A stretch of DNA of 64,000 bases, from contig VGZT01000006.1 in NCBI GenBank assembly GCA_016872495.1, positions 1 through 64,000 of the forward strand. Direction: 5' to 3'. Every line of letters starts with the position of its first letter. Within the stretch, counting starts at the first letter, position 1. Source of the DNA: SAR202 cluster bacterium. GTDB lineage: Bacteria > Chloroflexota > Dehalococcoidia > Lucifugimonadales > Lucifugimonadaceae. The position numbers and the translations under genes are program-made. The notes under the pieces were generated by a model. The model saw nothing but the letters and a program-made list of their open reading frames with translations. It had not been told where the DNA came from and did no database searches. Below are positions 1-64,000 of the stretch, piece after piece.

Positions 1-797
1 TTGCTGCCTTCTCGGGACAGCCTCGCAAAATCCCGGGGGTGGTAGAAGCGGATCAAGGGATGATGCTTCGGCGAAGGCCGCAGGTACTGGCCGATCGTCA
101 ACAGGTCCGTATCCACGGCACGCAAGTCCCGCATCGTCTCCAGGACCTCGTCCTCGGTTTCCCCCAGCCCTACCATCATCCCTGACTTCGTCGTCCCGCC
201 CGGGTTCATGGACCTGGCGCGGCGCAGAAGCTCCAACGACTGGTCGTAATCGCCGCGCGGACGAACCTTCCGGAATACGCGCCGCACTGTTTCGATGTTG
301 TGGTTCAGCACATCGGGACGGGCCTTCATTACGGTAGAAAGCGCATTTACGTCGCCGTTGAAATCGGGGATCAGCACCTCTACACGCGCCTCGGGGGTGC
401 TGGTTCGAAGCGCCGCAATAGTGCGAGCGAACATCTCCGCCCCACCGTCGGGAAGGTCATCGCGGTCCACCGAGGTGACTACGACGAACTTGAGGTCCAT
501 CGCGCGTGCCACATTTGCGACGCGCTCGGGCTCCGCAAGGTCGACGGTGAGCGGGCGACCGGTCTTGACGTAACAGTAAGAACAAGCGCGCGTGCAGATG
601 TCGCCCAGGATCATGAACGTGGCGGTCCCGCGACCCCAGCACTCGCCGATATTGGGGCAGGCAGCCTCTTCGCAGACCGTGTGGAGCGTCTGCGTGCGCA
701 TGAGGGTCCGTAGCCGTGAGTAGTTCTCTCCGCCCGGCATGCGAACCTTGAACCATTCGGGTAGCCGACGCTCAACTACCACGGGGATTTCAGTCAA
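1..797 (-). CDS. lipA: Lipoyl synthase, C-terminus cut by window edge
   Basis: Radical-SAM enzyme that inserts two sulfurs into protein-bound octanoyl groups to make the lipoyl cofactor of 2-oxoacid dehydrogenases and glycine cleavage. The reverse-strand translation opens LTEIPVVVERRLPEWFKV, then has the auxiliary-cluster region CEEAACPNIGECWGRG and the radical-SAM motif CTRACSYC, followed by the conserved NHNIETV-type stretch. The reading frame is open to base 1, so about 20-25 C-terminal residues, including the usual RSSYHA end, lie outside. The TTG at 797 is chosen because AGGGAG sits 7 nt upstream and homology begins there; the frame is closed by TAG at 837. It is divergent from the methyltransferase gene to its right. 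Confidence 0.95.
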   Translation of the reverse strand, partial: MTEIPVVVERRLPEWFKVRMPGGENYSRLRTLMRTQTLHTVCEEAACPNIGECWGRGTATFMILGDICTRACSYCYVKTGRPLTVDLAEPERVANVARAMDLKFVVVTSVDRDDLPDGGAEMFARTIAALRTSTPEARVEVLIPDFNGDVNALSTVMKARPDVLNHNIETVRRVFRKVRPRGDYDQSLELLRRARSMNPGGTTKSGMMVGLGETEDEVLETMRDLRAVDTDLLTIGQYLRPSPKHHPLIRFYHPRDFARLSREGS

Positions 798-898
798 TCG
801 ACTCCCTGACTCCGGAAGTACCGTAGCTACCCGCGACTAAAGATGGCAGGATAACAGAGCCCCCTGCGCTTCCACGCCTTCCAGACAGGTATGCCAGG

Positions 899-2137
899 TT
901 GCCAAGACGAAAAACCGGAATTGCCGATGCCCTCGCCCTCGACCGGGGCGATCGCTTCGAATTGACCCTTGGCGAGTTCGGAGGGGATGGTGAAATCCTG
1001 GCGACCGTCGAGGGCGTCCCGGCAGCCGTCCACGGCGGCCTCCCCGGCGAGCGGGTGACGGTCGAGGTGGTCAGGAAATACCACGACTCCCTTGCCTGCC
1101 GAGTGGTCGACGTGCTGGATCCTTCTCCGGATCGACGCGACCCGCCGTGTCGTTACTACGGCGGGTGTACCGGTTGCCAGCTGCAGCACGTTCAGTACGG
1201 ACGCCAGCTCCAGATCAAACGAGCGCGGGTGCTGGACGCCTTGCGCGCTTATCCCGCTCTTGCCGGCACGTCGGTACTGCCAACGCTGCCAAGCCCGATG
1301 CAACTGCGCTATCGCAACCACGCCAGGTTCACGGTCGGACGGCTCGGAGAGGTGGGGTTCGTAAACCGTCACTCCCGAGGCTTCAACCGGATCGACGAGT
1401 GCCTCCTAATGCAGGACCCGATCAACGACGTGCTGGCGCGGGTGCAGGCGAGGCTCAAGGGGATGACCCAGTTCTCCGTTCGGGCCAGCACGGCCACCGG
1501 GGATCGGCTCGTCCAGCCCCGGCTCATCGACTCGGGTTGCGGGGTCGATTCGGGCGGCAGCACTTACTGGGAGCAGATCGGAGACCGTCGATTCCGAGTC
1601 GCCGGGTCATCCTTCTTCCAGGTCAATACGGCGGTAGCACGGCAATTGATCGACCGCGTGAAGGCGGCCCTGGCGCTGGACGGCACGCAGATCGTGATCG
1701 ACGCCTACGCCGGCGTCGGCGTGTTTGCCGCGATGCTCGCTTCCAGTTCTAAGAGGGTGATCGGCATCGAGGACTCGGCTTCGGCGGTTGATGACGCCCG
1801 TGCGAACACGGCCGACCTGCCAAATGTCGAGTTCGTGATGGGGCGCACCGAGGCCTTACTCCCGACGATGCGCGAGGCAGACGCGGTGGCGATGGATCCC
1901 CCCCGCTCCGGTTGCCAGCCGGTGGCCATCGAGGCGCTGCGGGCGCTCGGCCCGGCGCGGGTCGCAATGGTGTCGTGCGAGCCCGACGCGCTGGCGCGCG
2001 ACCTCGATCTGCTCTGCCGGGATCAGCTGTTCGCAGTCGAGTGGATCCAGCCCGCAGACATGTTCCCGCAGACCTATCACATCGAGTGTGTGGCCTCCGT
2101 CGTCCGCAGTTCGGCCCGTGCGAACGGGAGGGCGTAG
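899..2137 (+). CDS. TRAM-domain class I SAM-dependent RNA (uracil-5) methyltransferase, TrmA/RlmD family
   Basis: Predicted m5U methyltransferase acting on rRNA or tRNA. An N-terminal TRAM OB-fold (about residues 15-65) is followed by the Cys motif CRYYGGCTGCQLQH (about 83-97), typical of the Fe-S binding RlmD-like branch. The SAM site is VIDAYAGVGVFAAML, DPPRSG is the substrate-binding loop, and VSCEPDALARDL carries the catalytic cysteine. At 412 aa the length fits the family. The first in-frame start with TRAM homology is TTG at 899; the nearby ATG at 891 is in another frame. The gene is followed after 10 nt by maf, so they are probably co-transcribed. Which uracil is modified cannot be decided from sequence. 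Confidence 0.93.
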   Translation: MPRRKTGIADALALDRGDRFELTLGEFGGDGEILATVEGVPAAVHGGLPGERVTVEVVRKYHDSLACRVVDVLDPSPDRRDPPCRYYGGCTGCQLQHVQYGRQLQIKRARVLDALRAYPALAGTSVLPTLPSPMQLRYRNHARFTVGRLGEVGFVNRHSRGFNRIDECLLMQDPINDVLARVQARLKGMTQFSVRASTATGDRLVQPRLIDSGCGVDSGGSTYWEQIGDRRFRVAGSSFFQVNTAVARQLIDRVKAALALDGTQIVIDAYAGVGVFAAMLASSSKRVIGIEDSASAVDDARANTADLPNVEFVMGRTEALLPTMREADAVAMDPPRSGCQPVAIEALRALGPARVAMVSCEPDALARDLDLLCRDQLFAVEWIQPADMFPQTYHIECVASVVRSSARANGRA

Positions 2138-2147
2138 CATCTTAGGC

Positions 2148-2810
2148 GTGCAATCATCGGAACATACCTCGCTTCACAGGGGGCCCGGGGCGCTGATCCT
2201 GGCTTCCGCGTCCCCGCGGCGCGCGGACATCTTGCGCGGCGCAGGACTTACATTCGATGTCCTGCCTTCGAACGTCGACGAAGACGCACTCGAGTCGAAC
2301 CGGGCGCCAGCCGAGGTCGCAGTCCGGTTGGCCCTGGCCAAAGCCCGGGCGATCGCGGCGCAGCACACGGAGTCAACCGTGATCGGTGCGGATACCCTCG
2401 TCGTCCTTGACGGTGAAATGCTTGGCAAGCCCGGCGACGACGCAGAGACGCGCTCGATGTTGACCCGGCTCCGTGGGAGGCACCACGAGGTCATCACCGG
2501 TGTTGCGGCAGTCGCCGGCGCGACCGTGCTCAGCGGATTCCGGCGGACGCGCGTCCTGATGCGTGAGTACGGGACCGCGGAGGTCGAAACCTATATTCGA
2601 TCGGGGCTTCCCCGCGATAAGGCGGGGGCGTACGGAATTCAGGACCGGCACTTCTCGCCGGTGGCTTCGGTCGAAGGGTGCCGGCTGAACGTGGTTGGGC
2701 TCCCCTTGTGCCTGCTCGGAGAGCTGTTGCGGCAAGTGGCCGAAGGGTTCACCGCGAAGAACCTCGAATGCCCCGGCTGCCCCGTGCAACGGATGGCGGC
2801 GGCCCGATGA
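2148..2810 (+). CDS. maf: Maf family nucleotide pyrophosphatase
   Basis: House-cleaning nucleoside triphosphate pyrophosphatase (dTTP/UTP or modified-nucleotide hydrolase), also known as the Maf septum-formation inhibitor family. Seen: the signature LASASPRR near the N-terminus, DTLVVLDGEMLGKP in the middle, GRHHEVITGV, and SGLPRDKAGAYGIQD towards the C-terminus, in the family order. The GTG at 2148 is preferred; the open frame extends upstream only into the preceding methyltransferase gene. Length from GTG is 220 aa, with a short C-terminal extension ending in CPGCPVQRM. The stop overlaps the next start (ATGA at 2807), which implies coupling to the Tat gene downstream. Confidence 0.93.
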   Translation: MQSSEHTSLHRGPGALILASASPRRADILRGAGLTFDVLPSNVDEDALESNRAPAEVAVRLALAKARAIAAQHTESTVIGADTLVVLDGEMLGKPGDDAETRSMLTRLRGRHHEVITGVAAVAGATVLSGFRRTRVLMREYGTAEVETYIRSGLPRDKAGAYGIQDRHFSPVASVEGCRLNVVGLPLCLLGELLRQVAEGFTAKNLECPGCPVQRMAAAR

Positions 2811-3115
2811 ACTTCTTTGGCATCGGCGGCCTTGAGCTTGTCATCATCGCCCTGGTCGCGTTCCTGGTCCTGGGCCCGCGCAAGATGGCCGAGGCCGGGA
2901 AGACGGTTGCCAGGGTAATGAGCGAGCTCAAAAAGCAGCGAGATGAGCTGACACAGGTATTGCTCATCGAACCAGAGGGTGACTCGAAGAAGCGGGCGGC
3001 GCTGAGTGACGCTACCAGCGTGCCGCAGGACCAGCCGGTCGCGCACGCGTCCAGCGGAGCTGCGCCAGCCCGGCCCTCAGCCGAACGCAAGCCGCCGGAC
3101 AACACGGAAAGCTAG
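2807..3115 (+). CDS. TatA/TatB-family twin-arginine translocase subunit (TatB-like)
   Basis: Single-span component of the Tat system, which exports folded proteins across the cytoplasmic membrane. The 102-aa product has one N-terminal transmembrane helix (GLELVIIALVAFLVLGP), the conserved hinge GPRKMAEAGKTV, an amphipathic helix of about residues 24-45, and a Pro/Ala-rich charged tail. It lies directly before tatC and its start overlaps the maf stop. A separate TatA is encoded opposite tatC, so by context and by its longer tail this copy most likely plays the TatB role, but sequence alone cannot separate TatA from TatB. Confidence 0.85.
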   Translation: MNFFGIGGLELVIIALVAFLVLGPRKMAEAGKTVARVMSELKKQRDELTQVLLIEPEGDSKKRAALSDATSVPQDQPVAHASSGAAPARPSAERKPPDNTES

Positions 3116-3117
3116 CC

Positions 3118-3873
3118 GTGCCGAACGACCGGCCGATGCCGTTGCTTTCGCATCTCGGCGAGCTCAAACGACGCCTCATCTACTCGGTGATCGTCCTGGT
3201 GATCACCACCGGCATCGCGTTTGCCTTCCACCGACGAATCCTGGATTTCCTGCTTGCGCCGGCGACCGAGCACGGGCTGAACCCGTACACGGGCGGTCTG
3301 CCCGTGTTCACCGACCTGACCGAGTTGTGGGGCGCCATCGTCAAGACTTCCGTGCTGGCCGGGATCGGGATGGCTACACCGTTCTTCCTGTTCCAGGCCG
3401 TCCGCTTCGTGAGCCCCGGACTCAAGACCATCGAGAAGGTGTACCTGTATACGCTGCTCCCGGCAAGCCTGCTCGCCTTCGTGGCCGGGGTCACGTTCGG
3501 CTACTACATTCTCCTGCCGCCGGCGATCAGCTTCCTCGTGACGTTTGGCGGCGACCTGGCGACGCCGCTGATCCGGATCGGGTCCTACGTGAACCTCATC
3601 ACGACCCTTCTGTTCTGGATCGGACTTTCGTTCGAGTTGCCGATCGTGATCTTCTTCCTGACCCGCATAGGGATCGTTACACCGAAGTTCCTTCTGAAGA
3701 ATTTCCGGTGGGCGATCCTGCTGGCGTTTGTGCTGGGCGCAGCGATCACTCCCACGTTCGATCCGGTGAACCAGGGGCTGGTCGCCGGGCCGCTGATCGT
3801 GCTCTACCTGGTCGGATACGTCCTGTCGGTAATCGGCCAGCGGCGACGCAAGAAGGCTCGACGGCCCACATAG
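3118..3873 (+). CDS. tatC: Sec-independent protein translocase TatC
   Basis: Polytopic receptor of the Tat complex that binds twin-arginine signal peptides. The 251-aa protein shows the N-terminal family signature LLSHLGELKRRLIYS, six hydrophobic segments, and the conserved FLFQAVRFVSPGL loop between TM2 and TM3. The GTG at 3118 lies two bases after the stop of the TatB-like gene, so the two are translationally close. The C-terminus is basic (RRRKKARR), as expected for a cytoplasmic tail. The gene ends 8 nt before a perfect terminator stem. Confidence 0.96.
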   Translation: MPNDRPMPLLSHLGELKRRLIYSVIVLVITTGIAFAFHRRILDFLLAPATEHGLNPYTGGLPVFTDLTELWGAIVKTSVLAGIGMATPFFLFQAVRFVSPGLKTIEKVYLYTLLPASLLAFVAGVTFGYYILLPPAISFLVTFGGDLATPLIRIGSYVNLITTLLFWIGLSFELPIVIFFLTRIGIVTPKFLLKNFRWAILLAFVLGAAITPTFDPVNQGLVAGPLIVLYLVGYVLSVIGQRRRKKARRPT

Positions 3874-3881
3874 AGGCCAAC

Positions 3882-3914
3882 AAGAAGCCCCCGGCTAGTC
3901 GCCGGGGGCTTCTT
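3882..3914. terminator. Bidirectional intrinsic terminator between tatC and tatA
   Basis: A perfect 14-bp stem, AAGAAGCCCCCGGC (3882-3895) with its exact complement at 3901-3914, around a 5-nt loop. The outer A/T-rich base pairs give a U-rich exit in both directions. It sits 8 nt after the tatC stop and 16 nt after the tatA stop of the opposing gene, so it fits shared termination of convergent transcripts. Confidence 0.9.
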
Positions 3915-3930
3915 CTCATGCTGAGGGAGG

Positions 3931-4122
3931 TCAGGCCGAATTCTTCTTACTGGCCTGCTTCTCAGGTTCCTTGGCTTCTTCCTCGCCCTGCATCGACTTC
4001 TTGAAGTTACGGATTCCCTTGCCAAGGCCCGCGCCTACCTCGGGCAGGCGGCCTACGCCAAATACGATCAGAACGATCACTAGGATGAGGATGATTTCGA
4101 GCGGCCCGATTCGGAACGGCAT
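3931..4122 (-). CDS. tatA: Twin-arginine translocase subunit TatA
   Basis: Pore-forming single-span Tat subunit. The 63-aa product begins [18 protein letters not shown], has one transmembrane helix, then the TatA hinge [17 protein letters not shown] with the diagnostic conserved FG and LP(E/D) residues, an amphipathic helix, and a short charged tail ending in ASKKNSA. An in-frame ATG eight codons further upstream is rejected because homology starts at MPFRIG. The gene faces tatC across a terminator instead of sharing its operon, so tatA is independently transcribed. Confidence 0.93.
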
Positions 4123-4143
4123 GGCATGGACCTCCGTCGGCGT

Positions 4144-4156
4144 CACTTGTCAAGTG
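4144..4156. promoter_or_regulatory. Short perfect palindrome in the tatA upstream region
   Basis: CACTTG-T-CAAGTG, a 13-bp perfect palindrome 22 nt upstream of the tatA start; a further CACTTG half copy lies at about 4178. It sits in the only divergent regulatory region here (4123-4250, between tatA and the small gene at 4251). An operator role is a guess from position and symmetry only. Confidence 0.3.
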
Positions 4157-4250
4157 CGTCCTGGCACGCGGCGCAGACACTTGCTATCGTCGCGCCCTCC
4201 GGAGGTCGGGTCAATCTACTGGAAATGACCTTGAGGACCCGGAGGGCACG

Positions 4251-4528
4251 ATGGCTGGCAGGCAGAAGACATTCAGCTTCCCCTGGGGCAGCGGAGTGAT
4301 CGCCGAGTCAGTACAGGCCGTTGGCGAACACCACAAGCCAACGCTTCAGCTGATGAAGTACACGGATGGCGAAGCGAAAGGCATGGTGGCCATACGATTC
4401 TGCACCTGCTCGCACGGTGGGTGCTTCAGCGTTCAACACTGGTCGTCTCGTCGAACGACACCCACGGCCTGGGAGCCGCCCTCCGGTCAACGCCGAGGCT
4501 ACGGTCGTGCCTCAAGCGGCTCGTGGAC
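4251..4528 (+). pseudogene. Small protein gene of unknown function, interrupted by a one-base deletion
   Basis: A good start (ATG 4251, CGGAGGG just upstream) opens a frame with a convincing N-terminus, KTFSFPWGSGVIAESVQAVG then HHKPTLQLMKYTDGEAKG and MVAIRFCTCSHGGCF. After about residue 60 the frame turns into low-complexity shadow sequence. Meanwhile the -1 frame from about 4423 continues sensibly as QRSTLVVSSNDTHGLGAAL and RSTPRLRSCLKRLVD. One missing base near 4424 (TTC-AGC where TTC-CAG is expected) would rejoin both halves into an ~95-aa protein. I do not know its function. It could be a real pseudogene or a sequencing error. Beyond about 4528 neither frame shows a natural end before the opposing redoxin gene. 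Confidence 0.6.
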
Positions 4529-4567
4529 CAGGCAGGAAAGCCTACCGCTTGCCGAGCGGCCCGGGGA

Positions 4568-5275
4568 CTACCGGCCCCCGGCGATCTGCTCTTTTTGCCA
4601 TGCGAAGTCGATCGGCCCCGCGTAGAAGCGATCCGGGTTCTCAAGTGCCCACAGCTGCTTCCGCATCAGCCAGTTGTCGGGCTCGAGCGCGATCCCCTCT
4701 CGCCAGATCTTCGCCGCGCCCACCGTGTCGCCGGACTTCAGGCGCTTGAGGCCTGCCCGAAAATGCTCCATCGACTCCACCGTTAGCCCGTCTTTGCTGG
4801 CAGCGACACCGATTCCTGCCGGCATGGCCCGGCTGGCCAGAAACATCTTCACGATCTCGGCGGTTTCGGGCTTCCGGATGTCGAATCCGCTGAAGTGCTT
4901 GAAAGCCAGCCGGCCCTGCTCGTCCAGCAGCATCCCGTTGGGGATCGCTTTGAAACCGAATAGCGCGGCAAGCGAATTGGCCTCGTCGATGACCGTGGTG
5001 AACTCAGCGCGTGCTGCGGTGTGGAACGGGCGGGCTTTCTCGGGGCCCTGCAGGTCGACCGCCACGCTGAGGATGTCGCCACCCGCACGCTTGATATCGG
5101 GATAGATCTGCTGCCAGACCGGCAGTTGCTCTCTACACGCTCACCACGACGCCCACATGAAAATGACCACCTTGCCGCCGCGAAAGCTCGAAAGGCTCAC
5201 TTCGGCCCCTTCGAGCGACGGCAGAGTGAAATCGGGAACCAACTGTCCCGGCTGGAGTCTCGTTGAGTCGGACAT
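4568..5275 (-). CDS. Thioredoxin-fold (redoxin/TlpA-like) selenoprotein with TGA-encoded Sec45
   Basis: Predicted thiol/selenol oxidoreductase. From ATG 5275 the frame reads MSDSTRLQPGQLVPDFTLPS, the strand FRGGKVVIFMWASW, an in-frame TGA at 5141-5143, then ACREQLPVWQQIYPD and on through 190 residues without another stop. The TGA lies exactly where the redox-active cysteine of a Trx fold is expected (WASW-U-A-C-R), next to a resolving Cys47. The cis-proline region is FKAIPNGMLLDEQG. After the Trx domain (about 10-150) a TPR-like helical tail follows (FRAGLKRLKSGDTVGAAKIW). A perfect hairpin 20 nt after the TGA is a candidate SECIS. Standard gene callers would start at 5065 and miss the catalytic half. 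No signal peptide is visible. Spacing is U-x-C rather than the classic CxxC. Confidence 0.85.
5111..5125 (-). promoter_or_regulatory. Candidate bacterial SECIS stem-loop for the redoxin selenoprotein
   Basis: On the coding (minus) strand the RNA reads CUGCC-GGUCU-GGCAG, a perfect 5-bp stem with a 5-nt loop. The loop begins 21 nt after the UGA, inside the spacing known for bacterial SECIS elements. It starts with GG, the preferred SelB-contact feature, and from memory it matches the GGUCU of the E. coli fdhF element. It lies within coding sequence, as bacterial SECIS elements do. Confidence 0.75.
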
Positions 5276-5365
5276 TCCTGCTTCTCATGTGTCCAGGAGA
5301 AAGGGTTGTGGCCCTCAGCCCCCACTGCCCCCATGATACGGTGGCCCCGACCGGGAGGTGGCCGC

Positions 5366-5440
5366 ATGGAGACGGTCCCGTTCGGTAATACAGGATTGGA
5401 AGTAGGCCGGCTGGGCGTCGGCCTCTTTGAAAGTGGATGA
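5366..5440 (+). pseudogene. N-terminal stub of an aldo/keto reductase
   Basis: METVPFGNTGLEVGRLGVGL is the classic N-terminal strand of the aldo/keto reductase family (GNTGLEVSRLGFG type), with GGGAGG a few bases upstream of ATG 5366. The frame stops at TGA 5438-5440 after 24 residues and no further AKR sequence follows in any frame before the enolase-superfamily gene. It is therefore a 5' gene stub left by deletion. A Sec reading of this TGA is not supported because nothing AKR-like follows it. Confidence 0.6.
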
Positions 5441-5507
5441 TCTGCATCACCACTTCGCGCAGCGGGGCCGCGGATGGCGGCAGCTGACCCAGGCAAAAGG
5501 AGTACGT

Positions 5508-6686
5508 TTGAAGATCACAAGAGTCCAGGTCAACGTACTGGAGCTGCCATCCTCGAGACGGCTCTTCGATCTCGTAAGGCTCGAGGGCATGCGCAGGGAC
5601 CGGTGGCTGCATGCCGCAGCGACGCGTGCCCGGGGACGGCCGCCTTCACAGGGGTCTGGCGACGACGCGTCGCCGGCTCACGTGTTCGTGATGGATGTTG
5701 ATACCGACGGAGGAGTTCGCGGCCGCTGCACGGCCGAGTCGGACGGTCCGGCAAGGGTGAACCGCGAGGACATCGAGCAGCTGAACCAGCTCGTGATCGG
5801 GGAGGACCCGTTTGCCCGGGAGATGCTGTACCAGAAGCTCCACACCGGCACCCGCTGGGTTTACCGCGCACCGGGGTGGTTCGGCGCGTTCGACAACTGC
5901 CTCTGGGACATAGCGGGTAAGGCGGCGGGTATGCCGGTCTACCGGTTGATTGGCCGGGCCAGGAACCAGGTACCCAGCTACCTGAACATACGCGGCCTGA
6001 CCGTCGAGGAAGCGATTGAGGATGCCCGGCGCGCCATTGCAGAAGGGTTCCCGGCCCTCAAGGACCACTTCTACCATCCTCCAGACGAGAACATCCGGTG
6101 GCTAACCGCAATCCGCAAGGCGGCGGGACCAGGCATTGATCTCATGCACGACCCCGTCGCTATCTACAGCTATGAACAGGCGGTCAAGGTGGGCCGGGCG
6201 CTCGAAGAACTCGAGTACCGCTGGTTCGAAGAGCCCTTGCCCGAGCGCTTTCACAACCGCCTCCGGCAACTTTGCGACACCCTCGACATTCCGGTGCTGG
6301 CGACCGAAACGATGATGAACGATGTCGACCTCTGCGCGCAGTGGCTGATCAGCGGCGCGACCGACCTCATCAGGGTCAACGCGCGGGGCGGCACGACGGC
6401 CGCACTGAAGCTTGCGCACCTTGCTGAATTGCATGGCACCAACGTGGAGCTCAACGGCCCGGGAGGCCTCTTTGGCCTGGTCCATGCCCACCTCCTGTGC
6501 TGCATCTCGAACACGAGCTACTACGAATACTTCCCCGGCGGCTGGCTCGATGAAGTCGGCCGCGAGGTGGGCATGCTGAATCCACCCGTCCCGGCCGGAG
6601 GTTTCCTCGCGCCGCCCGATCTCCCGGGCTGGGGGGCCCGGTGGGATGAAGATCTCTTCAGGAAGAAAACCGTCGAGGTCTTCTGA
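5508..6686 (+). CDS. Enolase-superfamily (mandelate racemase/muconate lactonizing type) enzyme, paralogue 1
   Basis: Predicted dehydratase, epimerase or cycloisomerase on a small acid-sugar or related carboxylate; the substrate is unknown. The N-terminal capping domain is about 1-135 and the TIM barrel follows. Likely Mg ligands are the Asp in LMHDPVAIYS, the Glu in WFEEPLPE and the Glu in LATETMMND; a barrel-strand lysine lies in FPALKDHFYHP. TTG at 5508 is selected because AAAGGAG precedes it and homology starts at LKITRVQVNV; an ATG-type start at 5427 would add an unrelated leader. The product is 392 aa. An insertion around residues 45-75 is rich in Arg. The closely following bicupin gene may be in the same operon. 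Confidence 0.88.
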   Translation: MKITRVQVNVLELPSSRRLFDLVRLEGMRRDRWLHAAATRARGRPPSQGSGDDASPAHVFVMDVDTDGGVRGRCTAESDGPARVNREDIEQLNQLVIGEDPFAREMLYQKLHTGTRWVYRAPGWFGAFDNCLWDIAGKAAGMPVYRLIGRARNQVPSYLNIRGLTVEEAIEDARRAIAEGFPALKDHFYHPPDENIRWLTAIRKAAGPGIDLMHDPVAIYSYEQAVKVGRALEELEYRWFEEPLPERFHNRLRQLCDTLDIPVLATETMMNDVDLCAQWLISGATDLIRVNARGGTTAALKLAHLAELHGTNVELNGPGGLFGLVHAHLLCCISNTSYYEYFPGGWLDEVGREVGMLNPPVPAGGFLAPPDLPGWGARWDEDLFRKKTVEVF

Positions 6687-6768
6687 TTGAAAGGTGAGGA
6701 ACGGGCCCTGTCTCGTGGTAGGGTTTACCGCTGCAGATCACTCGTCGGAACTCAGAGGTCAGTTGAAC

Positions 6769-7527
6769 ATGGCGATCCTTCGTCGAGCTAACCAGCGTCT
6801 CCTCGAGCGATTCCCGGGCGGCAACCGGTACTACCTTGCCGGCTCGAAAACGGGCTCCCGCATGTTGCATGTGGGTGAAATCCTCTGGTCCCCCGGATCC
6901 GGGATGCCCCCGCACATACACCCGGAACCTAAGGCAGAGGAGTCCCAGCTAATGCTCGACGGCGAGCTGGAGCTCGTCTACGACGGCATTACCTACACGA
7001 TGGGACCCGGAGACGTGGCGCTGGCTCCGCCCGGCGTGCCTCACGCGTGGACCAACCGGAGCAACAAGACGGCCCGCATGATCACGGTGTTCCCGATGAA
7101 CGACCCGACGACGAAGGACGTCGACGCCCCTTCGCCGAAGAAGGGCCCGCAGCCCAGGGGTGTCGTGTTCCGCAAGGACATGAAATCGACGGTGTTTGCG
7201 CCAGGCATCACGCGTTATGACCTGGTCACGGAGGCGCAGGGCGCGAAGTCGACCTTCTTCAGCATGCTCTACTTAGAACCCGGCTCGAAGGCGCCGACGC
7301 ACTACCACCCGGCGACGGAAGAGGCCCAGTACATAGTCAAGGGTGAGCTCACTGCGGTGTACGGCAATGAAGTCACCGTTTGCAGGACCGGCGATCTGTA
7401 CCTTGCCGAGCCCGGTCTCCGGCATGGCTTCACCAACAAGTCGGACGAGCTGGCGGTGCTGCTGGCGATACACCCGGTGGCGAAGATCGAACGGGTCCTG
7501 GTCGACGACTCGGACCTGCCGTACTAG
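6769..7527 (+). CDS. Bicupin (two cupin domains)
   Basis: A 252-aa protein with two beta-barrel cupin modules, likely a metal-dependent dioxygenase, isomerase or sugar-binding protein of unknown substrate. The first cupin shows the metal motif PPHIHPEPKAEESQLMLDG and PGDVALAPPGVPHAW. The second repeats it as PTHYHPATEEAQYIVKGE and TGDLYLAEPGLRHGF. Each has the His-x-His, Glu and downstream His of metal-binding cupins. ATG 6769 starts just before homology; TTG at 6763 is an alternative. The gene follows enolase paralogue 1 by 82 nt in the same direction and ends at a strong hairpin, suggesting a catabolic pair. Confidence 0.88.
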   Translation: MAILRRANQRLLERFPGGNRYYLAGSKTGSRMLHVGEILWSPGSGMPPHIHPEPKAEESQLMLDGELELVYDGITYTMGPGDVALAPPGVPHAWTNRSNKTARMITVFPMNDPTTKDVDAPSPKKGPQPRGVVFRKDMKSTVFAPGITRYDLVTEAQGAKSTFFSMLYLEPGSKAPTHYHPATEEAQYIVKGELTAVYGNEVTVCRTGDLYLAEPGLRHGFTNKSDELAVLLAIHPVAKIERVLVDDSDLPY

Positions 7528-7548
7528 CCCGTCTCCAGGTTTCAACAT

Positions 7549-7570
7549 CGTCCGGCCCGAGGGCCGGACG
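7549..7570 (+). terminator. Strong GC hairpin after the bicupin gene
   Basis: CGTCCGGCC (7549-7557) pairs perfectly with GGCCGGACG (7562-7570) around the tetraloop CGAG, 21 nt after the bicupin stop. There is no clear U-tract, so it may be a transcript 3' stabiliser or a weak intrinsic terminator. Position and stability support a 3'-end role. Confidence 0.65.
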
Positions 7571-7588
7571 GCGGAGTCCACACCTTTG

Positions 7589-7918
7589 GTGAGCAGCGCT
7601 GTCACGGGGTCCTCGGCGAGCCCGGCCGTGGCCCACAGGCGGGCGGCCCCCCGCACGAGGCGCCGCGCGTGGTTCCTGGTGGCCCTCGTACTCCTCCTCG
7701 CACTCCTGACCACGGCCATGTTCATCTCAAACCCGCCTACGGCCATCCCGCCGCGTTCCGGATTACCTTGGTCTACCGGTTTCACCTCCCTGTTGTTTGC
7801 GGGGGCAGGCCTGATCCTGGTACTCAACAGATCCCGCAACCCGATCGGCTGGATGCTGCTCCTCCCTGGCGTCGACATGAAGGCAAGAGGGGTCGTTGAG
7901 GAGTACACGATCCGGTGA
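7589..7918 (+). pseudogene. N-terminal stub of a membrane sensor-type protein
   Basis: An open frame from GTG 7589 gives 109 aa with a basic start (RRAAPRTRRR), a transmembrane helix (WFLVALVLLLALLTTAMF), a second one (FTSLLFAGAGLILVL) and the segment NRSRNPIGWMLL. That last segment resembles the early part of multi-TM sensor kinases of the RRP(R/E)NPIGWLLL type. After it the sequence loses character (PGVDMKARGVVEEYTIR) and stops. No kinase domain follows; the M28 peptidase gene starts 19 nt later. I read it as a 5' remnant, but a short two-helix protein cannot be excluded. Confidence 0.5.
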
Positions 7919-7937
7919 CGGAAGGGCCTTAGAGCAG

Positions 7938-9317
7938 ATGAGTATCGACTGGCGCTCGGTCGACCGTTGGCTGACGGGTGATGCCTGGGTCAGATCACGC
8001 ATCCCTGAACATCTGGTCCAGCTGTGCGACCTCATTGGTCCGCGCTGGGCGTCGACCCCCCAGGAACGTTCCGCGGCAGATTACATCCGTGCCCAGATGC
8101 AAGCGCATGGCCTGGCCAGCGCCCGGCTCGAGCCCTTCCAGGTCGACACGTGGACGCATGAGCCGGCCAGAGCTCGAATTGAAGGGAGGGACGCCCCTGT
8201 CGACGTCCTCCCGTATCTGTTCTGCCCGCCGGTCTCGGTCACGGCTCCTCTCATCGATACCGGGTTCGGAACCTTGCGCGAGGTGGAAGCCACGCGGATG
8301 AAACTCGCCGGCGCGATCGCAATTGTCGATCCTGCGTTCGAGCCGTTCACGGCGCCCACGCCGTTTCCGATCCGCCTGAGGACGCTTGCCCAAGCGGGCG
8401 CGCAGGCGGTGATCGCGATCGACCGCAAGACCGGTGGACGCACGGAGTATCACCCCGCCACCGACTGGCGGACGCTCAAGGTGGAACCCCATCCGGTGCC
8501 CACCGTGGACGTGAGCCGCGAGACTGGCACCTTGCTAAGGCGCTACGCCGCCCGGGGAGCAAGGCTCTCGCTGGAGGTAAAGAGCAGGGCGTACCAGGCG
8601 ACCACGGCGAACACCTCGGCCGAACTGGCCGGCACGTCATGGCCCGACGCACACATCGTTATCGGCGGACACCACGACACGGTGCTGAACTCACCGGGCG
8701 GCAACGACAACGCCTCAGGCACGGTCGTCGTAATCGAAACGGCGCGCACTCTGGCCGCGTTAGCCGCAGAGTCGGGCGTGCGCCCCGGCTGCACGCTGCG
8801 GTTCGTGACGTTCAGCGCCGAGGAGCAGTTCCTGCAGGGGTCGGCCGCCTACGTCAAGCAACATTACGGGCCCGAGCCGTTGCCGCTCCTCATGATCAAC
8901 CTGGACGAACTGTCCACGGGATTCATGAAGGGCGTGGTGCTCCAGTTTCCGGAGCTACGCGGTCTGATCGAACGCCAGCTAACCGCCATGGGAGACGGCC
9001 TCGCGACGCACACCATGACCCAGCTCGATGCCTGGTCCGACCACTACCCGTTCAGCCTGCGGGGGATCCCGACCGCCATCCTCTGGCGATGGCGCTTCTT
9101 TGGAAAGTACCCGGAGTCGGACTTCCACCATGAACCGGACGACATGGCAGACAAGGTACGCGTCCGCGACCTCAAGGAATACGTCGGGCTACTGGCCAGG
9201 CTGGTCTTGAGGCTTTCGCACGTGCCACCAGGAGAGTGGCCGGAAAATCGCCTCGACGCCCGGGCAGTCCAGGCGCGCATCGCGGAGGAGATCACCTCGC
9301 CACACCGCACGATGTAG
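7938..9317 (+). CDS. M28 family metallopeptidase with PA-type insert
   Basis: Predicted zinc aminopeptidase or carboxypeptidase-like enzyme. At 459 aa it shows the co-catalytic zinc motifs IGGHHDTVLNSPGGNDNASG (His and Asp ligands), FSAEEQFLQGS (catalytic Glu plus Glu ligand), a following NLDELSTG Asp, and DFHHEPDD near the C-terminus supplying the last His. Between residues about 90 and 190 lies a protease-associated-like insert (LIDTGFGTLREVE, KLAGAIAIVD). ATG 7938 is chosen because homology starts at MSIDWRSVDRWL; the longer frame overlaps the upstream stub. No signal peptide is visible, so it is probably cytoplasmic. It converges on the RraA-like gene. Confidence 0.88.
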   Translation: MSIDWRSVDRWLTGDAWVRSRIPEHLVQLCDLIGPRWASTPQERSAADYIRAQMQAHGLASARLEPFQVDTWTHEPARARIEGRDAPVDVLPYLFCPPVSVTAPLIDTGFGTLREVEATRMKLAGAIAIVDPAFEPFTAPTPFPIRLRTLAQAGAQAVIAIDRKTGGRTEYHPATDWRTLKVEPHPVPTVDVSRETGTLLRRYAARGARLSLEVKSRAYQATTANTSAELAGTSWPDAHIVIGGHHDTVLNSPGGNDNASGTVVVIETARTLAALAAESGVRPGCTLRFVTFSAEEQFLQGSAAYVKQHYGPEPLPLLMINLDELSTGFMKGVVLQFPELRGLIERQLTAMGDGLATHTMTQLDAWSDHYPFSLRGIPTAILWRWRFFGKYPESDFHHEPDDMADKVRVRDLKEYVGLLARLVLRLSHVPPGEWPENRLDARAVQARIAEEITSPHRTM

Positions 9318-9341
9318 CGAGGCGTTCCTTCCTGCCGTCGG

Positions 9342-10127
9342 TTACTTCTTCTTGGCCGGACCTTTCTTCCCGGCCGACTGCGCCTTGCGCCAGGCCTCGT
9401 ATTCCTTGCTGGCAGCGTCGTTCGGCGGGTAGTACTTGCGGAGGTCGCCGCCCTCGGAAAGGCGCAACTTGGCGAACACTTCCCATTCGGCGTGCTCGTG
9501 GCCCTTGGTGGCCAGGTCCGATGCCAGATGGGCAGGTACGACAACCGCTCCGTCGTCGTCGGCGATGATGATGTCGCCCGGCATCACGAGCACGTTGCCA
9601 CAGGCGATCGGTCCGTTGACCGCGAATGGCATCAATGTCGTCTGGACGTGGAAGTTCGGGGTCACCCCGCGCAGCCAGTAGCCCAGGTCAATCTCCTTGG
9701 CATGCGGCCAGTCACGGATGCAGCCGTCGATCACGGCGCCGATCCCACCCTTGCCCTTGAAGTACGTGAGCATCATTTCGCCAAATACGCCGCTGCTCAT
9801 CTCGGCGCGCGCATCGACCACTACGATGTCGCCCGGCTGAGTGTGATAGAGAACATGCCGGTGCAGCTGACGCTCGGGGTCGACGTACTCACCCTCGGGG
9901 TAGATGTCGCCGCGCTTCGGCATGAACTGCAGCGTCAGTGCCGGGCCGACGATCGATCTCCCGGGCGTCCACGTCGTTGGGCCCTGGATGAATACGTTCT
10001 TGATGCCCATCCGGTTGAGCTCTCCGGCAGCGGTCGCGGCGCCGATGCCCTCAAGGCGCTTGATGAGGCTCTTCGGCGGGCGCTTTATGTCCTGGGTAAC
10101 GACTGCTGACTTCTTTGCTGGCGGCAT
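9342..10127 (-). CDS. RraA-like / HMG-aldolase family protein
   Basis: Member of the RraA/4-hydroxy-4-methyl-2-oxoglutarate aldolase family, which cleaves or decarboxylates small oxo-acids with a divalent metal. The 261-aa sequence carries the family core GIGAVIDGCIRDW (Arg-Asp metal/substrate site) followed by GDIIIADDDGAVVVP, the usual C-terminal strand. A lysine-rich end (AGKKGPAKKK) is an unusual tail. An aldolase role is more likely than RNase E inhibition, since RNase E is not expected in this group. The start ATG at 10127 is the first in-frame start. The gene is transcribed in the same direction as the ceramidase-like gene to its right. Confidence 0.85.
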   Translation of the reverse strand: MPPAKKSAVVTQDIKRPPKSLIKRLEGIGAATAAGELNRMGIKNVFIQGPTTWTPGRSIVGPALTLQFMPKRGDIYPEGEYVDPERQLHRHVLYHTQPGDIVVVDARAEMSSGVFGEMMLTYFKGKGGIGAVIDGCIRDWPHAKEIDLGYWLRGVTPNFHVQTTLMPFAVNGPIACGNVLVMPGDIIIADDDGAVVVPAHLASDLATKGHEHAEWEVFAKLRLSEGGDLRKYYPPNDAASKEYEAWRKAQSAGKKGPAKKK

Positions 10128-10250
10128 CTAGGGCACTGGCTCCTTCTGGTCGGTGACAATCGCTCAGCGAATGGTACACGCCACACGCGGGCTGTCATCC
10201 CCGGTCGCCAGCCGCGGCTCCGCTCGCAAGGCCAAGGGTCGGGGGCGGCC

Positions 10251-11681
10251 CTATTTCCAGAGCGCTCCTATGGCCGTGACGCAGGCGTCGGACAGATCGC
10301 GGTCGGCGCCCGCCTTGAACGGCGTGGTCCGTACCTCGTATCCGCCCTCCTCGTACGCCTGGGCGGTGGGTATGTAGGCGAACAGGCCATTCGTGTAGCC
10401 ACAGAAGACGGTGTGCGGTGCAGGCGAACGTCGCTTGACGTCCATGCCGATCTCGGCAAAGGGCTCGCCTGGGACTCCAATTAGCGCGGTGTCGCCCAGT
10501 CGAATCGCCTGGAGATGAACCTTGATCGGATCGCTCTGTGCCATCCTCGCCAGGTTCCGGCGTATCCATGCCCTCTTGGAAGCCATGACCGCCGCCTTGA
10601 TCGCCTTCTCGTCGCCGGTCTGCCGTACCGCCTGCAGCCGCGCCATGAGTCGGTCGAATTCGGCCTCGATCTCCGCAACCGGCGGGAATTCGCCAGCCGG
10701 CAGGTTCACGACCGTATTTACGACACGCAATGTCTGGTCCGGCTCCCCCGCAGGTTCGTCGACATACATCCCCAGGTCGGCGCCTGAGCCAACGATCTCG
10801 ACCAGTCGTTCCTTGCGCCGGACCGGGTCGATCTCAAGCCGGACGCGGGCCGCCTCCAGGCCCAGTCGCTTGCCGAGTTTGCGCGGCGCCTCGATATCGC
10901 CGACGAATGTGATGATCGGGCCCTGGTTCCCCGCGGCGCCCTGGAGGAACAGGCACAGGCCGCCAATATTCTCTTCCACGGTCCTGCGGGCATGGCCCGG
11001 GTAATCTGGAGAGAGCTGGCGGTTCGCCGGACCCAGGATAGTCGGATGGCACGCGAAGTTGACGATCGTCGCAACGGGCTTTCCGGAAGTGTCATCAAGC
11101 GCAGTGACGAGGACCTGGTTGTCGACAAACCCCTTCCAGTTGCGTCCGGTAAACATGAAACCATCGGGCGTTACTGGTCTGCGATTGACGTTGATGCCGC
11201 AGACGCCAGCGCCCGTCCCGATATTGACGGCCCGGGCGCGACGTTTCGCTTCTCTGGCTGCTGCCGCGGCTTGCGCCGGCACCCCGGCCAGATATGGCTC
11301 GATCAGTTCCGCTCCGCCCTTCAGGAATGTACCTGGGAATTCGGCCCCCGCATGGGTGTGCGTGGCCGATAGCCAGACATGGTCCGGTGCCACTCCGGCG
11401 GCCGCGCCTACCGCCTTCCTGATGTCCTTGTCCAGCCAGTCCGGGAGCAGCAGGATGTCGAGGTCGACGATAACGGCGCGCGTTTCGGGCGACTCAAGAT
11501 AAAGAGCGGTGGCGTAGAAGGGCATGTCCACGCCTTCCGCCTTTTCGTGCACTGCGGCGCCCCAGCCCGCGTGTGCGATCCCGACCGGAGGCGTGATTTC
11601 GGTGCGGCCTGCCCCTGCTTTGATCAATCCTTTGACCCCTGTATTCGAATCGACTCGTCGATCACCCGGAGACGCCGTCAT
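10251..11681 (-). CDS. Neutral/alkaline ceramidase-like hydrolase
   Basis: A 476-aa protein similar to the N-terminal catalytic domain of neutral ceramidases, which hydrolyse the amide of N-acyl sphingosines. Seen: KAGAGRTEITPPVGI at the start, the zinc-site stretch LSATHTHAGAEFPG, and FACHPTILGPANRQLSPDYPG with its conserved His and active-site region, then LFLQGAAGNQGP. There is no signal peptide and the C-terminal Ig-like domain of secreted ceramidases is missing. Chloroflexota homologues probably act on another amide, so the substrate is open. ATG 11681 is the longest start; a TTG before IKAGAGR with AAGGA upstream is an alternative. Confidence 0.8.
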   Translation of the reverse strand: MTASPGDRRVDSNTGVKGLIKAGAGRTEITPPVGIAHAGWGAAVHEKAEGVDMPFYATALYLESPETRAVIVDLDILLLPDWLDKDIRKAVGAAAGVAPDHVWLSATHTHAGAEFPGTFLKGGAELIEPYLAGVPAQAAAAAREAKRRARAVNIGTGAGVCGINVNRRPVTPDGFMFTGRNWKGFVDNQVLVTALDDTSGKPVATIVNFACHPTILGPANRQLSPDYPGHARRTVEENIGGLCLFLQGAAGNQGPIITFVGDIEAPRKLGKRLGLEAARVRLEIDPVRRKERLVEIVGSGADLGMYVDEPAGEPDQTLRVVNTVVNLPAGEFPPVAEIEAEFDRLMARLQAVRQTGDEKAIKAAVMASKRAWIRRNLARMAQSDPIKVHLQAIRLGDTALIGVPGEPFAEIGMDVKRRSPAPHTVFCGYTNGLFAYIPTAQAYEEGGYEVRTTPFKAGADRDLSDACVTAIGALWK

Positions 11682-11741
11682 CGAAACGGTCCGGGCGCGG
11701 CGGTGATTCTAGGGCCGACCGGGGCCGCGCGCACGAAGCGG

Positions 11742-11757
11742 GCCCCTCATTCGGGGC
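11742..11757 (-). terminator. Small hairpin downstream of lexA
   Basis: GCCCC-tcattc-GGGGC, a 5-bp GC stem with a 6-nt loop, lies 32 nt beyond the lexA stop and upstream of the ceramidase-like start. No U-run follows on the lexA side, so intrinsic termination is only a weak possibility. Confidence 0.35.
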
Positions 11758-11788
11758 AAGGCAGCTGCGTTTGAAACCGAAGGCTGAT

Positions 11789-12439
11789 TCAGCCCAGATA
11801 GCGCCAGACGGCGACCAGGCGGCTCAGGATCTGCACGCGGTGCGCGGGGACGACGATCGGTTGCATGAGCGGGTTCTCGGGCTGCAGCCGCACCATGGGC
11901 CCTTCCTTGTAGATGCGCTTCAGCGTCGTCTCGTCATCGGGGGCGATTCGCACCGCCACGGTGGCCCCGTTCGGCGCCTCCGTTGTCTCTTCCATCACGA
12001 CGAGGTCGCCGTCTGCAATCATCGCTTCGACCATCGAGTCGCCTTTGACCCTGAGTGCGTAAAGCTTTTCGCCGCTGCCCGCGATCGACTGCGGCAGCTC
12101 AACGGTGTCCTGCGACTCGTAGCCAGCCCAGGACTCGACGGTCGGAAGGGGGAAAGGCGCACCGGCCGCGATCGAACCTACGAGCGGCACCGAGAAGACC
12201 TCCGGCCGCGCGGTTTCCGATCGCGCTGGCCCCGCAAGCCCCAGGCCACGCGAGACCCGATCGTCGCGGTCCAAGAGGCCCCGCTTGCGAAGGACGTCGA
12301 GGTTGTAATCGACGACGGAGGTCGAACTGATCGCGCAGCCCCGCTGGATGTCCCGGATCGTCGGTGGATAGCCGCGCCCGCCGATGAAATCCCGGATGAA
12401 ATCAAGGATCTTTTGCTGTCGGCCGGTTAGACCCTGCAC
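11789..12439 (-). CDS. lexA: LexA repressor
   Basis: SOS-response repressor with self-cleavage activity. The N-terminal winged helix is LTGRQQKILDFIRDF through GYPPTIRDI and SSTSVVDYNLDVL. The cleavage site is SIAAGAPFP (Ala-Gly bond). The catalytic serine sits in VKGDSMVEAMI and the general-base lysine in ETTLKRIYKEG. GTG at 12439 gives 216 aa and has GGGAGG 5-6 nt upstream; a longer ATG start at 12526 would add 29 non-homologous residues. The gene is monocistronic or reads towards the ceramidase-like gene. A short palindrome about 55 nt upstream is a candidate self-operator. Confidence 0.95.
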   Translation of the reverse strand: MQGLTGRQQKILDFIRDFIGGRGYPPTIRDIQRGCAISSTSVVDYNLDVLRKRGLLDRDDRVSRGLGLAGPARSETARPEVFSVPLVGSIAAGAPFPLPTVESWAGYESQDTVELPQSIAGSGEKLYALRVKGDSMVEAMIADGDLVVMEETTEAPNGATVAVRIAPDDETTLKRIYKEGPMVRLQPENPLMQPIVVPAHRVQILSRLVAVWRYLG

Positions 12440-12491
12440 GCCCGCCTCCCGCCTGAAGACTGCGTCCTTCGCCCTGCGGACACAGTTAGCA

Positions 12492-12501
12492 CGAATGTTC
12501 G
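12492..12501. promoter_or_regulatory. Candidate LexA-operator-like palindrome upstream of lexA
   Basis: On the lexA strand the bases read CGAACATTCG, CGAA and TTCG around a 2-nt centre, 53-62 nt upstream of the GTG start. It shares the CGAAC half-site of Gram-positive SOS boxes (CGAAC-N4-GTTCG), but the second half is shifted. It is flanked by outer TTAGC/GCTAG arms. Assigned from position and similarity only. Confidence 0.35.
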
Positions 12502-12628
12502 ACTCGAAGCTAGCAGGGCCGCTCATTAAACGTCAATGAGCGAATGTCACAAGAACGCGCGCGTCGGTCGCCGGCGACGGAGGCATCCGGCGGTATCGAA
12601 CTGATGTCGCGCCGCGCGGGGCATGCAT

Positions 12629-12655
12629 AAAGTGGCGCATGTCAGCGCCACCTTT
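12629..12655 (-). terminator. Terminator downstream of rpsT
   Basis: Read on the rpsT strand: AAAGG-TGGCGC, loop TGACAT, GCGCCA-CTTT followed by ATGC. The core is a perfect 7-bp stem (GTGGCGC/GCGCCAC) extended by A-U pairs across a one-base bulge, 18 nt after the rpsT stop. The 3' arm ends in a short U-run, consistent with intrinsic termination. Confidence 0.7.
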
Positions 12656-12672
12656 CGCGCGTACGGTCCGGA

Positions 12673-12933
12673 CTACGCGGTGACTTTGTTCTGAGCCTTG
12701 CGCAGCCTGGAGATACGCCTGGAGGCGTTCTTCTTGTGAATCACGCCCTTCTTGGCTGCCTTCGCCAGCATCTGGACTGCGGCGTCGACCGCGTGGGCGC
12801 TCTCTTCCGATTTCGGACCGTCGGTCAGGGCACGCCGGGCGCGGGCCACGACGCGGCGCGACTCGGCGATGATCGGCCGGTTCCTGGCCTTCCGGCGAAG
12901 CGACTGGCGATGGGGCTTGTTCGGTGCTGGCAT
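12673..12933 (-). CDS. rpsT: 30S ribosomal protein S20
   Basis: Primary 16S rRNA-binding protein of the small subunit. The 86-aa, very basic product has the family features NKPHRQSLRRKARNRP near the N-terminus, a long helical middle, and KKGVIHKKNASRRISRLRK near the C-terminus (the usual GxIHKNxAARxKSRL signature). The start ATG at 12933 is preceded by an AGAGAG-rich site. It lies 12 nt downstream of the (p)ppGpp synthetase gene in the same orientation, so they can be co-transcribed, and it ends at a clear terminator. Confidence 0.97.
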   Translation of the reverse strand: MPAPNKPHRQSLRRKARNRPIIAESRRVVARARRALTDGPKSEESAHAVDAAVQMLAKAAKKGVIHKKNASRRISRLRKAQNKVTA

Positions 12934-12945
12934 CTGTCTCTCTTC

Positions 12946-15252
12946 TCAGGGCTCGAGAACGGCTCTCAGCCGGCTTTCTCCGGTCGTTCCTGACAGGCCG
13001 GAACGGGGCCTGCGGTCCACCAGGCTGGTACGGTCGACTGTCGAAACGCCGCGCACTGCGCCCAGCTTCGCGAACAGCCTGCCCAACTGGTCAATCCCAG
13101 TAGTGTACACGGTAAGCGCCACGGTACAGCGGCCACCGGGCTGCTCCTCTGACGAGATCGAATGGATATTGACCCGCTCGGCCGAGACGACCGAGGTGAT
13201 ATCGCGCAGCAGGCCAACCCGGTCGTAGGCGTCCAAACGGACCCGGACGGGCAACCGGTTCTCAGCGTGGCCCCAGGCGACCTCGACCAGGCGTTCCGGC
13301 TCGTCTTCCCCGCGTATGTTCGGACAGTTCTCGCGGTGAACGCTGACCCCCCTGCCCCTTGTCAGGTAGCCGATGATCGGGTCGCCGTAGACGGGCAGAC
13401 AGCACCGGGCAACCTTGGTCAGGATGTTGCCCGCCCCCATCACCACGACCCCGGACGCGCTGCTGTCGCCAGCCGGCCCGGACTTCGCCTGTGCCTGGAC
13501 GCCGGCCGACGGTTGAACCGTCGCGGCGGTAGAGAGCCGGTCGATCACCTTCTGCACATCCAGGTGACCGGTGCCCAGAGCCTCGAAGAGGTCCGCCGGA
13601 GAGGCGAAGCCCATGAGCGTAGCCAGCTGGTCTTCCTTCACCGCCACGCTCAAGTGACGCAGCGACCGCTCCATCACGTCGCGCCCTCGTTCGATACTGG
13701 CGGTTCGCTCTTGCCGCCGGAACCAGTTGCGCACTTTCTCGCGCGCGCTGGCCGTCCCCAGGTATCCGAGACTGGGGTTTAGCCAGTCCAGGCTGGGACC
13801 CCTGGCGTTCTTGGACTTCTTGATCTCGACCGTGTCGCCGTTCTGGATCTCAGTGTTGAGTGTTACCAGCTTGCCGTTGACCATCGCGCCAACGCAGTTA
13901 TGCCCGAGCTCGGTGTGGATCCGGTAGGCGAAATCGAGCGGAGTCGCCCCCTTCGCCAGTTCGATGACGTCCCCGCGCGGCGTGTACACGAAGACGGTGT
14001 CACCGAGGATGTCGGTCTTGATCGTCTCGAGGTATTCGGCATCGCCGTGCATGTCGCGCTGCCAGTCGAGCAGCTGCTTAAGCCAGGACATCCGCTGCTC
14101 GAAGCGGTCTGACTGTGGTCCGCCTTCCTTGTAGGCAACGTGCGCCGCCACGCCCTGTTCCGCCACTTCGTGCATCCTCTGAGTCCGAATCTGGACCTCC
14201 AGGGGATACCCGTCGAAGCCGACAACCGACGTGTGGAGCGACTGGTACATGTTGTCTTTGGGGCTGGCTATGTAGTCGTCGAACTGCCCCGGAATGGGCC
14301 GCCAGAGCGAGTGCGCGACGCCGAGCGCCGCATAGCTTTCCGCCTCCGTCTCCACGATGACTCTCAGGGCGATCAGGTCGTAAATCTCGCTGAACTTGCG
14401 ACCCATCTGACCGTAGCGGTCCATCTTGTTGAAGATGCTGTACAGGTGCTTGGCCCGGCCGGTCACCTGCCCCTGGATGCCGGACTTCTCGAGCGCCTCC
14501 TGGAGGGCCATCGTGCAGCGATCCACGTACGCCTCGCGCTCGGCCCGCTTGCGCGACAGCATTCGGGAGATTTGCTTGTACTCGCGGGCGTGGAGGTATT
14601 TGAACGCCTCATCCTCCAGCCGCCACTTCAGATCACCCATGCCGAGGCGGTGCGCCAGCGGGGCGTAGATGTCGAGCGTCTCGCGTGCGATTGCCAGCTG
14701 CCGATCGGGCGACAACGCCTTCAGGGTCAACATGTTATGGAGGCGATCTGCCAGCTTGATCAGCAGGACCCGGACGTCGTGCGCCATGGCCACGAACATC
14801 TTGCGGAGCGTCGCGGCGCGTTCGGCCGCCTTCTGGTCTGCACCGCCATTGAGATCGAATTCGGTGCCCGCGGCAAGGCCACCGGCCTCGGCCCCCTCAT
14901 TGCGCTCCAGTACGTCGATGCGGGACATCTTCGTCACGCCGTCGACCAGTTTCGCGACCTCCGCGCCGAAGCGCGCCTCCAGGACTTCGACCGAGACATC
15001 GCAGTCTTCGATCACGTCATGCAGGAGCGCGGCGGCGATGGTTGTCGCGTCCATGCGGAGGCGGGCCAGGTACTCGGCCGTTGCGATCGGGTGCTCGATA
15101 TAGGGCTCACCCGACTTGCGGCTCTGCCCCTTGTGGGCCTCTGCCGCGAATTCCAGGGACATCTCGACGAAGGCCACCCGGTCGTCTGGCAGGTACGACC
15201 TGACGGCCTTAAGAAGGGTCTCGGCCCGGACGGTGGTTGCGGTTGGGCTCAT
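12946..15252 (-). CDS. rel: Bifunctional (p)ppGpp synthetase/hydrolase, RelA/SpoT family
   Basis: Stringent-response enzyme that makes and degrades (p)ppGpp. Domains in order within 768 aa: HD hydrolase (about 30-200, with GEPYIEHPIATAEYL and the metal motif LLHDVIEDC), synthetase (about 255-370, with HLYSIFNKMDRYGQ, YDLIALRVIVE and ASPKDNMYQSLHT), TGS domain (VFVYTPRGDVIELAKGAT), a helical/zinc-finger region with ARCCLPVYGDPIIGYLTRG, and a C-terminal ACT domain (DRVGLLRDITSVVS). HD residues are intact, so hydrolase activity is expected. ATG 15252 is the natural start. Orientation and spacing link it to rpsT. Confidence 0.96.
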   Translation of the reverse strand: MSPTATTVRAETLLKAVRSYLPDDRVAFVEMSLEFAAEAHKGQSRKSGEPYIEHPIATAEYLARLRMDATTIAAALLHDVIEDCDVSVEVLEARFGAEVAKLVDGVTKMSRIDVLERNEGAEAGGLAAGTEFDLNGGADQKAAERAATLRKMFVAMAHDVRVLLIKLADRLHNMLTLKALSPDRQLAIARETLDIYAPLAHRLGMGDLKWRLEDEAFKYLHAREYKQISRMLSRKRAEREAYVDRCTMALQEALEKSGIQGQVTGRAKHLYSIFNKMDRYGQMGRKFSEIYDLIALRVIVETEAESYAALGVAHSLWRPIPGQFDDYIASPKDNMYQSLHTSVVGFDGYPLEVQIRTQRMHEVAEQGVAAHVAYKEGGPQSDRFEQRMSWLKQLLDWQRDMHGDAEYLETIKTDILGDTVFVYTPRGDVIELAKGATPLDFAYRIHTELGHNCVGAMVNGKLVTLNTEIQNGDTVEIKKSKNARGPSLDWLNPSLGYLGTASAREKVRNWFRRQERTASIERGRDVMERSLRHLSVAVKEDQLATLMGFASPADLFEALGTGHLDVQKVIDRLSTAATVQPSAGVQAQAKSGPAGDSSASGVVVMGAGNILTKVARCCLPVYGDPIIGYLTRGRGVSVHRENCPNIRGEDEPERLVEVAWGHAENRLPVRVRLDAYDRVGLLRDITSVVSAERVNIHSISSEEQPGGRCTVALTVYTTGIDQLGRLFAKLGAVRGVSTVDRTSLVDRRPRSGLSGTTGESRLRAVLEP

Positions 15253-15343
15253 GATTGGAATCCACAGCTAATGTTACTCCCGCGCCCCGCTTCGAATCGA
15301 CGGTAATCTCCGCCGAGTCTCGTCAGTTCGCCGGGCGGACCGC

Positions 15344-16069
15344 TCAGGACCTGGGGCGTTCCAGGAGCACGGTGACACCCATATCCCGGTACTTGCTGCG
15401 CAGTTCGGGGTCATAGCTTCGGATCGCGAGCCTGGTACCCGAGCCTTCAAGCACCTTCAAGGCGTACCGCACGCAGTCGTCATCGGTCTTGAACGGATGG
15501 TGTGGATTGGCCTCCCGGCTGAAACTCAGGTCTGCGGGCCCCCACGAAAGACAGTCGACCCCCTTCCGGGCCAGGCTGCGTGCCCTGGTAACCGCCCCGA
15601 TCGACTCGATCTGCATCCACAGGACGCCGTGCTGGTTCCACCAGCCAGCGTATGTAAGGCGGTCGTCCCGCCCCTTGACCATCCACCGAGCGGCGCCGCC
15701 CCAGCTGCGTCCGCCGAACTGCGGGTAGTAGAAGTAGTGGAGCGCCTCTTCGACCGTGCCCGGCTCCTCGGTCTGTGGTACCTCGATGCCGGCCGGACCC
15801 AGGTCGAGGAGATTGCCGATCAGATATGAGTGACGCGTGTGCTTGATGCGAAAGATGACGGGGATTCCAACGTCGCTGGCGACCCCACAGAACTCGACCA
15901 GCCGCTCCTCGCTAAAGGGCGAATGCTGGCTGTCGACCGAGACGTAGTCGTAGTCGTCCCGGGCGAGCGCGGCTTCCAGCTGCTTGCGACCGGTCGTGGC
16001 GGCCACGCCAATGCCCACGACGAAGTCTCCCCTGTTGATGCGCTGCTTGAGCTGGTCTGCCGGTTTCAT
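15344..16069 (-). CDS. HpcH/HpaI aldolase family protein
   Basis: Predicted metal-dependent class II aldolase acting on a 2-oxo-3-deoxy acid (KDR or HHED-aldolase type). The 241-aa sequence has the phosphoenolpyruvate-mutase-like barrel with YDYVSVDSQHSPF (catalytic His region), IPVIFRIKHTRH, GPAGIEVPQTEEPG and WMQIESIGAVTRA (Glu metal ligand), then LSWGPADLSFS (Asp ligand). The substrate is not deducible. The start ATG at 16069 precedes MKPADQLKQRINRGDF, a standard N-terminus. Divided by about 40 nt from a decayed sulfatase, it belongs to the catabolic genes shared by this area. Confidence 0.88.
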   Translation of the reverse strand: MKPADQLKQRINRGDFVVGIGVAATTGRKQLEAALARDDYDYVSVDSQHSPFSEERLVEFCGVASDVGIPVIFRIKHTRHSYLIGNLLDLGPAGIEVPQTEEPGTVEEALHYFYYPQFGGRSWGGAARWMVKGRDDRLTYAGWWNQHGVLWMQIESIGAVTRARSLARKGVDCLSWGPADLSFSREANPHHPFKTDDDCVRYALKVLEGSGTRLAIRSYDPELRSKYRDMGVTVLLERPRS

Positions 16070-16111
16070 CTGTCTCCCCTTCCGTGACTGGTAGTTCCCA
16101 TTCCAGGCTGA

Positions 16112-16449
16112 TCAGGGCGCTGAAGGCGGTACGGTGTCGCCAGTCCAGTGCTGCCAGATGCCGATGACCGCCGCCATCGCACGCACGCGGTCGCGGTGGT
16201 CGGGCCGGCCGTACAGGTTATCGATCTCGTGCGGATCGGACTCGGTATCGGAGAGCTCACACGGGTCTCCGTCACATGGATTCAGCTCCCAGCGGTTCAA
16301 CACGACCGAACGCCACGGGAGCGCAGCCGGTTGATCGTCGGCTTACCCGGGTCCCGGTCCGGCGCTTCGCCGACGCCGTAGCAGCGTTCCGTGTTGGCTT
16401 GCTGCTGATCGCTCAGTATCGCCACCAGGTCCTTCGGGCCGTCCACCAT
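16112..16449 (-). pseudogene. Sulfatase reduced to joined N- and C-terminal ends
   Basis: From ATG 16449 one frame reads the sulfatase N-terminus: LVAILSDQQQANTERCYG (cf. ILFILTDDQRADTLGCYG) and then GKPTINRLRSRGVRS (cf. TPNLDRLAAEGVRF). It stops at TGA, and the neighbouring frame immediately continues with a sulfatase C-terminus: LNRWELNPCDGDPCELSDTE and SDPHEIDNLYGRPDHR, ending in a tail that stops at 16112. The formylglycine-site CxPxR region and some 350-400 middle residues are absent. This is a large internal deletion plus a frame change, so the gene cannot code for an active enzyme. Confidence 0.75.
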
Positions 16450-16498
16450 CACCTCCACCGCCTGATCCCGGCCACGCAGGCGCAGGCGCGCTTGAGGT

Positions 16499-17689
16499 CT
16501 ACTGGTACCGGCGCATCCCCACCAGGACGGCCGGGACGAGCGTCAGGCTCACTGCGACGGTAACCAGGATCTGCCAGCCCAGGAATCCATTCGTCAACAG
16601 GATCGCCGCCCCGCCCGCCGCGTTCCCGAGCATGCTACCGCCCGGGCCGAGGGCCCCGTTCACGAATATGACGGGCCCTTGCCGATTCCCGCTGTGCTGG
16701 TACAGGAGCGAGGTGATCCCTGTCTGGGCGATCCCGATCGTCGCGCCGTAGATGAAAAAGAGCGCGCCGGTCAGGAATGGCGACATCTCGATCCAGGCGA
16801 AGGCAAACAGGCCCGCCGCGTTGAGCGCCACCATCATGGCGGATCCGCGCGCCACGCCGATACGCCCAAGGACCTTGCCTCCAGCGAAGGCCGCCAGCAT
16901 GAACCCGAGCGGGCCGACGAAGAACATCGGCGGGAGCAAATCCGTTCGGCCCGGATACAGGTGAATGAAGAACGCGGCCAGGTATCCGAACACGACGCCG
17001 AACAGGGCTTGCAGGAGCAGCCGGAGCAGCAGCGCCTCTCGCACCACCGGAAGCACGACGCCGCGTGCCGCCTCGGCCATCAGCTTGCCGTAGCGCACCG
17101 TGCCCGGGGCCCCGGCGAGGCCCGGCAGAGCGAGCGCCGCAAATGTCGCAGAAGCCGCGGCGAGTATCCCGTAAAGGATCAGGACTGAGTGCCAGTCGAA
17201 CTGGCTTCCGAAGATGCGCAGCGCCGGCCCGAGCAGACCGGGCCCACCGGCCATCGCGCCTATCACCAGCCCGGTCCGTACGGTCCGGGACCGCGGGTCG
17301 GTCCACAGCCGGCCGACCGCGGTCAACGCCGAGGCAAGCACGACTCCGGAGGCCATACCTGCGATCAGCCGCAGGACCATCAGGGCCGCGAAAGAGGTCA
17401 CGAGGCCGGAGAGGATCGAAGACACAGCCAGGACGGCGAGGACAACCGCCAGCACCCGCTTGACCGACATCTGTCCGATAAGAGGCGCGAGCGCAAGCGC
17501 CGCCCCCATGCCGCCAAGAGAGGTCGCGGTCCCGAACTGGCCAACCGTGCCCGTCGATACCGCGAAGTCCTCCGCAATTTCGTTTATGAACGGGGCGACG
17601 CTGCTCTCATGCGGGAGCGAGAACGGGGTCGCCAGCATCAGCGCCGGCAGCGCGAGTCGGAGGGTTCTACTGGCGTCGATGGTATTCAC
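16499..17689 (-). CDS. MFS transporter
   Basis: Major facilitator with about 12 hydrophobic segments in 396 aa. The N-terminal half has the expected TM2-3 loop (GQMSVKRVLAVVLAV) and a proline/glycine-rich TM4-5 region (GAMAGGPGLLGPAL). The substrate is unknown. The start is GTG 17689 (GTG AAT ACC ATC). The N-terminus LALPALMLATPFSLPHESSV resembles drug- or organic-acid porters of this family. It lies between a decayed sulfatase and a decayed receiver-domain gene, hence in a region of gene turnover. Confidence 0.85.
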   Translation of the reverse strand: MNTIDASRTLRLALPALMLATPFSLPHESSVAPFINEIAEDFAVSTGTVGQFGTATSLGGMGAALALAPLIGQMSVKRVLAVVLAVLAVSSILSGLVTSFAALMVLRLIAGMASGVVLASALTAVGRLWTDPRSRTVRTGLVIGAMAGGPGLLGPALRIFGSQFDWHSVLILYGILAAASATFAALALPGLAGAPGTVRYGKLMAEAARGVVLPVVREALLLRLLLQALFGVVFGYLAAFFIHLYPGRTDLLPPMFFVGPLGFMLAAFAGGKVLGRIGVARGSAMMVALNAAGLFAFAWIEMSPFLTGALFFIYGATIGIAQTGITSLLYQHSGNRQGPVIFVNGALGPGGSMLGNAAGGAAILLTNGFLGWQILVTVAVSLTLVPAVLVGMRRYQ

Positions 17690-17825
17690 CGGAGCGGAAT
17701 GTTACCCGTACCGCGGTTACGGATCCGATGTCGACCATCGCGACGATCCTGGCCTGCCGCACATCGCTTTGAATTTGATTCCGTCGAGTTAAGGCCTTCC
17801 TGCCAGAGGAAAGATCAACCGGGGT

Positions 17826-18300
17826 GTGGACTACCCGAAACATGGCCAGAAGCCTTTTGACCCTCCGCACTGCCACCCTCGTGACGGGATAACGACGGCA
17901 AGGATCCTGATCGTCGATGGCTCCAAGGAGGTCCGCGCCGCGCTGGGAACGCTACTCGCGCTACAGGGCCATAACGTCTCTTACGCCGAGGACGGGGCCG
18001 GAGTGGCCGCGCTTGTCCGGGCCGACCGACCTGCATTGATCTTGCTCGACATCCTGAAACCCGGCCTCGAAGGCTTCGGTGTGCTGGCTCGGCTCAGGGC
18101 AGACCACACGACCCGGAACATCCCCGCAACCGTTATCACCGCCCTGGCAGACGTCGCCGATCAGTCGCGCGCTGTCTTCGGGGGCCATCGACTACACCGG
18201 GGGGCCGTTCTCGGGAACGGGCGTGCCTGCCCGGGTCGATCTGGCGCTGCGCCGCCGGAGTGGATCATCCGGCGATGCGTCATGGGGTCTGGAGGCCCGG
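17826..18300 (+). pseudogene. Receiver-domain (response regulator) gene, frameshifted
   Basis: The first frame from GTG 17826 gives a receiver fold: ARILIVDGSKEVRAALGTLL, LILLDILKPGLEGFGVL with the phosphoacceptor Asp, and IPATVITALADVADQSRA. The next frame then supplies the last strand and helix, LSSGAIDYTGGPFSG and VPARVDLALRRRSG. The shift lies near 18168-18180. The acidic pocket is degenerate (DG for DD), and the conserved Lys of the YxTKPF motif is a Gly (YTGGPF). Loss of the key Lys besides the frameshift argues for real decay. The second frame runs without a stop into enolase paralogue 2. Confidence 0.65.
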
Positions 18301-18311
18301 ATGTCGTTTCC

Positions 18312-18317
18312 TATAAT
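18312..18317 (+). promoter_or_regulatory. -10 element TATAAT, leaderless promoter candidate
   Basis: A consensus TATAAT ends 7 nt before ATG 18325. Transcription would then begin at or next to the start codon, giving a leaderless mRNA; no Shine-Dalgarno is seen before that ATG. No good -35 is visible 17 nt upstream. Confidence 0.5.
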
Positions 18318-18324
18318 GCGCCGC

Positions 18325-19506
18325 ATGCCCAACGACCTCAGCTTCGCGATCAGCTCGCTGGATACGTTTCACCTCTCGTTCCCGCTCAGGTACTGGGAGG
18401 AGTACCGCTCCGACGAAGCTCAGAAGGGTGACCGCTTCGAGTTCACCCCGGGTTGGCAGACCGTGTATGCGCGCAACATCGAGACGGCTCTCTGCCGGGT
18501 AAAGTTCGCCGACGGCACGACCGGCTGGGGGGAAGTCAATGCCCCCATCGGTCCCGAAGTCGTCTGCCTGATCTGGAAAAACATCGTCGCCCCGGTCGTG
18601 GCGGGGCGCACTTTTGAATCGCCCACCCGCCTCTGGGACTTCCTCTACGACGCTCAACGCGGTCGGGGCTACGCGTCGGGCTACTGGCTGGATGCGCTGG
18701 CGGGAGTCGACCTCGCGGTCTGGGACGCGCTTGGCATCCGCAACGGCAAGCCGGTGGCCGCGCTCATCAGGCCCGACCCTCGAAAGCGGATCCCCGTCTA
18801 TCTCTCCGGAATTCGGAAGGCAACCCTGGGCGAGAGGGTCGCCGAGATAAACAAGTGGTACGACGACGGGCTGCGTGGAGCCAAGATCTTCCTCAGCCCG
18901 GACGTCGACGCCGGGCTCAAGGAACTCGACGGCCTCCGCGCGGGTTGTCCCAGGTTGAAAAACTGGATGGTTGACTTCTTGTGGATGCTGCCAGCCGCGA
19001 CTGCTGCCAGGGTCAAGGCCAGTTTCGGAGACCGGGGCGTCGTTTTCCTGGAATGCCCCCTTCAGCCTGAAGATCTGGCGGGCCACCGCGAACTGGTCGG
19101 GGAGCCAGGCGCACCGATCGCCCTGGGCGAGCATTTTCGGACGCTATACCAGGCGCGCGACTGGTTTGGCCCGCCGCGCGCGCTCGACGTCTACCAGCCG
19201 GACATCGGCCGTACTGGCATCAGCGACGGGATTCGGCAACTTGACGCGGCCTACGACGCCGGCCTTGAAGTGACCCCGCACATGGGCAACGGGATGGCCG
19301 TCTTCCAGGCCGCAACCCTTCATTTCAGCGCGTTGTGCCGGCCCAGCCATCTGCAGGAGTTCCAGTACGGGCACTACCGGATGAGCAGGGACATCGCCGA
19401 TTCAGCATGGGTCTATCACAACGGGGCATTCGATCTTCCCGATCGACCCGGCCTGGGCGTGACGGTCCGCCCCGAGGCGCTCGAACCATTCGCTGCCCGC
19501 ACCTGA
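18325..19506 (+). CDS. Enolase-superfamily enzyme, paralogue 2
   Basis: Predicted acid-sugar dehydratase or racemase-type enzyme with a substrate I cannot name. The 393-aa product has a capping domain (1-120, with CRVKFADGTTGWGEVNAP), and barrel ligands MVDFLW (Asp), FLECPLQPED (Glu) and ALGEHFRT (Glu). The first-strand lysine is in RGAKIFLSPD. PHMGNGM is the catalytic-His region near the C-terminus. ATG 18325 is preferred over 18301 and 18316 because a TATAAT box ends 7 nt before it. The sequence is only distantly related to paralogues 1, 3, 4 and 5, so it probably has another substrate. Confidence 0.85.
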   Translation: MPNDLSFAISSLDTFHLSFPLRYWEEYRSDEAQKGDRFEFTPGWQTVYARNIETALCRVKFADGTTGWGEVNAPIGPEVVCLIWKNIVAPVVAGRTFESPTRLWDFLYDAQRGRGYASGYWLDALAGVDLAVWDALGIRNGKPVAALIRPDPRKRIPVYLSGIRKATLGERVAEINKWYDDGLRGAKIFLSPDVDAGLKELDGLRAGCPRLKNWMVDFLWMLPAATAARVKASFGDRGVVFLECPLQPEDLAGHRELVGEPGAPIALGEHFRTLYQARDWFGPPRALDVYQPDIGRTGISDGIRQLDAAYDAGLEVTPHMGNGMAVFQAATLHFSALCRPSHLQEFQYGHYRMSRDIADSAWVYHNGAFDLPDRPGLGVTVRPEALEPFAART

Positions 19507-19541
19507 ACGCCCCCCGGTAACCCGGGTAAAACACCAAGCCC

Positions 19542-19571
19542 CCGGATCGACTTTCTCCTCGCCCGATCCGG
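19542..19571 (+). terminator. Inverted repeat after enolase paralogue 2
   Basis: CCGGATCG (19542-19549) and CGATCCGG (19564-19571) form a perfect 8-bp stem with a 14-nt pyrimidine-rich loop, 36 nt after the stop. It could end the enolase transcript. The remaining part of the 19507-19771 gap holds no gene I can support and presumably carries the promoter of the cassette starting at 19772. Confidence 0.45.
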
Positions 19572-19771
19572 AGTGAAACCCATTCTGTCCCGATGGTCCA
19601 GGCGCTAGTCTGCCGCGACCGGGCAGTCGAAGGCGCCGAGGCGCCACCCAGGACCACCTTCAGCCCTGTCTCCGTCCATCCTTCTGTCCGTCCGTGCTCC
19701 CAGCGCGCTTCCGCGTTCGCCGACTCTCCGGAATCGGATTCGCGACCAGGGGTTCCAGGAGGAAAAAGTCG

Positions 19772-20008
19772 ATGAAGACCATGTCCGCCGATGGCGACCG
19801 ACTGTTCTCGACCACGCTCCGGCCCGGCTACGTGTCACCTGCGATCGCCCTCGATGCCCGCCTGGTGGGCCAGGAGGAGTGGGGCCTCCTCGTCCTGCTG
19901 GGCGCGGTGGCCTTTGCCACTCTCGCATACGTGGGCTACTGCACCTTCAGTGGCGGCGGCTCGTCCTTCTCGCTGAGCCTTTCAGGGGTCTCCGGGACCT
20001 GCAACTAG
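19772..20008 (+). CDS. Precursor-like peptide of a putative RiPP/bacteriocin cassette
   Basis: A 78-aa peptide preceded by the strongest Shine-Dalgarno in the window (AGGAGG, 8 nt before ATG). Layout: polar leader-like part (1-36, with LRPGYVSPAIALDARLVGQE), one hydrophobic span (37-57, WGLLVLLGAVAFATLAYVGY), then a Ser/Gly-rich tail TFSGGGSSFSLSLSGVSGTC-N with Cys57 and Cys77. I recognise no family. Followed by an exporter and a PqqD-protease fusion, it looks like a precursor whose C-terminal part is released by intramembrane cleavage and exported. Product and activity are inference. A plain small membrane protein is the alternative. Confidence 0.6.
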   Translation: MKTMSADGDRLFSTTLRPGYVSPAIALDARLVGQEEWGLLVLLGAVAFATLAYVGYCTFSGGGSSFSLSLSGVSGTCN

Positions 20009-20015
20009 AGCCGGT

Positions 20016-20045
20016 GTCCGGGGCCGGCCTCCGCTGGCCCCGGAC
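20016..20045 (+). promoter_or_regulatory. Strong intercistronic hairpin after the precursor-like gene
   Basis: GTCCGGGGCC (20016-20025) is perfectly complementary to GGCCCCGGAC (20036-20045) with a 10-nt loop. It lies 8 nt after the peptide stop and 16 nt before the ATPase start. There is no U-tract, so it may act as attenuator or 3' protector giving the peptide mRNA higher abundance than the transporter mRNA. Confidence 0.7.
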
Positions 20046-20061
20046 CTTGCGCAGAGGAACC

Positions 20062-20880
20062 ATGGAAACGCTACGCATGCATCGGCCTGGATCAGAGGCA
20101 AGGTCGACCGCCCCGGTGCTGGCGATCAGGGGTGTCTCCTTCGGCTACGACCGGACCCTCGCCGTGAAGTCGCTGGATCTGCGCGTCGAGCCTGGCCAGG
20201 CGGTCGGCCTGGTCGGGCCGAACGGCTCAGGGAAGACGACCACCCTTCAGATCTGCGCCGGCTTGCTCAGCCCGGTCCAGGGCACGCTGGACTATGGCTC
20301 CGGGGTAACCACAAGAGCGACCCTCGATGATCGGCGGCGGCTCAGCTACGTACCGGACACGCCAGAAGGGTTCGGCCACCTGAGGATCAGGGAGTACTTC
20401 CAGCTCTACGGCGCCCTTCAGAGGGCCGACCGCGGCTACGTCGATCGCGCACTCGCGTTCGGCGAGGTACTCACGCTGCCCACCGGCGCCCCACGCCTGA
20501 TCGGTGAGCTGTCGCACGGAAACCGTCGCAAAGTCGCACTCGCGGCTGCAGCAGCGCTGATACGTCCACTGACGCTTATCGACGAAGCGACCGCCGCGTT
20601 GGATCCGGAAACGGTTATCGCGCTCGAGTCGCTCATATCCACCTTCTGCTCTAGAGGCCTTGCCTTCCTCGTGGCAACCCAGGATGTGTTCTTTGCCGAA
20701 CGAGCCTGCGACCAGGTCTACATCCTGGTCGGCGGGCAGATCGTGGACTCGGGTTCACCGGCGGCACTCGTGCGTCGCTGGGATGAGCAAGACCTCAGGG
20801 GAGTTTTCGGAAATGTCACTGGTTTCGGTACAGCCGCTGACCGGATTGAGGCAATTATGGGTTCAGTTGCTCCTGAGTGA
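20062..20880 (+). CDS. ABC transporter ATP-binding protein (peptide-cassette exporter)
   Basis: ATPase subunit of a two-gene ABC exporter. The 272-aa product has Walker A GPNGSGKTTT, an unusual signature LSHGNRRKV (LSGGQ expected), Walker B LTLIDEATAALD, and a switch position reading VATQDVFF, Gln in place of the usual His. The class matches CcmA/bacteriocin-type exporters with a separate permease. ATG 20062 follows AGAGGA. The 3' end overlaps the permease gene by 68 nt, so both subunits are coupled. Deviations in signature and H-loop may lower ATPase rate or mark a divergent clade. Confidence 0.85.
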   Translation: METLRMHRPGSEARSTAPVLAIRGVSFGYDRTLAVKSLDLRVEPGQAVGLVGPNGSGKTTTLQICAGLLSPVQGTLDYGSGVTTRATLDDRRRLSYVPDTPEGFGHLRIREYFQLYGALQRADRGYVDRALAFGEVLTLPTGAPRLIGELSHGNRRKVALAAAAALIRPLTLIDEATAALDPETVIALESLISTFCSRGLAFLVATQDVFFAERACDQVYILVGGQIVDSGSPAALVRRWDEQDLRGVFGNVTGFGTAADRIEAIMGSVAPE

Positions 20881-22249
20881 CGCCCGGCGCGTGTCACGCA
20901 CCCTGAGCCGTATCTTCAGGACGAATCCGCTGGTCTTGACGGCCCTGCTCACCGCGGCACTCACGATCGGGATTCTGGGGGCGTGTTCAGGAGACGTCCT
21001 GGCCGCGCTGGCGTCGAGCCGGGCACACGGACTCACAACACTTACCGTCGCGGTGGTTGCGGTTGGCGCCGCACTCGGGTTTGCGGGCGCGAGCGGTAGC
21101 CCCCGACTTTCCGCCTTCGATGGCCAGTTCCGTGCGTCGCCTGTGCCCCGCCACCTGATTGCAGTCCCGCTGCTCCTGGTCCCGGTGGCTCTCATGCTTG
21201 CCGCCCCGTCCCTCGTAATTTCTCGCGCGTTCCTCGATGCATACGACTCCCTCCAGGCTGAGCCCTCCCGGGTCTGGGCCCTGCTATTCGCGGTCTGGTT
21301 CGTCAACGTGGGGATCGCTGGCGCAGCCACGTCTGCGCTGTTCTCCGGTGATCGGCAAGCTCGTCTCGTGGGGGTCCTTTTCTTGATATCCATCGCACTG
21401 GTCGGCCTGGGCGGGTCGACGCTGGTTGGGGCGCCGGCGTGGGCATGGCTTTCGCCATTCGTACCGTGGGGCCCAACGGGGACTCCCGCTGGGCTGGTAC
21501 GCCCTGATGAGTGGATCAGCTGCGGCGCCGCGTTGGCTGGTGGAATGGCCGCCTGCGCAGCCCTGGTCTGGGCGAAGGCCCGAGAGCCAGGATCCAGTAT
21601 CCGATTCCGATCCCAGATGCTGCCTCTGCCGAGTCACGGCGCTGCGCTTGCCCTCGGTCAATCGCTGGCAGCTGCCGCGCTCAGGTCACCGCGGGCCAGA
21701 TGGTTGCTGTTCGCGCCCGCGCTGGGCGCGCTGGCGGGCCTGGCCATTCGGGCTTCGGGCGAACGCGACGGCCTCCTCGGGAGTTTGCTGGTGGCCGGGC
21801 TTTTGCTGGCTGCCGGGGAGGTGGCCATCTCCCTTTCTCGCGAGTACCGGCTCGGCCGCTGGCTGGCCGATTCGTCCCCTGCAGCGCCATGGAGCAGAGC
21901 ATTCGGGTGGATTCTGGGTGCGGGCGCAGTTGCGCTCGGGCTCGGACTTTTAGCCGTCTCCCCACTGCTGCTGCTGGGAGGCGCAGGCCTCAACGAACTT
22001 GCCTGGATCGGAAGCTCCACGTTCGCGGTCGTATTCGCGGGCCGGCTGATCCCCTGGGACCACCGGTCTAACGGGATGCAATTTCTCAGTTCGATCACGG
22101 CGGGCGTCTGCGTCATCGCCGCGCTCGCGCTGGACGTCTGGCTGGTTGGGGCGCTCGGGCCCGGGGCGGGCCACACGCTCGCGCTGCTCACGACCGGGCT
22201 CTCGGCCTCCGCCGCCGTTCTCGGGATGGAAGTCGGTAAGGATCGATGA
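20813..22249 (+). CDS. ABC transporter permease (peptide-cassette exporter)
   Basis: A 478-aa protein with about 11-12 hydrophobic helices and no soluble domain, consistent with the membrane part of the exporter encoded just before it. After an N-terminal cytoplasmic helix (RQLWVQLLLSDARRVSRTL) come paired helices such as LVLTALLTAALTIGILGA and LIAVPLLLVPVALMLAAP. No motif identifies a substrate. ATG 20813 is chosen for the GGGGAG before it; the gene starts inside the ATPase gene and its stop overlaps the next start (ATGA, 22246). Function rests on context. Confidence 0.7.
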   Translation: MSLVSVQPLTGLRQLWVQLLLSDARRVSRTLSRIFRTNPLVLTALLTAALTIGILGACSGDVLAALASSRAHGLTTLTVAVVAVGAALGFAGASGSPRLSAFDGQFRASPVPRHLIAVPLLLVPVALMLAAPSLVISRAFLDAYDSLQAEPSRVWALLFAVWFVNVGIAGAATSALFSGDRQARLVGVLFLISIALVGLGGSTLVGAPAWAWLSPFVPWGPTGTPAGLVRPDEWISCGAALAGGMAACAALVWAKAREPGSSIRFRSQMLPLPSHGAALALGQSLAAAALRSPRARWLLFAPALGALAGLAIRASGERDGLLGSLLVAGLLLAAGEVAISLSREYRLGRWLADSSPAAPWSRAFGWILGAGAVALGLGLLAVSPLLLLGGAGLNELAWIGSSTFAVVFAGRLIPWDHRSNGMQFLSSITAGVCVIAALALDVWLVGALGPGAGHTLALLTTGLSASAAVLGMEVGKDR

Positions 22250-23067
22250 CGGATCTCGACACGGAAGTTCGAATCCCTCCGGGCGTGGAGCTGCGCGACG
22301 GCCGGCTCCTGGACAACGTGCTCGGCCAGACCTACCCGCTTTCCGGTTCGGCCTGCGCCTTTCTTGAGCTGATGCTGCAACGAAGGCGCCTCGGCGAGAT
22401 TGCAACGATCGTCGCCGAACGCTTCGGAGTCGAAGAAGAGACCGTTGCCACGGACCTCATTCAGTTCGTGGAGACATTGAACTCCGGCCATCTGTTGAAC
22501 GTGCGCGGCGGCTCGCCCACGCTACGATTCCGCCGGTGGGCAGGACAGCTCGCGTACTCGGTGGTGACCCGGTCATTTCCCACCCGGCGCGTCACCCGGC
22601 ATGCGGTGTCCGCTCATGGGCTCCTGCCACACCTCGCATCGATCTCAGCCATTCTCGGGAAGCACACGATGCCAGTCTGGCTGCTGCCCGCGGCCGGATT
22701 GCTGGCTCTCGGCACCCTGGCGAAGCTGGAACTGGCGGCCGTGCTGGCGCCCGCCATCCTCGCGGTCTTCCTCTGCCTGGTGGTTCACGAGTTCGGGCAT
22801 GCCCTGGCGATCTGGAGGGAAGGCGCGGGCTCATACGTCGTCACCGCGGGCTGGAACGTGGCGATTGTGCACTCGGTCGCCCGTCCGGCGCCGCTCATTC
22901 ACGCCGGCGGCCCGGCGCTGGCCGGCGCGGTAGGCGTCTGTGCCGTGATCGTCTCGCTGGTCGCGGGCAGCCCGCAGTCGGCCAGCTTTGCGGTGCCGTT
23001 TCTGCTCAACCTGGCCGGCCTGACGGTGTTCTCTAAGGATGGTCGCTCGCTCGCCAGAGCCCTTTAG
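22246..23067 (+). CDS. PqqD-like (RRE) domain fused to an M50-type membrane metalloprotease
   Basis: Two parts in 273 aa. Residues 8-85 form a PqqD-type winged helix, the RiPP recognition element that binds leader peptides (VRIPPGVELRDGRLLDNVLG, FLELMLQRRRLGEIATIV, TDLIQFVETLNSGHL). Residues about 140-273 are hydrophobic helices holding the zinc motif HEFGH (181-185) and a later N...KDG (255-266) resembling the degenerate NxxPxxDG ligand of site-2 proteases. Such a fusion would bind a leader and cut the peptide within the membrane. It is translationally coupled to the permease. Proteolysis is predicted from motif and context, not shown. Confidence 0.75.
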   Translation: MTDLDTEVRIPPGVELRDGRLLDNVLGQTYPLSGSACAFLELMLQRRRLGEIATIVAERFGVEEETVATDLIQFVETLNSGHLLNVRGGSPTLRFRRWAGQLAYSVVTRSFPTRRVTRHAVSAHGLLPHLASISAILGKHTMPVWLLPAAGLLALGTLAKLELAAVLAPAILAVFLCLVVHEFGHALAIWREGAGSYVVTAGWNVAIVHSVARPAPLIHAGGPALAGAVGVCAVIVSLVAGSPQSASFAVPFLLNLAGLTVFSKDGRSLARAL

Positions 23068-23081
23068 AAAGGTTGCCTCAG

Positions 23082-23372
23082 ATGACGCGTACGTTCATCA
23101 AGTCTGCCCTCATCGGTACGGTCTCATTCGGTGTGATTGCATATTGCCTGGTCCTCGTGCTCGCGGTGCTCTCGCAGTCCGGGCGCGTGGCGGATGTCGG
23201 CCTCCGGCTGGGTCCACTCGAGATCTTCCAGGTCTGGGTCGACGAAAGCGGCCACCACTTCACGATCGGCACAGGCATCGCTCTTGTCGCAGCCCTGGGG
23301 GGCGTCGTCAACGGAATCGGAGCCGTGATCCTGGCGAGGCAGCGCATCCGTAGTATGCGTGCGGCCCACTGA
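23082..23372 (+). CDS. Small two-helix membrane protein of the peptide cassette
   Basis: A 96-aa protein with two transmembrane helices (about 10-33, IGTVSFGVIAYCLVLVLAVL, and about 66-88, GTGIALVAALGGVVNGIGAV) separated by an extracytoplasmic-looking loop with VWVDESGHHF. No family is recognised. It lies 14 nt after the PqqD-protease gene in the same direction and is the last gene of the cassette. Plausible roles are immunity protein or accessory of the exporter; neither is shown. ATG 23082 is preferred over TTG 23073 because GAAAGG precedes at the proper range. Confidence 0.6.
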   Translation: MTRTFIKSALIGTVSFGVIAYCLVLVLAVLSQSGRVADVGLRLGPLEIFQVWVDESGHHFTIGTGIALVAALGGVVNGIGAVILARQRIRSMRAAH

Positions 23373-23443
23373 TCGCCCGGGCTCCCCGGTAGTACTATCG
23401 GCCGATCGTTGCCAGCCGGGGAGCCAGTCAAGTGGGGTCGCGC

Positions 23444-24586
23444 ATGAAGATCGAGTCAGTCAGGTCCCTTTTGATCGACCGCTACCTGTTCTGCGAAATC
23501 ACGACCGACAGCGGCCTGAAAGGGGTCGGAGAGTCCGGTGCGTGGGGCTTCCTGGAAGCCTCGGCGGCCGCAATCGACAAGTTTGGCAGGTACCTGGTCG
23601 GCAAGGACCCGCTGCGGATAGAACACCACTGGAACTTCATGTACCGGTGGGGCTACTTCCGCGGGGCGGCGATCATGGGGGCGATCTCGGCCATTGACAT
23701 AGCGCTGTGGGACATCGCAGGCAAGCACTTTCAGGCCCCGGTCTATCAGCTGCTGGGCGGGAAGGTGCGTGACAGGGCCCGGGTCTACTACCACGTGTTT
23801 GGCGACACTACAGAAGTGCTGGTCAAGGGCGTGGTCGACGCCAGGAAGAAAGGGTTCACTGCGGTCGGTCACCTGACCCCGTTCCTCGACGAGCCACATC
23901 ACATCCCCTATTTCAAGACGCACGCCGCGAAGATCGAGGATGCCATCGATACCGTGCGCAGGTACCGCGAGGCGGTCGGCAACGAAGTCGACCTCTGCAT
24001 CGAGATCCACCGGCGGCTTACCCCGGCGGAGGCGGTCCAACTCGGGCTCGGAATCGAAAAGTACAAGCCGTTCTTCTTCGAGGATCCGGTCACGCCCGAC
24101 AACATCGACGAGATGGGGTACGTGGCTTCGAAGATCAACATCCCGATCGCGACCGGCGAACGGTTTAACTCGCTCTGGGATTTCGACATGGCACTCCGTC
24201 GCGACGCCGTTCAGTATGTTCGTCCCGACGTTTGCATGGTCGGCGGGATCTCGGCGACGAAGAAGGTGGCCGCCCTCGCAGAGGCGCGTCACGTAGGCGT
24301 AGTGCCGCACAACCCGTTGAGCCCGGTCAGCACCGCCGCCTGTCTCCAGATCGCTGCCTGCATCCCGAACTTCGCGCTGCAGGAGTACCCGACCGGCGAG
24401 GAAAAGCCGCCGAAATCCGAAATCGTTGCCGGCGCTGCCCAGCACGACGGCAAGGGATTCCTCATCATCTCCGACAAGCCCGGAATAGGCGTGGAACTAC
24501 GGCCGGACGCGGCCAGGAAGTGGCCATACAAGGTTCGCGACGTCGATACTCGGCTGCATGCCGATGGCTCGGTCTTTGACCAGTGA
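23444..24586 (+). CDS. Enolase-superfamily enzyme, paralogue 3 (galactonate dehydratase-like)
   Basis: Predicted sugar-acid dehydratase. The 380-aa sequence shows DIALWDIAGKHFQAPVYQLL in the cap-barrel junction, metal ligands CIEIHRRLTPAEA (Glu instead of the usual Asp plus catalytic His), FFEDPVTPDN and IATGERFNSLW, and the second His in VPHNPLSPVST. This pattern follows the D-galactonate/D-gluconate dehydratase branch, but the true substrate may differ. ATG 23444 begins the normal MKIESVRS strand; GTG 23432 with GGGGAG upstream is an alternative that adds four residues. NIPSNAP follows downstream in the same direction. Confidence 0.88.
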   Translation: MKIESVRSLLIDRYLFCEITTDSGLKGVGESGAWGFLEASAAAIDKFGRYLVGKDPLRIEHHWNFMYRWGYFRGAAIMGAISAIDIALWDIAGKHFQAPVYQLLGGKVRDRARVYYHVFGDTTEVLVKGVVDARKKGFTAVGHLTPFLDEPHHIPYFKTHAAKIEDAIDTVRRYREAVGNEVDLCIEIHRRLTPAEAVQLGLGIEKYKPFFFEDPVTPDNIDEMGYVASKINIPIATGERFNSLWDFDMALRRDAVQYVRPDVCMVGGISATKKVAALAEARHVGVVPHNPLSPVSTAACLQIAACIPNFALQEYPTGEEKPPKSEIVAGAAQHDGKGFLIISDKPGIGVELRPDAARKWPYKVRDVDTRLHADGSVFDQ

Positions 24587-24674
24587 CTCGCCGGTGGCCG
24601 CACCGCTGCCAGCCTTGACTTGGCCAGGCATGCCGGACAGAATCCGTGTGCCGTAACCACTATGCCGATCGGAG

Positions 24675-25007
24675 ATGAGTGTGATCTACGAGCTAAGGAT
24701 CTATTCCTGCTTTGGCGGCCGTTTGCCGGCGCTCCACAAGCGCTTCCAGAACCACACGGTGAAGCTTTTCGAGAAGCACGGGATAAAAAACATCGGTTAC
24801 TGGACCCACGAGGTCGGGCCGTCGCGCAACCAGCTCGTCTACCTGGTCGCGTACCAGGACCTCAACGCCAGAGCGCAGGCATGGAAGAACTTCCGCGCCG
24901 ACCCGGAGTGGATCAAGGCGGCGGCAGAGTCGGAGAAGGACGGTCTGATCGTCGAGGACGTCGAAAACCGGATCCTGGCTCCTACGCCCTATTCGCCGCT
25001 CCAATAG
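24675..25007 (+). CDS. NIPSNAP family protein
   Basis: A 110-aa ferredoxin-like alpha/beta protein of unknown function. It has the typical NIPSNAP opening IYELRIYSCFGGRLPALHKR, then HTVKLFEKHGIKNIGYW and LVYLVAYQDLNARAQAW (the LVHLWAYDSLAER-type motif), then FRADPEWIK. Such proteins often sit beside catabolic oxidoreductases. ATG 24675 is the only sensible start. It is 88 nt after enolase paralogue 3 and probably belongs to the same transcription unit; the stop TAG overlaps a GTG of a doubtful short frame. Confidence 0.9.
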   Translation: MSVIYELRIYSCFGGRLPALHKRFQNHTVKLFEKHGIKNIGYWTHEVGPSRNQLVYLVAYQDLNARAQAWKNFRADPEWIKAAAESEKDGLIVEDVENRILAPTPYSPLQ

Positions 25008-25141
25008 TGAAGGTGGCCCAGATCCGACCCGTCGCCGCGGTCGATCGGGAATGGATAGAGGCCGGCGGATTTTCCGCGCCGGAGCGATTCAAGTCCGGGG
25101 TGGCGTCGAGGGTACCTTCGCGCGCCGGTCAAACGTGCTGA
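25007..25141 (+). pseudogene. Short frame resembling the start of a GNAT acetyltransferase
   Basis: GTG 25007 overlaps the NIPSNAP stop and opens 44 codons: VKVAQIRPVAAVDREWIEAG, FSAPERFKSGVASRV and a Cys end. The first 15 residues look like the N-terminal strand of GNAT acetyltransferases (IRPAxxxDREW), but nothing acetyl-CoA-binding follows. Either a gene stub or chance; weak. Confidence 0.3.
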
Positions 25142-25176
25142 ACGTGCACCGCTACCGGTAGTGAGATCACGACAGA

Positions 25177-25195
25177 CCCCGCGTCAGATGCGGGG
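25177..25195. terminator. Hairpin between the short frame and the helicase gene
   Basis: CCCCGC-gtcagat-GCGGGG, a 6-bp GC stem, 12 nt beyond the helicase stop on the minus strand. It could terminate either converging transcript, though no U-run is present. Confidence 0.45.
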
Positions 25196-25206
25196 CCTGC
25201 ATGGCA

Positions 25207-26448
25207 TTACCAGGCAGCCCGGCGCCGCGTGGTGGCGCGCCGTGGCCGTCCCCTGAACGCAAAGCTCTTCTTCGGCGCTCCGCCGCGCTCGGCGACAGCT
25301 GCAGCGGCAGCCAGGGGCGATTGCGCCGGCGTGGTCGGCTTCCCATCCGGTCCAACCACGGGTAGTCGGCGACCGATCAGCCGTTCGATGCTCTTGAGGG
25401 CGTCAAGCTCTTCCCAGGAGCAGTACGAGACGGCGATCCCGCTGGCACCGGCACGCGCGGTGCGCCCGATCCGGTGCACGTACGCCTCCGGTTCGACCGG
25501 GAGGTCGTAGTTGACGACGTGGGTGATGCCCTCGACGTCGATCCCGCGCGCCGCGAGGTCGGTGGCGACCAGGAACCGGGTCTTGCCGGTGCGGAACCGA
25601 TCGAGCGTCCGCTGGCGCACGCCCTGTGACTTGTTCCCGTGTAACGCGTCGGACGTGATCTGGTAACGGCTGAGCTCCCGGACGAGCCGGTCGGCGCCGT
25701 GCTTGGTACGGGTGAAGATCAGTGCGCGGTCCACCTCGGGACGTCCGAGGAGGTCCCTGAGCGCGCCGCCCTTGGCCTGCCGCTCAATGAACACGACGCT
25801 CTCGGCGATCTTGGGGACCGTCGCCTCAACACGCGCCACGGTCACGCGCACCGGGTCCTTGAGGATGGCGTCTGCCAGCGACATGATCTCGCGCGGCATC
25901 GTGGCGGAGAAGAGCATCGTCTGGCGCCGGGAGCGTAGCTCTCTGATGATCTTCCGGACGTCGTTGATGAAACCCATGTCCAGCATGCGGTCGGCCTCGT
26001 CGAGGACGAGCACTTCCGCGTGTTGGAGCCGGACATACCCCTGGCCGACCAGGTCCAGCAGGCGGCCGGGGGTTGCGATCAGGATGTCGACGCCCCGTTT
26101 CAGGTCGCGCACCTGGCGGTCCTGGCCCACGCCACCGTAGATGGCGACGCTGACCAGCGGGAGGTGTCGACCGTAGGTTCGGAAGCTGTCGCAGATCTGA
26201 AGCGCGAGCTCGCGGGTGGGCGCCAGGACGAGCGCTCTGGGGGCGCGGCTGGCGGCAAGTGAATGGCTGGCGCTCAGGTTCTGGAGGATTGGCAGGGCGA
26301 ACGCCGCCGTCTTGCCGCTTCCGGTCTGGGCGCACCCCAGCAGGTCGCGACCCGCCAGCAAGTGGGGGATCGCGTCGTACTGGATGGGCGTCGGCTCGGT
26401 ATAGTGCTCGGACTGGAGGGACTTAAGGATCGGTGGGACCAAACGCAA
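25207..26448 (-). CDS. DEAD-box ATP-dependent RNA helicase
   Basis: RNA unwinding enzyme, RhlE-like. Motifs in order: Q-motif (EPTPIQ), AQTGSGKT (I), PTRELALQ (Ia), ATPGRLLDL (Ib), LDEADRMLDMGF (II), SATMP (III), LIFTRTKHGADRL (IV), LVATDLAARGIDV (V) and HRIGRTARAG (VI); basic C-terminal tail RGRPRRATTRRR. The first canonical start is TTG 26448, but Q-motif homology (TSFADLRLVPPIL) begins earlier. The frame is open back to a TGA without any ATG/GTG/TTG, so initiation may be at ATT 26472 (ITVTSFADL). The 413-aa length from TTG is otherwise normal for the family. Confidence 0.93.
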   Translation of the reverse strand: MRLVPPILKSLQSEHYTEPTPIQYDAIPHLLAGRDLLGCAQTGSGKTAAFALPILQNLSASHSLAASRAPRALVLAPTRELALQICDSFRTYGRHLPLVSVAIYGGVGQDRQVRDLKRGVDILIATPGRLLDLVGQGYVRLQHAEVLVLDEADRMLDMGFINDVRKIIRELRSRRQTMLFSATMPREIMSLADAILKDPVRVTVARVEATVPKIAESVVFIERQAKGGALRDLLGRPEVDRALIFTRTKHGADRLVRELSRYQITSDALHGNKSQGVRQRTLDRFRTGKTRFLVATDLAARGIDVEGITHVVNYDLPVEPEAYVHRIGRTARAGASGIAVSYCSWEELDALKSIERLIGRRLPVVGPDGKPTTPAQSPLAAAAAVAERGGAPKKSFAFRGRPRRATTRRRAAW

Positions 26449-26472
26449 ATCGGCAAACGAAGTGACTGTAAT

Positions 26473-26812
26473 TGGACTGCTCTTTCAAGACTGCAAGCCT
26501 GTTGCGGCCCGCGCGGTACGCATAGAAGTGCGGGAGGTTGATAGGGCTCGCCAGGACTGCGCGGTGTCGAAAGATCCCGGATTCGGGTTTAGACGAGTCG
26601 TGGCGTGGCATGAAGGCCGTCGAACTTTCCAGCAACCCCCATTATAACGATTTCCGGACGACCGTGTGCGAAATTCGTCCGGTGCGGCTTTGCCAGACTG
26701 GCGAAATCTGTCTCTCGCCGCCTTATTGATTACCGGGCCCGGGTTGCCAAATCCCCGGCCTTGGGGCAGATTAGCCGTGGTCCCGACTATCGCTCTCAAC
26801 TCGGAGGTGGAA
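26473..26812. other. Intergenic region between helicase and thiolase-like genes
   Basis: About 340 bases without a supportable gene. On the minus strand TATAAT lies at 26641-26646, about 170 nt upstream of the helicase start, which would give that gene a long 5' leader; no -35 is convincing. On the plus strand only the Shine-Dalgarno CGGAGG before ATG 26813 is clear. I see no RNA gene or repeat. Confidence 0.4.
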
Positions 26813-27976
26813 ATGCCGGTAGAAAGCAGCCTCGCACGGATCTCAGGCAAAGCGTCGATCGTCGGCGTGGCCGAGTCCGACGAGATCGGCAAGGTCCCGA
26901 ACAAGTCACCGCTACAGCATCACGCCGAGGCCGCCCGCAACGCGCTTGAGGACGCCGGACTCAAGCTTTCGGATGTCGACGGCTTCCTGACGGCCGGTTA
27001 CAACGGATACGACGTAGCCGAATACCTGGGGATTCAGCCCCGGTACACCGACAGCACGTCGGTCGGTGGATCATCGTTCGTCATTCACCTGGCGCACGCC
27101 CTGGCCGCGATCAACGCCGGATACTGCGAAGTCGCGCTCATAACTCACGGCCAGGCGGGACGGTCGGACCGCGCACGTCCCGGCCCCAACCCCGGACTGC
27201 CGGCAGCCCAGTACGAGTCCCCTCATGGAATCATGGGCCCCCCCATCACGTATGCGCTGGCGTGCAACCGCTACCTGCACCAGTACGGGGAGGACAGGAC
27301 CCGCCAGGCAATGGCGGAGATCGCGGTGTCGACGCGCAAGTGGGCCAACCTTAACCCGAAGGCCTACATGCAGGCCGAGAAGATGACCTTCGACGACTAC
27401 CACGACTCGCGCTGGATCGCGTGGCCGTTTCACCTTCTCGATTGCTGCCTGGTGACCGACGCCGGCGCGGCGATCGTGGTCACATCGGCGAGCCGGGCTC
27501 GCGACACGAAGAAGAACCCGATCCGTATCCTCGGCGTCGGCGAGGGGCACGACCACTCCATGATCTCTCAGATGCCCGACCTGACCTCAGCATTTGGGCG
27601 CAATACCGGGCCGCAGGCGATGAAGATGGCGGGGGTCGGTCACGGCGACTTCGACCTGACCATGATCTACGACTCGTTCACGTACACCGTGCTCGTGACG
27701 CTTGAGAACCTGGGGTTCTGCAAGCCCGGGGAGGCTGCCGACTTCGTGGCGGGTCAGCGGACCGCTCCGGGCGGCAACTTCCCGCTCAATACGAGCGGGG
27801 GCGGCCTCTCCTACACGCACCCCGGGATGTACGGCATCTTCCTGATCGTTGAGGCGGTCCGCCAGCTCCGCAACGAATGCGGCGATCGCCAGGTGGCTGA
27901 TTGCCGACTTGCGCTTGTGCATGGCACCGGTGGCAGCCTTTCCTCCACCGGAACCACGGTTCTCGGGAGGGCCTAG
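26813..27976 (+). CDS. Thiolase-family protein (lipid-transfer/acetyl-CoA acetyltransferase-like)
   Basis: A 387-aa thiolase-fold protein. Seen: SIVGVAESDEIGKV at the N-terminus, HHAEAARNALEDAGLKLSDV, DVDGFLTAGYNG and VGGSSFVIHLAHALAAINAG around the position where classical thiolases carry the nucleophilic Cys; here it is replaced (VGGSS). The C-terminal part has NTSGGGLSYTHPGMYG and LVHGTGGSLSSTGTTVLG. Lack of the nucleophilic Cys and partnership with an OB-fold Zn-ribbon protein (next gene, no gap) place it in the SCP-x-like/aldol-lyase group, for example retro-aldol CoA-ester cleavage. ATG 26813 is supported by CGGAGGTGGAA. Confidence 0.85.
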   Translation: MPVESSLARISGKASIVGVAESDEIGKVPNKSPLQHHAEAARNALEDAGLKLSDVDGFLTAGYNGYDVAEYLGIQPRYTDSTSVGGSSFVIHLAHALAAINAGYCEVALITHGQAGRSDRARPGPNPGLPAAQYESPHGIMGPPITYALACNRYLHQYGEDRTRQAMAEIAVSTRKWANLNPKAYMQAEKMTFDDYHDSRWIAWPFHLLDCCLVTDAGAAIVVTSASRARDTKKNPIRILGVGEGHDHSMISQMPDLTSAFGRNTGPQAMKMAGVGHGDFDLTMIYDSFTYTVLVTLENLGFCKPGEAADFVAGQRTAPGGNFPLNTSGGGLSYTHPGMYGIFLIVEAVRQLRNECGDRQVADCRLALVHGTGGSLSSTGTTVLGRA

Positions 27977-28408
27977 ATGACCGGCAAAGCGACCACACCC
28001 GCCCCGATGACACCGGTCCCGGTGCCTCAGCCTGAATCCGACCGCTACTGGGAAGGGTTGCGGCGATCTGAGATCTGGGTGCGCAGGTGCGAAGGGTGCG
28101 GTAAGCCATACTTCTACCCGCGCGATATCTGCCCGCACTGCGCTTCGGCGAAAACACAGTGGTTTCGCGCTTCCGGACGCGGGGTGATTCACACCTACGC
28201 GATAGTTCACCGCGCTCCCCATCCCGGCTTTGGCGACAAGGTGCCGTATGTCGTCGCCATCGTCGAACTCGAAGAGGGCGTGAGGGTGCCGACGAACATC
28301 GTTGGAGTCGAACCTGAGCCAACGAAGATCAAGATCGGCTCGAGGGTGGTTCCGGTGTTCGAAAAGCTCACCGACACGATCACGCTGCTCAAGTTCAAAC
28401 CGGCCTGA
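27977..28408 (+). CDS. Zn-ribbon/OB-fold (DUF35) partner of thiolase
   Basis: A 143-aa protein with an N-terminal rubredoxin-like zinc ribbon (VRRCEGCGKPYFYPRDICPH-C, two CxxC pairs) and a C-terminal OB fold (SGRGVIHTYAIVHRAPHPG, YVVAIVELEEGVRVPTNIVG). DUF35 proteins form complexes with thiolase-like partners in CoA-ester metabolism (aldol lyases, acetoacetyl-CoA synthesis). Its ATG follows the thiolase stop directly, which supports a stable complex. Length is normal. Confidence 0.9.
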   Translation: MTGKATTPAPMTPVPVPQPESDRYWEGLRRSEIWVRRCEGCGKPYFYPRDICPHCASAKTQWFRASGRGVIHTYAIVHRAPHPGFGDKVPYVVAIVELEEGVRVPTNIVGVEPEPTKIKIGSRVVPVFEKLTDTITLLKFKPA

Positions 28409-28479
28409 CCGGGGTTCGGCGCCGCCAGCAGGCCCCCAGCCCCCGCCCGGATGGCCAGGCGTATGCCGGGAAGGACTCG

Positions 28480-28689
28480 GTGCTGGCCGCCTGGGCCGCC
28501 CTATTCGAGTGGTCCCCGAACGCCCGCTTCGAGATCGAAGAGATCGTCGAAGCTGGCGACCGATGCGTCCTCCGCTGGGTCTACCGCCGGGCGGACCGGG
28601 AGGGCTGGCCCGGGCACGTGCGCGGGAGCGACCTTTGCCCGGTGCGAGACGGCAGGGTTGCAGAGAAGCTCGGTTACGTGCAGGGCTGA
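28480..28689 (+). pseudogene. SnoaL/NTF2-like protein, N-terminally truncated
   Basis: From GTG 28480 the 69 residues cover only the last two thirds of an NTF2-like cone: LAAWAALFEWSPNARFEIEE, IVEAGDRCVLRWVYR, GHVRGSDLCPVRDGRVAEKL. In-frame sequence before the GTG also fits the family (PRPDGQAYAGKDS) but contains no start and none of the N-terminal helices. It is therefore a 5'-deleted remnant, or a gene using an unrecognised start. Family members are usually about 110-130 aa. Confidence 0.6.
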
Positions 28690-28702
28690 GTGCGGCGGCC
28701 TG

Positions 28703-28708
28703 TATCCT
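28703..28708 (+). promoter_or_regulatory. Candidate -10 (TATCCT) of the argF operon
   Basis: TATCCT ends 6 nt before an ATG at 28715 that opens an 8-codon frame (MAPSEARP) whose TGA overlaps the argF ATG at 28738. A start of transcription near 28715 would give argF a short leader with GAGG as ribosome site. The mini-ORF may be chance. Confidence 0.35.
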
Positions 28709-28737
28709 TTGGTCATGGCACCAAGCGAGGCTAGACC

Positions 28738-29661
28738 ATGACCGCGCAAACGAAAGTCCGCCACTTCCTCTCCATGTCCGACCTCTCCCCGGGCGAGATC
28801 GCGGACGTCCTCGAACGCGCCACCGCCTTCAAGAAGGGCGACCGCACCCGTTCGCTGGCCGGGCGCAACGCGGTGTTGATCTTTGAGAAGCCTTCCCTGC
28901 GCACGAAGCTGACCTTTGATATCGCGGTTCACGAGCTGGGCGGACATCCCATCTACATGGCGCCGCAGGAGGTCATGCTCGGGAAACGCGAGCCCGTGAA
29001 AGACGTGGCAAGGATGGTGTCGCGGGTCGCCGACCTCGCAGTAGTAAGGACCTTCGGCCATGCGCTTATCGAGGAGTTCGCGCAGGCGGCGTCAATCCCG
29101 GTCGTCAACGCTCTCTCTGACGCCGAGCACCCGTGCCAGGCGCTGGCCGATCTGCTGACGATCCGCCAGCACTTCGGCGGGATCAAGGGGGTGCGAGTCG
29201 CCTACATCGGCGATGGCAACAACGTCGCGGCGAGCCTGGCGCTTGGACTGGCCGCGACCGGCGGTCACCTCACGATCGCGTCGCCCGCCGGATACGAACT
29301 TCCAGAGCGGTACGCGGGACAGGCGATATCGATTGGCCAGAAGACCGGTGGGACGCTATCGATGGTCCGCAAGCCGGCCAGCGCGGCCAAAGGCGCAGAC
29401 TTCGTCTACACCGATGTCTGGACGAGCATGGGCCAGGAGGCCGAAACCGCAATCCGGCTCAAGGCGTTCGCCGGCTACCAGGTGAACCCCCCGCTGCTGG
29501 ACCTGGCCGGGAAGGGCGTCAAATTCATGCACGACATGCCTGCTCACCCTGGAGAGGAGATCTCGCAGGGCTTGTTTGACGACCCTCGTTCGATCGTCTT
29601 CGACCAGGCCGAGAATCGGCTTCACGCGCAGGCAGGCCTGCTCGACTTCCTGTTTTCCTGA
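28738..29661 (+). CDS. argF: Ornithine carbamoyltransferase
   Basis: Converts ornithine plus carbamoyl phosphate to citrulline in arginine synthesis. The 307-aa protein has the carbamoyl-phosphate site EKPSLRTKLTFD (STRTR-type), HPCQALADLLTI, DVWTSMGQE, and the C-terminal VFDQAENRLHAQAG. The usual HCLP motif reads MHDMPAHPGEEI, so the cysteine that normally lines the ornithine site is absent. Because the other motifs agree with OTC, the name is kept, but a related transcarbamylase is possible. First gene of a run with der, plsY and gpsA. Confidence 0.88.
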   Translation: MTAQTKVRHFLSMSDLSPGEIADVLERATAFKKGDRTRSLAGRNAVLIFEKPSLRTKLTFDIAVHELGGHPIYMAPQEVMLGKREPVKDVARMVSRVADLAVVRTFGHALIEEFAQAASIPVVNALSDAEHPCQALADLLTIRQHFGGIKGVRVAYIGDGNNVAASLALGLAATGGHLTIASPAGYELPERYAGQAISIGQKTGGTLSMVRKPASAAKGADFVYTDVWTSMGQEAETAIRLKAFAGYQVNPPLLDLAGKGVKFMHDMPAHPGEEISQGLFDDPRSIVFDQAENRLHAQAGLLDFLFS

Positions 29662-29662
29662 C

Positions 29663-30982
29663 TTGGCTCCCAAGCTCCCGATCATCGCCATCATTGGGCG
29701 GCCGAACGTCGGCAAGTCGACCCTTTTCAACCGTCTCGCGGGCCGCAGGATCGCGATCGTCAGCGATATCCCGGGCACGACCCGCGACCGCGTCTCGATC
29801 GACGCCCGCTTCGGCAACCTGGCGTTCGCGCTCGTAGACACCGGCGGAATTGAAGAAAACGCGGGCGACAGGATCGACCGCGCCGTGCAGGCGCAGACGG
29901 CATCGGCCATCTCTGAGGCCGATGTGCTGATCCTGGTGACAGACGCCGTCTCCGGCGTTACGGCTGGCGATCACGACGCCGCCGAAATCGCGCGGAAGTC
30001 GGGCAAACCGGTCGTGCTTGCCGCCAACAAGGCGGACAGTGAAAAGCGCGCCCTGCTTGTGGTCGATTTCTACGGGCTCGGCATCGGTGACCCGATCCCC
30101 ATCAGCGCCTATCACGGCCAGGGGATCACGGAGCTCATGGAAGCGGTAGCCAGGGTCTTGCCGGAACCGGTCGAAACCGGGGACTCCGACCTCTACCCCC
30201 GTATTGCGATCGCGGGAAGAACCAACGTGGGGAAGTCCGCGCTGATGAACGCCATCGCCGGACACACGCGCTCAATCGTAAGTCCGGTCCCGGGGACGAC
30301 CCGCGACCCGGTCGATACGGTCCTCCGCTTCAAGGAGCGCGATCTCCAGTTCATCGACACCGCCGGCCTGCGGCGACGTGGCCGCATTGAGCAGGGGATC
30401 GAAAAATACAGCTCGCTGCGCACGCTCCAGGCGATCGAGCGCTGCCATGTGGCGATCCTGGTGCTCGACGCCACAGAGTTCGTGACTGCCCAGGACACGC
30501 ATGTCGCCGGGTTCATCGACCAGGCGGGGCGAGGCGCCGTCATTGCGCTAAACAAGTGGGACCTGGCGCCGGAAACCGGGGTCGAGCACGACGCAGCCAT
30601 GCTAGAAATCCGGCAACGGCTCAAGTTCCTGGTCTCCTCTCCGGTGCGGCTGATCTCGGCGCTCCATGGACGCGGTATCCCCGGGCTGCTGGAATCGGTC
30701 GTCGCTACCTACGACCAGTTCACGAGGACCATCGACGAGAGCGAACTCCGAAGGGTGATTTCCGACGCGATCGCGGCCCATCCGCCGCCTTCGCAGGGAA
30801 GAAACGACGTCCGGATTCGCAAGATCTCACAGCGCCGCACAAGCCCGCCGACCTTCGTGTTTCACACCGGCGACCCGGCTCGCATACACTTCACTTACCG
30901 CCGTTACCTTGAGAACTCACTGCGCAACGCATTCGGTTTCCAGGGCACACCTTTGAAGCTGGAGTTTGTGGCCGACCGATGA
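29663..30982 (+). CDS. der: Ribosome biogenesis GTPase Der (tandem G domains)
   Basis: Double-Era-type GTPase required for 50S subunit assembly. The first G domain begins IIAIIGRPNVGKSTLFNRL, with G3 DTGGI and NKAD; the second has IAGRTNVGKSALMNAI, DTAGL and NKWD; a KH-like C-terminal domain ends in TPLKLEFVADR. 439 aa is normal. TTG 29663 is used because the conserved strand KLPIIAIIGRP begins directly and it sits one base after the argF stop. The stop overlaps the plsY start (ATGA). In the second domain the usual P-loop GRPNVGKS reads GRTNVGKS, a small deviation. Confidence 0.95.
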   Translation: MAPKLPIIAIIGRPNVGKSTLFNRLAGRRIAIVSDIPGTTRDRVSIDARFGNLAFALVDTGGIEENAGDRIDRAVQAQTASAISEADVLILVTDAVSGVTAGDHDAAEIARKSGKPVVLAANKADSEKRALLVVDFYGLGIGDPIPISAYHGQGITELMEAVARVLPEPVETGDSDLYPRIAIAGRTNVGKSALMNAIAGHTRSIVSPVPGTTRDPVDTVLRFKERDLQFIDTAGLRRRGRIEQGIEKYSSLRTLQAIERCHVAILVLDATEFVTAQDTHVAGFIDQAGRGAVIALNKWDLAPETGVEHDAAMLEIRQRLKFLVSSPVRLISALHGRGIPGLLESVVATYDQFTRTIDESELRRVISDAIAAHPPPSQGRNDVRIRKISQRRTSPPTFVFHTGDPARIHFTYRRYLENSLRNAFGFQGTPLKLEFVADR

Positions 30983-31605
30983 CAGGTCCCTGGCCGTATC
31001 TCGTCGCACTGCCAGCGGCGTATCTGGTTGGCTCGATTCCTTTTGGAGTCCTGGTCGGCAGGCTCTGGGCCGGGATCGACATCCGCACGGTCGGCAGCGG
31101 CAACAGCGGCGCCACCAACATGCTGCGCAGCGTGGGGCCCGTCCCGGCTGCCCTGGTTCTCCTCGCCGACCTCGGCAAAGGCGTCGCCGCGGTCCTGATC
31201 GCGCGCTTCGTTTCCGACTCCTCCCTGGTCGCCTCACTGGCCGCGACCGTCGCAATCGCAGGTCATAGCTGGCCAGTATTTGCCCGCTTCAGGGGTGGCC
31301 GCGGCGTAGCCACCGGGGTCGGTGCCCTCTTCCTGGTTTCGTGGGTCGCCGGCACCTTCGCCCTGATCGGCCTCGTGGTCGTCATCGTCTCCAGATACGT
31401 CTCACTCGGCTCGATCGTCGGTACGACCGCTGGCCTCCTGGCGCTCGTCGTCCTCGCAGCACTGGGCAGCCTCGACCCCGAATATCTGATCTTCGGCTTC
31501 ATCGGGGCCGGCGTGATCCTGGTCAGACACCACTCCAACATCGGCAGACTATTGCGAGGCGAAGAACACCGCCTCGGCGACAAGCCTGTGCCGCCGGTAG
31601 CCTGA
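30979..31605 (+). CDS. plsY: Glycerol-3-phosphate acyltransferase PlsY
   Basis: Integral membrane acyltransferase that uses acyl-phosphate to acylate glycerol 3-phosphate, the first step of phospholipid synthesis. The 208-aa protein shows motif 1 LVGSIPFGVLVGR, motif 2 TVGSGNSGATNMLR, GHSWPVFARFRGGRGVATG (motif with His and GGKG-like RGGRG) and VRHHSNIGRLLRGEE near the end, with five membrane segments. Its start overlaps the der stop. The pairing with gpsA, which makes its substrate, is metabolically coherent. Confidence 0.95.
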   Translation: MTGPWPYLVALPAAYLVGSIPFGVLVGRLWAGIDIRTVGSGNSGATNMLRSVGPVPAALVLLADLGKGVAAVLIARFVSDSSLVASLAATVAIAGHSWPVFARFRGGRGVATGVGALFLVSWVAGTFALIGLVVVIVSRYVSLGSIVGTTAGLLALVVLAALGSLDPEYLIFGFIGAGVILVRHHSNIGRLLRGEEHRLGDKPVPPVA

Positions 31606-31616
31606 ATCGACCAGGC

Positions 31617-32636
31617 ATGGCACGCATCGGGGTTGTCGGCACGGGGAGCTGGGGCACGACGCTGGCCGTGATCACGGCACGCCAGGGACACGCGCCGACG
31701 CTCTGGGCAAGAACTGCCGCGGAGGCGCATGCGCTGGCCTCGGCACGCGAGCACCGAAGGTTCCACCCCGGCATCCGATTCCCCGAAAACCTTGCGATCA
31801 CCGCCAGCGCGGAAGAGGCGCTGGGCAGCGCTGACCTGGCGATCGTCGCGGTCCCGACCGCGCGGCTGCGCGAGAACGCGCGCCAGCTACGCCGTCACCT
31901 GGCCGGCGCGCCACTCGTCCTGAGCGCGGTCAAGGGGCTGGAGCCGGGTACGGGCAAGCGGCCCACCGAAATGCTGGCCGAAGAGCTGGGCAGTGACCGG
32001 CGCTGCCTCCTCGGTGTCATCTCGGGTCCCAATCTCGCCCGCGAGATCATCGCCGGCAAGCCTGCAAGCGCTACGGTCGCATGCGCGTCGATCAATGCCG
32101 CGACGGCCGCACAGGCGGTCCTGTCCTCCAGCGTCTTCCGCGTCTACACGACGGACGATGTCATCGGCGTTGAGCTGGGCGGTGCGCTCAAGAATATCGT
32201 CACCATCTGCGCCGGGATCATCGACGGGCTGGGCCTGGGCGACAACGCCAAGGGCGGCCTGATCACACGCGGCCTCCATGAGATCACCCGGCTCGGCGTG
32301 GCGATGGGCGCCCGCCCCGAGACCTTCGCCGGACTCTCCGGTATGGGAGATCTCATCGCGTCCTGCTACTCAAAGCTAAGCCGCAACCGCTTCCTGGGCG
32401 AGGAGCTGGGCAAGGGCAAGAAACTCGAAGACATCCTGAAGGGGATGGACCAGACAGTGGAGGGCGTGCAGGCAACCGTTGCCGCGGTGGAGATCGCGAC
32501 CCGCCTGGGGGTCGAGATGCCGATCGCGTCCAGCCTGAAGCAGCTGTTATTCGAAGGCCTCAATGTGAGCGAGGCGATCGACTCCCTGATGCGCAGAGCG
32601 CCGGCCGCCGAGAGCCGCATGGCCTCGCAGCCCTGA
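31617..32636 (+). CDS. gpsA: NAD(P)-dependent glycerol-3-phosphate dehydrogenase
   Basis: Reduces dihydroxyacetone phosphate to sn-glycerol 3-phosphate for lipid synthesis. The 339-aa protein has the Rossmann motif IGVVGTGSWGTTLAVI, VSGPN-type ISGPNLAREI, catalytic lysine region LGGALKNIVTICAGI, DNAKGGLITRG and the C-terminal VEGVQAT. ATG 31617 lies 11 nt after plsY. Together plsY and gpsA form a glycerolipid pair. The gene converges on rsmE with only 10 bases between stops. Confidence 0.95.
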   Translation: MARIGVVGTGSWGTTLAVITARQGHAPTLWARTAAEAHALASAREHRRFHPGIRFPENLAITASAEEALGSADLAIVAVPTARLRENARQLRRHLAGAPLVLSAVKGLEPGTGKRPTEMLAEELGSDRRCLLGVISGPNLAREIIAGKPASATVACASINAATAAQAVLSSSVFRVYTTDDVIGVELGGALKNIVTICAGIIDGLGLGDNAKGGLITRGLHEITRLGVAMGARPETFAGLSGMGDLIASCYSKLSRNRFLGEELGKGKKLEDILKGMDQTVEGVQATVAAVEIATRLGVEMPIASSLKQLLFEGLNVSEAIDSLMRRAPAAESRMASQP

Positions 32637-32646
32637 GGTCAGCCCG

Positions 32647-33378
32647 CTAGCCGAGCGCGCCGCTGTGATACAGCGCAGCAACGGTCGCCGCCACCGCCGC
32701 AGTCTCCGCACGCAGGATGCGCTTACCCATGCCAGCCACGGCCACGCCGGCTTTGCGCAGGATGTCTGCCTCTCGGGGGTCGATGCCGCCCTCGGGGCCG
32801 ATGATGAGCGATAACCGCGCGGGGGCCCCCTTCAGTCGCTCTTCCAGGGCCTCCCGGAGAGTGTGGGCCGACTCCTCCTCCCACAACAGGATCGCGGGGC
32901 GATGGGAGTCGCTTGCCGCCAGCTCCGGGAGCGTGATCGCCCTGGCGATCGGCGGAACGGCCACGCGCCCCGACTGTTCGGCGGCCTCGCGAACGATCCG
33001 CTCCCAGCGTGTCAGGCGTCCCCCGCCCGGCATCGAAGCGACACAGCGCTCGGTGATGACCGGCTGGAACCGCGCGACGCCGAGCTCGGTGCAACGCTGC
33101 AGGACGAACTCGAACCGGTCCGCCTTGAGAACGGCCTGGCAGATAGTGATCGCAAGCCTCGGCTCGACACCTGGATTGCTTCGCCCGATGATTACGCCTT
33201 CGGCCGTGCCGGTGGACACCCGTTCCAGCCTGACCCTGAGCTCCTCGCCCGATCCATTGAACACGGCGATCTGTTCGCCCGGCCGCAGTCGCAGGACGGA
33301 CGCTATCTGCCTGGAAATGTCCGGCGGCAGTTCGACCCGTTCGGCGTCGAAGTCCCCCGGCAAGAAGAAACGGTGCAT
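32647..33378 (-). CDS. rsmE: 16S rRNA (uracil-1498-N3)-methyltransferase
   Basis: SPOUT-class enzyme methylating U1498 in the decoding centre. The 243-aa product starts [10 protein letters not shown], has a PUA-like N-terminal part, and the trefoil-knot SAM site LIIGPEGGIDPREADIL plus MGKRILRAETAAVAA. ITICQAVLKADRFEFVLQRC and ELGVARFQPVITERC are the expected middle motifs. ATG 33378 overlaps the prmA stop (TGATG), indicating coupling; the longer frame upstream runs inside prmA and is rejected. Confidence 0.94.
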   Translation of the reverse strand: MHRFFLPGDFDAERVELPPDISRQIASVLRLRPGEQIAVFNGSGEELRVRLERVSTGTAEGVIIGRSNPGVEPRLAITICQAVLKADRFEFVLQRCTELGVARFQPVITERCVASMPGGGRLTRWERIVREAAEQSGRVAVPPIARAITLPELAASDSHRPAILLWEEESAHTLREALEERLKGAPARLSLIIGPEGGIDPREADILRKAGVAVAGMGKRILRAETAAVAATVAALYHSGALG

Positions 33379-34298
33379 CAGGCCGACCGGCCGGCGATCA
33401 CTGTCACCCAGTCGGCCGCAATGCGCGTTTCGAGAATGCGCGCCCCGTCTGAGAGCAAGACCGCTTCGAGTTCTGCACGGCGGCTGACCATGTATCCGGA
33501 GCCGATCAGGACACCGTCCGGCGTCAGGCATTTCAGCAGCTCGCCGCTCAGGAGGGTGAGCACGTTGCCGGAGATGTTGGCTACGACGATCTCGAAGGCG
33601 GCCTCGGCAGCGGCGGAGTGCGGGAGCGTGCCCTTCAGGATCGTGGCAGCGCGGTCCACACCTGCGGCCTTCAGGTTGCGGGCGCTCGCGGTTGTGGAAT
33701 CGTCTTCGATATCAAGGCACACCGCTTCGCGGGCGCCCAGGAGCAGGCCCGCGATCGAGAGGATCCCCGAGCCGCAGCCCACGTCGAGCATCCGCATCCC
33801 TGGCCGCACGTAGTCTTCGAGCGATTCAAGGCAAAGCCGCGTGGTCGGGTGATGCCCCGTGCCAAATGCGATCCCGGCTTCCAGCGGGATTACCAGGTCC
33901 CCTGGCCGCAATCCCTCTTTGTACCCGGGCGGTACTACCACCAGGCGTCGTCCAAGCCGAACTGGGTCGACCTTCTGGGTCAGCCACTCCGCTTCGTCGA
34001 TCGTGCGGATGTTCAGTTCGCCAAGCTTCTGCAATCGCGAGACCAGGCGTACGCCGACTTCAATGTTGGCGCGGCGCGCCTGGGTCGTGCTGTCTACCGG
34101 CAGGTACGCGCGGACCACCACCGGAGCATTCGGCCCGGGTGGCTCCTCGCCCTCGTCGGGGTTATAACCACCGGCGTGCTCGATGGCGATCATGCCATCG
34201 GCGTGGCGCGCGAACAGCGTCTTCAGAGGTTCGGCGTACTCGCCCGGTGCCTCGATCGAGAGCTCGAGCCACCTTGACCCGCCCTGTTCAGGAGGCAC
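33378..34298 (-). CDS. prmA: Ribosomal protein L11 methyltransferase
   Basis: Trimethylates L11. The 306-aa sequence carries an N-terminal alpha/beta domain, [18 protein letters not shown] and [15 protein letters not shown] (SAM motif), then [15 protein letters not shown] (NPF-like region) and [14 protein letters not shown]. It starts inside the dnaJ 3' end (11-nt overlap) and ends at the rsmE start, so dnaJ-prmA-rsmE are translated as a coupled block, a known arrangement in many bacteria. No anomalies seen. Confidence 0.94.
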
Positions 34299-35442
34299 TG
34301 TCGCCGTAGATCGCGTCCTTGATCTTGTTCAGGATGCCCCCCTTGCCATCGCGACGGCCCTCCACGGGCGTGGCGCCTCCAGGCTGCAGGGTTGCTGCCA
34401 GCTCTTCGAGCAGGGCCTTCTGCTTGCTATTTAGCTTCTCTGGCACATTTACGAACATCGACACGAGGAGATCGCCCCGCCGGGTACCGCCAATCTCGTG
34501 TACGCCTTCGCCCCTGACACGGAAGACGGTGCCTGACTGCGTGCCGGAGGGAACCTTGATGGAGCGCTTGCCTTTCAAAGTTGGCACTTCGACCATGGTG
34601 CCCAGAGCGGCCTGGGCAAGGTTGATTTCCATCTCAAGTGCGAGGTCGATCCCGTGCCTCTCGAAGAGGGCGTGCGGCCTCACGCTGACATAGAGGAACA
34701 TGTCCCCGGCGGGCGCGCCGGGATCGCCCGGTTCGCCCTCGCCCGAGAGCCGGATGCGGGTCCCGTCTTCGATGCCTGCGGGAACGTTGACCACGATGGT
34801 GCGCTGGCGGCGCTTCCGGCCCTGCCCGTTGCACTCCTTGCAGGGCGTCTGCACCGTCCTGCCCTGCCCGGAACAGGTCGAACATGGACTGACCTGGGCG
34901 AACTGCCCGAAGATGTTGCGCTGCACGCGCCGGACCTGGCCGGTCCCGGCGCAGGTCGCGCAACGCACGGACGAGTGCCCGGGCTCGGAGCGCGAGCCGT
35001 TGCACCGTTCGCAAGGCTCAGCGCGCTCAACGTCCAGTCGCTTTTCGGCCCCGAAGACCGCCTCTTCGAACTCGAGGGTCGCCTGGTACTCGATATCGCG
35101 CCCTGGCCGCGGCCCGCGGCGGGTGGTGGTGCCGCCCCCGAAAAAGGCATCGAAGATGTCGCCGAATCCGCCGAAGTTCTCGTGGCCGCTGAAACCGGCG
35201 CCCGCGCTCCCACCATTGGTGACGCCTGCGTGACCAAACCGGTCGTATGCCGCACGCCGTTCGGGGTCGTTCAGCGTGTGATAGGCCTCGTTGACTTCCT
35301 TGAACTTCTCTGCTGCGCCCGAAGCCTTGTTGCGGTCTGGATGGAATTCCAGCGCGAGCCGTCGGTACGCCTTTTTGACGTCCTCGGCCGAGGCTTCCCG
35401 GGGGAGCCCTAGAACTTCGTAGTAGTCACGCTTCGTGGTCAT
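34288..35442 (-). CDS. dnaJ: Chaperone protein DnaJ
   Basis: Hsp40 co-chaperone of DnaK. The 384-aa product has a J domain (residues 5-70, with the catalytic LEFHPDRNK), a Gly-rich linker ([17 protein letters not shown]), four zinc-finger CxxCxGxG repeats ([32 protein letters not shown]), and the C-terminal substrate domains. The first zinc repeat is slightly degenerate (NGSR). dnaK and grpE are not adjacent, which is unusual next to hrcA. The gene follows hrcA by 110 nt in the same direction and is likely under the same heat-shock control. Confidence 0.96.
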
Positions 35443-35552
35443 GATTCGGGGAGCGCGCGCGGGCGCGTTATTCGAGATTCAAACCTCAAAATTAGATTAT
35501 ATGGGGGTGGCGGACAAATCCCGAACCGGGGCATGCGCCCGGTTTCGGTGGA

Positions 35553-36605
35553 TCAGGCCCCTGCGGTATCCAGGACGCGCCGCCCTGTGTAAGCCTCAGA
35601 GACAAGGTCGCTGAGCACCGTTGCTGCATGGCCGACGACCGGCATCGCCTGGTGGTAGGCAAGGCGGGTAGGGCCCAGGACCCCAACGATTCCGTTGGCG
35701 TGACCCGGGATTCCGTACCTGGAGACCACGATGCTGAATTCGCGGAGCGTTTGCCGGCGGTTCTCCGAGCCGATCACCACCGAGACGGCGCCATTTGTGC
35801 TGGCGTCAGACGCGATCGTCGAGATGGTTTCGTCGTCGTCAAGTGCCTCCGCCAGTTCCCTGGCCGGCCCCGGCCGAGCGAGTTCCGGCTGCTCGAAGAG
35901 CGCGGCCAGCCCCTCCATCACGTAGTCGTGGGTGGCGGCGACCTCTTCCTCGTGGAGCATCGCAAGCATCGACTCGATGACCGCACGCTCGAACGAAGAG
36001 AGTTTCTCGACGTCTTCGTTGGCGATCTCACTCGCCGTCTTCCCCGCGAACAGCTTCCCCAGCCGGTTGCGTGCCTGCTCAAGCTGCGAGGTCGTCGTCG
36101 GCTGGTCCAGCGCGACCAGGTGCCGCAGGACATGCGCGCCCTGGAGGATCAGCACCACGAGGACCGAGAGGTCGTGAATCTGCAGCAGCTCGACCTGCTT
36201 CAGGCGGTTGGACTCCGGTCGTGGCGTGGTTGCGAAAGAAAGCGTCCCCATCAGCTGGGAGACGGTCGCCGCGGCCGTACGCGCCCACTGCTCGATGTCG
36301 CGCTTGACCTGTTCGAGGGTGCGTTCAAGGGCGTCTTTTTCGGCCTGCTCCGGCGCGCGCCCGATCGGCAGAAGCTCCACGTAGAAGCGGTAGCCCTTGT
36401 CGGCGGGTACGCCGCCGGCCGAGGAATGCGGACGGATGATGTAGCCCTCTTCCTCGAGGCGGACCATGTCGTTCCGGATCGTGGCGGGGCTTACCGCAAG
36501 CCGGTGCTGCCGGGCAAGCGACAGCGAACCGACAGGCACCCCCGTCGCGATGTAGTCGGCCACCAGTAACCTGAGGATGTCACCGGTACGCTGGGAAAGA
36601 GCCAT
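35553..36605 (-). CDS. hrcA: Heat-inducible transcription repressor HrcA
   Basis: Repressor of class I heat-shock genes that binds CIRCE. The 350-aa protein has the winged helix LSQRTGDILRLLVADYIATG and LAVSPATIRNDMVRLEEEGY, followed by HSSAGGVPADKGYRFYV, and a GAF-like dimer domain ending with GVLGPTRLAYHQAMPVV. ATG 36605 is the natural start. A CIRCE-like repeat is 41-67 nt upstream, suggesting autoregulation. It leads the dnaJ-prmA-rsmE block. Confidence 0.95.
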   Translation of the reverse strand: MALSQRTGDILRLLVADYIATGVPVGSLSLARQHRLAVSPATIRNDMVRLEEEGYIIRPHSSAGGVPADKGYRFYVELLPIGRAPEQAEKDALERTLEQVKRDIEQWARTAAATVSQLMGTLSFATTPRPESNRLKQVELLQIHDLSVLVVLILQGAHVLRHLVALDQPTTTSQLEQARNRLGKLFAGKTASEIANEDVEKLSSFERAVIESMLAMLHEEEVAATHDYVMEGLAALFEQPELARPGPARELAEALDDDETISTIASDASTNGAVSVVIGSENRRQTLREFSIVVSRYGIPGHANGIVGVLGPTRLAYHQAMPVVGHAATVLSDLVSEAYTGRRVLDTAGA

Positions 36606-36645
36606 TCTGTTTCGCTGCCTTCTGAGATCGGTCAGAAGAGCTGAT

Positions 36646-36672
36646 TTAGCACTCGGCGGGCCCGACTGCCAG
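36646..36672 (-). promoter_or_regulatory. CIRCE-like operator upstream of hrcA
   Basis: Forward bases show the perfect half-site TTAGCACTC (36646-36654), exactly 9 spacer bases, then GACTGCCAG (36664-36672), which matches GAGTGCTAA at 6 of 9 positions. Spacing and the intact arm are those of CIRCE, and the location upstream of hrcA fits HrcA binding. One arm is degenerate, so affinity may be reduced. Confidence 0.75.
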
Positions 36673-36847
36673 ATGCTGGAGACGAAGCTAGCACCAGTCC
36701 GCTCCGCATGTCAACCAAAGTGCGGTTTTCCCGCGCCGCCGTAGAATCGAAAGGGCGAGATCGTAATCGATCCAACGCCCTGAGCGACGAGGCTTCAACG
36801 ATCCCCTCGAAACCCTGTGACGGGCTCGTAAGCCCGCTGGGAGTGAT

Positions 36848-37483
36848 ATGGAAATACGCTGGCTTGGCCAATCCTGTTTTGTCGTTACGTCCGGCCCCCA
36901 CGACGTCTACTTCGAACCGTATCCCGCACTATCGCACCCCAAGGCCAAGGACGATGGCTCGACGGTCGTGACGTTCAGCCACGCGGGCGTCCTGCGCCAG
37001 CATCGGCAGGAGTGGGGGCAGGCCGCCCACCTGCTCGAGGGCCCGGGGGAGTACGAGATTGCGGCCCTGGCGTTCCGGGGTATCCCCACACCTCTGACCG
37101 CCCGCGACGGATCGCGTTCCCTCAACACCGTCTACGTGATGGAGGCCGAAGGCATCAGCGTCTGCCATGTCGGCACGCTGGCGGGCACGCTCGCCACAAG
37201 CGCCCTCCAGGCGATCGGAAATGTCGACATCCTGATGGTGCCTGCCGGTGGCCCGGGAATCATGCCTGTGGACTCCGTCGCATCGATGATTCGAGCGGTC
37301 GAGCCGGATATCGTCATCCCGATGCACTACGTCGCCTCGGCCGGCCAGGAGGGCATTGGCCCGATCCCGGTCCTGTTGAAGGAGCTCGGCGTGACTCCGC
37401 CCGACCCTGCTCCGAGGCTATCGGTAAGCCGGTCTAACCTCCCGCCAGAGATGAAGGTGGTCCTGCTCCGCGCCAGCGCCTAG
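36848..37483 (+). CDS. MBL-fold metallo-hydrolase-like protein
   Basis: A 211-aa protein of the metallo-beta-lactamase fold (Lactamase_B_3-like). N-terminus MEIRWLGQSCFVV, then YFEPYPALSHPK, and the C-terminal PDIVIPMHYVASAGQEG with a conserved His. The usual HxHxDH zinc motif is replaced by TFSHAGVLRQHRQ, and the middle PxGG-type Asp strand reads MVPAGGPGIMPVDSV. Metal binding is therefore incomplete or altered. ATG 36848 has GGGAG upstream. A TAGAAT box near 36751 may be its promoter. The stop overlaps the NicO stop by four bases (convergent). Confidence 0.75.
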   Translation: MEIRWLGQSCFVVTSGPHDVYFEPYPALSHPKAKDDGSTVVTFSHAGVLRQHRQEWGQAAHLLEGPGEYEIAALAFRGIPTPLTARDGSRSLNTVYVMEAEGISVCHVGTLAGTLATSALQAIGNVDILMVPAGGPGIMPVDSVASMIRAVEPDIVIPMHYVASAGQEGIGPIPVLLKELGVTPPDPAPRLSVSRSNLPPEMKVVLLRASA

Positions 37484-38961
37484 ATCCAGCCACCGGACAA
37501 CGCTGCTCGCACGGCCATCAGCATCCCGGCGCCGATCACCAGGAGCGCCGCAAGCCAGGGGAGGGCCCCGAGGAACGCGCGGACCAGGCCGGATCGGTCC
37601 GCCAGCCTCGCTCCGAGTACGTTACGTGCCTGCAGCAGGAAGATTCCGACGACTGTGAGCGTCGCGGCCATACCCAGTCCGAACGCGGCGACCATTCCCA
37701 GCCCAAGGGCCACCCGGTTGAGGGACAGCGCGGCCAGCCACACGACAAGCGCCGAGGCGGAAGGTACCGCGCCGTCGGCCAGACCGATCGCGAGCATCCC
37801 TCGCCAGGTCATACCGCCGCCGGGCGCGCCGGCGTGGCCATCGTGGACGTGATCGTGTTGATGGTGCTCTTTGCGAGCGCGCCTGGCCTTCAGTCTGCGG
37901 TACAACATCGACGCGCCGATGCCGGTCACCAGAGCGCCCGCCCCCAATCCGAGATACGGATATGCCGCCTCAGGGGCTACGAAGGCCGACGCGTAGAGCG
38001 TGACCGCACCCAGAGCCAGCACGCCGGCCGTGTGTGAAACCGCCACCGTCAGGCCAAGCATTGCCGCGTGCCATGGGGTCCCGCGGGTTCCGACCAGGTA
38101 GGCCGCCATGATCGTCTTGCCGTGACCGGGCGTCAGCGCGTGGAGGCTGCCGATCCCGGCCGAGAGCACGATCGCCAGTACGACAACGCCGATCCCGATC
38201 TTCTCCCTCGACAGCAACGCGCCCAGGGGATCGGCACGCCTCGGCGGGATGTCACGCGGACCTGGGGCCACAGTCGCTATCCCGGTCGCCGCCGAATGTC
38301 CGTTGGCCGTCGCGAACGCCACGACGCGCGCCGCCGTAACGTCCGGCGGGCTGGCAATCCCGTCGGTCGGGTACGCCGTAAGGCCTCCTGATTCGCCCAC
38401 CCGGGGCACCGATGAGCTACTGAAATCCACCCCTGGCCCGGGGCGGGCCACGACCTCCTTCCAGCCGATCCGCTCGGGATAGTTGACGTCCCGGTAATCG
38501 ACAGTGATCGCGTGGGTGCCCTCGTAGGAGATGCTGGTCCGGTACCTGGCCTCCAGTCGCAGGGTTGCGAGCCCGCCCTCCCCAGGCGGGAACGTCACCG
38601 TGGTCGACACGACCTCAAGCCGGGCCGGGTTGCCGTTCAGCGCCAGGAAGAGGTTTTCCCGCAGCTCGCCGGCTCTTGCAGTCGCAAACGCCCTTTCCTC
38701 TTCCGGCTCCACGACCTGATTCCTGTTGGTGTCGAGCTGTCGTATCTCCTGAAACGCCGGGACCTCAGCCATGTCCAGGATGTAGGTGATATCGATCGTG
38801 CTGACTCCGATCTCCAGCAGCGAAAACCGGTTCACCGTGAAGTTTCCAAGCGGGTGGGCGAGCCCGGGACGTGGCAGGAGGAACAGATAAGCGCAGAGGC
38901 ACATCGCCAGCAGGAGAAGGGTTATCCCCCACTTCTCCGTTACGGGCGAGTGACCGACCAT
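37480..38961 (-). CDS. NicO/RcnA-like metal transporter with extracytoplasmic domain
   Basis: Predicted nickel/cobalt (or similar) membrane transporter. A signal-anchor (ITLLLLAMCLCAYLFLLP) precedes a periplasmic domain of about 200 residues beginning HPLGNFTVNRFS, which holds an EF-hand-like loop DTNRNQVVEPEE. The membrane part has the NicO signature LHALTPGHGKTIMAAYLVG and a cytoplasmic His cluster EHHQHDHVHDGH before GLADGAVPSASALVVW. 493 aa from ATG 38961. The start lies 5 nt after the TPR gene stop, so both form an operon, perhaps delivering metal to a periplasmic partner. Confidence 0.85.
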   Translation of the reverse strand: MVGHSPVTEKWGITLLLLAMCLCAYLFLLPRPGLAHPLGNFTVNRFSLLEIGVSTIDITYILDMAEVPAFQEIRQLDTNRNQVVEPEEERAFATARAGELRENLFLALNGNPARLEVVSTTVTFPPGEGGLATLRLEARYRTSISYEGTHAITVDYRDVNYPERIGWKEVVARPGPGVDFSSSSVPRVGESGGLTAYPTDGIASPPDVTAARVVAFATANGHSAATGIATVAPGPRDIPPRRADPLGALLSREKIGIGVVVLAIVLSAGIGSLHALTPGHGKTIMAAYLVGTRGTPWHAAMLGLTVAVSHTAGVLALGAVTLYASAFVAPEAAYPYLGLGAGALVTGIGASMLYRRLKARRARKEHHQHDHVHDGHAGAPGGGMTWRGMLAIGLADGAVPSASALVVWLAALSLNRVALGLGMVAAFGLGMAATLTVVGIFLLQARNVLGARLADRSGLVRAFLGALPWLAALLVIGAGMLMAVRAALSGGWI

Positions 38962-38966
38962 GCCAG

Positions 38967-40268
38967 TCAGCGCGCCGCGACTGGCAGGCAGGCCAGCCCC
39001 GCCTGAACCCGTTCCGCGTGGAGCAATGAAAACCGCGGGTTGGTTCGGGCAACCGCGGCCCACGCCTGGACTGCGGGATCGGAGTCGCCCAGCGCCTCGT
39101 AGATCAGCGCCGCGTGGAAGTGGAACGCCGCGTTACCGGTCCCAAACGCCAGTGCGCGCTCGGAGGCGGCGGCCGCCTGTTCGTACCTACCCTTGCGGTA
39201 GAGCGCCCAGGCCAGGGGGTCCCGTGCGTGTACGTCCTGCCGCAGTTCCGAGTCGGCCTGCGCCAGTCTGAGAGCCTCGCCGGCATCGAGTTCGTGGTCG
39301 GCGAGGAACTCCAGGGCACGGTCGATCACCGATGCCTGCGAAGCGTTCAGGCGACCTATCGCCAGCACGGTGTCGCACTGGATTTGCGCATCACCGTGTC
39401 TGCCCATGGCCGCATCAAGGTCTCCAAACTCGGCGACCAGGGTGGGGTCGGGAGCGACCTCGATCGCCCCGCGATACAGATCGACCGCTTCGTCCAAGTG
39501 GCGCGGGAACAGATCGATCGCCGGCCGGTAGTGGGCGCCCGCCTCTACCCGGTTTCCGATCCCCTGGTACAGATCCCCGATACGTGCCGCATACCGGGCA
39601 AGCCCTTCGGCGGAGGCGCCTGCCTCGTATTCGTCCACGACAGCGCTCTGCATCAGACGAAGCGCTCCGTCGACATCTCCCCGCAGGTATTCGAGTTGGC
39701 CGGCGCGCGCCTGCGCGATCGGGCCGGGGGCGATCGAGTTCAGGCGGAGATAGCCTGCTCGGGCGGCGCCGTCATCGCCGATGGCGAAACGGGCGTCCGC
39801 CAACCTGGCGACTGCCTGAGCGTTCGTCCCGCGTCCCAGCGCCCTCTCGGCAACCTCGATGGCTTCGGAGAATCGGTGCCGGTCAGGAAACACCGTGGCG
39901 TATTGCGCCTGCGCCGGCACGCCCTCAGGGTGGAAGGCAGGGGCCCTCGCCAGTGACGCTTCAGCCCTGGTCAACGCGCCCGGGTCGACGTTCGCGCGTG
40001 GATGTCGGATCAGCAGCTGGCCGAACAGCGTGTAGTCGATGACTGAGCACGGGTTCTCCTCGACCCTGCCCTCGAAGGTACGGACTGCCTGGGTCAAGGG
40101 CGCGGCGTCGGTGAACTTCGATCGGTCGAGCCTGGCCAGGTCAGCCAGACCCGAGTCGAACGGGGCCGGCGGCGCCGTTCCGTCGCCAGGACCGATCGCG
40201 TCGAACCGCACGAGGAGCGCTACCAGCGCCACGACGGTTGCGGCGGCGACGATGATTCGAGTGACCAC
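38967..40268 (-). CDS. TPR-repeat protein with N-terminal membrane anchor
   Basis: A 433-aa protein with an uncleaved-signal-like helix (IIVAAATVVALVALLVRF) and a solenoid of tetratricopeptide repeats over the rest, for example YATVFPDRHRFSEAIEVAER, AIDLFPRHLDEAVDLYR and LAWALYRKGRYEQAAAASER. It is probably outside the cytoplasm. It lies 5 nt upstream of the NicO-type transporter and is co-transcribed, so an accessory role in metal uptake or assembly is likely, but no specific function is visible. Confidence 0.8.
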   Translation of the reverse strand: MVTRIIVAAATVVALVALLVRFDAIGPGDGTAPPAPFDSGLADLARLDRSKFTDAAPLTQAVRTFEGRVEENPCSVIDYTLFGQLLIRHPRANVDPGALTRAEASLARAPAFHPEGVPAQAQYATVFPDRHRFSEAIEVAERALGRGTNAQAVARLADARFAIGDDGAARAGYLRLNSIAPGPIAQARAGQLEYLRGDVDGALRLMQSAVVDEYEAGASAEGLARYAARIGDLYQGIGNRVEAGAHYRPAIDLFPRHLDEAVDLYRGAIEVAPDPTLVAEFGDLDAAMGRHGDAQIQCDTVLAIGRLNASQASVIDRALEFLADHELDAGEALRLAQADSELRQDVHARDPLAWALYRKGRYEQAAAASERALAFGTGNAAFHFHAALIYEALGDSDPAVQAWAAVARTNPRFSLLHAERVQAGLACLPVAAR

Positions 40269-40613
40269 TTCGAGCAGGAATTATCGACCTGCACAAGCTC
40301 GGTTGCATGCCAGAGAAAGGGCCGTCAGGTGGAATTCCCGCCGGCCATCCCCTATGTCTTCTCGAAGGACTGATTTGGCTTGCCGAAGTGCGGGAACGAA
40401 GTCTGGAAGGTCGCGTCGTTCAGCTTGAAGAGGGACGTAAGGGAGTCGACCACCTCAGCCACTTCACTCGATCGCCCCTGGGGTGCGCGTCGTTGAAGGC
40501 GTCCTTTTGTACGGTATTGATTGCCGGCCGCCCGGCGCGGTCGATCCGCTTCCATGCGCCGCCAGCTGGCCATGGTGTGCGCCCAGACGCCAACCTGTGA
40601 GGATGTGCCACCG
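40269..40613. other. Gap without a clear gene
   Basis: About 345 bases. On the minus strand the end of an open frame (about 40352-40500) reads EVAEVVDSLTSLFKLNDATF and then SFPHFGKPNQSF, which looks protein-like, but no start or family is evident and the upstream part of that frame lies inside the Gfo/Idh gene in another phase. It may be the 3' remnant of a lost gene. No RNA gene or repeat is seen. Confidence 0.35.
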
Positions 40614-41669
40614 TCAGGTCGCCACCACGCGGCCACGGTCGCGCGCCGACCGGTACGCGGCGTCGAGCAGTTCGACGGCCCGCATCCCCGCGACCCCGGG
40701 CGCATAGTTCTCGGTTGTCTTCCCCAGAATCAGATCGACGAAATTGTTGGGCGGCCCCACGCAAGAATAGTCGCCTGCGCTGGCCGGCAGCGGCATGTCG
40801 AAGTGGTTGCCGTCGTGACGTAAGACCTGCAACCTGGGGCGCTCGAGATCGAGCGACAGAACGCCCTCGGAACCGAAGACTCGGATGTCAAGTTGAAACT
40901 GGCGCCCGGCGGGCAGGGTGCCGGCGCCTGAGAAGGCGCCCGTCGCCCCGTCCTTGAACGTCACTGACATCGAGTCGTACAGCTCGACCCTGGTTCCCGG
41001 GGCTGCCATCCGGGCGCTGACCGACTCGGCTTCCAGCCCGGTCAGCCAGAACAGCATCCCGCACGAGTGCGACATCTGCGCATAGCCGTACCCGCCGCCG
41101 GCGACCGCAGGATCGGCCCAGGTCGCGGCCTCCGGGTCCATGAATCCGCCCCCGGTCTCGAACCGTTCGCCCCTGAGGAGTTCACGGATCGGCGACGCCA
41201 TGTGGCACAGCACGTGTTCGATCTTCCCTACCGCGCGCGCATCCAGCCGTCGTTTGGCCTCCCTGACGAAGGGCGTGTAGTGCCAGCCGTACGGCACCAG
41301 GAGGTGGAGCTTCCGTTTCTGTGCCTCGGCGACCATCAGTCGCGCCTCCGAGGCGCTTGTCGTCATTGGCTTCTCGCACATGACGTGGAGCCCCTTGCGC
41401 AAGGCCGCCAGGGCGTGCTCACCGTGCATCGAGTGCGGTGAGGCCACGACGACGCCGTCCAGCCCTTCGACTTCGAGTAGCTGCCGGTAGTCCTCGAACG
41501 CGTGCGTGAATCCGAACGCCTGCTTGACCCGCTGCAGTTCATCCGCGCCTGGTCGTGCCACCGCCAGGAATTCGACGTCATCCCGTGGCTTCAGAGCGGG
41601 CATGTGGTTGCTCGTCGCCCACCAACCGGCGCCGATGAACCCGATCCGCGCCTTTCGTTTTCGAGGCAT
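40614..41669 (-). CDS. Gfo/Idh/MocA-family oxidoreductase
   Basis: NAD(P)-dependent dehydrogenase or isomerase-type enzyme of sugar and cyclitol metabolism. The 351-aa product has the N-terminal Rossmann motif IGFIGAGWWATSNHMPAL, the family's GLDGVVVASPHSMHGEHALA and CEKPMTTSASEAR (conserved EKP lysine), and a C-terminal alpha/beta domain with GGGFMDPEAATWADPAVAG and a His in YAQMSHSCGMLFW. The substrate is not known. ATG 41669. It is divergent from rlmB with 76 nt between starts. Confidence 0.9.
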   Translation of the reverse strand: MPRKRKARIGFIGAGWWATSNHMPALKPRDDVEFLAVARPGADELQRVKQAFGFTHAFEDYRQLLEVEGLDGVVVASPHSMHGEHALAALRKGLHVMCEKPMTTSASEARLMVAEAQKRKLHLLVPYGWHYTPFVREAKRRLDARAVGKIEHVLCHMASPIRELLRGERFETGGGFMDPEAATWADPAVAGGGYGYAQMSHSCGMLFWLTGLEAESVSARMAAPGTRVELYDSMSVTFKDGATGAFSGAGTLPAGRQFQLDIRVFGSEGVLSLDLERPRLQVLRHDGNHFDMPLPASAGDYSCVGPPNNFVDLILGKTTENYAPGVAGMRAVELLDAAYRSARDRGRVVAT

Positions 41670-41732
41670 CTGTTACTCCGTTCAGCGCTGGGTAATCCCG
41701 CCGGGAGGACCCATTCACACGCGCCGGGATTG

Positions 41733-41738
41733 TAAAGT
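41733..41738 (+). promoter_or_regulatory. -10-like TAAAGT, leaderless candidate for rlmB
   Basis: TAAAGT ends 7 nt before ATG 41746, the same spacing as the TATAAT before 18325, and no Shine-Dalgarno is present. Consistent with a leaderless transcript; no reliable -35 element is seen. Confidence 0.4.
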
Positions 41739-41745
41739 CTGCAGC

Positions 41746-42519
41746 ATGCCTTCGCGCTACGCCCGCTCAAAACTCGGTCCCACCGTCGAAGGCCGCCGCG
41801 CGGTTCTTGAAGCCATGCGGGCCGGCCGCGAGGTTGAACGGATCCTTCTGGCCGAGGGCATCGAGACGGGACCTCAGATCGACGAGACGATCGATCGGTG
41901 CCGCAAGGCATCGATTCCCATCGAAAGGGTGCCCCGCGACCACCTCGACCGCCTTGCACATACCAGGCACCACCAGGGCGTGGTCGCCGTGGTTTCGGAC
42001 GCGCGCTATTCGACCCTTGAGGACATCCTGGCCGTCGCCGCGTCACGTAAAGAGCCGCCGCTCGTAGCGGTCCTCGACGGAATCGAAGACCCGCAGAACC
42101 TGGGCGCGATCGTCCGCACCGTCGAATGCGCGGGCGCGCACGGGGTTGTCATCCCGGAGCGCCGGGCGGCATCGGTTTCACCCGGGTCGATCCGGGCGGC
42201 CGCCGGCGCGACCGAGCACGTCAAGATCGCTCGGGTGACTAACCTGGTGCGCTCGATCGAGTACTTCAAGCAGGCCGGCCTCTGGGTCTACGGCCTGGCC
42301 GGGGATGGCGACCGCACCCACTGGGATGCCGATCTGGCGCGACCCACCGTGCTGGTCATAGGGGCTGAAGGCGCCGGCATCTCGCGGCTCGTGCGAGAAA
42401 AGTGCGACGTCCTCGTCCGACTCCCGCTTCTCGGAAAAGTCGAGTCGCTCAACGCTTCTGTGGCCGCCGCCATCGCCCTGTACGAGGCGGTCCGGCAGCG
42501 GAGGGCGGGACTAGCGTGA
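41746..42519 (+). CDS. rlmB: 23S rRNA (guanosine-2'-O) methyltransferase, TrmH/RlmB family
   Basis: SpoU-class 2'-O-methyltransferase, probably acting on G2251 of 23S rRNA. The 257-aa protein has an N-terminal RNA-binding part (VEGRRAVLEAMRAGREVERI) and the SPOUT knot motifs: motif 1 LDGIEDPQNLGAIVRTVECA (catalytic Arg and Asn), motif 2 VLVIGAEGAGISRLVREKCD, motif 3 LPLLGKVESLNASVAAAIAL. ATG 41746 is selected because homology begins immediately and a -10 box lies at the leaderless distance. It overlaps the convergent dehydrogenase by 9 nt. Confidence 0.92.
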   Translation: MPSRYARSKLGPTVEGRRAVLEAMRAGREVERILLAEGIETGPQIDETIDRCRKASIPIERVPRDHLDRLAHTRHHQGVVAVVSDARYSTLEDILAVAASRKEPPLVAVLDGIEDPQNLGAIVRTVECAGAHGVVIPERRAASVSPGSIRAAAGATEHVKIARVTNLVRSIEYFKQAGLWVYGLAGDGDRTHWDADLARPTVLVIGAEGAGISRLVREKCDVLVRLPLLGKVESLNASVAAAIALYEAVRQRRAGLA

Positions 42520-43527
42520 CAGCTCCGCAACAACGTTCACCAGCGGTTCGCCGCGGTAGAGCCGGTCGATATTTCCGGCCACCACGCGGGCACGCCGGGC
42601 TGACGTCCCTGCCGTTCCGCCTGATATGTGCGGGGTCATGATGATGTTGTCGAGCTCGTGGAATGGAAAGCGGGAAGGCGGCGTAGTTGAGTCTTCCTCG
42701 GGCGAGTCCGGGTACTGCCACCAGACGTCGATCGCGGCGCCCCCGATCCGCCGCTCCTTGAGAGCAACGTACAACGCCTGCTCCTCGATGATCGGCCCGC
42801 GCGCCGGGTTGATGATGTAGGCGGTCGGCTTCATCGCCTTGAACTGGTCCGCACCAATCAGACCCCTGGTCTCGGGCAGGAGCGGGGTTGCCACGACCAC
42901 GAAGTCGGATTCGGCCAGGAGTTGCGGCAGGCCTGTCAGGCCAGCCGACCATGTAAGTCCGAGCTGCTTGCTTTCCTGATCAGCCAGGGGCGTCCGAGAG
43001 ACCCCGACCGTACGCATCTGGTATGCCCGGGCCAGCTCCAGCACGCGGCGACCGATGTGGCCGAGCCCGATCACGCCCAGCGTCCTGCCATACAACTCGC
43101 GGTATGGCGGCCGGCGGAAGATCCACATGCTCCAGTCGTTGGCGCGCAATGTACGGTCGGCCTTGATGATCTCGTGGTCGAGCATCACTGCGACCGCCAT
43201 CACCCATTCGGCGATCGGTGCCTCGTGCTCGTATGCGTTGGCGACCACGCAGCCGGGTGGGATCGCCGCGGGGGCAATCTTCTCGTAACCAGCGGCCGCC
43301 AGCAGTACGGCTTTCAGGCCCGATGTCGCTGGAGCCCACTCCTTCTTGAGGACGGCGCTGATGAAGACGTCTTTACCGCGCAACGCCCGGACGATTTCCG
43401 CTCCATCGTCAGGGTCGACGTGGGTCCATTCGCATGGCGCCGTAACCAGGGCCTCGATCGATCCCGGCGCGCGGCGGCGACCGGGTCGCGTGGCCTGGAG
43501 TACCTTCAAGGGTCGCTGGACGTTCAA
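42511..43527 (-). CDS. D-isomer-specific 2-hydroxyacid dehydrogenase family protein
   Basis: NAD-dependent dehydrogenase of the GyaR/SerA fold. The 338-aa product shows the catalytic and cofactor motifs YGRTLGVIGLGHIGRRVLEL (GxGxxG), NPARGPIIEEQAL (catalytic Arg), and PHISGGT near the C-terminus with the catalytic His. The helix NAYEHEAPIAEWVMAVAVML is the usual dimer/substrate region. The specific 2-oxoacid is unknown. ATG 43527. No clear operon partner; the next gene is divergent. Confidence 0.9.
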   Translation of the reverse strand: MNVQRPLKVLQATRPGRRRAPGSIEALVTAPCEWTHVDPDDGAEIVRALRGKDVFISAVLKKEWAPATSGLKAVLLAAAGYEKIAPAAIPPGCVVANAYEHEAPIAEWVMAVAVMLDHEIIKADRTLRANDWSMWIFRRPPYRELYGRTLGVIGLGHIGRRVLELARAYQMRTVGVSRTPLADQESKQLGLTWSAGLTGLPQLLAESDFVVVATPLLPETRGLIGADQFKAMKPTAYIINPARGPIIEEQALYVALKERRIGGAAIDVWWQYPDSPEEDSTTPPSRFPFHELDNIIMTPHISGGTAGTSARRARVVAGNIDRLYRGEPLVNVVAELSR

Positions 43528-43632
43528 GTGGCATTCGCCTCCGTGTCGAGTTTCGCGGCGACGGACAGCTTACCCGCCGAACTGGCCGCGTGCGGGCCGG
43601 GCCACGGCGGAGCGGTGTAGCATTCGCCATTC

Positions 43633-45126
43633 ATGGCTGGCGCGGCGATCGACAACTACAAGTGGAAAGCCTTTGTCGCAGTTGCGGCGGGGCTGTTCAT
43701 TACCGTCCTCGACTTCGGCATGGTCGGCGTGGCCCTGCCGACGATCGCGCGTGACTTCAAGCTGACCCTCTTCGGCGCCTCCTGGGTGTCGCTGGCCTCA
43801 GCGTTAACCATATCGGCCGTGCTGTTGCCTTTCGGGCGGGTAGCCGACCTGGCCGGGCGCCGTTCGACCTACGCTGCGGGGCTGGCGGTATTCGGGGGCG
43901 GCGCCATTCTGGCCGCCTTTTCGCCATCGATTGCAATGCTGGTGCTGGCTCGAATCGTGATGGCGGTCGGCTCCGCGCTGGTAATGGCCAATGGCATGGC
44001 GATCGTGACCCTGGTCTTCCCGCCGACCGAACGAGGGAAGGGACTGGGGCTGATAACGACCATGGTCGGCGTCGGCGCGGTCACCGGACCGATCCTGGGC
44101 GGCGGGCTGGTCGACTCCCTCGGCTGGCGGGCCGTCTTCTGGCTAATGGCGGCTGGCGGGGTCGGGTCCGCCGTCCTGGCCTACTGGATCCTGATCGAAT
44201 CGAGGATCTCCTCCCCAGGGATCAAGCGGGGGACCCGGTATGACTGGGCGGGGGCCTTGCTCTCGGCGATCGCCCTGTCGCTCCTCATCCTCGTCATGAC
44301 CACAGGCGGCAAGATCGGTTGGCTGAGCCCGCTGTCGATCGCCGGCCTGGCGATAACAGTGGTCGCGGCTTTCGGCTTCGTGCGCTGGGAGTTGAAGGTC
44401 GCCTCACCGATGTTTGACCTGCGCGCCTTCAACAATCCGCAGTTCTCATGGGCCAACGCGACCCGTTTCTGCGGCTTCCTCGGCGGGTCGGCGACCTGGT
44501 TCCTGATGCCCTTTTACCTCCAGGAGGTGCTCGGATACCAGCCGCGCACGATGGGCTGGATCATGTTTCCCGGCGCCCTCTTCATGGCGGTGACCGGGAC
44601 GTTCAGCGGGAGGCTCTCGGACCGCTTCGGGGTTCGCCCGTTCACCGTGACCGGCTTAAGCCTTACCGCCCTTGCGGGACTGGTCTTTGCGTCGCTCGAT
44701 ACCGCGACCCCGCTCTGGATCGTGATGCCTGCGCTGGCCATCAACGGCATCGGGATGGGGCTGTGGATGGCGCCCAACATGAGTGCCAGCATCGCGGCTG
44801 TTCCTCCCTCGTCATATGGCGTGGTGACGGCATTTCTTAACCTCGTGCGCAACACGGCCACGGTCGTCGGAATCGCGATCGCGACCGCCGTCGTTTCCGG
44901 CATCATTGCCAGCCGTGGATACGTCTCCGACCTGAGCCAGATCGGTACCGATCCGACCGGCGGCATGGCCGCGGCGTTTGTCGTCGGCTCACGGGTCGCG
45001 TATCTTGCGCTGGTCGCTTTCAGCTTCATCGGGCTGGTCGGTGCCCTGAAGACCCGGGATCCCGATCGCGGAGAGGCGCCGGCAGCGGTCGTCCGGGCGC
45101 CGGCACCTACAGGTTTATCCAGATAG
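43633..45126 (+). CDS. MFS transporter, DHA2 (EmrB/QacA) family
   Basis: Proton-driven exporter with about 14 hydrophobic segments in 497 aa, the number expected of the DHA2 family. FITVLDFGMVGVALPTIARD is the characteristic LDxTIVNVALP-type motif of TM1. LPFGRVADLAGRRSTYAAGL is motif A, and GVGAVTGPILGGGLVD the antiporter motif C. ATG 43633. It precedes two SDR genes in the same direction, so it may move a substrate or product of the same pathway, but drug export is equally possible. Confidence 0.9.
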   Translation: MAGAAIDNYKWKAFVAVAAGLFITVLDFGMVGVALPTIARDFKLTLFGASWVSLASALTISAVLLPFGRVADLAGRRSTYAAGLAVFGGGAILAAFSPSIAMLVLARIVMAVGSALVMANGMAIVTLVFPPTERGKGLGLITTMVGVGAVTGPILGGGLVDSLGWRAVFWLMAAGGVGSAVLAYWILIESRISSPGIKRGTRYDWAGALLSAIALSLLILVMTTGGKIGWLSPLSIAGLAITVVAAFGFVRWELKVASPMFDLRAFNNPQFSWANATRFCGFLGGSATWFLMPFYLQEVLGYQPRTMGWIMFPGALFMAVTGTFSGRLSDRFGVRPFTVTGLSLTALAGLVFASLDTATPLWIVMPALAINGIGMGLWMAPNMSASIAAVPPSSYGVVTAFLNLVRNTATVVGIAIATAVVSGIIASRGYVSDLSQIGTDPTGGMAAAFVVGSRVAYLALVAFSFIGLVGALKTRDPDRGEAPAAVVRAPAPTGLSR

Positions 45127-45165
45127 CAGTAGCAGGCGGCCTGGGCCGCCCGGAGGGGCTCTCGA

Positions 45166-45894
45166 TTGGCTCAGTTGTTGGCAGGCAAGTCGGCGATCGT
45201 CACTGGCGGCGGTTCCGGGATCGGCAAGGCCATCGCGATCGCGTTCGCGGCTGAGGGTTGCCGGGTTGCCGTCGCCGGTCGCACCGCGTCCCGCCTGGAA
45301 GACACGGCCGCGGCCATCCGCAAGGCTGGCGGGACTTGCCTGTCGATCGTTGCGGACGTCACGCAGGAAAGGCCGGTCGCCGATCTGTTCAAGAAAGTAA
45401 AGGCTGAATTCGGGCGCCTGGACCTCCTGGTGAACAACGCGGGGATCACGGAAGGTGGCCCTATCGACGAAATGTCGTTCGAGACCTGGCGCAGGGTCGT
45501 CGCGACCAACCTGGACGGCGTCTTCCTCTGCTCCCGCGAGGCGTTCCGGATCATGAAGGCTCAAAAGGGCGGCAGGATCATCAACATTGGCAGCATTTCA
45601 ACGGCGGTGCCACGCCCGAATGCCTCCCCTTACAGCGCCACAAAGAATGCCGTTTGGGGACTGACGAAGTCGATCTCGATCGACGGGCGGCCATTTGGCA
45701 TCTCATGCGGACAGCTAAACCCGGGCAACGTACAGGTCGAACGGTTCGAACCGGCGTTTGCGTCCAACGAGGTTCTCCTGCGCCCGGCCGACATTGCCCA
45801 GGGGGCCGTTTACATGGCTTCGTTGCCGGCCGACGCCGACGTCCTCTCGATGACAGTCATGCCGCTCAAGCAGAAGTTCGTCGGTCGCGGCTAG
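45166..45894 (+). CDS. Short-chain dehydrogenase/reductase, copy A
   Basis: Rossmann-fold NAD(P)-dependent oxidoreductase. The 242-aa protein has TGGGSGIGKAIAIAFA (cofactor), LVNNAGITEGG, INIGSIS with the catalytic Ser, and YSATKNAVWGLTKS with the catalytic Tyr and Lys. The C-terminus ends LSMTVMPLKQKFVGRG, almost the same as the next gene's end. TTG 45166 follows GGAGGGG. The tandem position and shared tail LNPGN-V...E indicate a local gene duplication with copy B. Confidence 0.92.
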   Translation: MAQLLAGKSAIVTGGGSGIGKAIAIAFAAEGCRVAVAGRTASRLEDTAAAIRKAGGTCLSIVADVTQERPVADLFKKVKAEFGRLDLLVNNAGITEGGPIDEMSFETWRRVVATNLDGVFLCSREAFRIMKAQKGGRIINIGSISTAVPRPNASPYSATKNAVWGLTKSISIDGRPFGISCGQLNPGNVQVERFEPAFASNEVLLRPADIAQGAVYMASLPADADVLSMTVMPLKQKFVGRG

Positions 45895-45910
45895 TCCGCT
45901 GGAGAAATGA

Positions 45911-46660
45911 ATGGGAAAACTCGACGGTAAGGTCGCAGTCGTCACGGGCGCCGGGACGGGCATCGGCAAAGGCATCGCCCGGGCGCTTGCGCGTGAGGGG
46001 TGCACCGTCGTCGTCAATGGCCGCAACATGGATTCGCTGGCCGTGACGGTCGATGAGATCAAGAAGAGCGGGGGAAAGGCCCTCGCGGTCACTGGCGACG
46101 TCACGCAGGAGGCGCCGGTGAAACACCTCTTTGAGGAGGCCGTCCGCCAGTTCAAGCGGGTCGACATCCTGGTCAACAACGCGGGGAGGATCGCGGGAGG
46201 CCCGCTCGAAGACCTGACTCTCGAGAAGTGGAACGACGTGATGGGCGTCAACGTCACTGGCGTATTCCTGTGCACACGGGAAGCGTTCCGCATCATGAAG
46301 AAGCAGGGTGGTGGCCGGATCATCAACATCGGCAGCCTGGCAGCCGAACGCCCGCGCGAGGAGTCGGCGCCCTACACAACCTCCAAGCATGCTGTCTGGG
46401 GCCTCACGAAGTCGACCGCACTCGACGGTCGCGAGCATGGCATCTCCTGCGGTCAGCTCAACCCGGGGAATACGGCGGTGGAACGCCGCCTTGCCGCCGG
46501 CGGCCGCTCGGCCAGCGGTCGCGACCAGGGACCGGAGCCGTTGATCTCGGTGGAGGACATGGCGCGCGCCGCGCTGTACATGGCCACCCTGCCGCCTGAT
46601 GCCAACTGCCTTGAGATGACCGTCCTGCCGGTCCAGCAGGCTTACCTGGGAAGAGGTTAA
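45911..46660 (+). CDS. Short-chain dehydrogenase/reductase, copy B
   Basis: 249-aa SDR with TGAGTGIGKGIARALAREG, LVNNAGRIAGGPLEDL, INIGSLAAERPR (Ser) and YTTSKHAVWGLTKSTALDGR (Tyr and Lys). It closely resembles the preceding gene over the whole length, including the unusual HGISCGQLNPGN and the end LEMTVLPVQQAYLGRG. A 5-residue insertion (about 200-206, GGRSASG) is the main difference. ATG 45911 lies 16 nt after copy A. Both copies may act on related hydroxyacids or cyclic alcohols; the substrate is unknown. Confidence 0.92.
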   Translation: MGKLDGKVAVVTGAGTGIGKGIARALAREGCTVVVNGRNMDSLAVTVDEIKKSGGKALAVTGDVTQEAPVKHLFEEAVRQFKRVDILVNNAGRIAGGPLEDLTLEKWNDVMGVNVTGVFLCTREAFRIMKKQGGGRIINIGSLAAERPREESAPYTTSKHAVWGLTKSTALDGREHGISCGQLNPGNTAVERRLAAGGRSASGRDQGPEPLISVEDMARAALYMATLPPDANCLEMTVLPVQQAYLGRG

Positions 46661-46662
46661 CG

Positions 46663-47136
46663 GTGGCTTCAAGCGAAGCTTCGAACATCCAAGGGTACCT
46701 GCGGGCACGCCCCGAGGACCGGCGGGTCGCCATTGCCGAATTGCGCCAGGTCATGCTCGACAACCAGCCGCACGGCTACCAGGAGAAGGCGCAGTACGTG
46801 ATGATCGCCTGCGTCATTGCCCTCTCCCGTTCAAGCGATACCTGCAACAAGCAGCCGCTCGTCGTCGCGTCGCTCGCGCCGCAGAAGAACTAGATGGCGC
46901 GATACCCGATGGGTGTCTATTCCAATCCGGCAACCGGAGCCTGGTTTCGGAAGGAGTACGCGAGGTCCAGGAAGAAGCTCGGCACGGGTGAGTCCTGCGT
47001 CCGTTTTCGAAGGACCGTAGGCCTGCCCCTCGACCTGATCGGGCAGTCGACCGCCCGGGTTTCGGTCGACGTCTTCCTGCGCGCATCTGCGAGATCAAGA
47101 GACACGGGGAAGGCAAAGCAGGGGGGCCTGATCTGA
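46663..47136 (+). pseudogene. DUF1801 protein gene interrupted by an in-frame TAG
   Basis: GTG 46663 begins a DUF1801 protein: YLRARPEDRRVAIAELRQVM, GYQEKAQYVMIACVIAL, LVVASLAPQKN. A TAG at 46891-46893 then ends the frame, and without any shift the same frame continues MARYPMGVYSNPATGAW, RKKLGTGESCVRFRR, LPLDLIGQSTARV. In the family a Tyr usually stands where TAG is found (KNY-MALY), so TAC or TAT to TAG is a single-base nonsense change. Either true pseudogene, sequencing error or read-through. Upstream spacing is 2 nt after SDR copy B. DUF1801 has an iron-chaperone-like (YdhG/frataxin-like) fold. Confidence 0.8.
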
Positions 47137-48053
47137 AGAGCCCTGCTGGCCCGCCGGGATTCACCCAGGGCGAGATCGACGCGTTTCGGGAATCAGGACG
47201 GATCTCGGCGCGGGCACGCGACTGGGCCGCAGGCGCCGTCAAGCCGGGCGCGCTGCTGAGAACGATCCAGGAAGGAGTCGAGGATCTCATTCGGGAGGCG
47301 GGCGCCATGCCGTCGTTCCCCGCCCAGACCAGCGTCAACGAGATCGCGGCGCACTACTGCTCCTCCCCCACGGACCGGACCGTCTTCAAGGAGAACGACC
47401 TCGTGAAGATCGACGTCGGTGCGCACGTCGACGGTTATCCAACCGACACCGGGGTCACGGTGGACCTGTCCGGCGATGGACGCTGGGCACGCCTGATAGG
47501 CGCCGCATCGAGCGCTCTCGACGCGGGTATCGCCTGCCTGCGCGATGGCGTTCACACCGGGGAGGTCGGCAATGTGATCGAGGGAGCGATCAAACGTGCG
47601 GGGTTCCGATCGATTTCCAATCTGACCGGCCACGGGCTCGCACGCTGGTCACTCCACGCTACCTTGCAGATCCCGAACGTGGCCCAGAAGGGCGGGCCAC
47701 AACTCAGAGCGGGAATGGTGTTTGCGATCGAGCCGTTCGCCACGACCGGTACCGGGCTGGTCACGGACAAGGGCAAGGCCGAGGTCTTCTCGCAGGCAGG
47801 CGATCTGCCGCCGGCCGGCGCGTGCGACGCCGAACTGCTGCAGGCGATTCGAAGGTGGCGGGGGCTGCCGGTGGCTCGCAGGTATTTTCGTGAGATTCCC
47901 AGGAACCCGTTCGAGCGCTGCCTGCGGGACCTGGTCAAGAAGGAAGTGCTCTTCTCGTACTCTCCCCTGGTCGAGATCTCCGGCGCGCCGGTCGCCTGGA
48001 AGGAGCACTCGATCTATCTGTCCGACAGTGGCCCTCAGGTCCTGACAGCCTGA
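47133..48053 (+). CDS. Type II methionine aminopeptidase-like (M24) protein
   Basis: Metalloprotease that removes initiator Met. The N-terminus FTQGEIDAFRESGRISARA then VKPGALLRTIQEGVED is typical for MetAP II. Catalytic set: FPAQTSVNEIAAHY (His), KIDVGAHVDGYPTDTG (Asp, Asp), GHGLARWSLH (His), FAIEPFATTGTG (Glu) and WKEHSIYLSD (last Glu). The frame has no ATG/GTG/TTG before homology starts; CTG at 47133, overlapping the DUF1801 stop, is the likely start (306 aa). The internal ATG 47307 would remove the first 58 residues. A type II enzyme in bacteria is uncommon and is often archaeal-like. Confidence 0.8.
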   Translation: MKSPAGPPGFTQGEIDAFRESGRISARARDWAAGAVKPGALLRTIQEGVEDLIREAGAMPSFPAQTSVNEIAAHYCSSPTDRTVFKENDLVKIDVGAHVDGYPTDTGVTVDLSGDGRWARLIGAASSALDAGIACLRDGVHTGEVGNVIEGAIKRAGFRSISNLTGHGLARWSLHATLQIPNVAQKGGPQLRAGMVFAIEPFATTGTGLVTDKGKAEVFSQAGDLPPAGACDAELLQAIRRWRGLPVARRYFREIPRNPFERCLRDLVKKEVLFSYSPLVEISGAPVAWKEHSIYLSDSGPQVLTA

Positions 48054-48078
48054 GGATCGGATCTGCAAGACTTCCTGA

Positions 48079-48290
48079 TCCAGTATCACCGGAGATATCA
48101 CCGAGCGGACCATCGAGCCGCTCGGGCTGTTCTACTGGGACAAGGTTGGACCGGAGGGGCGTGGTGCCGGCTCCACCAGGGTTTCAGAAGCTTCCGCCTC
48201 GCTCGAATCGACGGCCTCGTGATCCTGCCGGAGCGCCCTGGAGCCGCGACCGGCTGCACCCTCGATGACTTGCGAGAGCCCGGGGCGCGC
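48079..48290 (+). pseudogene. 3' remnant of a WYL-domain transcriptional regulator
   Basis: Two frames together spell the end of a YafY-type WYL domain: first ITGDITERTIEPLGLFYWDK, then, after a frame change near 48145-48155, GAWCRLHQGFRSFRLARIDG and LPERPGAATGCTLDDL. In intact relatives these are contiguous (ERTVEPLGLF...AWCxLRxxFRxFRLDRI). The HTH domain and most of the WYL domain are gone and a stop lies just upstream, so only the last ~65 codons remain. WYL regulators bind DNA and sense ligands; this one is dead. Confidence 0.65.
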
Positions 48291-48372
48291 TGCCCGAGGG
48301 CCAGGACTTGCGCTCGGGCGAGCCACCGCCCCGGCCGCACATCACCGGTGCAGCCGGGGCGAGCTTACCGCG

Positions 48373-49527
48373 CTACCAGTTCGTGTGAGATCCGTCGCGC
48401 CGGTGCAGGTGTGGCATTTCGGCGAACCTGAACGGCTCGTTGAGTTTCGACTCGTCGACCTCGACGCCGAGACCGGGCTGGTTCAGCAGGGTTACCTTGC
48501 CTGGCTCGATCTTCGGCTGGACCGGGAACACTTCCTTGCTGTAGAAGCCGAGTCGCTCGCCGGGAGACTCGCGTATCTCGAGCCAGGAGAAGTTCGGGAC
48601 TGCCGTCGCCAGGTGCGCGGTTGCGGCGACGCAGATCGGACCCAGCGGGTTGTGCGGCATCAGGTCGATGTAGTGCGCTTCGCACCAACCGGCCACCTTC
48701 ATCGACTCGGTCAGCCCGCCGATGTTGCAGACGTCGACGCGCATGTAGTTCGTCAGGCCCTTCTCGATATATGGCAGCGCCTGCCACTTCGAGGAGAACT
48801 CTTCGCCGATTGCGAATGGGACCGGCGTCATGCTGCGGAGAGTCGCGTACGCCTCAGGCGACTCGTCGCGAATTGGCTCCTCCAGGAAATCAAGCGTGTG
48901 GGAAGGCATGGCCTGGCAGAGCGACGCCGCCTCCGCAACCGACAGCCTGTGGTGGTAGTCGGTCCCGATGACGGGGGCCGTCCCCACCGCCTTCCGGACC
49001 TGGGTCACGGCTTCGGCAAACTTCGCGATGTGCTCGCGCGGCTCGTACAGGTTCTTGTCCTCCTCGTCGGAATCGTCGAGGTGGATGCGGAAGCAGTTGA
49101 AGCCGGACGCGATTATCGCCTTCGCCATCTTGATCATTTCGTCGGCGTTCTTCCCGCCGCCGGTCGCAAAGGTGGGCACATAGTCCCGGTGCTTGCCGCC
49201 CAGCAGTTCATAGACGGGCACGCCGAGCTTCTTGCCGGCGATGTCGTGGAGGGCGATGTCGATTGCCGAGATGGCGCCGGTGAGCACCCGTCCGCCCTCG
49301 AAGTACTGCGACCGGTACATCTCCTGCCACAGCGCGCCGCGCCGCATGGGGTCCCGCCCGATCAGGAACTCGCGGTAGTGCTTGACGGCCCCTTCTACCG
49401 CCAGCTCGCGGCTCGACACCCCTGATTCGCCCCAACCGTATATGCCTTCGTCGGTCTCGATCTTGACCAGCATCTGGTTGCGGGTGCCGACCCAGACCGG
49501 AAATGGTTTTACGTCCTTGATCTTCAT
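48373..49527 (-). CDS. Enolase-superfamily enzyme, paralogue 4 (galactonate dehydratase-like)
   Basis: 384-aa predicted sugar-acid dehydratase. N-terminal MKIKDVKPFPVWVGTRNQML, cap-domain YRSQYFEGGRVLTGAISAID, barrel motifs GTDYHHRLSVAEA (Asp plus catalytic His), FLEEPIRDES (Glu), FAIGEEFSSKW (Glu) and MPHNPLGPICVAA (catalytic His). Same direction as paralogue 5 and separated by 72 nt; the two share long identical stretches from the first to the last residues (both end HLHRRDGS-TNW), so they are tandem duplicates. Probably the same reaction on related substrates. Confidence 0.9.
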   Translation of the reverse strand: MKIKDVKPFPVWVGTRNQMLVKIETDEGIYGWGESGVSSRELAVEGAVKHYREFLIGRDPMRRGALWQEMYRSQYFEGGRVLTGAISAIDIALHDIAGKKLGVPVYELLGGKHRDYVPTFATGGGKNADEMIKMAKAIIASGFNCFRIHLDDSDEEDKNLYEPREHIAKFAEAVTQVRKAVGTAPVIGTDYHHRLSVAEAASLCQAMPSHTLDFLEEPIRDESPEAYATLRSMTPVPFAIGEEFSSKWQALPYIEKGLTNYMRVDVCNIGGLTESMKVAGWCEAHYIDLMPHNPLGPICVAATAHLATAVPNFSWLEIRESPGERLGFYSKEVFPVQPKIEPGKVTLLNQPGLGVEVDESKLNEPFRFAEMPHLHRRDGSHTNW

Positions 49528-49599
49528 CTGTTTCCTTGCTTTCGTTCCATCGCGAAGAGTTCCATGATCGCGCGCCGCGCAGCCCGGCCGGGCTGCGTC

Positions 49600-50757
49600 C
49601 TACCAGTTCGTGTAACTGCCATCGCGGCGGTGGAGGTGCGGTGCCTCCCAGGGCCGGAACGGCTCATTCAGGGCTGCCTCGTTCACCTCGACGCCCAGAC
49701 CCGGCCCGTCGGGGACAACAAAATGCGCCTTCTCAAACTTCATCATCACCGGAAATATCCGGGCGTCGTCGTGCCGGTCCTGGGCGTCCCAGGGGTTCTT
49801 CCAGGTCTCCAGCCACGAGAAGTTCGGCACCGCCGCGCCCAGGTGGACCGAAGCTGCGGTACAGATCGGACCGAGCGGGTTGTGCGGCAGCAGGTCGATG
49901 TAGTGCGCTTCGCACCACCCTGCGACCTTCATCGCCTCGGTGAAGCCACCGACGTTGCAGATGTCGACCCGCGCGTAGTTCGTCAGCCCCTTCTCGACGT
50001 AAGGGAGGAAGGCCCATTTGCTTGGAAACTCCTCGCCGATCGCAAATGGCACTGGCGTCAACTTGCGGAGCGTTTCGTACGCCTCCGGGCTCTCGTCGCG
50101 GATCGGCTCTTCAATGAAATCCAGCGTCCCGGAGGGCATCATCTGCAGGAACGACGCAGCTTCCGCGACGGAGAGGCGGTGGTGGTAATCGACGCCCAGC
50201 ACGGCCTTGCGGCCCACACTTGCGCGTGTCTTGATGAACCACTCTGCGGTCGCCGCGATCGACTCACGTGGCTCGAACAGGTTGTCCTTGCCAATGCCCA
50301 TCTGGTCGCTGCTGAGGCGCATGCAGATCCAGCCGTTTGCGAGGAGGTCCTTCGCCTGCTGAATCATGTCCGGCCCCAGCGGCCCCTTCGTAGTCGCCAT
50401 GGTGGGGATGAAGTCGCGATGCTTGCCACCCAGCAACTGGTAGACCGGCACTTTCAGTGCCTTGCCCTTGATGTCGTGCAATGCGATGTCCAGCGCCGAG
50501 ATGGCTGCGGTGAGTACGCGGCCGCCTTCGAAGTACTGCGATCGGTACATCTCCTGCCACAGGGCGCCCGCGCGCATCGGGTTCCGCCCGATCAGGAACT
50601 CCCGGTAATGGCGGACCGCGCCGGCAACCGCCAGCTCGCGGCCAGAAAGGCCCGACTCACCCCAACCAGAAATTCCGGCATCAGTCTCGACCTTGACGAG
50701 CAGCTGATTCCGCTGACCGACCCAGACCGGAAACGGCTTCACATCCGTGATCTTCAA
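49600..50757 (-). CDS. Enolase-superfamily enzyme, paralogue 5 (tandem duplicate)
   Basis: 385 aa from TTG 50757, which follows GGAGAG and begins LKITDVKPFPVWVGQRNQ. Ligand set GVDYHHRLSVAEA, FIEEPIRDES, FAIGEEFPSKW and LPHNPLGPICTAA is equivalent to paralogue 4. Main differences lie in the 20s loop and barrel segment 140-160 (LSSDQMGIGKDN against HLDDSDEEDKN), which commonly set specificity. The frame extends to 50847 only by reading the repeat region upstream, so that longer start is rejected. A 12-bp direct repeat at 50798 may be the operator for the pair. Confidence 0.9.
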   Translation of the reverse strand: MKITDVKPFPVWVGQRNQLLVKVETDAGISGWGESGLSGRELAVAGAVRHYREFLIGRNPMRAGALWQEMYRSQYFEGGRVLTAAISALDIALHDIKGKALKVPVYQLLGGKHRDFIPTMATTKGPLGPDMIQQAKDLLANGWICMRLSSDQMGIGKDNLFEPRESIAATAEWFIKTRASVGRKAVLGVDYHHRLSVAEAASFLQMMPSGTLDFIEEPIRDESPEAYETLRKLTPVPFAIGEEFPSKWAFLPYVEKGLTNYARVDICNVGGFTEAMKVAGWCEAHYIDLLPHNPLGPICTAASVHLGAAVPNFSWLETWKNPWDAQDRHDDARIFPVMMKFEKAHFVVPDGPGLGVEVNEAALNEPFRPWEAPHLHRRDGSYTNW

Positions 50758-50797
50758 AATGGACTCTCCGTGGTTGCACCCGGCATGGCAGCAGGCG

Positions 50798-50829
50798 CTT
50801 GCCAGGTAACTTGCTAGGTAAGAGGCAAG
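50798..50829. repeat. Tandem 12-bp repeat with flanking inverted half, upstream of the enolase pair
   Basis: CTTGCCAGGTAA (50798-50809) is followed directly by CTTGCTAGGTAA (50810-50821), differing at one base, and then GA-GGCAAG (50824-50829), the inverse of the initial CTTGCC. The block lies 41-72 nt upstream of the paralogue 5 start, the place of a promoter or operator. A regulator binding it is not known. Confidence 0.55.
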
Positions 50830-50952
50830 AGGTATGTTCGCACACATGCCTGGCGAGAGCGCACGGCGGCGGGATGACCACCCTGACCCTCTGGCCCCGT
50901 TGATGTAGACTCGCTGCCCGCATCCGCTCCATTGCCCCCGGGAGGAAACACC

Positions 50953-51828
50953 ATGGCTTCAACTGCGGTCCGCCTAGGAAACGGCAAATTCACGTACGAG
51001 CTAGTCCCCAACTGGGCCAAGCTCCCGGCTGGCTGGCAGTTCAAGCAGGTGGCCGGCGTTGCCGTCAGCGACAAGGACGAGGTGTACGTCTTCAACCGTT
51101 CAGAACACCCGGTGATCGTGTTCGACCGCGACGGAAACATGCTGCGGACCTGGGGCGAGGGCCACTTCAAGAGTGCCCACGGCATCTGCTTCGGACGCGA
51201 CGGGTCGGTCTGGCTTGCGGACAACGGCGACCACACCGTGAAGCACTTCACGGTGGATGGAAAGTTGCTGTTGACCCTCGGGACCAAGGACAAGGAAGGC
51301 AGCGACGGCGAGCCGTTCAACAAGCCGACCGACGTCAGCGTCGCACCGAACGGGGACGTGTACGTGTCCGACGGCTATGGCAACCACCGGGTCCACGTGT
51401 TCACGCCCGACGGCAAGCTGAAGTTCAGCTGGGGCCAGAAGGGTCCGGTCGCGGTTGGTGAAGGTGACTTCAACCTGCCCCACAACATATGGGTGAACAA
51501 GGACCGGGTGTACGTCGCCGACCGCGAGAACCACCGGGTGCAGATCTTCGATCTCCAGGGCAAACATCTCGAGACCTGGACCGACTTCATCCAGCCGACC
51601 GATATCTATATCGACAAGCGGGGAATCGCCTACGTCGCTGAGCTGCGCAACCGCATCTCGATCTGCGACCTGAATGGCAAAGTGCTATCGCGTTGGGGGA
51701 GGTTCGCGACGAAGGAGCCAGGCATGTTCTTCGCTCCCCACGGGATCTGGACCGACTCGCGCGGCGACCTGTACATCGGAGAGGTGCTGGAAGGTCAGCG
51801 GATCCAGAAGTTCCGGCGGGTCGGCTAG
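50953..51828 (+). CDS. NHL-repeat six-bladed beta-propeller protein
   Basis: A 291-aa propeller resembling peptidyl-glycine alpha-amidating lyase-like NHL proteins. Successive blades show VAVSDKDEVYVFNRSEHPVI, ICFGRDGSVWLADNGDHTVK, VSVAPNGDVYVSDGYGNHRV, IWVNKDRVYVADRENHRVQI, IYIDKRGIAYVAELRNRISI and GIWTDSRGDLYIGEVLEGQR. No signal peptide, so likely cytoplasmic. ATG 50953 has GGGAGG upstream. It is divergent from the enolase pair across the repeat region and may share its control. Enzymatic activity is uncertain. Confidence 0.88.
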   Translation: MASTAVRLGNGKFTYELVPNWAKLPAGWQFKQVAGVAVSDKDEVYVFNRSEHPVIVFDRDGNMLRTWGEGHFKSAHGICFGRDGSVWLADNGDHTVKHFTVDGKLLLTLGTKDKEGSDGEPFNKPTDVSVAPNGDVYVSDGYGNHRVHVFTPDGKLKFSWGQKGPVAVGEGDFNLPHNIWVNKDRVYVADRENHRVQIFDLQGKHLETWTDFIQPTDIYIDKRGIAYVAELRNRISICDLNGKVLSRWGRFATKEPGMFFAPHGIWTDSRGDLYIGEVLEGQRIQKFRRVG

Positions 51829-53045
51829 CCAGAACCCCCGCCGGGCGCGGGCCGGTTGCCAACCCGCTGCTTGACCCAGATCCACTTGAATGCATTCGTC
51901 AGGTGTCGTCTGCTGATGATCAGGTTGACCACGGTCAGCACGATGTACAGGTAGGCCATCTCGTCGCGGATTTCAGGAATGATGAGCTGCGTCATGAACA
52001 GCACGAACAGCAAGGCCGCCCCGAAGATCGACAGCCTGAGGTCGAGCAGCAGGCTTACCGCGAAGAGCGACTGAGCCGCCGTCAGGAAGACTTCGCTCTG
52101 CTGGCGCTCGTCCAGCGGCATCGCGGTGATGCCCCCTTTGGCGATGCTGAACACGAGCGGCAACATCGCCACCAGGAGCGTCCACTGGTTGATCTTCGAC
52201 GAAACCAGGGTTCCCAGCGCCGACGTGGCGGCGCCTCGCCAGGCGAACAGGGCGACGATCACAAACTCGGGGGATTCGGACGCCAGGGGCGCCAGCCATT
52301 GGACGAGCAGGAACTCGTCGATCCCGAGCGCGGTCCCCGAAGCCACGAGCGCCTTGGCGAACGGCTTCGCGACCATCAGGATCACGATCGCCGAACCGAC
52401 CGTCATCGCGCCAATGATGAGCCTGCGCTGCAGCGGAGGATAAGCTCCGATCGTCTGCGCAGGACCGGCCAGGTGCGGAGCTTCGGCCGGCAACCGGGCG
52501 ATCCGCCAGATGTAGAAGCCGAAGATGGATACCAGGATCACCAGATCTACGAGGTTCAGGTTCCCCTTGAATGGAATGACGAACACGTAGATCGTCGCCA
52601 TCAGCAGGACCGTCAGCTCGATCCCGTGGTCCTGTTCAAGGTCGACCTTCCGGCGCCTGAAGCGCAGGTAGCCGAGCACGATCACCATCGGCCACGCGAT
52701 GCCTATCAGCAGGCGGTTGGCTCCCGTCATGTTGGCTACCGCGTACCCGGCGTACGCCGGATCGTCAGCCGCAAGCCATGCAAATGACGCGTCGACCACG
52801 TACTCCGGCAGGATCGCAATCAGCGCCAGCAGGGCCAGCGCCAGCCCCTGCGAAAAGTCCAGCTGCGCCACCTCCGCAGCCCACGACAGCAGGAAAGCCG
52901 CGCCCACAATGGCAACGCCGTACAGAAGCGCCTTGATCGCCGGATCAGCCGCTGGTACCGCCAACAGGACGAAGAGACCGGGCACTACCGTTGCCACGGC
53001 GATGCCAACGGTAAACCAGCTCTTTGTCGTTCCCGATTCAGCCAT
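51825..53045 (-). CDS. Calcium/cation antiporter family (CaCA) membrane protein
   Basis: 406-aa integral membrane protein with about 11 helices and the two inverted alpha-repeats of CaCA exchangers: LALIAILPEYVVDASF in the first half and WLAPLASESPEFVIVALF in the second, each with the acidic ion-binding residue. It probably exchanges Ca2+ or another cation for Na+ or H+. ATG 53045 follows GGGAG; the longer frame adds about 95 low-complexity residues and is rejected. The stop overlaps the opposing propeller gene stop by four bases. Confidence 0.85.
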   Translation of the reverse strand: MAESGTTKSWFTVGIAVATVVPGLFVLLAVPAADPAIKALLYGVAIVGAAFLLSWAAEVAQLDFSQGLALALLALIAILPEYVVDASFAWLAADDPAYAGYAVANMTGANRLLIGIAWPMVIVLGYLRFRRRKVDLEQDHGIELTVLLMATIYVFVIPFKGNLNLVDLVILVSIFGFYIWRIARLPAEAPHLAGPAQTIGAYPPLQRRLIIGAMTVGSAIVILMVAKPFAKALVASGTALGIDEFLLVQWLAPLASESPEFVIVALFAWRGAATSALGTLVSSKINQWTLLVAMLPLVFSIAKGGITAMPLDERQQSEVFLTAAQSLFAVSLLLDLRLSIFGAALLFVLFMTQLIIPEIRDEMAYLYIVLTVVNLIISRRHLTNAFKWIWVKQRVGNRPAPGGGSG

Positions 53046-53190
53046 TCGCACTCCCACTTCGCAGCCGATTGCTCCGCGGCCTCTGCGATGCACCAACCGC
53101 GCACTATTATCCGGGACAATTCGCGAGCCAACAGCCGAAGGCGACGCGTCGCTCGAATCGCCGGCTTCCAGCCGCCCTGTGGAGAAGGGC

Positions 53191-55215
53191 CTAGCCGGTC
53201 CCCTGCTTTCCAGGTCCGGTGGTTTCAGGTCCAGCAGCAGGCTGCGCCCTGACCGGACCAGCCGGCATCGACCCGGATTTCCTTCCCACGCGGATCTTCT
53301 CGCGCAGCCAGCCTGCCGATCCGCTTCCACCCGTGCGGGCCGAGCGCGCGTAATACATCAACCCGGCCGCGGCCGCGATCCCGAACAGGCCGAGGAGCGT
53401 CCAGTTGCGAGCGCTACCCCGGGCGCCGGCCGCAACGTCGGCGACTACGACATCGACCTTTTCGATCCCCGCAAGGGCCACTCGCCTTTCATCCTGGTCG
53501 GAGATCTCGTTCACGCTCCGGACCAGCTCATCGTGCAGGATCGGCTGCACCCGTCCGAAGGCTACGGATAGCCCGATCCAGACGATAAGCCCGGAGATCG
53601 CCAGTGCAGCCGACGCCCACGCCAGTCTGGAAGTCCACTGGCGACCCCCCAGGAAGCCGATGACCGCAGCCAGTACGAGCGGCAGCAGGGTCAACAACCA
53701 CAGCAGCCCCACCACCGTCCCGATCCGTGAACGTATGAGCTCGAACTCCGCGCTGGTGCCGGCCTGCGCAGCCTGATCCCGGTTGACCAGGTCGAGGAAA
53801 TCGGCCTGGGTTACCGTGAACTCAGGCTGGAAGAACTGCCTGATCTCGTCCAGGTTCAGCCCATCCGACGAAGGGCCCGCCAGGTTCTTTTTCAGGTCTG
53901 CGTCGGTGAACGTGAAGCCGCCAGCTATGAGCCTCCTGGCGTTGTCGATCGCTGTGAACGCGTCCCCGCCAATCTGGGCCTCCAGGGTAGAGCGGTCGAA
54001 CGTCACGTCCTTCGGGAAATTAACGCCGATGAGACCCTCGAGTTCCTTCTCAAGGACCGGAGTCAACGCACTGACAACTGCGTCGGTGTTCACCCCGGGC
54101 GGCAGGCACTCCGGCATACGGAGGGCTAAGAGCCGGGAAACCACCGCCGCGCTGGCCGTTGGCGAAGCACATCCGGGCAGGCCGGCAACCGCCTGCCGTA
54201 GCTTGGTTTGGGCGAGCGAGTTCAGGGCGCCGATCGTAGCGGCGCGGCGTTCCTCCAGGGCGATCGAGAACGAAAGGTCGTCAGAACCGCCAGACAGGTA
54301 GTCCGCCATTACATCGATGAGGCCGCCAAGCTGCTGGTCGACCCATTCCGGTGGCGCGGCGGTCTCGAGCGCAGCCTTGACCTCCGCGTCCGTCACCTTG
54401 ATGTCGAAGGAGAGGACCGAAAGGTTTCCGAGCGCGCGGGTCAGCTGGGGGGCAACCACCGAGTCGAACAGGAACCTGGTGAAGTTCGTCTCTCGCAGGA
54501 GCGTCTTGATCTCTTCGCTCGCGGCCGGAACCCGGTCCGCCAAGCGGATGGTCACGGCGAACGAGTCCTGATCGCCGGTCAGCCAGCTCACGAACTCGGT
54601 CAGGGCGCTCGCGATCTGGGCGTCCACCCACTCTTCGGGCGCGATGCGGTTGGCGATGGCATTCGCCCGGTCTGGCGTGATGTTGAGCCGTGCGCCGCCG
54701 AACGACAGGTCCTTCAGGGAGTCCTGGATCGCTGGCCCCAGGAGGTTGTCGATTACCTGTTGCGACAAATCCAGTTCATCGATGGCCCGGGTAATGGCCC
54801 GGGATGCCCCCCTGGCCTGCTCGTCGAGCCGTGGCCGTAGTTCGAACTCGTCGGTCTGGCCCTTCAGATACGGGATCAGCTCGTCGAGCGCGTCCTCGAC
54901 CTGGCGCCGGGTGTAGTCCGGGGGAAATGTCTCCTTAATGGCATCGAGGATCACCCGCCTGGCTCGGGCGGGGTCATCGAACTTGAACTGGCCGAGGCCT
55001 TCCGGAAGCGAGAGTTCGCTCTCGATGCGGTCGCCCACCGCGGTATCAAGCACGTCGTCGTAGAAGAACCCGTACGCGTCCACCTTTACCAGTTCGGCCT
55101 TGATGAAGTCCGGGTTCGTGGACCGATTGACGGTCTGCAATGCGATTGCCGCGACCATGACGACCGGCAGCACGGTTGCGAGGACAATCGCGATAAGGCG
55201 GCGCACCCAGATCAT
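53191..55215 (-). CDS. Large membrane-anchored protein with three internal repeats, unknown function
   Basis: 674 aa. One N-terminal helix (LIAIVLATVLPVVMVAAIAL), a long extracytoplasmic part (30-500), then three helices near the C-terminus (VVGLLWLLTLLPLVLAAVIG, LAWASAALAISGLIVWIGL and WTLLGLFGIAAAAGLMYY) and a basic Gly/Pro tail. Three related units occur at about 100-140, 189-230 and 287-328 (for example EEWVDAQIASALTEFVSWL and PEWVDQQLGGLIDVMADYL), each a helix followed by L-x-G-x-x-D and an acidic/hydrophobic strand. I do not recognise a family. It is divergent from fabI. Export to the cell surface is likely. Confidence 0.75.
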   Translation of the reverse strand: MIWVRRLIAIVLATVLPVVMVAAIALQTVNRSTNPDFIKAELVKVDAYGFFYDDVLDTAVGDRIESELSLPEGLGQFKFDDPARARRVILDAIKETFPPDYTRRQVEDALDELIPYLKGQTDEFELRPRLDEQARGASRAITRAIDELDLSQQVIDNLLGPAIQDSLKDLSFGGARLNITPDRANAIANRIAPEEWVDAQIASALTEFVSWLTGDQDSFAVTIRLADRVPAASEEIKTLLRETNFTRFLFDSVVAPQLTRALGNLSVLSFDIKVTDAEVKAALETAAPPEWVDQQLGGLIDVMADYLSGGSDDLSFSIALEERRAATIGALNSLAQTKLRQAVAGLPGCASPTASAAVVSRLLALRMPECLPPGVNTDAVVSALTPVLEKELEGLIGVNFPKDVTFDRSTLEAQIGGDAFTAIDNARRLIAGGFTFTDADLKKNLAGPSSDGLNLDEIRQFFQPEFTVTQADFLDLVNRDQAAQAGTSAEFELIRSRIGTVVGLLWLLTLLPLVLAAVIGFLGGRQWTSRLAWASAALAISGLIVWIGLSVAFGRVQPILHDELVRSVNEISDQDERRVALAGIEKVDVVVADVAAGARGSARNWTLLGLFGIAAAAGLMYYARSARTGGSGSAGWLREKIRVGRKSGSMPAGPVRAQPAAGPETTGPGKQGTG

Positions 55216-55361
55216 CGGTGGGTTCCATCGATATGCATCGGGCGGCTCATGGCCGCTCGGTGGAGAGTCTAGGACTGGTCAGGAAGGGAAACCATGGTGG
55301 CGCGCCACCAACTTTGGGCGATGTTATCCTCCGGACGGCCTGCCAAGGAGGATCTTTCTTA

Positions 55362-56135
55362 ATGCGCGCAATCGACCTGACCGGGAAGCGTGGCGTCATT
55401 TTCGGGGTCGCCAATCAACGCTCCATAGCCTGGGCTATTTCCGAGGCGCTCGCCGCTGCCGGCGCTGAGCTGGCCTTCACCTACCTCAACGAACGGTTGA
55501 AGGAGAGCGTGGAAAAGACGGTTGCGCCCCTGGGCGCCCCCCGGCTGCTCGAGTGCGACGCGACCGACGACGCCCAGGTGGCCTCCGTGTACGACAACCT
55601 GAAGGCGTCATGGGGTTCGCTCGACTTCGTCATCCACAGCGTGGCCTACGCCGAAAAGGACGACCTGGGTGGCGCCTTTTCGGCGACCACCAGGCAGGGT
55701 TTCCGGGTCGCCCTCGAAGCGAGCGCCTACTCCCTGATCCCGGTGGTACGGCACGCTGCGCCGCTGATGACCGCGGGCGGCTCGATCGTGACCATGACGT
55801 TCGAAGCGTCGGAGCGAGTGTTTCCGGGTTACAACGTGATGGGCACCGCCAAGGCAGCGCTCGAGAACGAAGTGCGACAGCTGGCCAACGAATTCGGCCC
55901 CTCGAACATCAGGGTGAACGCCATTTCAGCCGGGCCGCTCGCGACGCTGGCTGCGCGCTCGATCCCGGGGTTCAACGACATGCGGCACGCCTTTGCCGAG
56001 CGAGCCCCACTGCGCAGGAATATCACGCACGCCGAGGTCGGCGGGGCCGCCCTGTTCCTCTGCAGCGACCTGTCGACCGGGATCACAGGGGCGGTCCTGC
56101 CCGTGGACGCCGGCTACAGCATCATGGGGATCTGA
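55362..56135 (+). CDS. fabI: Enoyl-[acyl-carrier-protein] reductase, FabI-type
   Basis: NADH-dependent last step of the fatty-acid elongation cycle. The 257-aa protein has GVANQRSIAWAISEALA (cofactor), AFTYLNERLKESVEKTV, DFVIHSVAYAEKDDLGGAF and the catalytic YNVMGTAKAALENEVRQLA (Tyr and Lys), followed by IRVNAISAGPLATLAARSI and VLPVDAGYSIMG. The outer Tyr of the E. coli pair (Tyr146 position) is Phe (MTFEASERVFPGY), as in InhA-like enzymes. ATG 55362 with AAGGAGG upstream; a longer frame to 55218 is rejected. The hotdog thioesterase gene follows after 4 nt. Confidence 0.93.
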   Translation: MRAIDLTGKRGVIFGVANQRSIAWAISEALAAAGAELAFTYLNERLKESVEKTVAPLGAPRLLECDATDDAQVASVYDNLKASWGSLDFVIHSVAYAEKDDLGGAFSATTRQGFRVALEASAYSLIPVVRHAAPLMTAGGSIVTMTFEASERVFPGYNVMGTAKAALENEVRQLANEFGPSNIRVNAISAGPLATLAARSIPGFNDMRHAFAERAPLRRNITHAEVGGAALFLCSDLSTGITGAVLPVDAGYSIMGI

Positions 56136-56139
56136 TGAA

Positions 56140-56517
56140 GTGAGCGGATCACCAACTGCGTCGATCATGGCCGGGATGACCGGCGAAAAGACCTGGACGT
56201 TGTCCAGGGAACACACCGTGAACCGGATGGGCCGCCCGGGCGCCGACGTCCTCTCGACGCCGTCGATGATCCTGCTGATGGAGATGGCAGCGATCGAGGC
56301 GGTGGATACGCGGCTCGGCGCCGGTTTCGCAACCGTCGGATTTCACGTGGATGTGAAGCACTTTGGCGCCGCTGTCCTGGGTTCGCGAGTCACCGCCCGG
56401 GCCGAAGTCACGGCCGTCGACGGAAACAAGATCGCCTTCAAGGTCGCGGCGTTCGTGGACGATCGCAAGATCGGCGAGGGGACACACCGGCGCGCGGCGG
56501 TGTCGACCGCGGCCTGA
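56140..56517 (+). CDS. Hotdog-fold thioesterase (FlK-like)
   Basis: A 125-aa hotdog protein of the fluoroacetyl-CoA-thioesterase type. Motifs: VLSTPSMILLMEMAAIEAVD (helix with the catalytic Glu region), ATVGFHVDVKHFGAAVLGS (His and Gly), RAEVTAVDGNKIAFKVAAF. GTG 56140 lies next to the fabI stop; ATG 56167 inside is an alternative and is closer to the usual N-terminus. Coupled with fabI it may hydrolyse acyl-CoA or acyl-ACP, or remove inhibitory acyl thioesters. The exact substrate is not known. Confidence 0.85.
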   Translation: MSGSPTASIMAGMTGEKTWTLSREHTVNRMGRPGADVLSTPSMILLMEMAAIEAVDTRLGAGFATVGFHVDVKHFGAAVLGSRVTARAEVTAVDGNKIAFKVAAFVDDRKIGEGTHRRAAVSTAA

Positions 56518-56528
56518 CGCAAGCGACC

Positions 56529-56551
56529 GGCCAGGGGCCCCCGGGCTGGCC
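56529..56551 (+). terminator. GC-rich hairpin after the thioesterase gene
   Basis: GGCCAG (56529-56534) pairs with CTGGCC (56546-56551) around a G/C-rich 11-nt interior. It lies 12 nt after the stop and may end the fabI transcript. No U-run is seen. The rest of the region to 56736 holds no gene. Confidence 0.4.
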
Positions 56552-56736
56552 CATTCGGCCCCCATGCCGGGATGCTAGATGTCTCTCGCCTGGCTACGGA
56601 CGAAGTTGACCGCGGTGGGCGGCAATCATGATCCGTCAGGGACGGCCCGATCCGGTGCTGCGAAAGGCGCACCAAAGTTAACCTCGGTGGCGCGCGTGTT
56701 TACGGGGGCTTGCCCGGGTATTCGTCAGGCAGGCGC

Positions 56737-57867
56737 CTAGCGGCCTGGTCGGACTCCGAGCGCTTGCCTGAGTTGCAGTTGCTTGATCAGGTCCCCGCGC
56801 TTGAGCATGCCGACGCAGGCGTCGCCATCCATCACCGGCAACTGATTCAGGTCGTTCTCAGCTAGCAGCTGCAGAGCATCGTTGATGCCGGCGCCGTACT
56901 CGACGGTTTTCAGTGGCATCTTCGTCATGATTTCCGCGATGCGGGTCGTAGGCCAGCGGTCCCTGGCCAGCTTCCGAACATCACTGAGAGAGGCGATTCC
57001 GAGCAGTCCGCCGCCTTCCGACACGAGTACGGAGCGGTGCCCCCCCTGGAGGAATTCGTTCATGACGACAGACTCGACGGTAACGCCTGGCTCGACCGCC
57101 GGCGCCGAATGGTCCATGACGTCCCGGACGGTCACGCCCTGGAAAACAGAGCGGGTCACGCTCTCGCGCCGGCTCGCTTCCGCGGCGTTATTGAGAAACC
57201 AGCCGATGAGGGCCATCCAGACCCCGCCGAGCAAGTTGTCGGCAAATACGGCCTGGTAGATGCCGAATGCTATGAGAGCCCAGCCGAAAGCCTGTCCGAC
57301 GCTGGCGGCCGTGCGGGTCGCCCGATCGACGCTTCTGGTCGCCCGCCACACGATCGAACGGAGGACGCGCCCGCCGTCGAGCGGGAAGCCCGGGATGAGG
57401 TTGAAAAGGCCAACCAGCAGGTTGATGAGGGCCAGATAACTTACGACCGCCCCGACCGGCGAGCTCTCGAATGTGAAGATCCGGAGAACGACCCAGAACA
57501 GCAGTGCCAGGCCCAGGCTCGTTCCGGGACCTACCGCCGCAATCCAGAACTCATGACGGGGTGCGCTGGCCTCGCCCTTGATCTTGCTCACCCCACCGAA
57601 TATGAACAGGGTGATGCTTTCCACGGGGTAGCCAAGCCAACGGGCGACAAGCGAATGCCCCAGCTCGTGGAGCAGGACCGAGGCGAACAGGAGCAGCGAC
57701 GCGACCGTGCCGGTTATCCAGTAGGTACCGCCCCGCCACTCCGGGTACTGGGCCGGAAAGAAGCCATTCGCCAGTGACCACGTGATCAACGCGAAAGCGA
57801 ACAACCACGTGTAGTGAACGCCGATCTCGATGCCGGCGACGCGCCCTAGCCGGAACGAACCCTTCAT
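56737..57867 (-). CDS. Site-2-protease-family (M50) membrane metalloprotease with two CBS domains
   Basis: 376 aa. Helices hold the zinc motif LLHELGHSLVAR and the second ligand NLIPGFPLDGGRVLRS, both typical of intact M50B proteases. The soluble C-terminus has two CBS modules (VRDVMDHSAPAVEPGVTVES and EIMTKMPLKTVEYGAGIND), which sense adenosine nucleotides or ions. M50 proteases of this class release membrane-tethered sigma or transcription factors. ATG 57867. It is transcribed in the same direction as the DUF3179 gene just upstream (84 nt), so joint expression is possible. Confidence 0.93.
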   Translation of the reverse strand: MKGSFRLGRVAGIEIGVHYTWLFAFALITWSLANGFFPAQYPEWRGGTYWITGTVASLLLFASVLLHELGHSLVARWLGYPVESITLFIFGGVSKIKGEASAPRHEFWIAAVGPGTSLGLALLFWVVLRIFTFESSPVGAVVSYLALINLLVGLFNLIPGFPLDGGRVLRSIVWRATRSVDRATRTAASVGQAFGWALIAFGIYQAVFADNLLGGVWMALIGWFLNNAAEASRRESVTRSVFQGVTVRDVMDHSAPAVEPGVTVESVVMNEFLQGGHRSVLVSEGGGLLGIASLSDVRKLARDRWPTTRIAEIMTKMPLKTVEYGAGINDALQLLAENDLNQLPVMDGDACVGMLKRGDLIKQLQLRQALGVRPGR

Positions 57868-57951
57868 GTTTGGCCGCTCCTGTCCTGTTCGAAATCAACG
57901 CGTACGGACAGCGTACTGGAAGCGTCCACCGGCCTGGACTCGGGCTGCACG

Positions 57952-59487
57952 CTATGGCCGGCTGCGCACCCCGAAAACCACGCTGTCGGGGTAGAACGCG
58001 CGCCAGCCGAACCAGTAGGCGGTGTGGCTCGGCAGCCGCTCGAGGATGCGGCCACCGTTTTTCGCCACCAGGCGCGCCTCTTCGACTCGCCACTCGCCCC
58101 CGGCCGAGTCCTTGAGTTCGCGCGGGGATGCCCCGGCCATGAACTCGTGACCGGCGCGTTCGTAGACGCGCGCCGCCCGCGACCCGGGATCTGTAACGAT
58201 CACGAAGTCCTGTCCACCGAGCGCGTCATTGAGCACCGGCCGTTTCGCCAGTGCGTCGAGCAGATAGGCACCTGCGCTGCCGTTGTAACGGATCGCCAGC
58301 ACCTCGTCCTTGGGCCGCAGCCGGTCATCGTGGCTGAAGACCGGAAACATGAGCCCGGGATCGGAAAAGTAGTCAGAGTACGCCGCGCCTGGTTCGTTGT
58401 GGTGCAGGTACCGCCTACGAACGCCCGTGTTCACGGAGAGCACTTTGCCGTCCGGGTGTGCCTCACGCCATTCACCCCATGTCGTGGTCGTGATCGGAAG
58501 CTGTTTCAGCCGCAGTCCGCTGTTGGCCAGTGTGCCGATTACCGGCTCGCCGGTCAGCGCGTGCCAGAGCGAGTCCGTCCGCAGGTCGTACATGAGCTTG
58601 TTGCTCTGGTATAGCCACCCGGACGTCCCAAAACGCCAGGTCTCCCCGTCCAGCTCGCCGTCGTACAGGACGGCCGATCGACACAACGTTCAATAGACGA
58701 CCGTGACGGGTCGTCCACCAATGGTGTCGTTCGACATCTCGTGCCAGGCGAGGATTCGATGCGGGTACGCGCGGGCGTCGCCGTTGATCTCGACCCCAAG
58801 GATGACGTCGTCGTCCTGGAGATAGTCGGCATCGATCGCCGAGATGAAGGCGGGATCATTCAACGGCGGGATCCCGTCGATTCGCACGCCGCCCCAGATG
58901 GCCCCCCACAGGGGGACGCGTGTTGGGACGTCCCGGTAGAAGAACCGCCTGAAACCGGGATCGATGCCGGAGAGCATCTCGCCCTTCCAGCGATCGTAGC
59001 CCGCGACGACCGGGACATCTGGGTTGCGGCCCAGCCAGGCATACCAGGGGTCGAACTCGCTGCCCAGGTTTTCGCCGGTAAGCTGTCGCAGTGAAGTTGC
59101 GACCGCCTCCATCGATTCGCTCGAAAAGCTGAATCGCAACACGTCGATCAGCGGGGCAACCAGGCCCTGGTCGCCCTGCAGTCCGGCCAGGCGAACGGCC
59201 TGTGGGCTCACTGCGTTGAACAGCGTGTCGCCCTGCGCACTGTAGTGAAACAGGGCATTCATGAGGTCGGTCGAGCCGATCGTCGCCGCTCCGGTAGCGC
59301 CCTTGTCGACGGTGGCTGTCGGAACGACTCGGGTCGCTGTAGCGGCGGGTTCGATCGGCAGCCTGGCCGTCGCTTCCGGCGACGGCCCGGCGGAAAGACA
59401 CGCGGACAGCGTGACCAGTGAGGCCGCTGCAAGCAGGCCGGTCGCAACCGTCTTGCGGATCACGCGTTCAAACGTATGATTGACCAT
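57952..59487 (-). CDS. DUF3179 lipoprotein, predicted selenoprotein with TGA-encoded Sec266
   Basis: From ATG 59487 a lipoprotein signal (KTVATGLLAAASLVTLSAC, lipobox LSAC) precedes the DUF3179 domain: LGVEINGDARAYPHRILAWH, NDTIGGRPVTVVY, then TGA at 58690-58692, then TLCRSAVLYDGELDGETWRF and SGWLYQSNKLMYDLRTDSLW to the stop at 57952. Family members have YCPLC at this place; here it reads Y-U-T-L-C, so TGA sits exactly at the first Cys. Six bp of perfect stem-loop begins 16 nt after the UGA. Reading through gives 511 aa, a normal DUF3179 length, whereas two separate ORFs would each be useless. Molecular function of DUF3179 is unknown; a redox role outside the cytoplasm is likely. Confidence 0.85.
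58657..58674 (-). promoter_or_regulatory. Candidate SECIS stem-loop for the DUF3179 selenoprotein
   Basis: Coding-strand RNA GCCGUC-CUGUAC-GACGGC: a perfect 6-bp stem with a 6-nt loop containing G-U, starting 16 nt after the UGA, loop at +22 to +27. Spacing and size are right for a bacterial SECIS. The G is the third loop base, not the first or second, so it is a less typical loop than that of the redoxin gene. Confidence 0.65.
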
Positions 59488-59507
59488 CGTTCCAGACTCC
59501 GGCCGAG

Positions 59508-60434
59508 GTGTTGCATTATTTGCCTGATAGTACGAGCGGAACACACCTTCTAGATGCCGCGCGTTCCGCCGGGATCCAGATAATCGAGCCGTCCCTCCCA
59601 GATGACTGGGTCCTGGATGCGAACGGGGTTCGCATCCACGCCCTCGACTGGGGAAACCCCGACCGGCCGCCGATCATCTTCCTCCACGGATTCGCCCAGC
59701 AGGCGCACTCGTGGGACTTCGTGGCCCTTGGCATCCGCGACCTCTGCCACGTCGTCTCCCTCGACCTCCGCGGCCATGGTGACAGCGGCTGGCCAGAGGC
59801 GCTCGACTACCGCATTTCCGATTACGCGCGTGACCTGGAAGCGGTTGTGGCGACCCTGAAACAGAAGCCGATCGTCTGCGGGCTCTCGCTGGGCGGGCGC
59901 GTGGCGACCGCGTTCGCGTCCGAATCTTCGGACCGGCTGCGGGGGCTCGTTATCGTAGATGTTGGGCCGGAGATCGCCAGAGCGGGGCGGGATCGCATTC
60001 GGGAATTCGTCGAGTCGCGCCAGCAGTTCGAAAGCTTCGACGAGCTGGTTGCGTACACGATGCAGTACACGCGCCGGCGACGCACCATCGAACAGGTCAG
60101 AGGGAGCCTCCGAAATGCCGCGCGGGAATTGCCTGACGGCACCTGGACCTGGAAATACGATCCTCGCCTGCGCGGCAAGCGGCCGGACGACCCGTCCAAC
60201 ACCGAAAGCATGATGTGGACAGCGCTGGGAAAGATCTCCTGCCCCACGCTGTTGGTCAGGGGTGGCGAAAGCGACATCCTGTCCGACGAGGTCGCCCGGA
60301 AGATGCACGCGGCGATGCCGGGCAGTCAGCTGGCGATCGTCGACGGTGCCGGGCACCTGGTCCCGGGTGATCGCCCGGCGGCGTTCGTATCCGTGCTGCG
60401 GCCGTTCGTTCAGCGCCTGATCACCGGTGGCTGA
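59508..60434 (+). CDS. Alpha/beta hydrolase
   Basis: A 308-aa fold-1 hydrolase with the oxyanion segment IIFLHGFAQQAHSWDFVAL, strand DLRGHGDSGWPEAL, nucleophile elbow VCGLSLGGRVATAF (Ser), acid in LVRGGESDILSD and catalytic His in VDGAGHLVPGDRP. Probably an esterase or lactonase of small substrates. GTG 59508 is the only start before homology but lies just 21 nt from the divergent DUF3179 start with poor ribosome site (GAGG adjoining), so the true start may differ. Its stop overlaps the MFS gene start. Confidence 0.85.
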   Translation: MLHYLPDSTSGTHLLDAARSAGIQIIEPSLPDDWVLDANGVRIHALDWGNPDRPPIIFLHGFAQQAHSWDFVALGIRDLCHVVSLDLRGHGDSGWPEALDYRISDYARDLEAVVATLKQKPIVCGLSLGGRVATAFASESSDRLRGLVIVDVGPEIARAGRDRIREFVESRQQFESFDELVAYTMQYTRRRRTIEQVRGSLRNAARELPDGTWTWKYDPRLRGKRPDDPSNTESMMWTALGKISCPTLLVRGGESDILSDEVARKMHAAMPGSQLAIVDGAGHLVPGDRPAAFVSVLRPFVQRLITGG

Positions 60435-61779
60435 AAAGGGCGGGACTGAACGCAGATCCGGCATCTTCTATGGCTGGTGGATCGTCGCTGCCGGCGGCGC
60501 CGTACAGGGGTACATGTCGGCCGTGTTCTGGCGCGGATTTCAGGCCTTCTTCGACCCCATCGTCGAAACCTTCGGATGGAGCCGAGGCGCCACCGCCGCC
60601 GCGCTCTCATTGCAACGCACCGAAAGCGGCCTGATCTCGCCGTTCGTCGGCACGCTGCTCGACCGCTTCGGACCACGCTGGTTGATGGCGTTCGGAGTGG
60701 CGGTCACCGGGCTCGGGTTCATCCTGATGAGCCTCGTGAACTCGCTATGGCAGTTCTACGCTGCGATGGCACTCCTTACGGTAGGCATGTCGTTCGGAAC
60801 CTTCATCGTCCTTGTCGCGACGGTCGGCAACTGGTTCATTCGGAAACGCGGCACCGCGCTCGCCGTTCTGATGTCGTGCTCGGCCATCGGCGGGTTCACC
60901 CTGCCCATCCTGGTCCGTTCCATCGACGCGTTTGGCTGGCGGCACGTCCTCTTTGCCATTGGCGTCGGGTTCTGGATCATCGGATTCCCGGCGATGCTGG
61001 CAATGCGGAGGCGGCCCGAGGACTATGGCCAACTCCCCGACGGCGTCAGTTCCGCGCAAGCCGGGCGCGGCAAGGGCAAACATGGCCCTGTCCGCGAGAC
61101 GAATATCTCCACCCGCCAGGTGCTGACGATGCGCTTCTTCTGGCAGTTCGCAATCGCCGTCAGCTTCGGTCAGCTGCTCAGCGCCACCAACCTGCTGCAC
61201 CTGCCCGCGCTCGAGAGCTTCGGCGTGAACCCCGCCCTTGCGGCGCTCGCGGCGGGCAGCATCGCCTTCGGAGACCTGGCCGGCCGTCTCGGCATGGGGG
61301 TGCTGGGGGACCGGTTCGACAAGCGCCTGCTCATGTCGATCGCCTTCACCCTGATGTCGATAGGCTCGCTGGCGCTCGCCCTGGTCAACGCCAGCGTGCT
61401 GGGCATCTCACTCGGGGTGGCGATTCCGCTGCCAGTGTTCGTAGTCGGCTTTGGCCTCGGATTTGGCGCCTCGATCCCGCTGCGGCTGGCCATGGTGGCC
61501 GACTATTTCGGCAGGCGTAGCTACGGTTCGGTCGTGGGCGTGATGAGTTCTGTAAGCGCCATATTCGGGGCGGTCGGCCCGATCTTCGTGGGAGCGATGT
61601 TTGATATCACTGACAGCTACCGGCTGGCGTTCGTCATCCTGGCGCTGATCATGGTCATCGCCATCCCCATGACCGCGCTGCTTGAGAGCCCGGAACGGGT
61701 AGCGGCCCGTGCCAGGCTGGGGGCGCTCAGGCACCGCAGCGCCCACGTGCCTGCGTCCACCCCGCCCCCGGCGGTCTGA
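60427..61779 (+). CDS. MFS transporter (monocarboxylate/oxalate-formate-antiporter-like)
   Basis: 450-aa carrier with 12 hydrophobic segments; FYGWWIVAAGGAVQGYMSA at the N-terminus and motif A GDRFDKRLLMSIAF are typical of monocarboxylate-type MFS members. GTG 60427 overlaps the end of the hydrolase gene by 8 nt, so hydrolase and transporter are coupled. The pair could import an ester or lactone product. No substrate can be fixed. Confidence 0.9.
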   Translation: MAEKGGTERRSGIFYGWWIVAAGGAVQGYMSAVFWRGFQAFFDPIVETFGWSRGATAAALSLQRTESGLISPFVGTLLDRFGPRWLMAFGVAVTGLGFILMSLVNSLWQFYAAMALLTVGMSFGTFIVLVATVGNWFIRKRGTALAVLMSCSAIGGFTLPILVRSIDAFGWRHVLFAIGVGFWIIGFPAMLAMRRRPEDYGQLPDGVSSAQAGRGKGKHGPVRETNISTRQVLTMRFFWQFAIAVSFGQLLSATNLLHLPALESFGVNPALAALAAGSIAFGDLAGRLGMGVLGDRFDKRLLMSIAFTLMSIGSLALALVNASVLGISLGVAIPLPVFVVGFGLGFGASIPLRLAMVADYFGRRSYGSVVGVMSSVSAIFGAVGPIFVGAMFDITDSYRLAFVILALIMVIAIPMTALLESPERVAARARLGALRHRSAHVPASTPPPAV

Positions 61780-61797
61780 ACGGCAGGCACGTCGGAC

Positions 61798-62910
61798 TCA
61801 GACGGCCGGCGACGACGGGTACACGAGCACGGGGCGATCGAACGGCGCCGTGATCCTCACGCGCGTGCCGTCCATGACCGGCGCGAGGGAGCGCCGCCGT
61901 ACCCGGACGGTCACACCCGACGGAAGGATGATCCCGTACTGGGTGAACTCGCCCCGGAACTCGCGATACGCCACCCGCATATCGCTACCATCGGCGCCCG
62001 GCCCGAACTCGAGCTCATGGGCGCGCAAGACGACATCGACGCGTTGCCCATCGGTTACGCCGCCCGCGGGCGCCCGGAACCGGAACCTGCCGGCCTCCGT
62101 CTCGACCAGGTTGCCGGCGATCGTGCCGGGGAGCGTGTCGGTTGGACCGACCATCCGGGCGACCTCCGGGGTCGCTGGCATCGAGTAGATCGCCTCAGGC
62201 GTATCGATCTGCAGGATCTTCCCTCGCCCCATGACAGCCACGCGATCAGCAATTGCAAGAGCCTCTTCCCGGTCATGAGTGACCAGGATTGCGGTGGTCG
62301 CCGACGCCTTGACGATCGTTCGAACCTCCCTGCGGAGACTGGCCCTCAGTTGACGGTCAAGGTTGCTGAAAGGCTCATCGAGCAGGAGGGCGACCGGCCT
62401 CGTTGCGAGTGAGCGGGCCAGCGCAACTCGCTGCTGCTGACCACCTGAAAGCTCGTGCACATAACGGCCCGCGAGGCCCGCAAGGCCGGTCATCTCGACG
62501 ATCGGGCGGACCGCTGCCGAGCGCTCGCCCTGGTTAACCCACTTGAGTCCGAAGAGGACATTCTGCTCGACGGTCAGGTGGGGGAAGAGAGCGTAGTCCT
62601 GGAAAACGAGGCCCACGCGGCGTTCCTCTGGTGGGATATGCCGGGTTGCGCTGCTGACGACACGGCCCGAAACCTGCACTTCTCCGGCCTGGACGCGCTC
62701 GAAACCCGCGATGACCCTGAGCATCGTGGTCTTGCCGCTGCCGCTCTGGCCGAGGACGCTTACGAACTCCCCGGATCTCACGAGCAGGTCCAGTGCATCG
62801 AGTGCCGCTTCACCGTTCCTGCCCGGATACCGGCACGTGACGCCCTGCATCGACAACAATCCGGAGTCGATCGAGGGATCGGAGGGCTGAGTTGCGGCGC
62901 TACCCCTCAC
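61798..62910 (-). CDS. ABC importer ATP-binding protein (Fe3+/spermidine-putrescine class)
   Basis: 370 aa. Walker A LGQSGSGKTTMLRV, Q-loop LVFQDYALFPHLTV, signature LSGGQQQRVALARS, Walker B ALLLDEPFSNLDRQL, and H-loop VTHDREEAL, followed by a C-terminal TOBE/OB part (TLPGTIAGNLVETEAG). This organisation is that of FbpC/PotA-like ATPases. The start overlaps the permease stop by four bases, showing a shared operon. The solute-binding protein is expected upstream, outside the window. Confidence 0.92.
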   Translation of the reverse strand: MRGSAATQPSDPSIDSGLLSMQGVTCRYPGRNGEAALDALDLLVRSGEFVSVLGQSGSGKTTMLRVIAGFERVQAGEVQVSGRVVSSATRHIPPEERRVGLVFQDYALFPHLTVEQNVLFGLKWVNQGERSAAVRPIVEMTGLAGLAGRYVHELSGGQQQRVALARSLATRPVALLLDEPFSNLDRQLRASLRREVRTIVKASATTAILVTHDREEALAIADRVAVMGRGKILQIDTPEAIYSMPATPEVARMVGPTDTLPGTIAGNLVETEAGRFRFRAPAGGVTDGQRVDVVLRAHELEFGPGADGSDMRVAYREFRGEFTQYGIILPSGVTVRVRRRSLAPVMDGTRVRITAPFDRPVLVYPSSPAV

Positions 62911-64000
62911 GCTCCGTTGCCTCCAGGGCTCCGCCCTTCGCCGTCGTCAGACGCCCGCCGACTTTCGCGCAGCAGCAGAAACGCCGTCGGGGCGCCGGCT
63001 GCGAGCACCAGCATGATTGCGGGCAGCGCGGCTTTGGCGAAGAACGCCTCCGAGGCCGCCGACCACACCTCGGTCGCCAGGGTCTTGAACCCGAGGGGCC
63101 CCAGGATCAGGGTCGCGGGCAATTCCTTCATGGTCAGCAGAAACACCATCGCAGCGCCGGTCAGAATCCCTGGCGTGATCAGCGGAAGCGTGACCTGCAG
63201 GATTGTCTTGACTTCGCTGCGCCCGAGCGAGCGAGCGGCTTCCTCAACGTGCGGATTCACCTGCAGGAGAGAGGTCTTGATGGCCCCGGACGCCGCCGGA
63301 AGAAAGAGCACGGTGTATGCGAACACCAGGAGCGCGATGGTCTGGTACAGCGGTGCGGCGAAGTTCACGCCGAAGAAGACCAGTGCCAGCGCTACCACCA
63401 CGCCCGGCAGCGCGAAACCCATGTGCGTGGCACGGTCGAGAAAGGCGGCGAATCTTCCAGCGAAGCGCACGGCCAGGATCGCGACGGGCAGCGCGAGCGC
63501 GGAGCTCACCGCCGCGGCCAGCAGCGAAACCCTTAGCGAGTTCCACGCCGAGGGCCACGGAAACTCGACGCCCCCTGCCGATGCCCCGCGCGCGACCCAG
63601 AAGCACAAGACGCCAAGGGGCGCAATTACCGCGCTCGTCACCAGCGTCCCGACGCCAATCGCCGCCGGCCAGCGCCACCGCCCGAGGCTCAGGTTTGAGA
63701 CCGGTCGCACCGCGCCGGACGTACTTCGGTGATAGCGACCCCTCGCGTGGGTGGCGGAATCGAGCAACAGGATCCCCAGGGCAACGGCAATCAGGACCAG
63801 GGAGAGGGCGGACGCCGCGGTCCGGTCGAACGTGGTCTCGTACTGGATGAAGATCGCCCAGGTGAACGTCTCGTATCCGAGCAGGGAAACGGCCCCGAAA
63901 TCGCTGAGCGTGTATAGCGCCACCAGCAGGGCGCCGGCCGCAATCGCCGGTCGCAGCAGCGGCAGGGTGACTTTGAGCGAGGTCCTCCCCGGGCCGTAGC
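62907..64000 (-). CDS. ABC importer permease (FbpB-like), N-terminus outside window
   Basis: Inner-membrane part of the same importer. The frame enters at base 64000 with YGPGRTSLKVTLPLLRPAIA, an EAA-loop-like motif of the first half. The second half shows the other EAA loop, EAARSLGRSEVKTILQVTLP, so the protein is the fused double-length FbpB type. About ten helices are seen. A shorter start at 63923 is rejected since homology runs to the window edge. Confidence 0.88.
   Translation of the reverse strand, partial: YGPGRTSLKVTLPLLRPAIAAGALLVALYTLSDFGAVSLLGYETFTWAIFIQYETTFDRTAASALSLVLIAVALGILLLDSATHARGRYHRSTSGAVRPVSNLSLGRWRWPAAIGVGTLVTSAVIAPLGVLCFWVARGASAGGVEFPWPSAWNSLRVSLLAAAVSSALALPVAILAVRFAGRFAAFLDRATHMGFALPGVVVALALVFFGVNFAAPLYQTIALLVFAYTVLFLPAASGAIKTSLLQVNPHVEEAARSLGRSEVKTILQVTLPLITPGILTGAAMVFLLTMKELPATLILGPLGFKTLATEVWSAASEAFFAKAALPAIMLVLAAGAPTAFLLLRESRRASDDGEGRSPGGNGA

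Follow-up and report, generated by a model that had tools for sequence, protein, structure and literature searches.

A recurrent Chloroflexota gene cluster with YxxP precursor peptides and a fused RRE-M50 protein suggests peptide production and export of RiPP logic

The five same-strand genes at positions 19772-23372 (+) of the window, the 64,000-nucleotide stretch of SAR202 cluster bacterium DNA analyzed here, encode a small peptide, an ABC ATPase, a permease, a protein combining an RRE domain with an M50 protease-like domain (RRE-M50), and a two-TM (2-TM) membrane protein. With a probability of about two in three for the explanation as a whole, we consider them a cluster for making and exporting a peptide by RiPP logic, in which the RRE would read the leader, the fused M50 domain would cut, and the ABC pair would export. 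The docking and cutting model is based on the fold and sequence of the RRE, the site-2 protease (S2P) relationship, YxxP leaders from three lineages, conserved gene order, and precursor homology found by a jackknife HMM, as well as, by analogy, on RRE-S2P leader removal in daptides and RRE-presented membrane cleavage in linear polyphosphorylated peptides (LPPs).

The same ATPase-permease-RRE/M50-2TM order was found in four further Chloroflexota genomes: the soil MAG CF_106 (VBHO01000099; G415), a genome of the same class as the window genome (G824), the Thermogemmatispora MAG HOG45 (G380), and a Thermogemmatispora-type genome with the same genus number as G380 (G396). The RRE-S2P fusion, which the earlier note had taken as new, is already known from daptides, in which the fusion protein DapP/MpaP removes leaders; new are the YxxP precursor family, its Cys tail, and the lack of modifying enzymes next to the cluster. 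The cluster thus looks like a stripped-down variant of RRE-S2P peptide clusters that is real, recurrent, and functionally suggestive.

Organization of the cluster

The gene boundaries proposed in the earlier note hold within a few codons, and the very strong Shine-Dalgarno sequence described there for the peptide gene is present (Table 1). The ATPase, permease, RRE-M50, and 2-TM genes overlap or almost touch. At the peptide-ATPase junction, the predicted hairpin has counterparts in G415 (z -1.5) and G396 (z -2.95), and none is predicted in the damaged G380 copy; such a structure would suit a system that, as is usual, needs its precursor in excess of the machinery. A consensus scan returned neither a promoter nor an intrinsic terminator. 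The window peptide, permease, and 2-TM protein match no Pfam family. Weak homologs of the permease occupy the same place in G415 and G824, and its predicted model, with a pLDDT of 38, was set aside.

Table 1. Coordinates of the cluster features in the window and of long RRE-M50 loci in other Chloroflexota
Feature	Coordinates	Strand	Basis or remark
Shine-Dalgarno AGGAGG	19757..19762	+	9 nt 5' of the peptide ATG
Precursor peptide, 78 aa	19772..20008	+	Homologous ORFs precede the ATPase gene in G415, G380, and G396
YVSPAI, leader motif YxxPx[IV] of the RRE-binding type	19829..19846	+	Sequence; same motif in G415, G396, and G380
13-bp GC hairpin without U tract, between peptide and ATPase genes	20016..20045	+	RNA fold z -4.27
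ABC transporter ATPase, 272 aa	20062..20880	+	Pfam ABC_tran 1.8e-21; 47% identity to the G415 ATPase
ABC permease-like membrane protein, 478 aa	20813..22249	+	At least 9 hydrophobic segments; overlaps the ATPase gene
RRE-M50 protein, 273 aa	22246..23067	+	ATGA overlap with the permease gene
PqqD-type RRE domain, residues 1-86	22246..22503	+	Pfam PqqD 5.5e-9; fold match to lasso B1 6jx3
M50/site-2-protease-like membrane domain	22666..23067	+	HEFGH 22786-22800, DG 23038-23043; profile match to S2P 3b4r
Two-TM membrane protein, 96 aa from ATG; candidate immunity or accessory protein	23082..23372	+	Homologs in all four other loci
Long RRE-M50 loci	L034:5717-8032; L067:1187-2959; L104:1342-2706; G415 C79:13490-14515 (L107)

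Domains of the RRE-M50 protein

RREs are known to serve as docking sites for modifying enzymes and for a small number of leader peptidases. Within the RRE-M50 protein, residues 26-84 give a match to Pfam PqqD (PF05402) with E 5.5e-9 and 36.7 bits against a cut-off of 23.4, the kind of match by which the earlier note had proposed that its PqqD-like RRE be judged; the protein is the sole PqqD match in the window genome. In the AlphaFold model, the first 86 residues follow the beta3-alpha3 order of RREs, with pLDDT mostly 80-88. Among solved structures, this part of the model is closest to leader-bound lasso RREs (6jx3, Z 13.5; 5v1u, Z 12.9), and its superposition on 6jx3_B (lasso B1) aligns 81 residues with an rmsd of 1.2. 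With a sequence score over the curated cut-off and the beta3-alpha3 fold, this is a PqqD-type RRE domain.

The M50 half has no Pfam match over cut-off, including that of PF02163. Around HExxH, a profile built from the family aligns with the site-2 protease of Methanocaldococcus jannaschii (3b4r; E 5.9e-5). All five family members have HExGH, and the three that are full-length with an intact C-terminus also have the distal DG. These data agree with the protease half that the earlier note had read from HEFGH, and the combination of HExxH and distal DG in a polytopic membrane domain with S2P homology argues for membership in the M50/site-2 protease family. Confidence in the M50 half of the AlphaFold model is low (pLDDT about 55-70).

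A family of precursor peptides

The window precursor consists of a leader (residues 1-36) containing Y20-V-S-P23-A-I25, a predicted TM helix (~38-57), and a tail with Cys57 and Cys77. In three of the four other loci, the ATPase gene is immediately preceded by homologous small ORFs: a GTG-start ORF behind AAAAGGAGGTGAAG in G415, two ORFs in G380, and three tandem ORFs in G396. The G415 Shine-Dalgarno-start region, AAAAGGAGGTGAAGAA-GTG, equals that of the window peptide in Shine-Dalgarno strength. The shared anatomy comprises the leader element P-x-[IV]-x-L-x-x-R (PLVALSTR in one precursor), one hydrophobic span of at least 19 residues, and a tail composed of a Cys that ends the span in a [YW]C context, a Gly-containing stretch, and a second Cys located one to four residues from the C-terminus (C-termini GTCN, CKLYY, ACK, and GCSK).

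A jackknife HMM built from all the other precursors, without that of the window, ranks the window ORF first among 1,276 six-frame segments (E 2.5e-5), and a model from the G415 precursor alone also places it first of 1,276 (E 0.0046). In reverse searches, the G415 and G396 peptides rank first in their own loci. Weak extra precursor matches on two other contigs (G415 C55 and G609 C89) proved to be an unrelated membrane protein.

Lasso-type RREs recognize YxxP as their leader motif, of which LxxP is a known variant (PMC12710340), and in the LPP family LppB binding requires both Y and P of the leader YxxP (PMC13381572). Five precursors carry YxxPx[IV]: YVSPAI in the window, YRPPTV in G415, YVAPVV in the third G396 precursor, and YLTPAI and YVAPAV in G380. 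The second G396 precursor has AxxP, lacking the Y of YxxP, and the first has LxxP in a region that looks frameshifted. In shuffled leaders, the bare motif arises in 3-7% of cases and the extended YxxPx[LIV]xLxxR in 0.03-0.04%. The binding of the peptide leader by the RRE, proposed in the earlier note, gains from a leader that carries the motif bound by such RREs; binding itself we infer. Between two Thermogemmatispora-type precursors, 11 of 27 changes are synonymous against about 26% expected, in copies that are decaying.

Recurrence and integrity of the cluster

Between the window and G415, the ATPases are 47% identical, the RRE-M50 proteins 32% (2e-33), and the 2-TM proteins 33% (1.5e-6). 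Homologs of the 2-TM protein lie immediately 3' of RRE-M50 in 4/4 of the other loci, and such repeated adjoining of a Pfam-less 2-TM protein and RRE-M50 is hard to get by chance. Because distant genomes share the gene order and homologous precursors, the cluster is more than a chance arrangement. A small peptide and ABC pair accompany RRE-M50 in three of the four loci, in line with the recurrence asked for in the earlier note; the fourth, G824, has the operon, but neither its 9.3-kb contig nor the rest of the assembly contains a recognizable precursor.

In G380, precursor 1 and RRE-M50 are each interrupted by an in-frame TAG, and precursor 2 has a 5-bp insertion; in G396, precursor 1 and RRE-M50 both look frameshifted. 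Both Thermogemmatispora-type copies (L033 and L035) therefore seem to be decaying by different lesions; assembly error is possible, and the events differ between the two. Since these copies are damaged and G824 is without a precursor, intact complete clusters number two, those of the window and G415.

The genome search covered one genome per species and about half of GTDB species, with short-pattern scans only outside Chloroflexota, which miss distant relatives. Relatives were found neither among the other 249 genomes of the window's order nor on plasmids or viral contigs. Pattern scans of the genome collection with a single window protein returned nothing, and those with the alignment returned only two already-known loci. 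Weak profile matches, where inspected, belonged to other families, namely Ktedonobacteria-like PQQ clusters, discrete RREs, ordinary M50 proteases, or long DapP-like RRE-M50 proteins. PQQ-type clusters with a discrete PqqD were observed in Ktedonobacteria-like genomes (L069, L070, and L071).

Genomic context

Around the window cluster lie genes for MFS, aldolase, two enolase-type enzymes, and NIPSNAP, and around the G415 cluster those for hydrolases, an acetyltransferase, and LuxR. The two mandelate racemase/enolase-superfamily genes, at 18211-19506 and 23444-24586 of the window, flank the cluster. In a relative (G013, L117), their orthologs, 58% and 75% identical, enclose other genes, including three for MFS-like proteins and no part of the cluster. 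As the flanking genes carry other cargo there, we take the cluster to be a variable insert and not an operon that the family conserves. The window genome contains many stretches similar to these flanking genes.

Comparison with known systems and alternative explanations

Like the window cluster, daptide clusters have an RRE fused N-terminally to an intramembrane S2P, hydrophobic precursors, tandem copies, and ABC transporter genes. The window fusion is probably a distant relative of DapP, judging from the three family members that reach E 6.6e-7 to 1.9e-5 against NF041824 (daptide_HExxH), the E 6.6e-7 member being covered from the RRE through HExxH. A divergent daptide cluster, in which the RRE-S2P would cut the hydrophobic precursor and enzymes encoded elsewhere in the genome would modify its C-terminus, could account for these likenesses; we nevertheless hold it to be very improbable. 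The window protein does not match NF041824, and the other members score 10.7-28.8 bits against a cut-off of 300. Daptide precursors have an ELExMEAP leader and an invariant C-terminal Thr, whereas the precursors described here have a YxxPx[IV] leader, end in N, Y, or K, and carry two conserved Cys in the tail, which is a feature of the window family. Adjoining the window and G415 clusters there is no oxidative decarboxylase, aminotransferase, ADH, methyltransferase, or DUF-RRE, and DapB/C/D genes are absent from their neighbors. By the tests applied to protease score, precursor features, and adjoining genes, the cluster is not a daptide. The cluster could also be a housekeeping operon for membrane-protein quality control or transport, with the small ORF as a transporter subunit. 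Single-span small subunits do occur in transporters, and the peptide has no known bioactivity, but the sporadic occurrence (the window alone among 250 genomes of the order), the accessory position between two conserved enolase-type genes that hold other cargo in a relative, the tandem divergent small ORFs in G396, and the RRE and YxxP make this explanation highly doubtful.

Eep cuts enterococcal pheromones out of the membrane, and the cluster could similarly be a peptide-signal system, its pheromone cut from the membrane by the S2P and sensed via LuxR-type regulators. Two LuxR-type HTH genes directly follow the G415 cluster (L032:4659-6268, with membrane N-terminal parts), and two directly precede the G824 cluster (L085:6937-7587, about 105 aa each). 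However, no LuxR-type gene lies directly beside the window cluster, and regulators are common in RiPP clusters anyway, so we regard this explanation as unlikely.

Judged by gene content, the cluster is not of the lasso, epipeptide, or LPP kind either. The RRE is closest by fold to lasso B1 and the leaders conform to the lasso pattern YxxPx[L/V/I/F/A], whereas lasso systems use a B2 transglutaminase-like protease and a C cyclase, the window protease is M50, and the precursor has a TM helix; neither a B2 protease nor an asparagine-synthetase-like cyclase occurs among the neighbors in the window and G415. In LPPs, the RRE presents the YxxP leader to a membrane signal-peptidase-like protease, with leader cleavage shown (PMC13381572), and no macrolactam cyclase is involved, as in the window cluster; there, in contrast, the protease (LppS) is of SpI type and separate from the RRE (LppB), a kinase is present, and the phylum is different, and the neighbors in the window and G415 yielded no Pfam match for an SpI-type protease or kinase. 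Other M50 enzymes that act on RiPP precursors are EpeP in epipeptides and TglG/TmoG in pearlins (PMC10885120). Epipeptide systems (EpeX/YydF with the M50 protease EpeP/YydH) resemble the window cluster in their small peptide, M50 membrane protease, and ABC pair, but employ a radical SAM epimerase, whereas in the window family the RRE is fused to the protease, no member matches NF058609 (YydH/LiaK), and no radical SAM gene is found among the neighbors in the window and G415. The earlier note had already pointed out the absence of an adjacent radical SAM or cyclase gene. No paper naming PqqD together with site-2 protease or peptidase M50 was found in the open-licence literature.

Proposed mechanism and significance

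Under the leader-reading and intramembrane-cutting explanation, the 78-aa precursor would insert into the membrane with a single span and leave its leader in the cytosol, where the N-terminal RRE of the protease would bind YxxPx[IV]xLxxR, as motif and fold suggest. The fused M50 intramembrane protease may then cleave the precursor, either at its TM segment or inside it, and release a C-terminal peptide, whose two conserved Cys could form a disulfide. Judging by position in the cluster, our guess is that the product is exported, or removed from the membrane, by the ABC ATPase-permease pair, and that the 2-TM protein acts in immunity or as an accessory factor. The product is most likely a narrow-spectrum antimicrobial, the main alternative being a cell-cell signal peptide. 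Counted against this explanation are the G824 locus without a precursor found, the one AxxP precursor, the damaged Thermogemmatispora-type copies, the low-confidence M50 model, and a permease without a recognized family. The RiPP-like system envisaged in the earlier note holds in its anatomy and general idea; a RiPP in the strict sense would carry a post-translational modification in addition to cleavage, and no modifying enzyme adjoins the cluster.

We propose only tentatively, at somewhat below even odds, that these loci form a distinct Chloroflexota class in which RRE and YxxP serve only intramembrane proteolysis and export, with no enzyme that modifies side chains or backbone, the product being an S2P-released, disulfide-closed peptide. 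If true, a single chain that both reads the leader and cuts in the membrane would represent the minimal form of RiPP logic and offer a tractable two-protein test of an RRE steering an intramembrane protease. The loci add a precursor family overlooked by profile-based annotation.

Long RRE-M50 proteins

Other Chloroflexota encode long RRE-M50 proteins (Table 1). Neither a precursor nor ABC genes were seen around the one at L034. These proteins, 455-772 aa in length, score 80-176 bits against DapP (cut-off 300), far above the window family.
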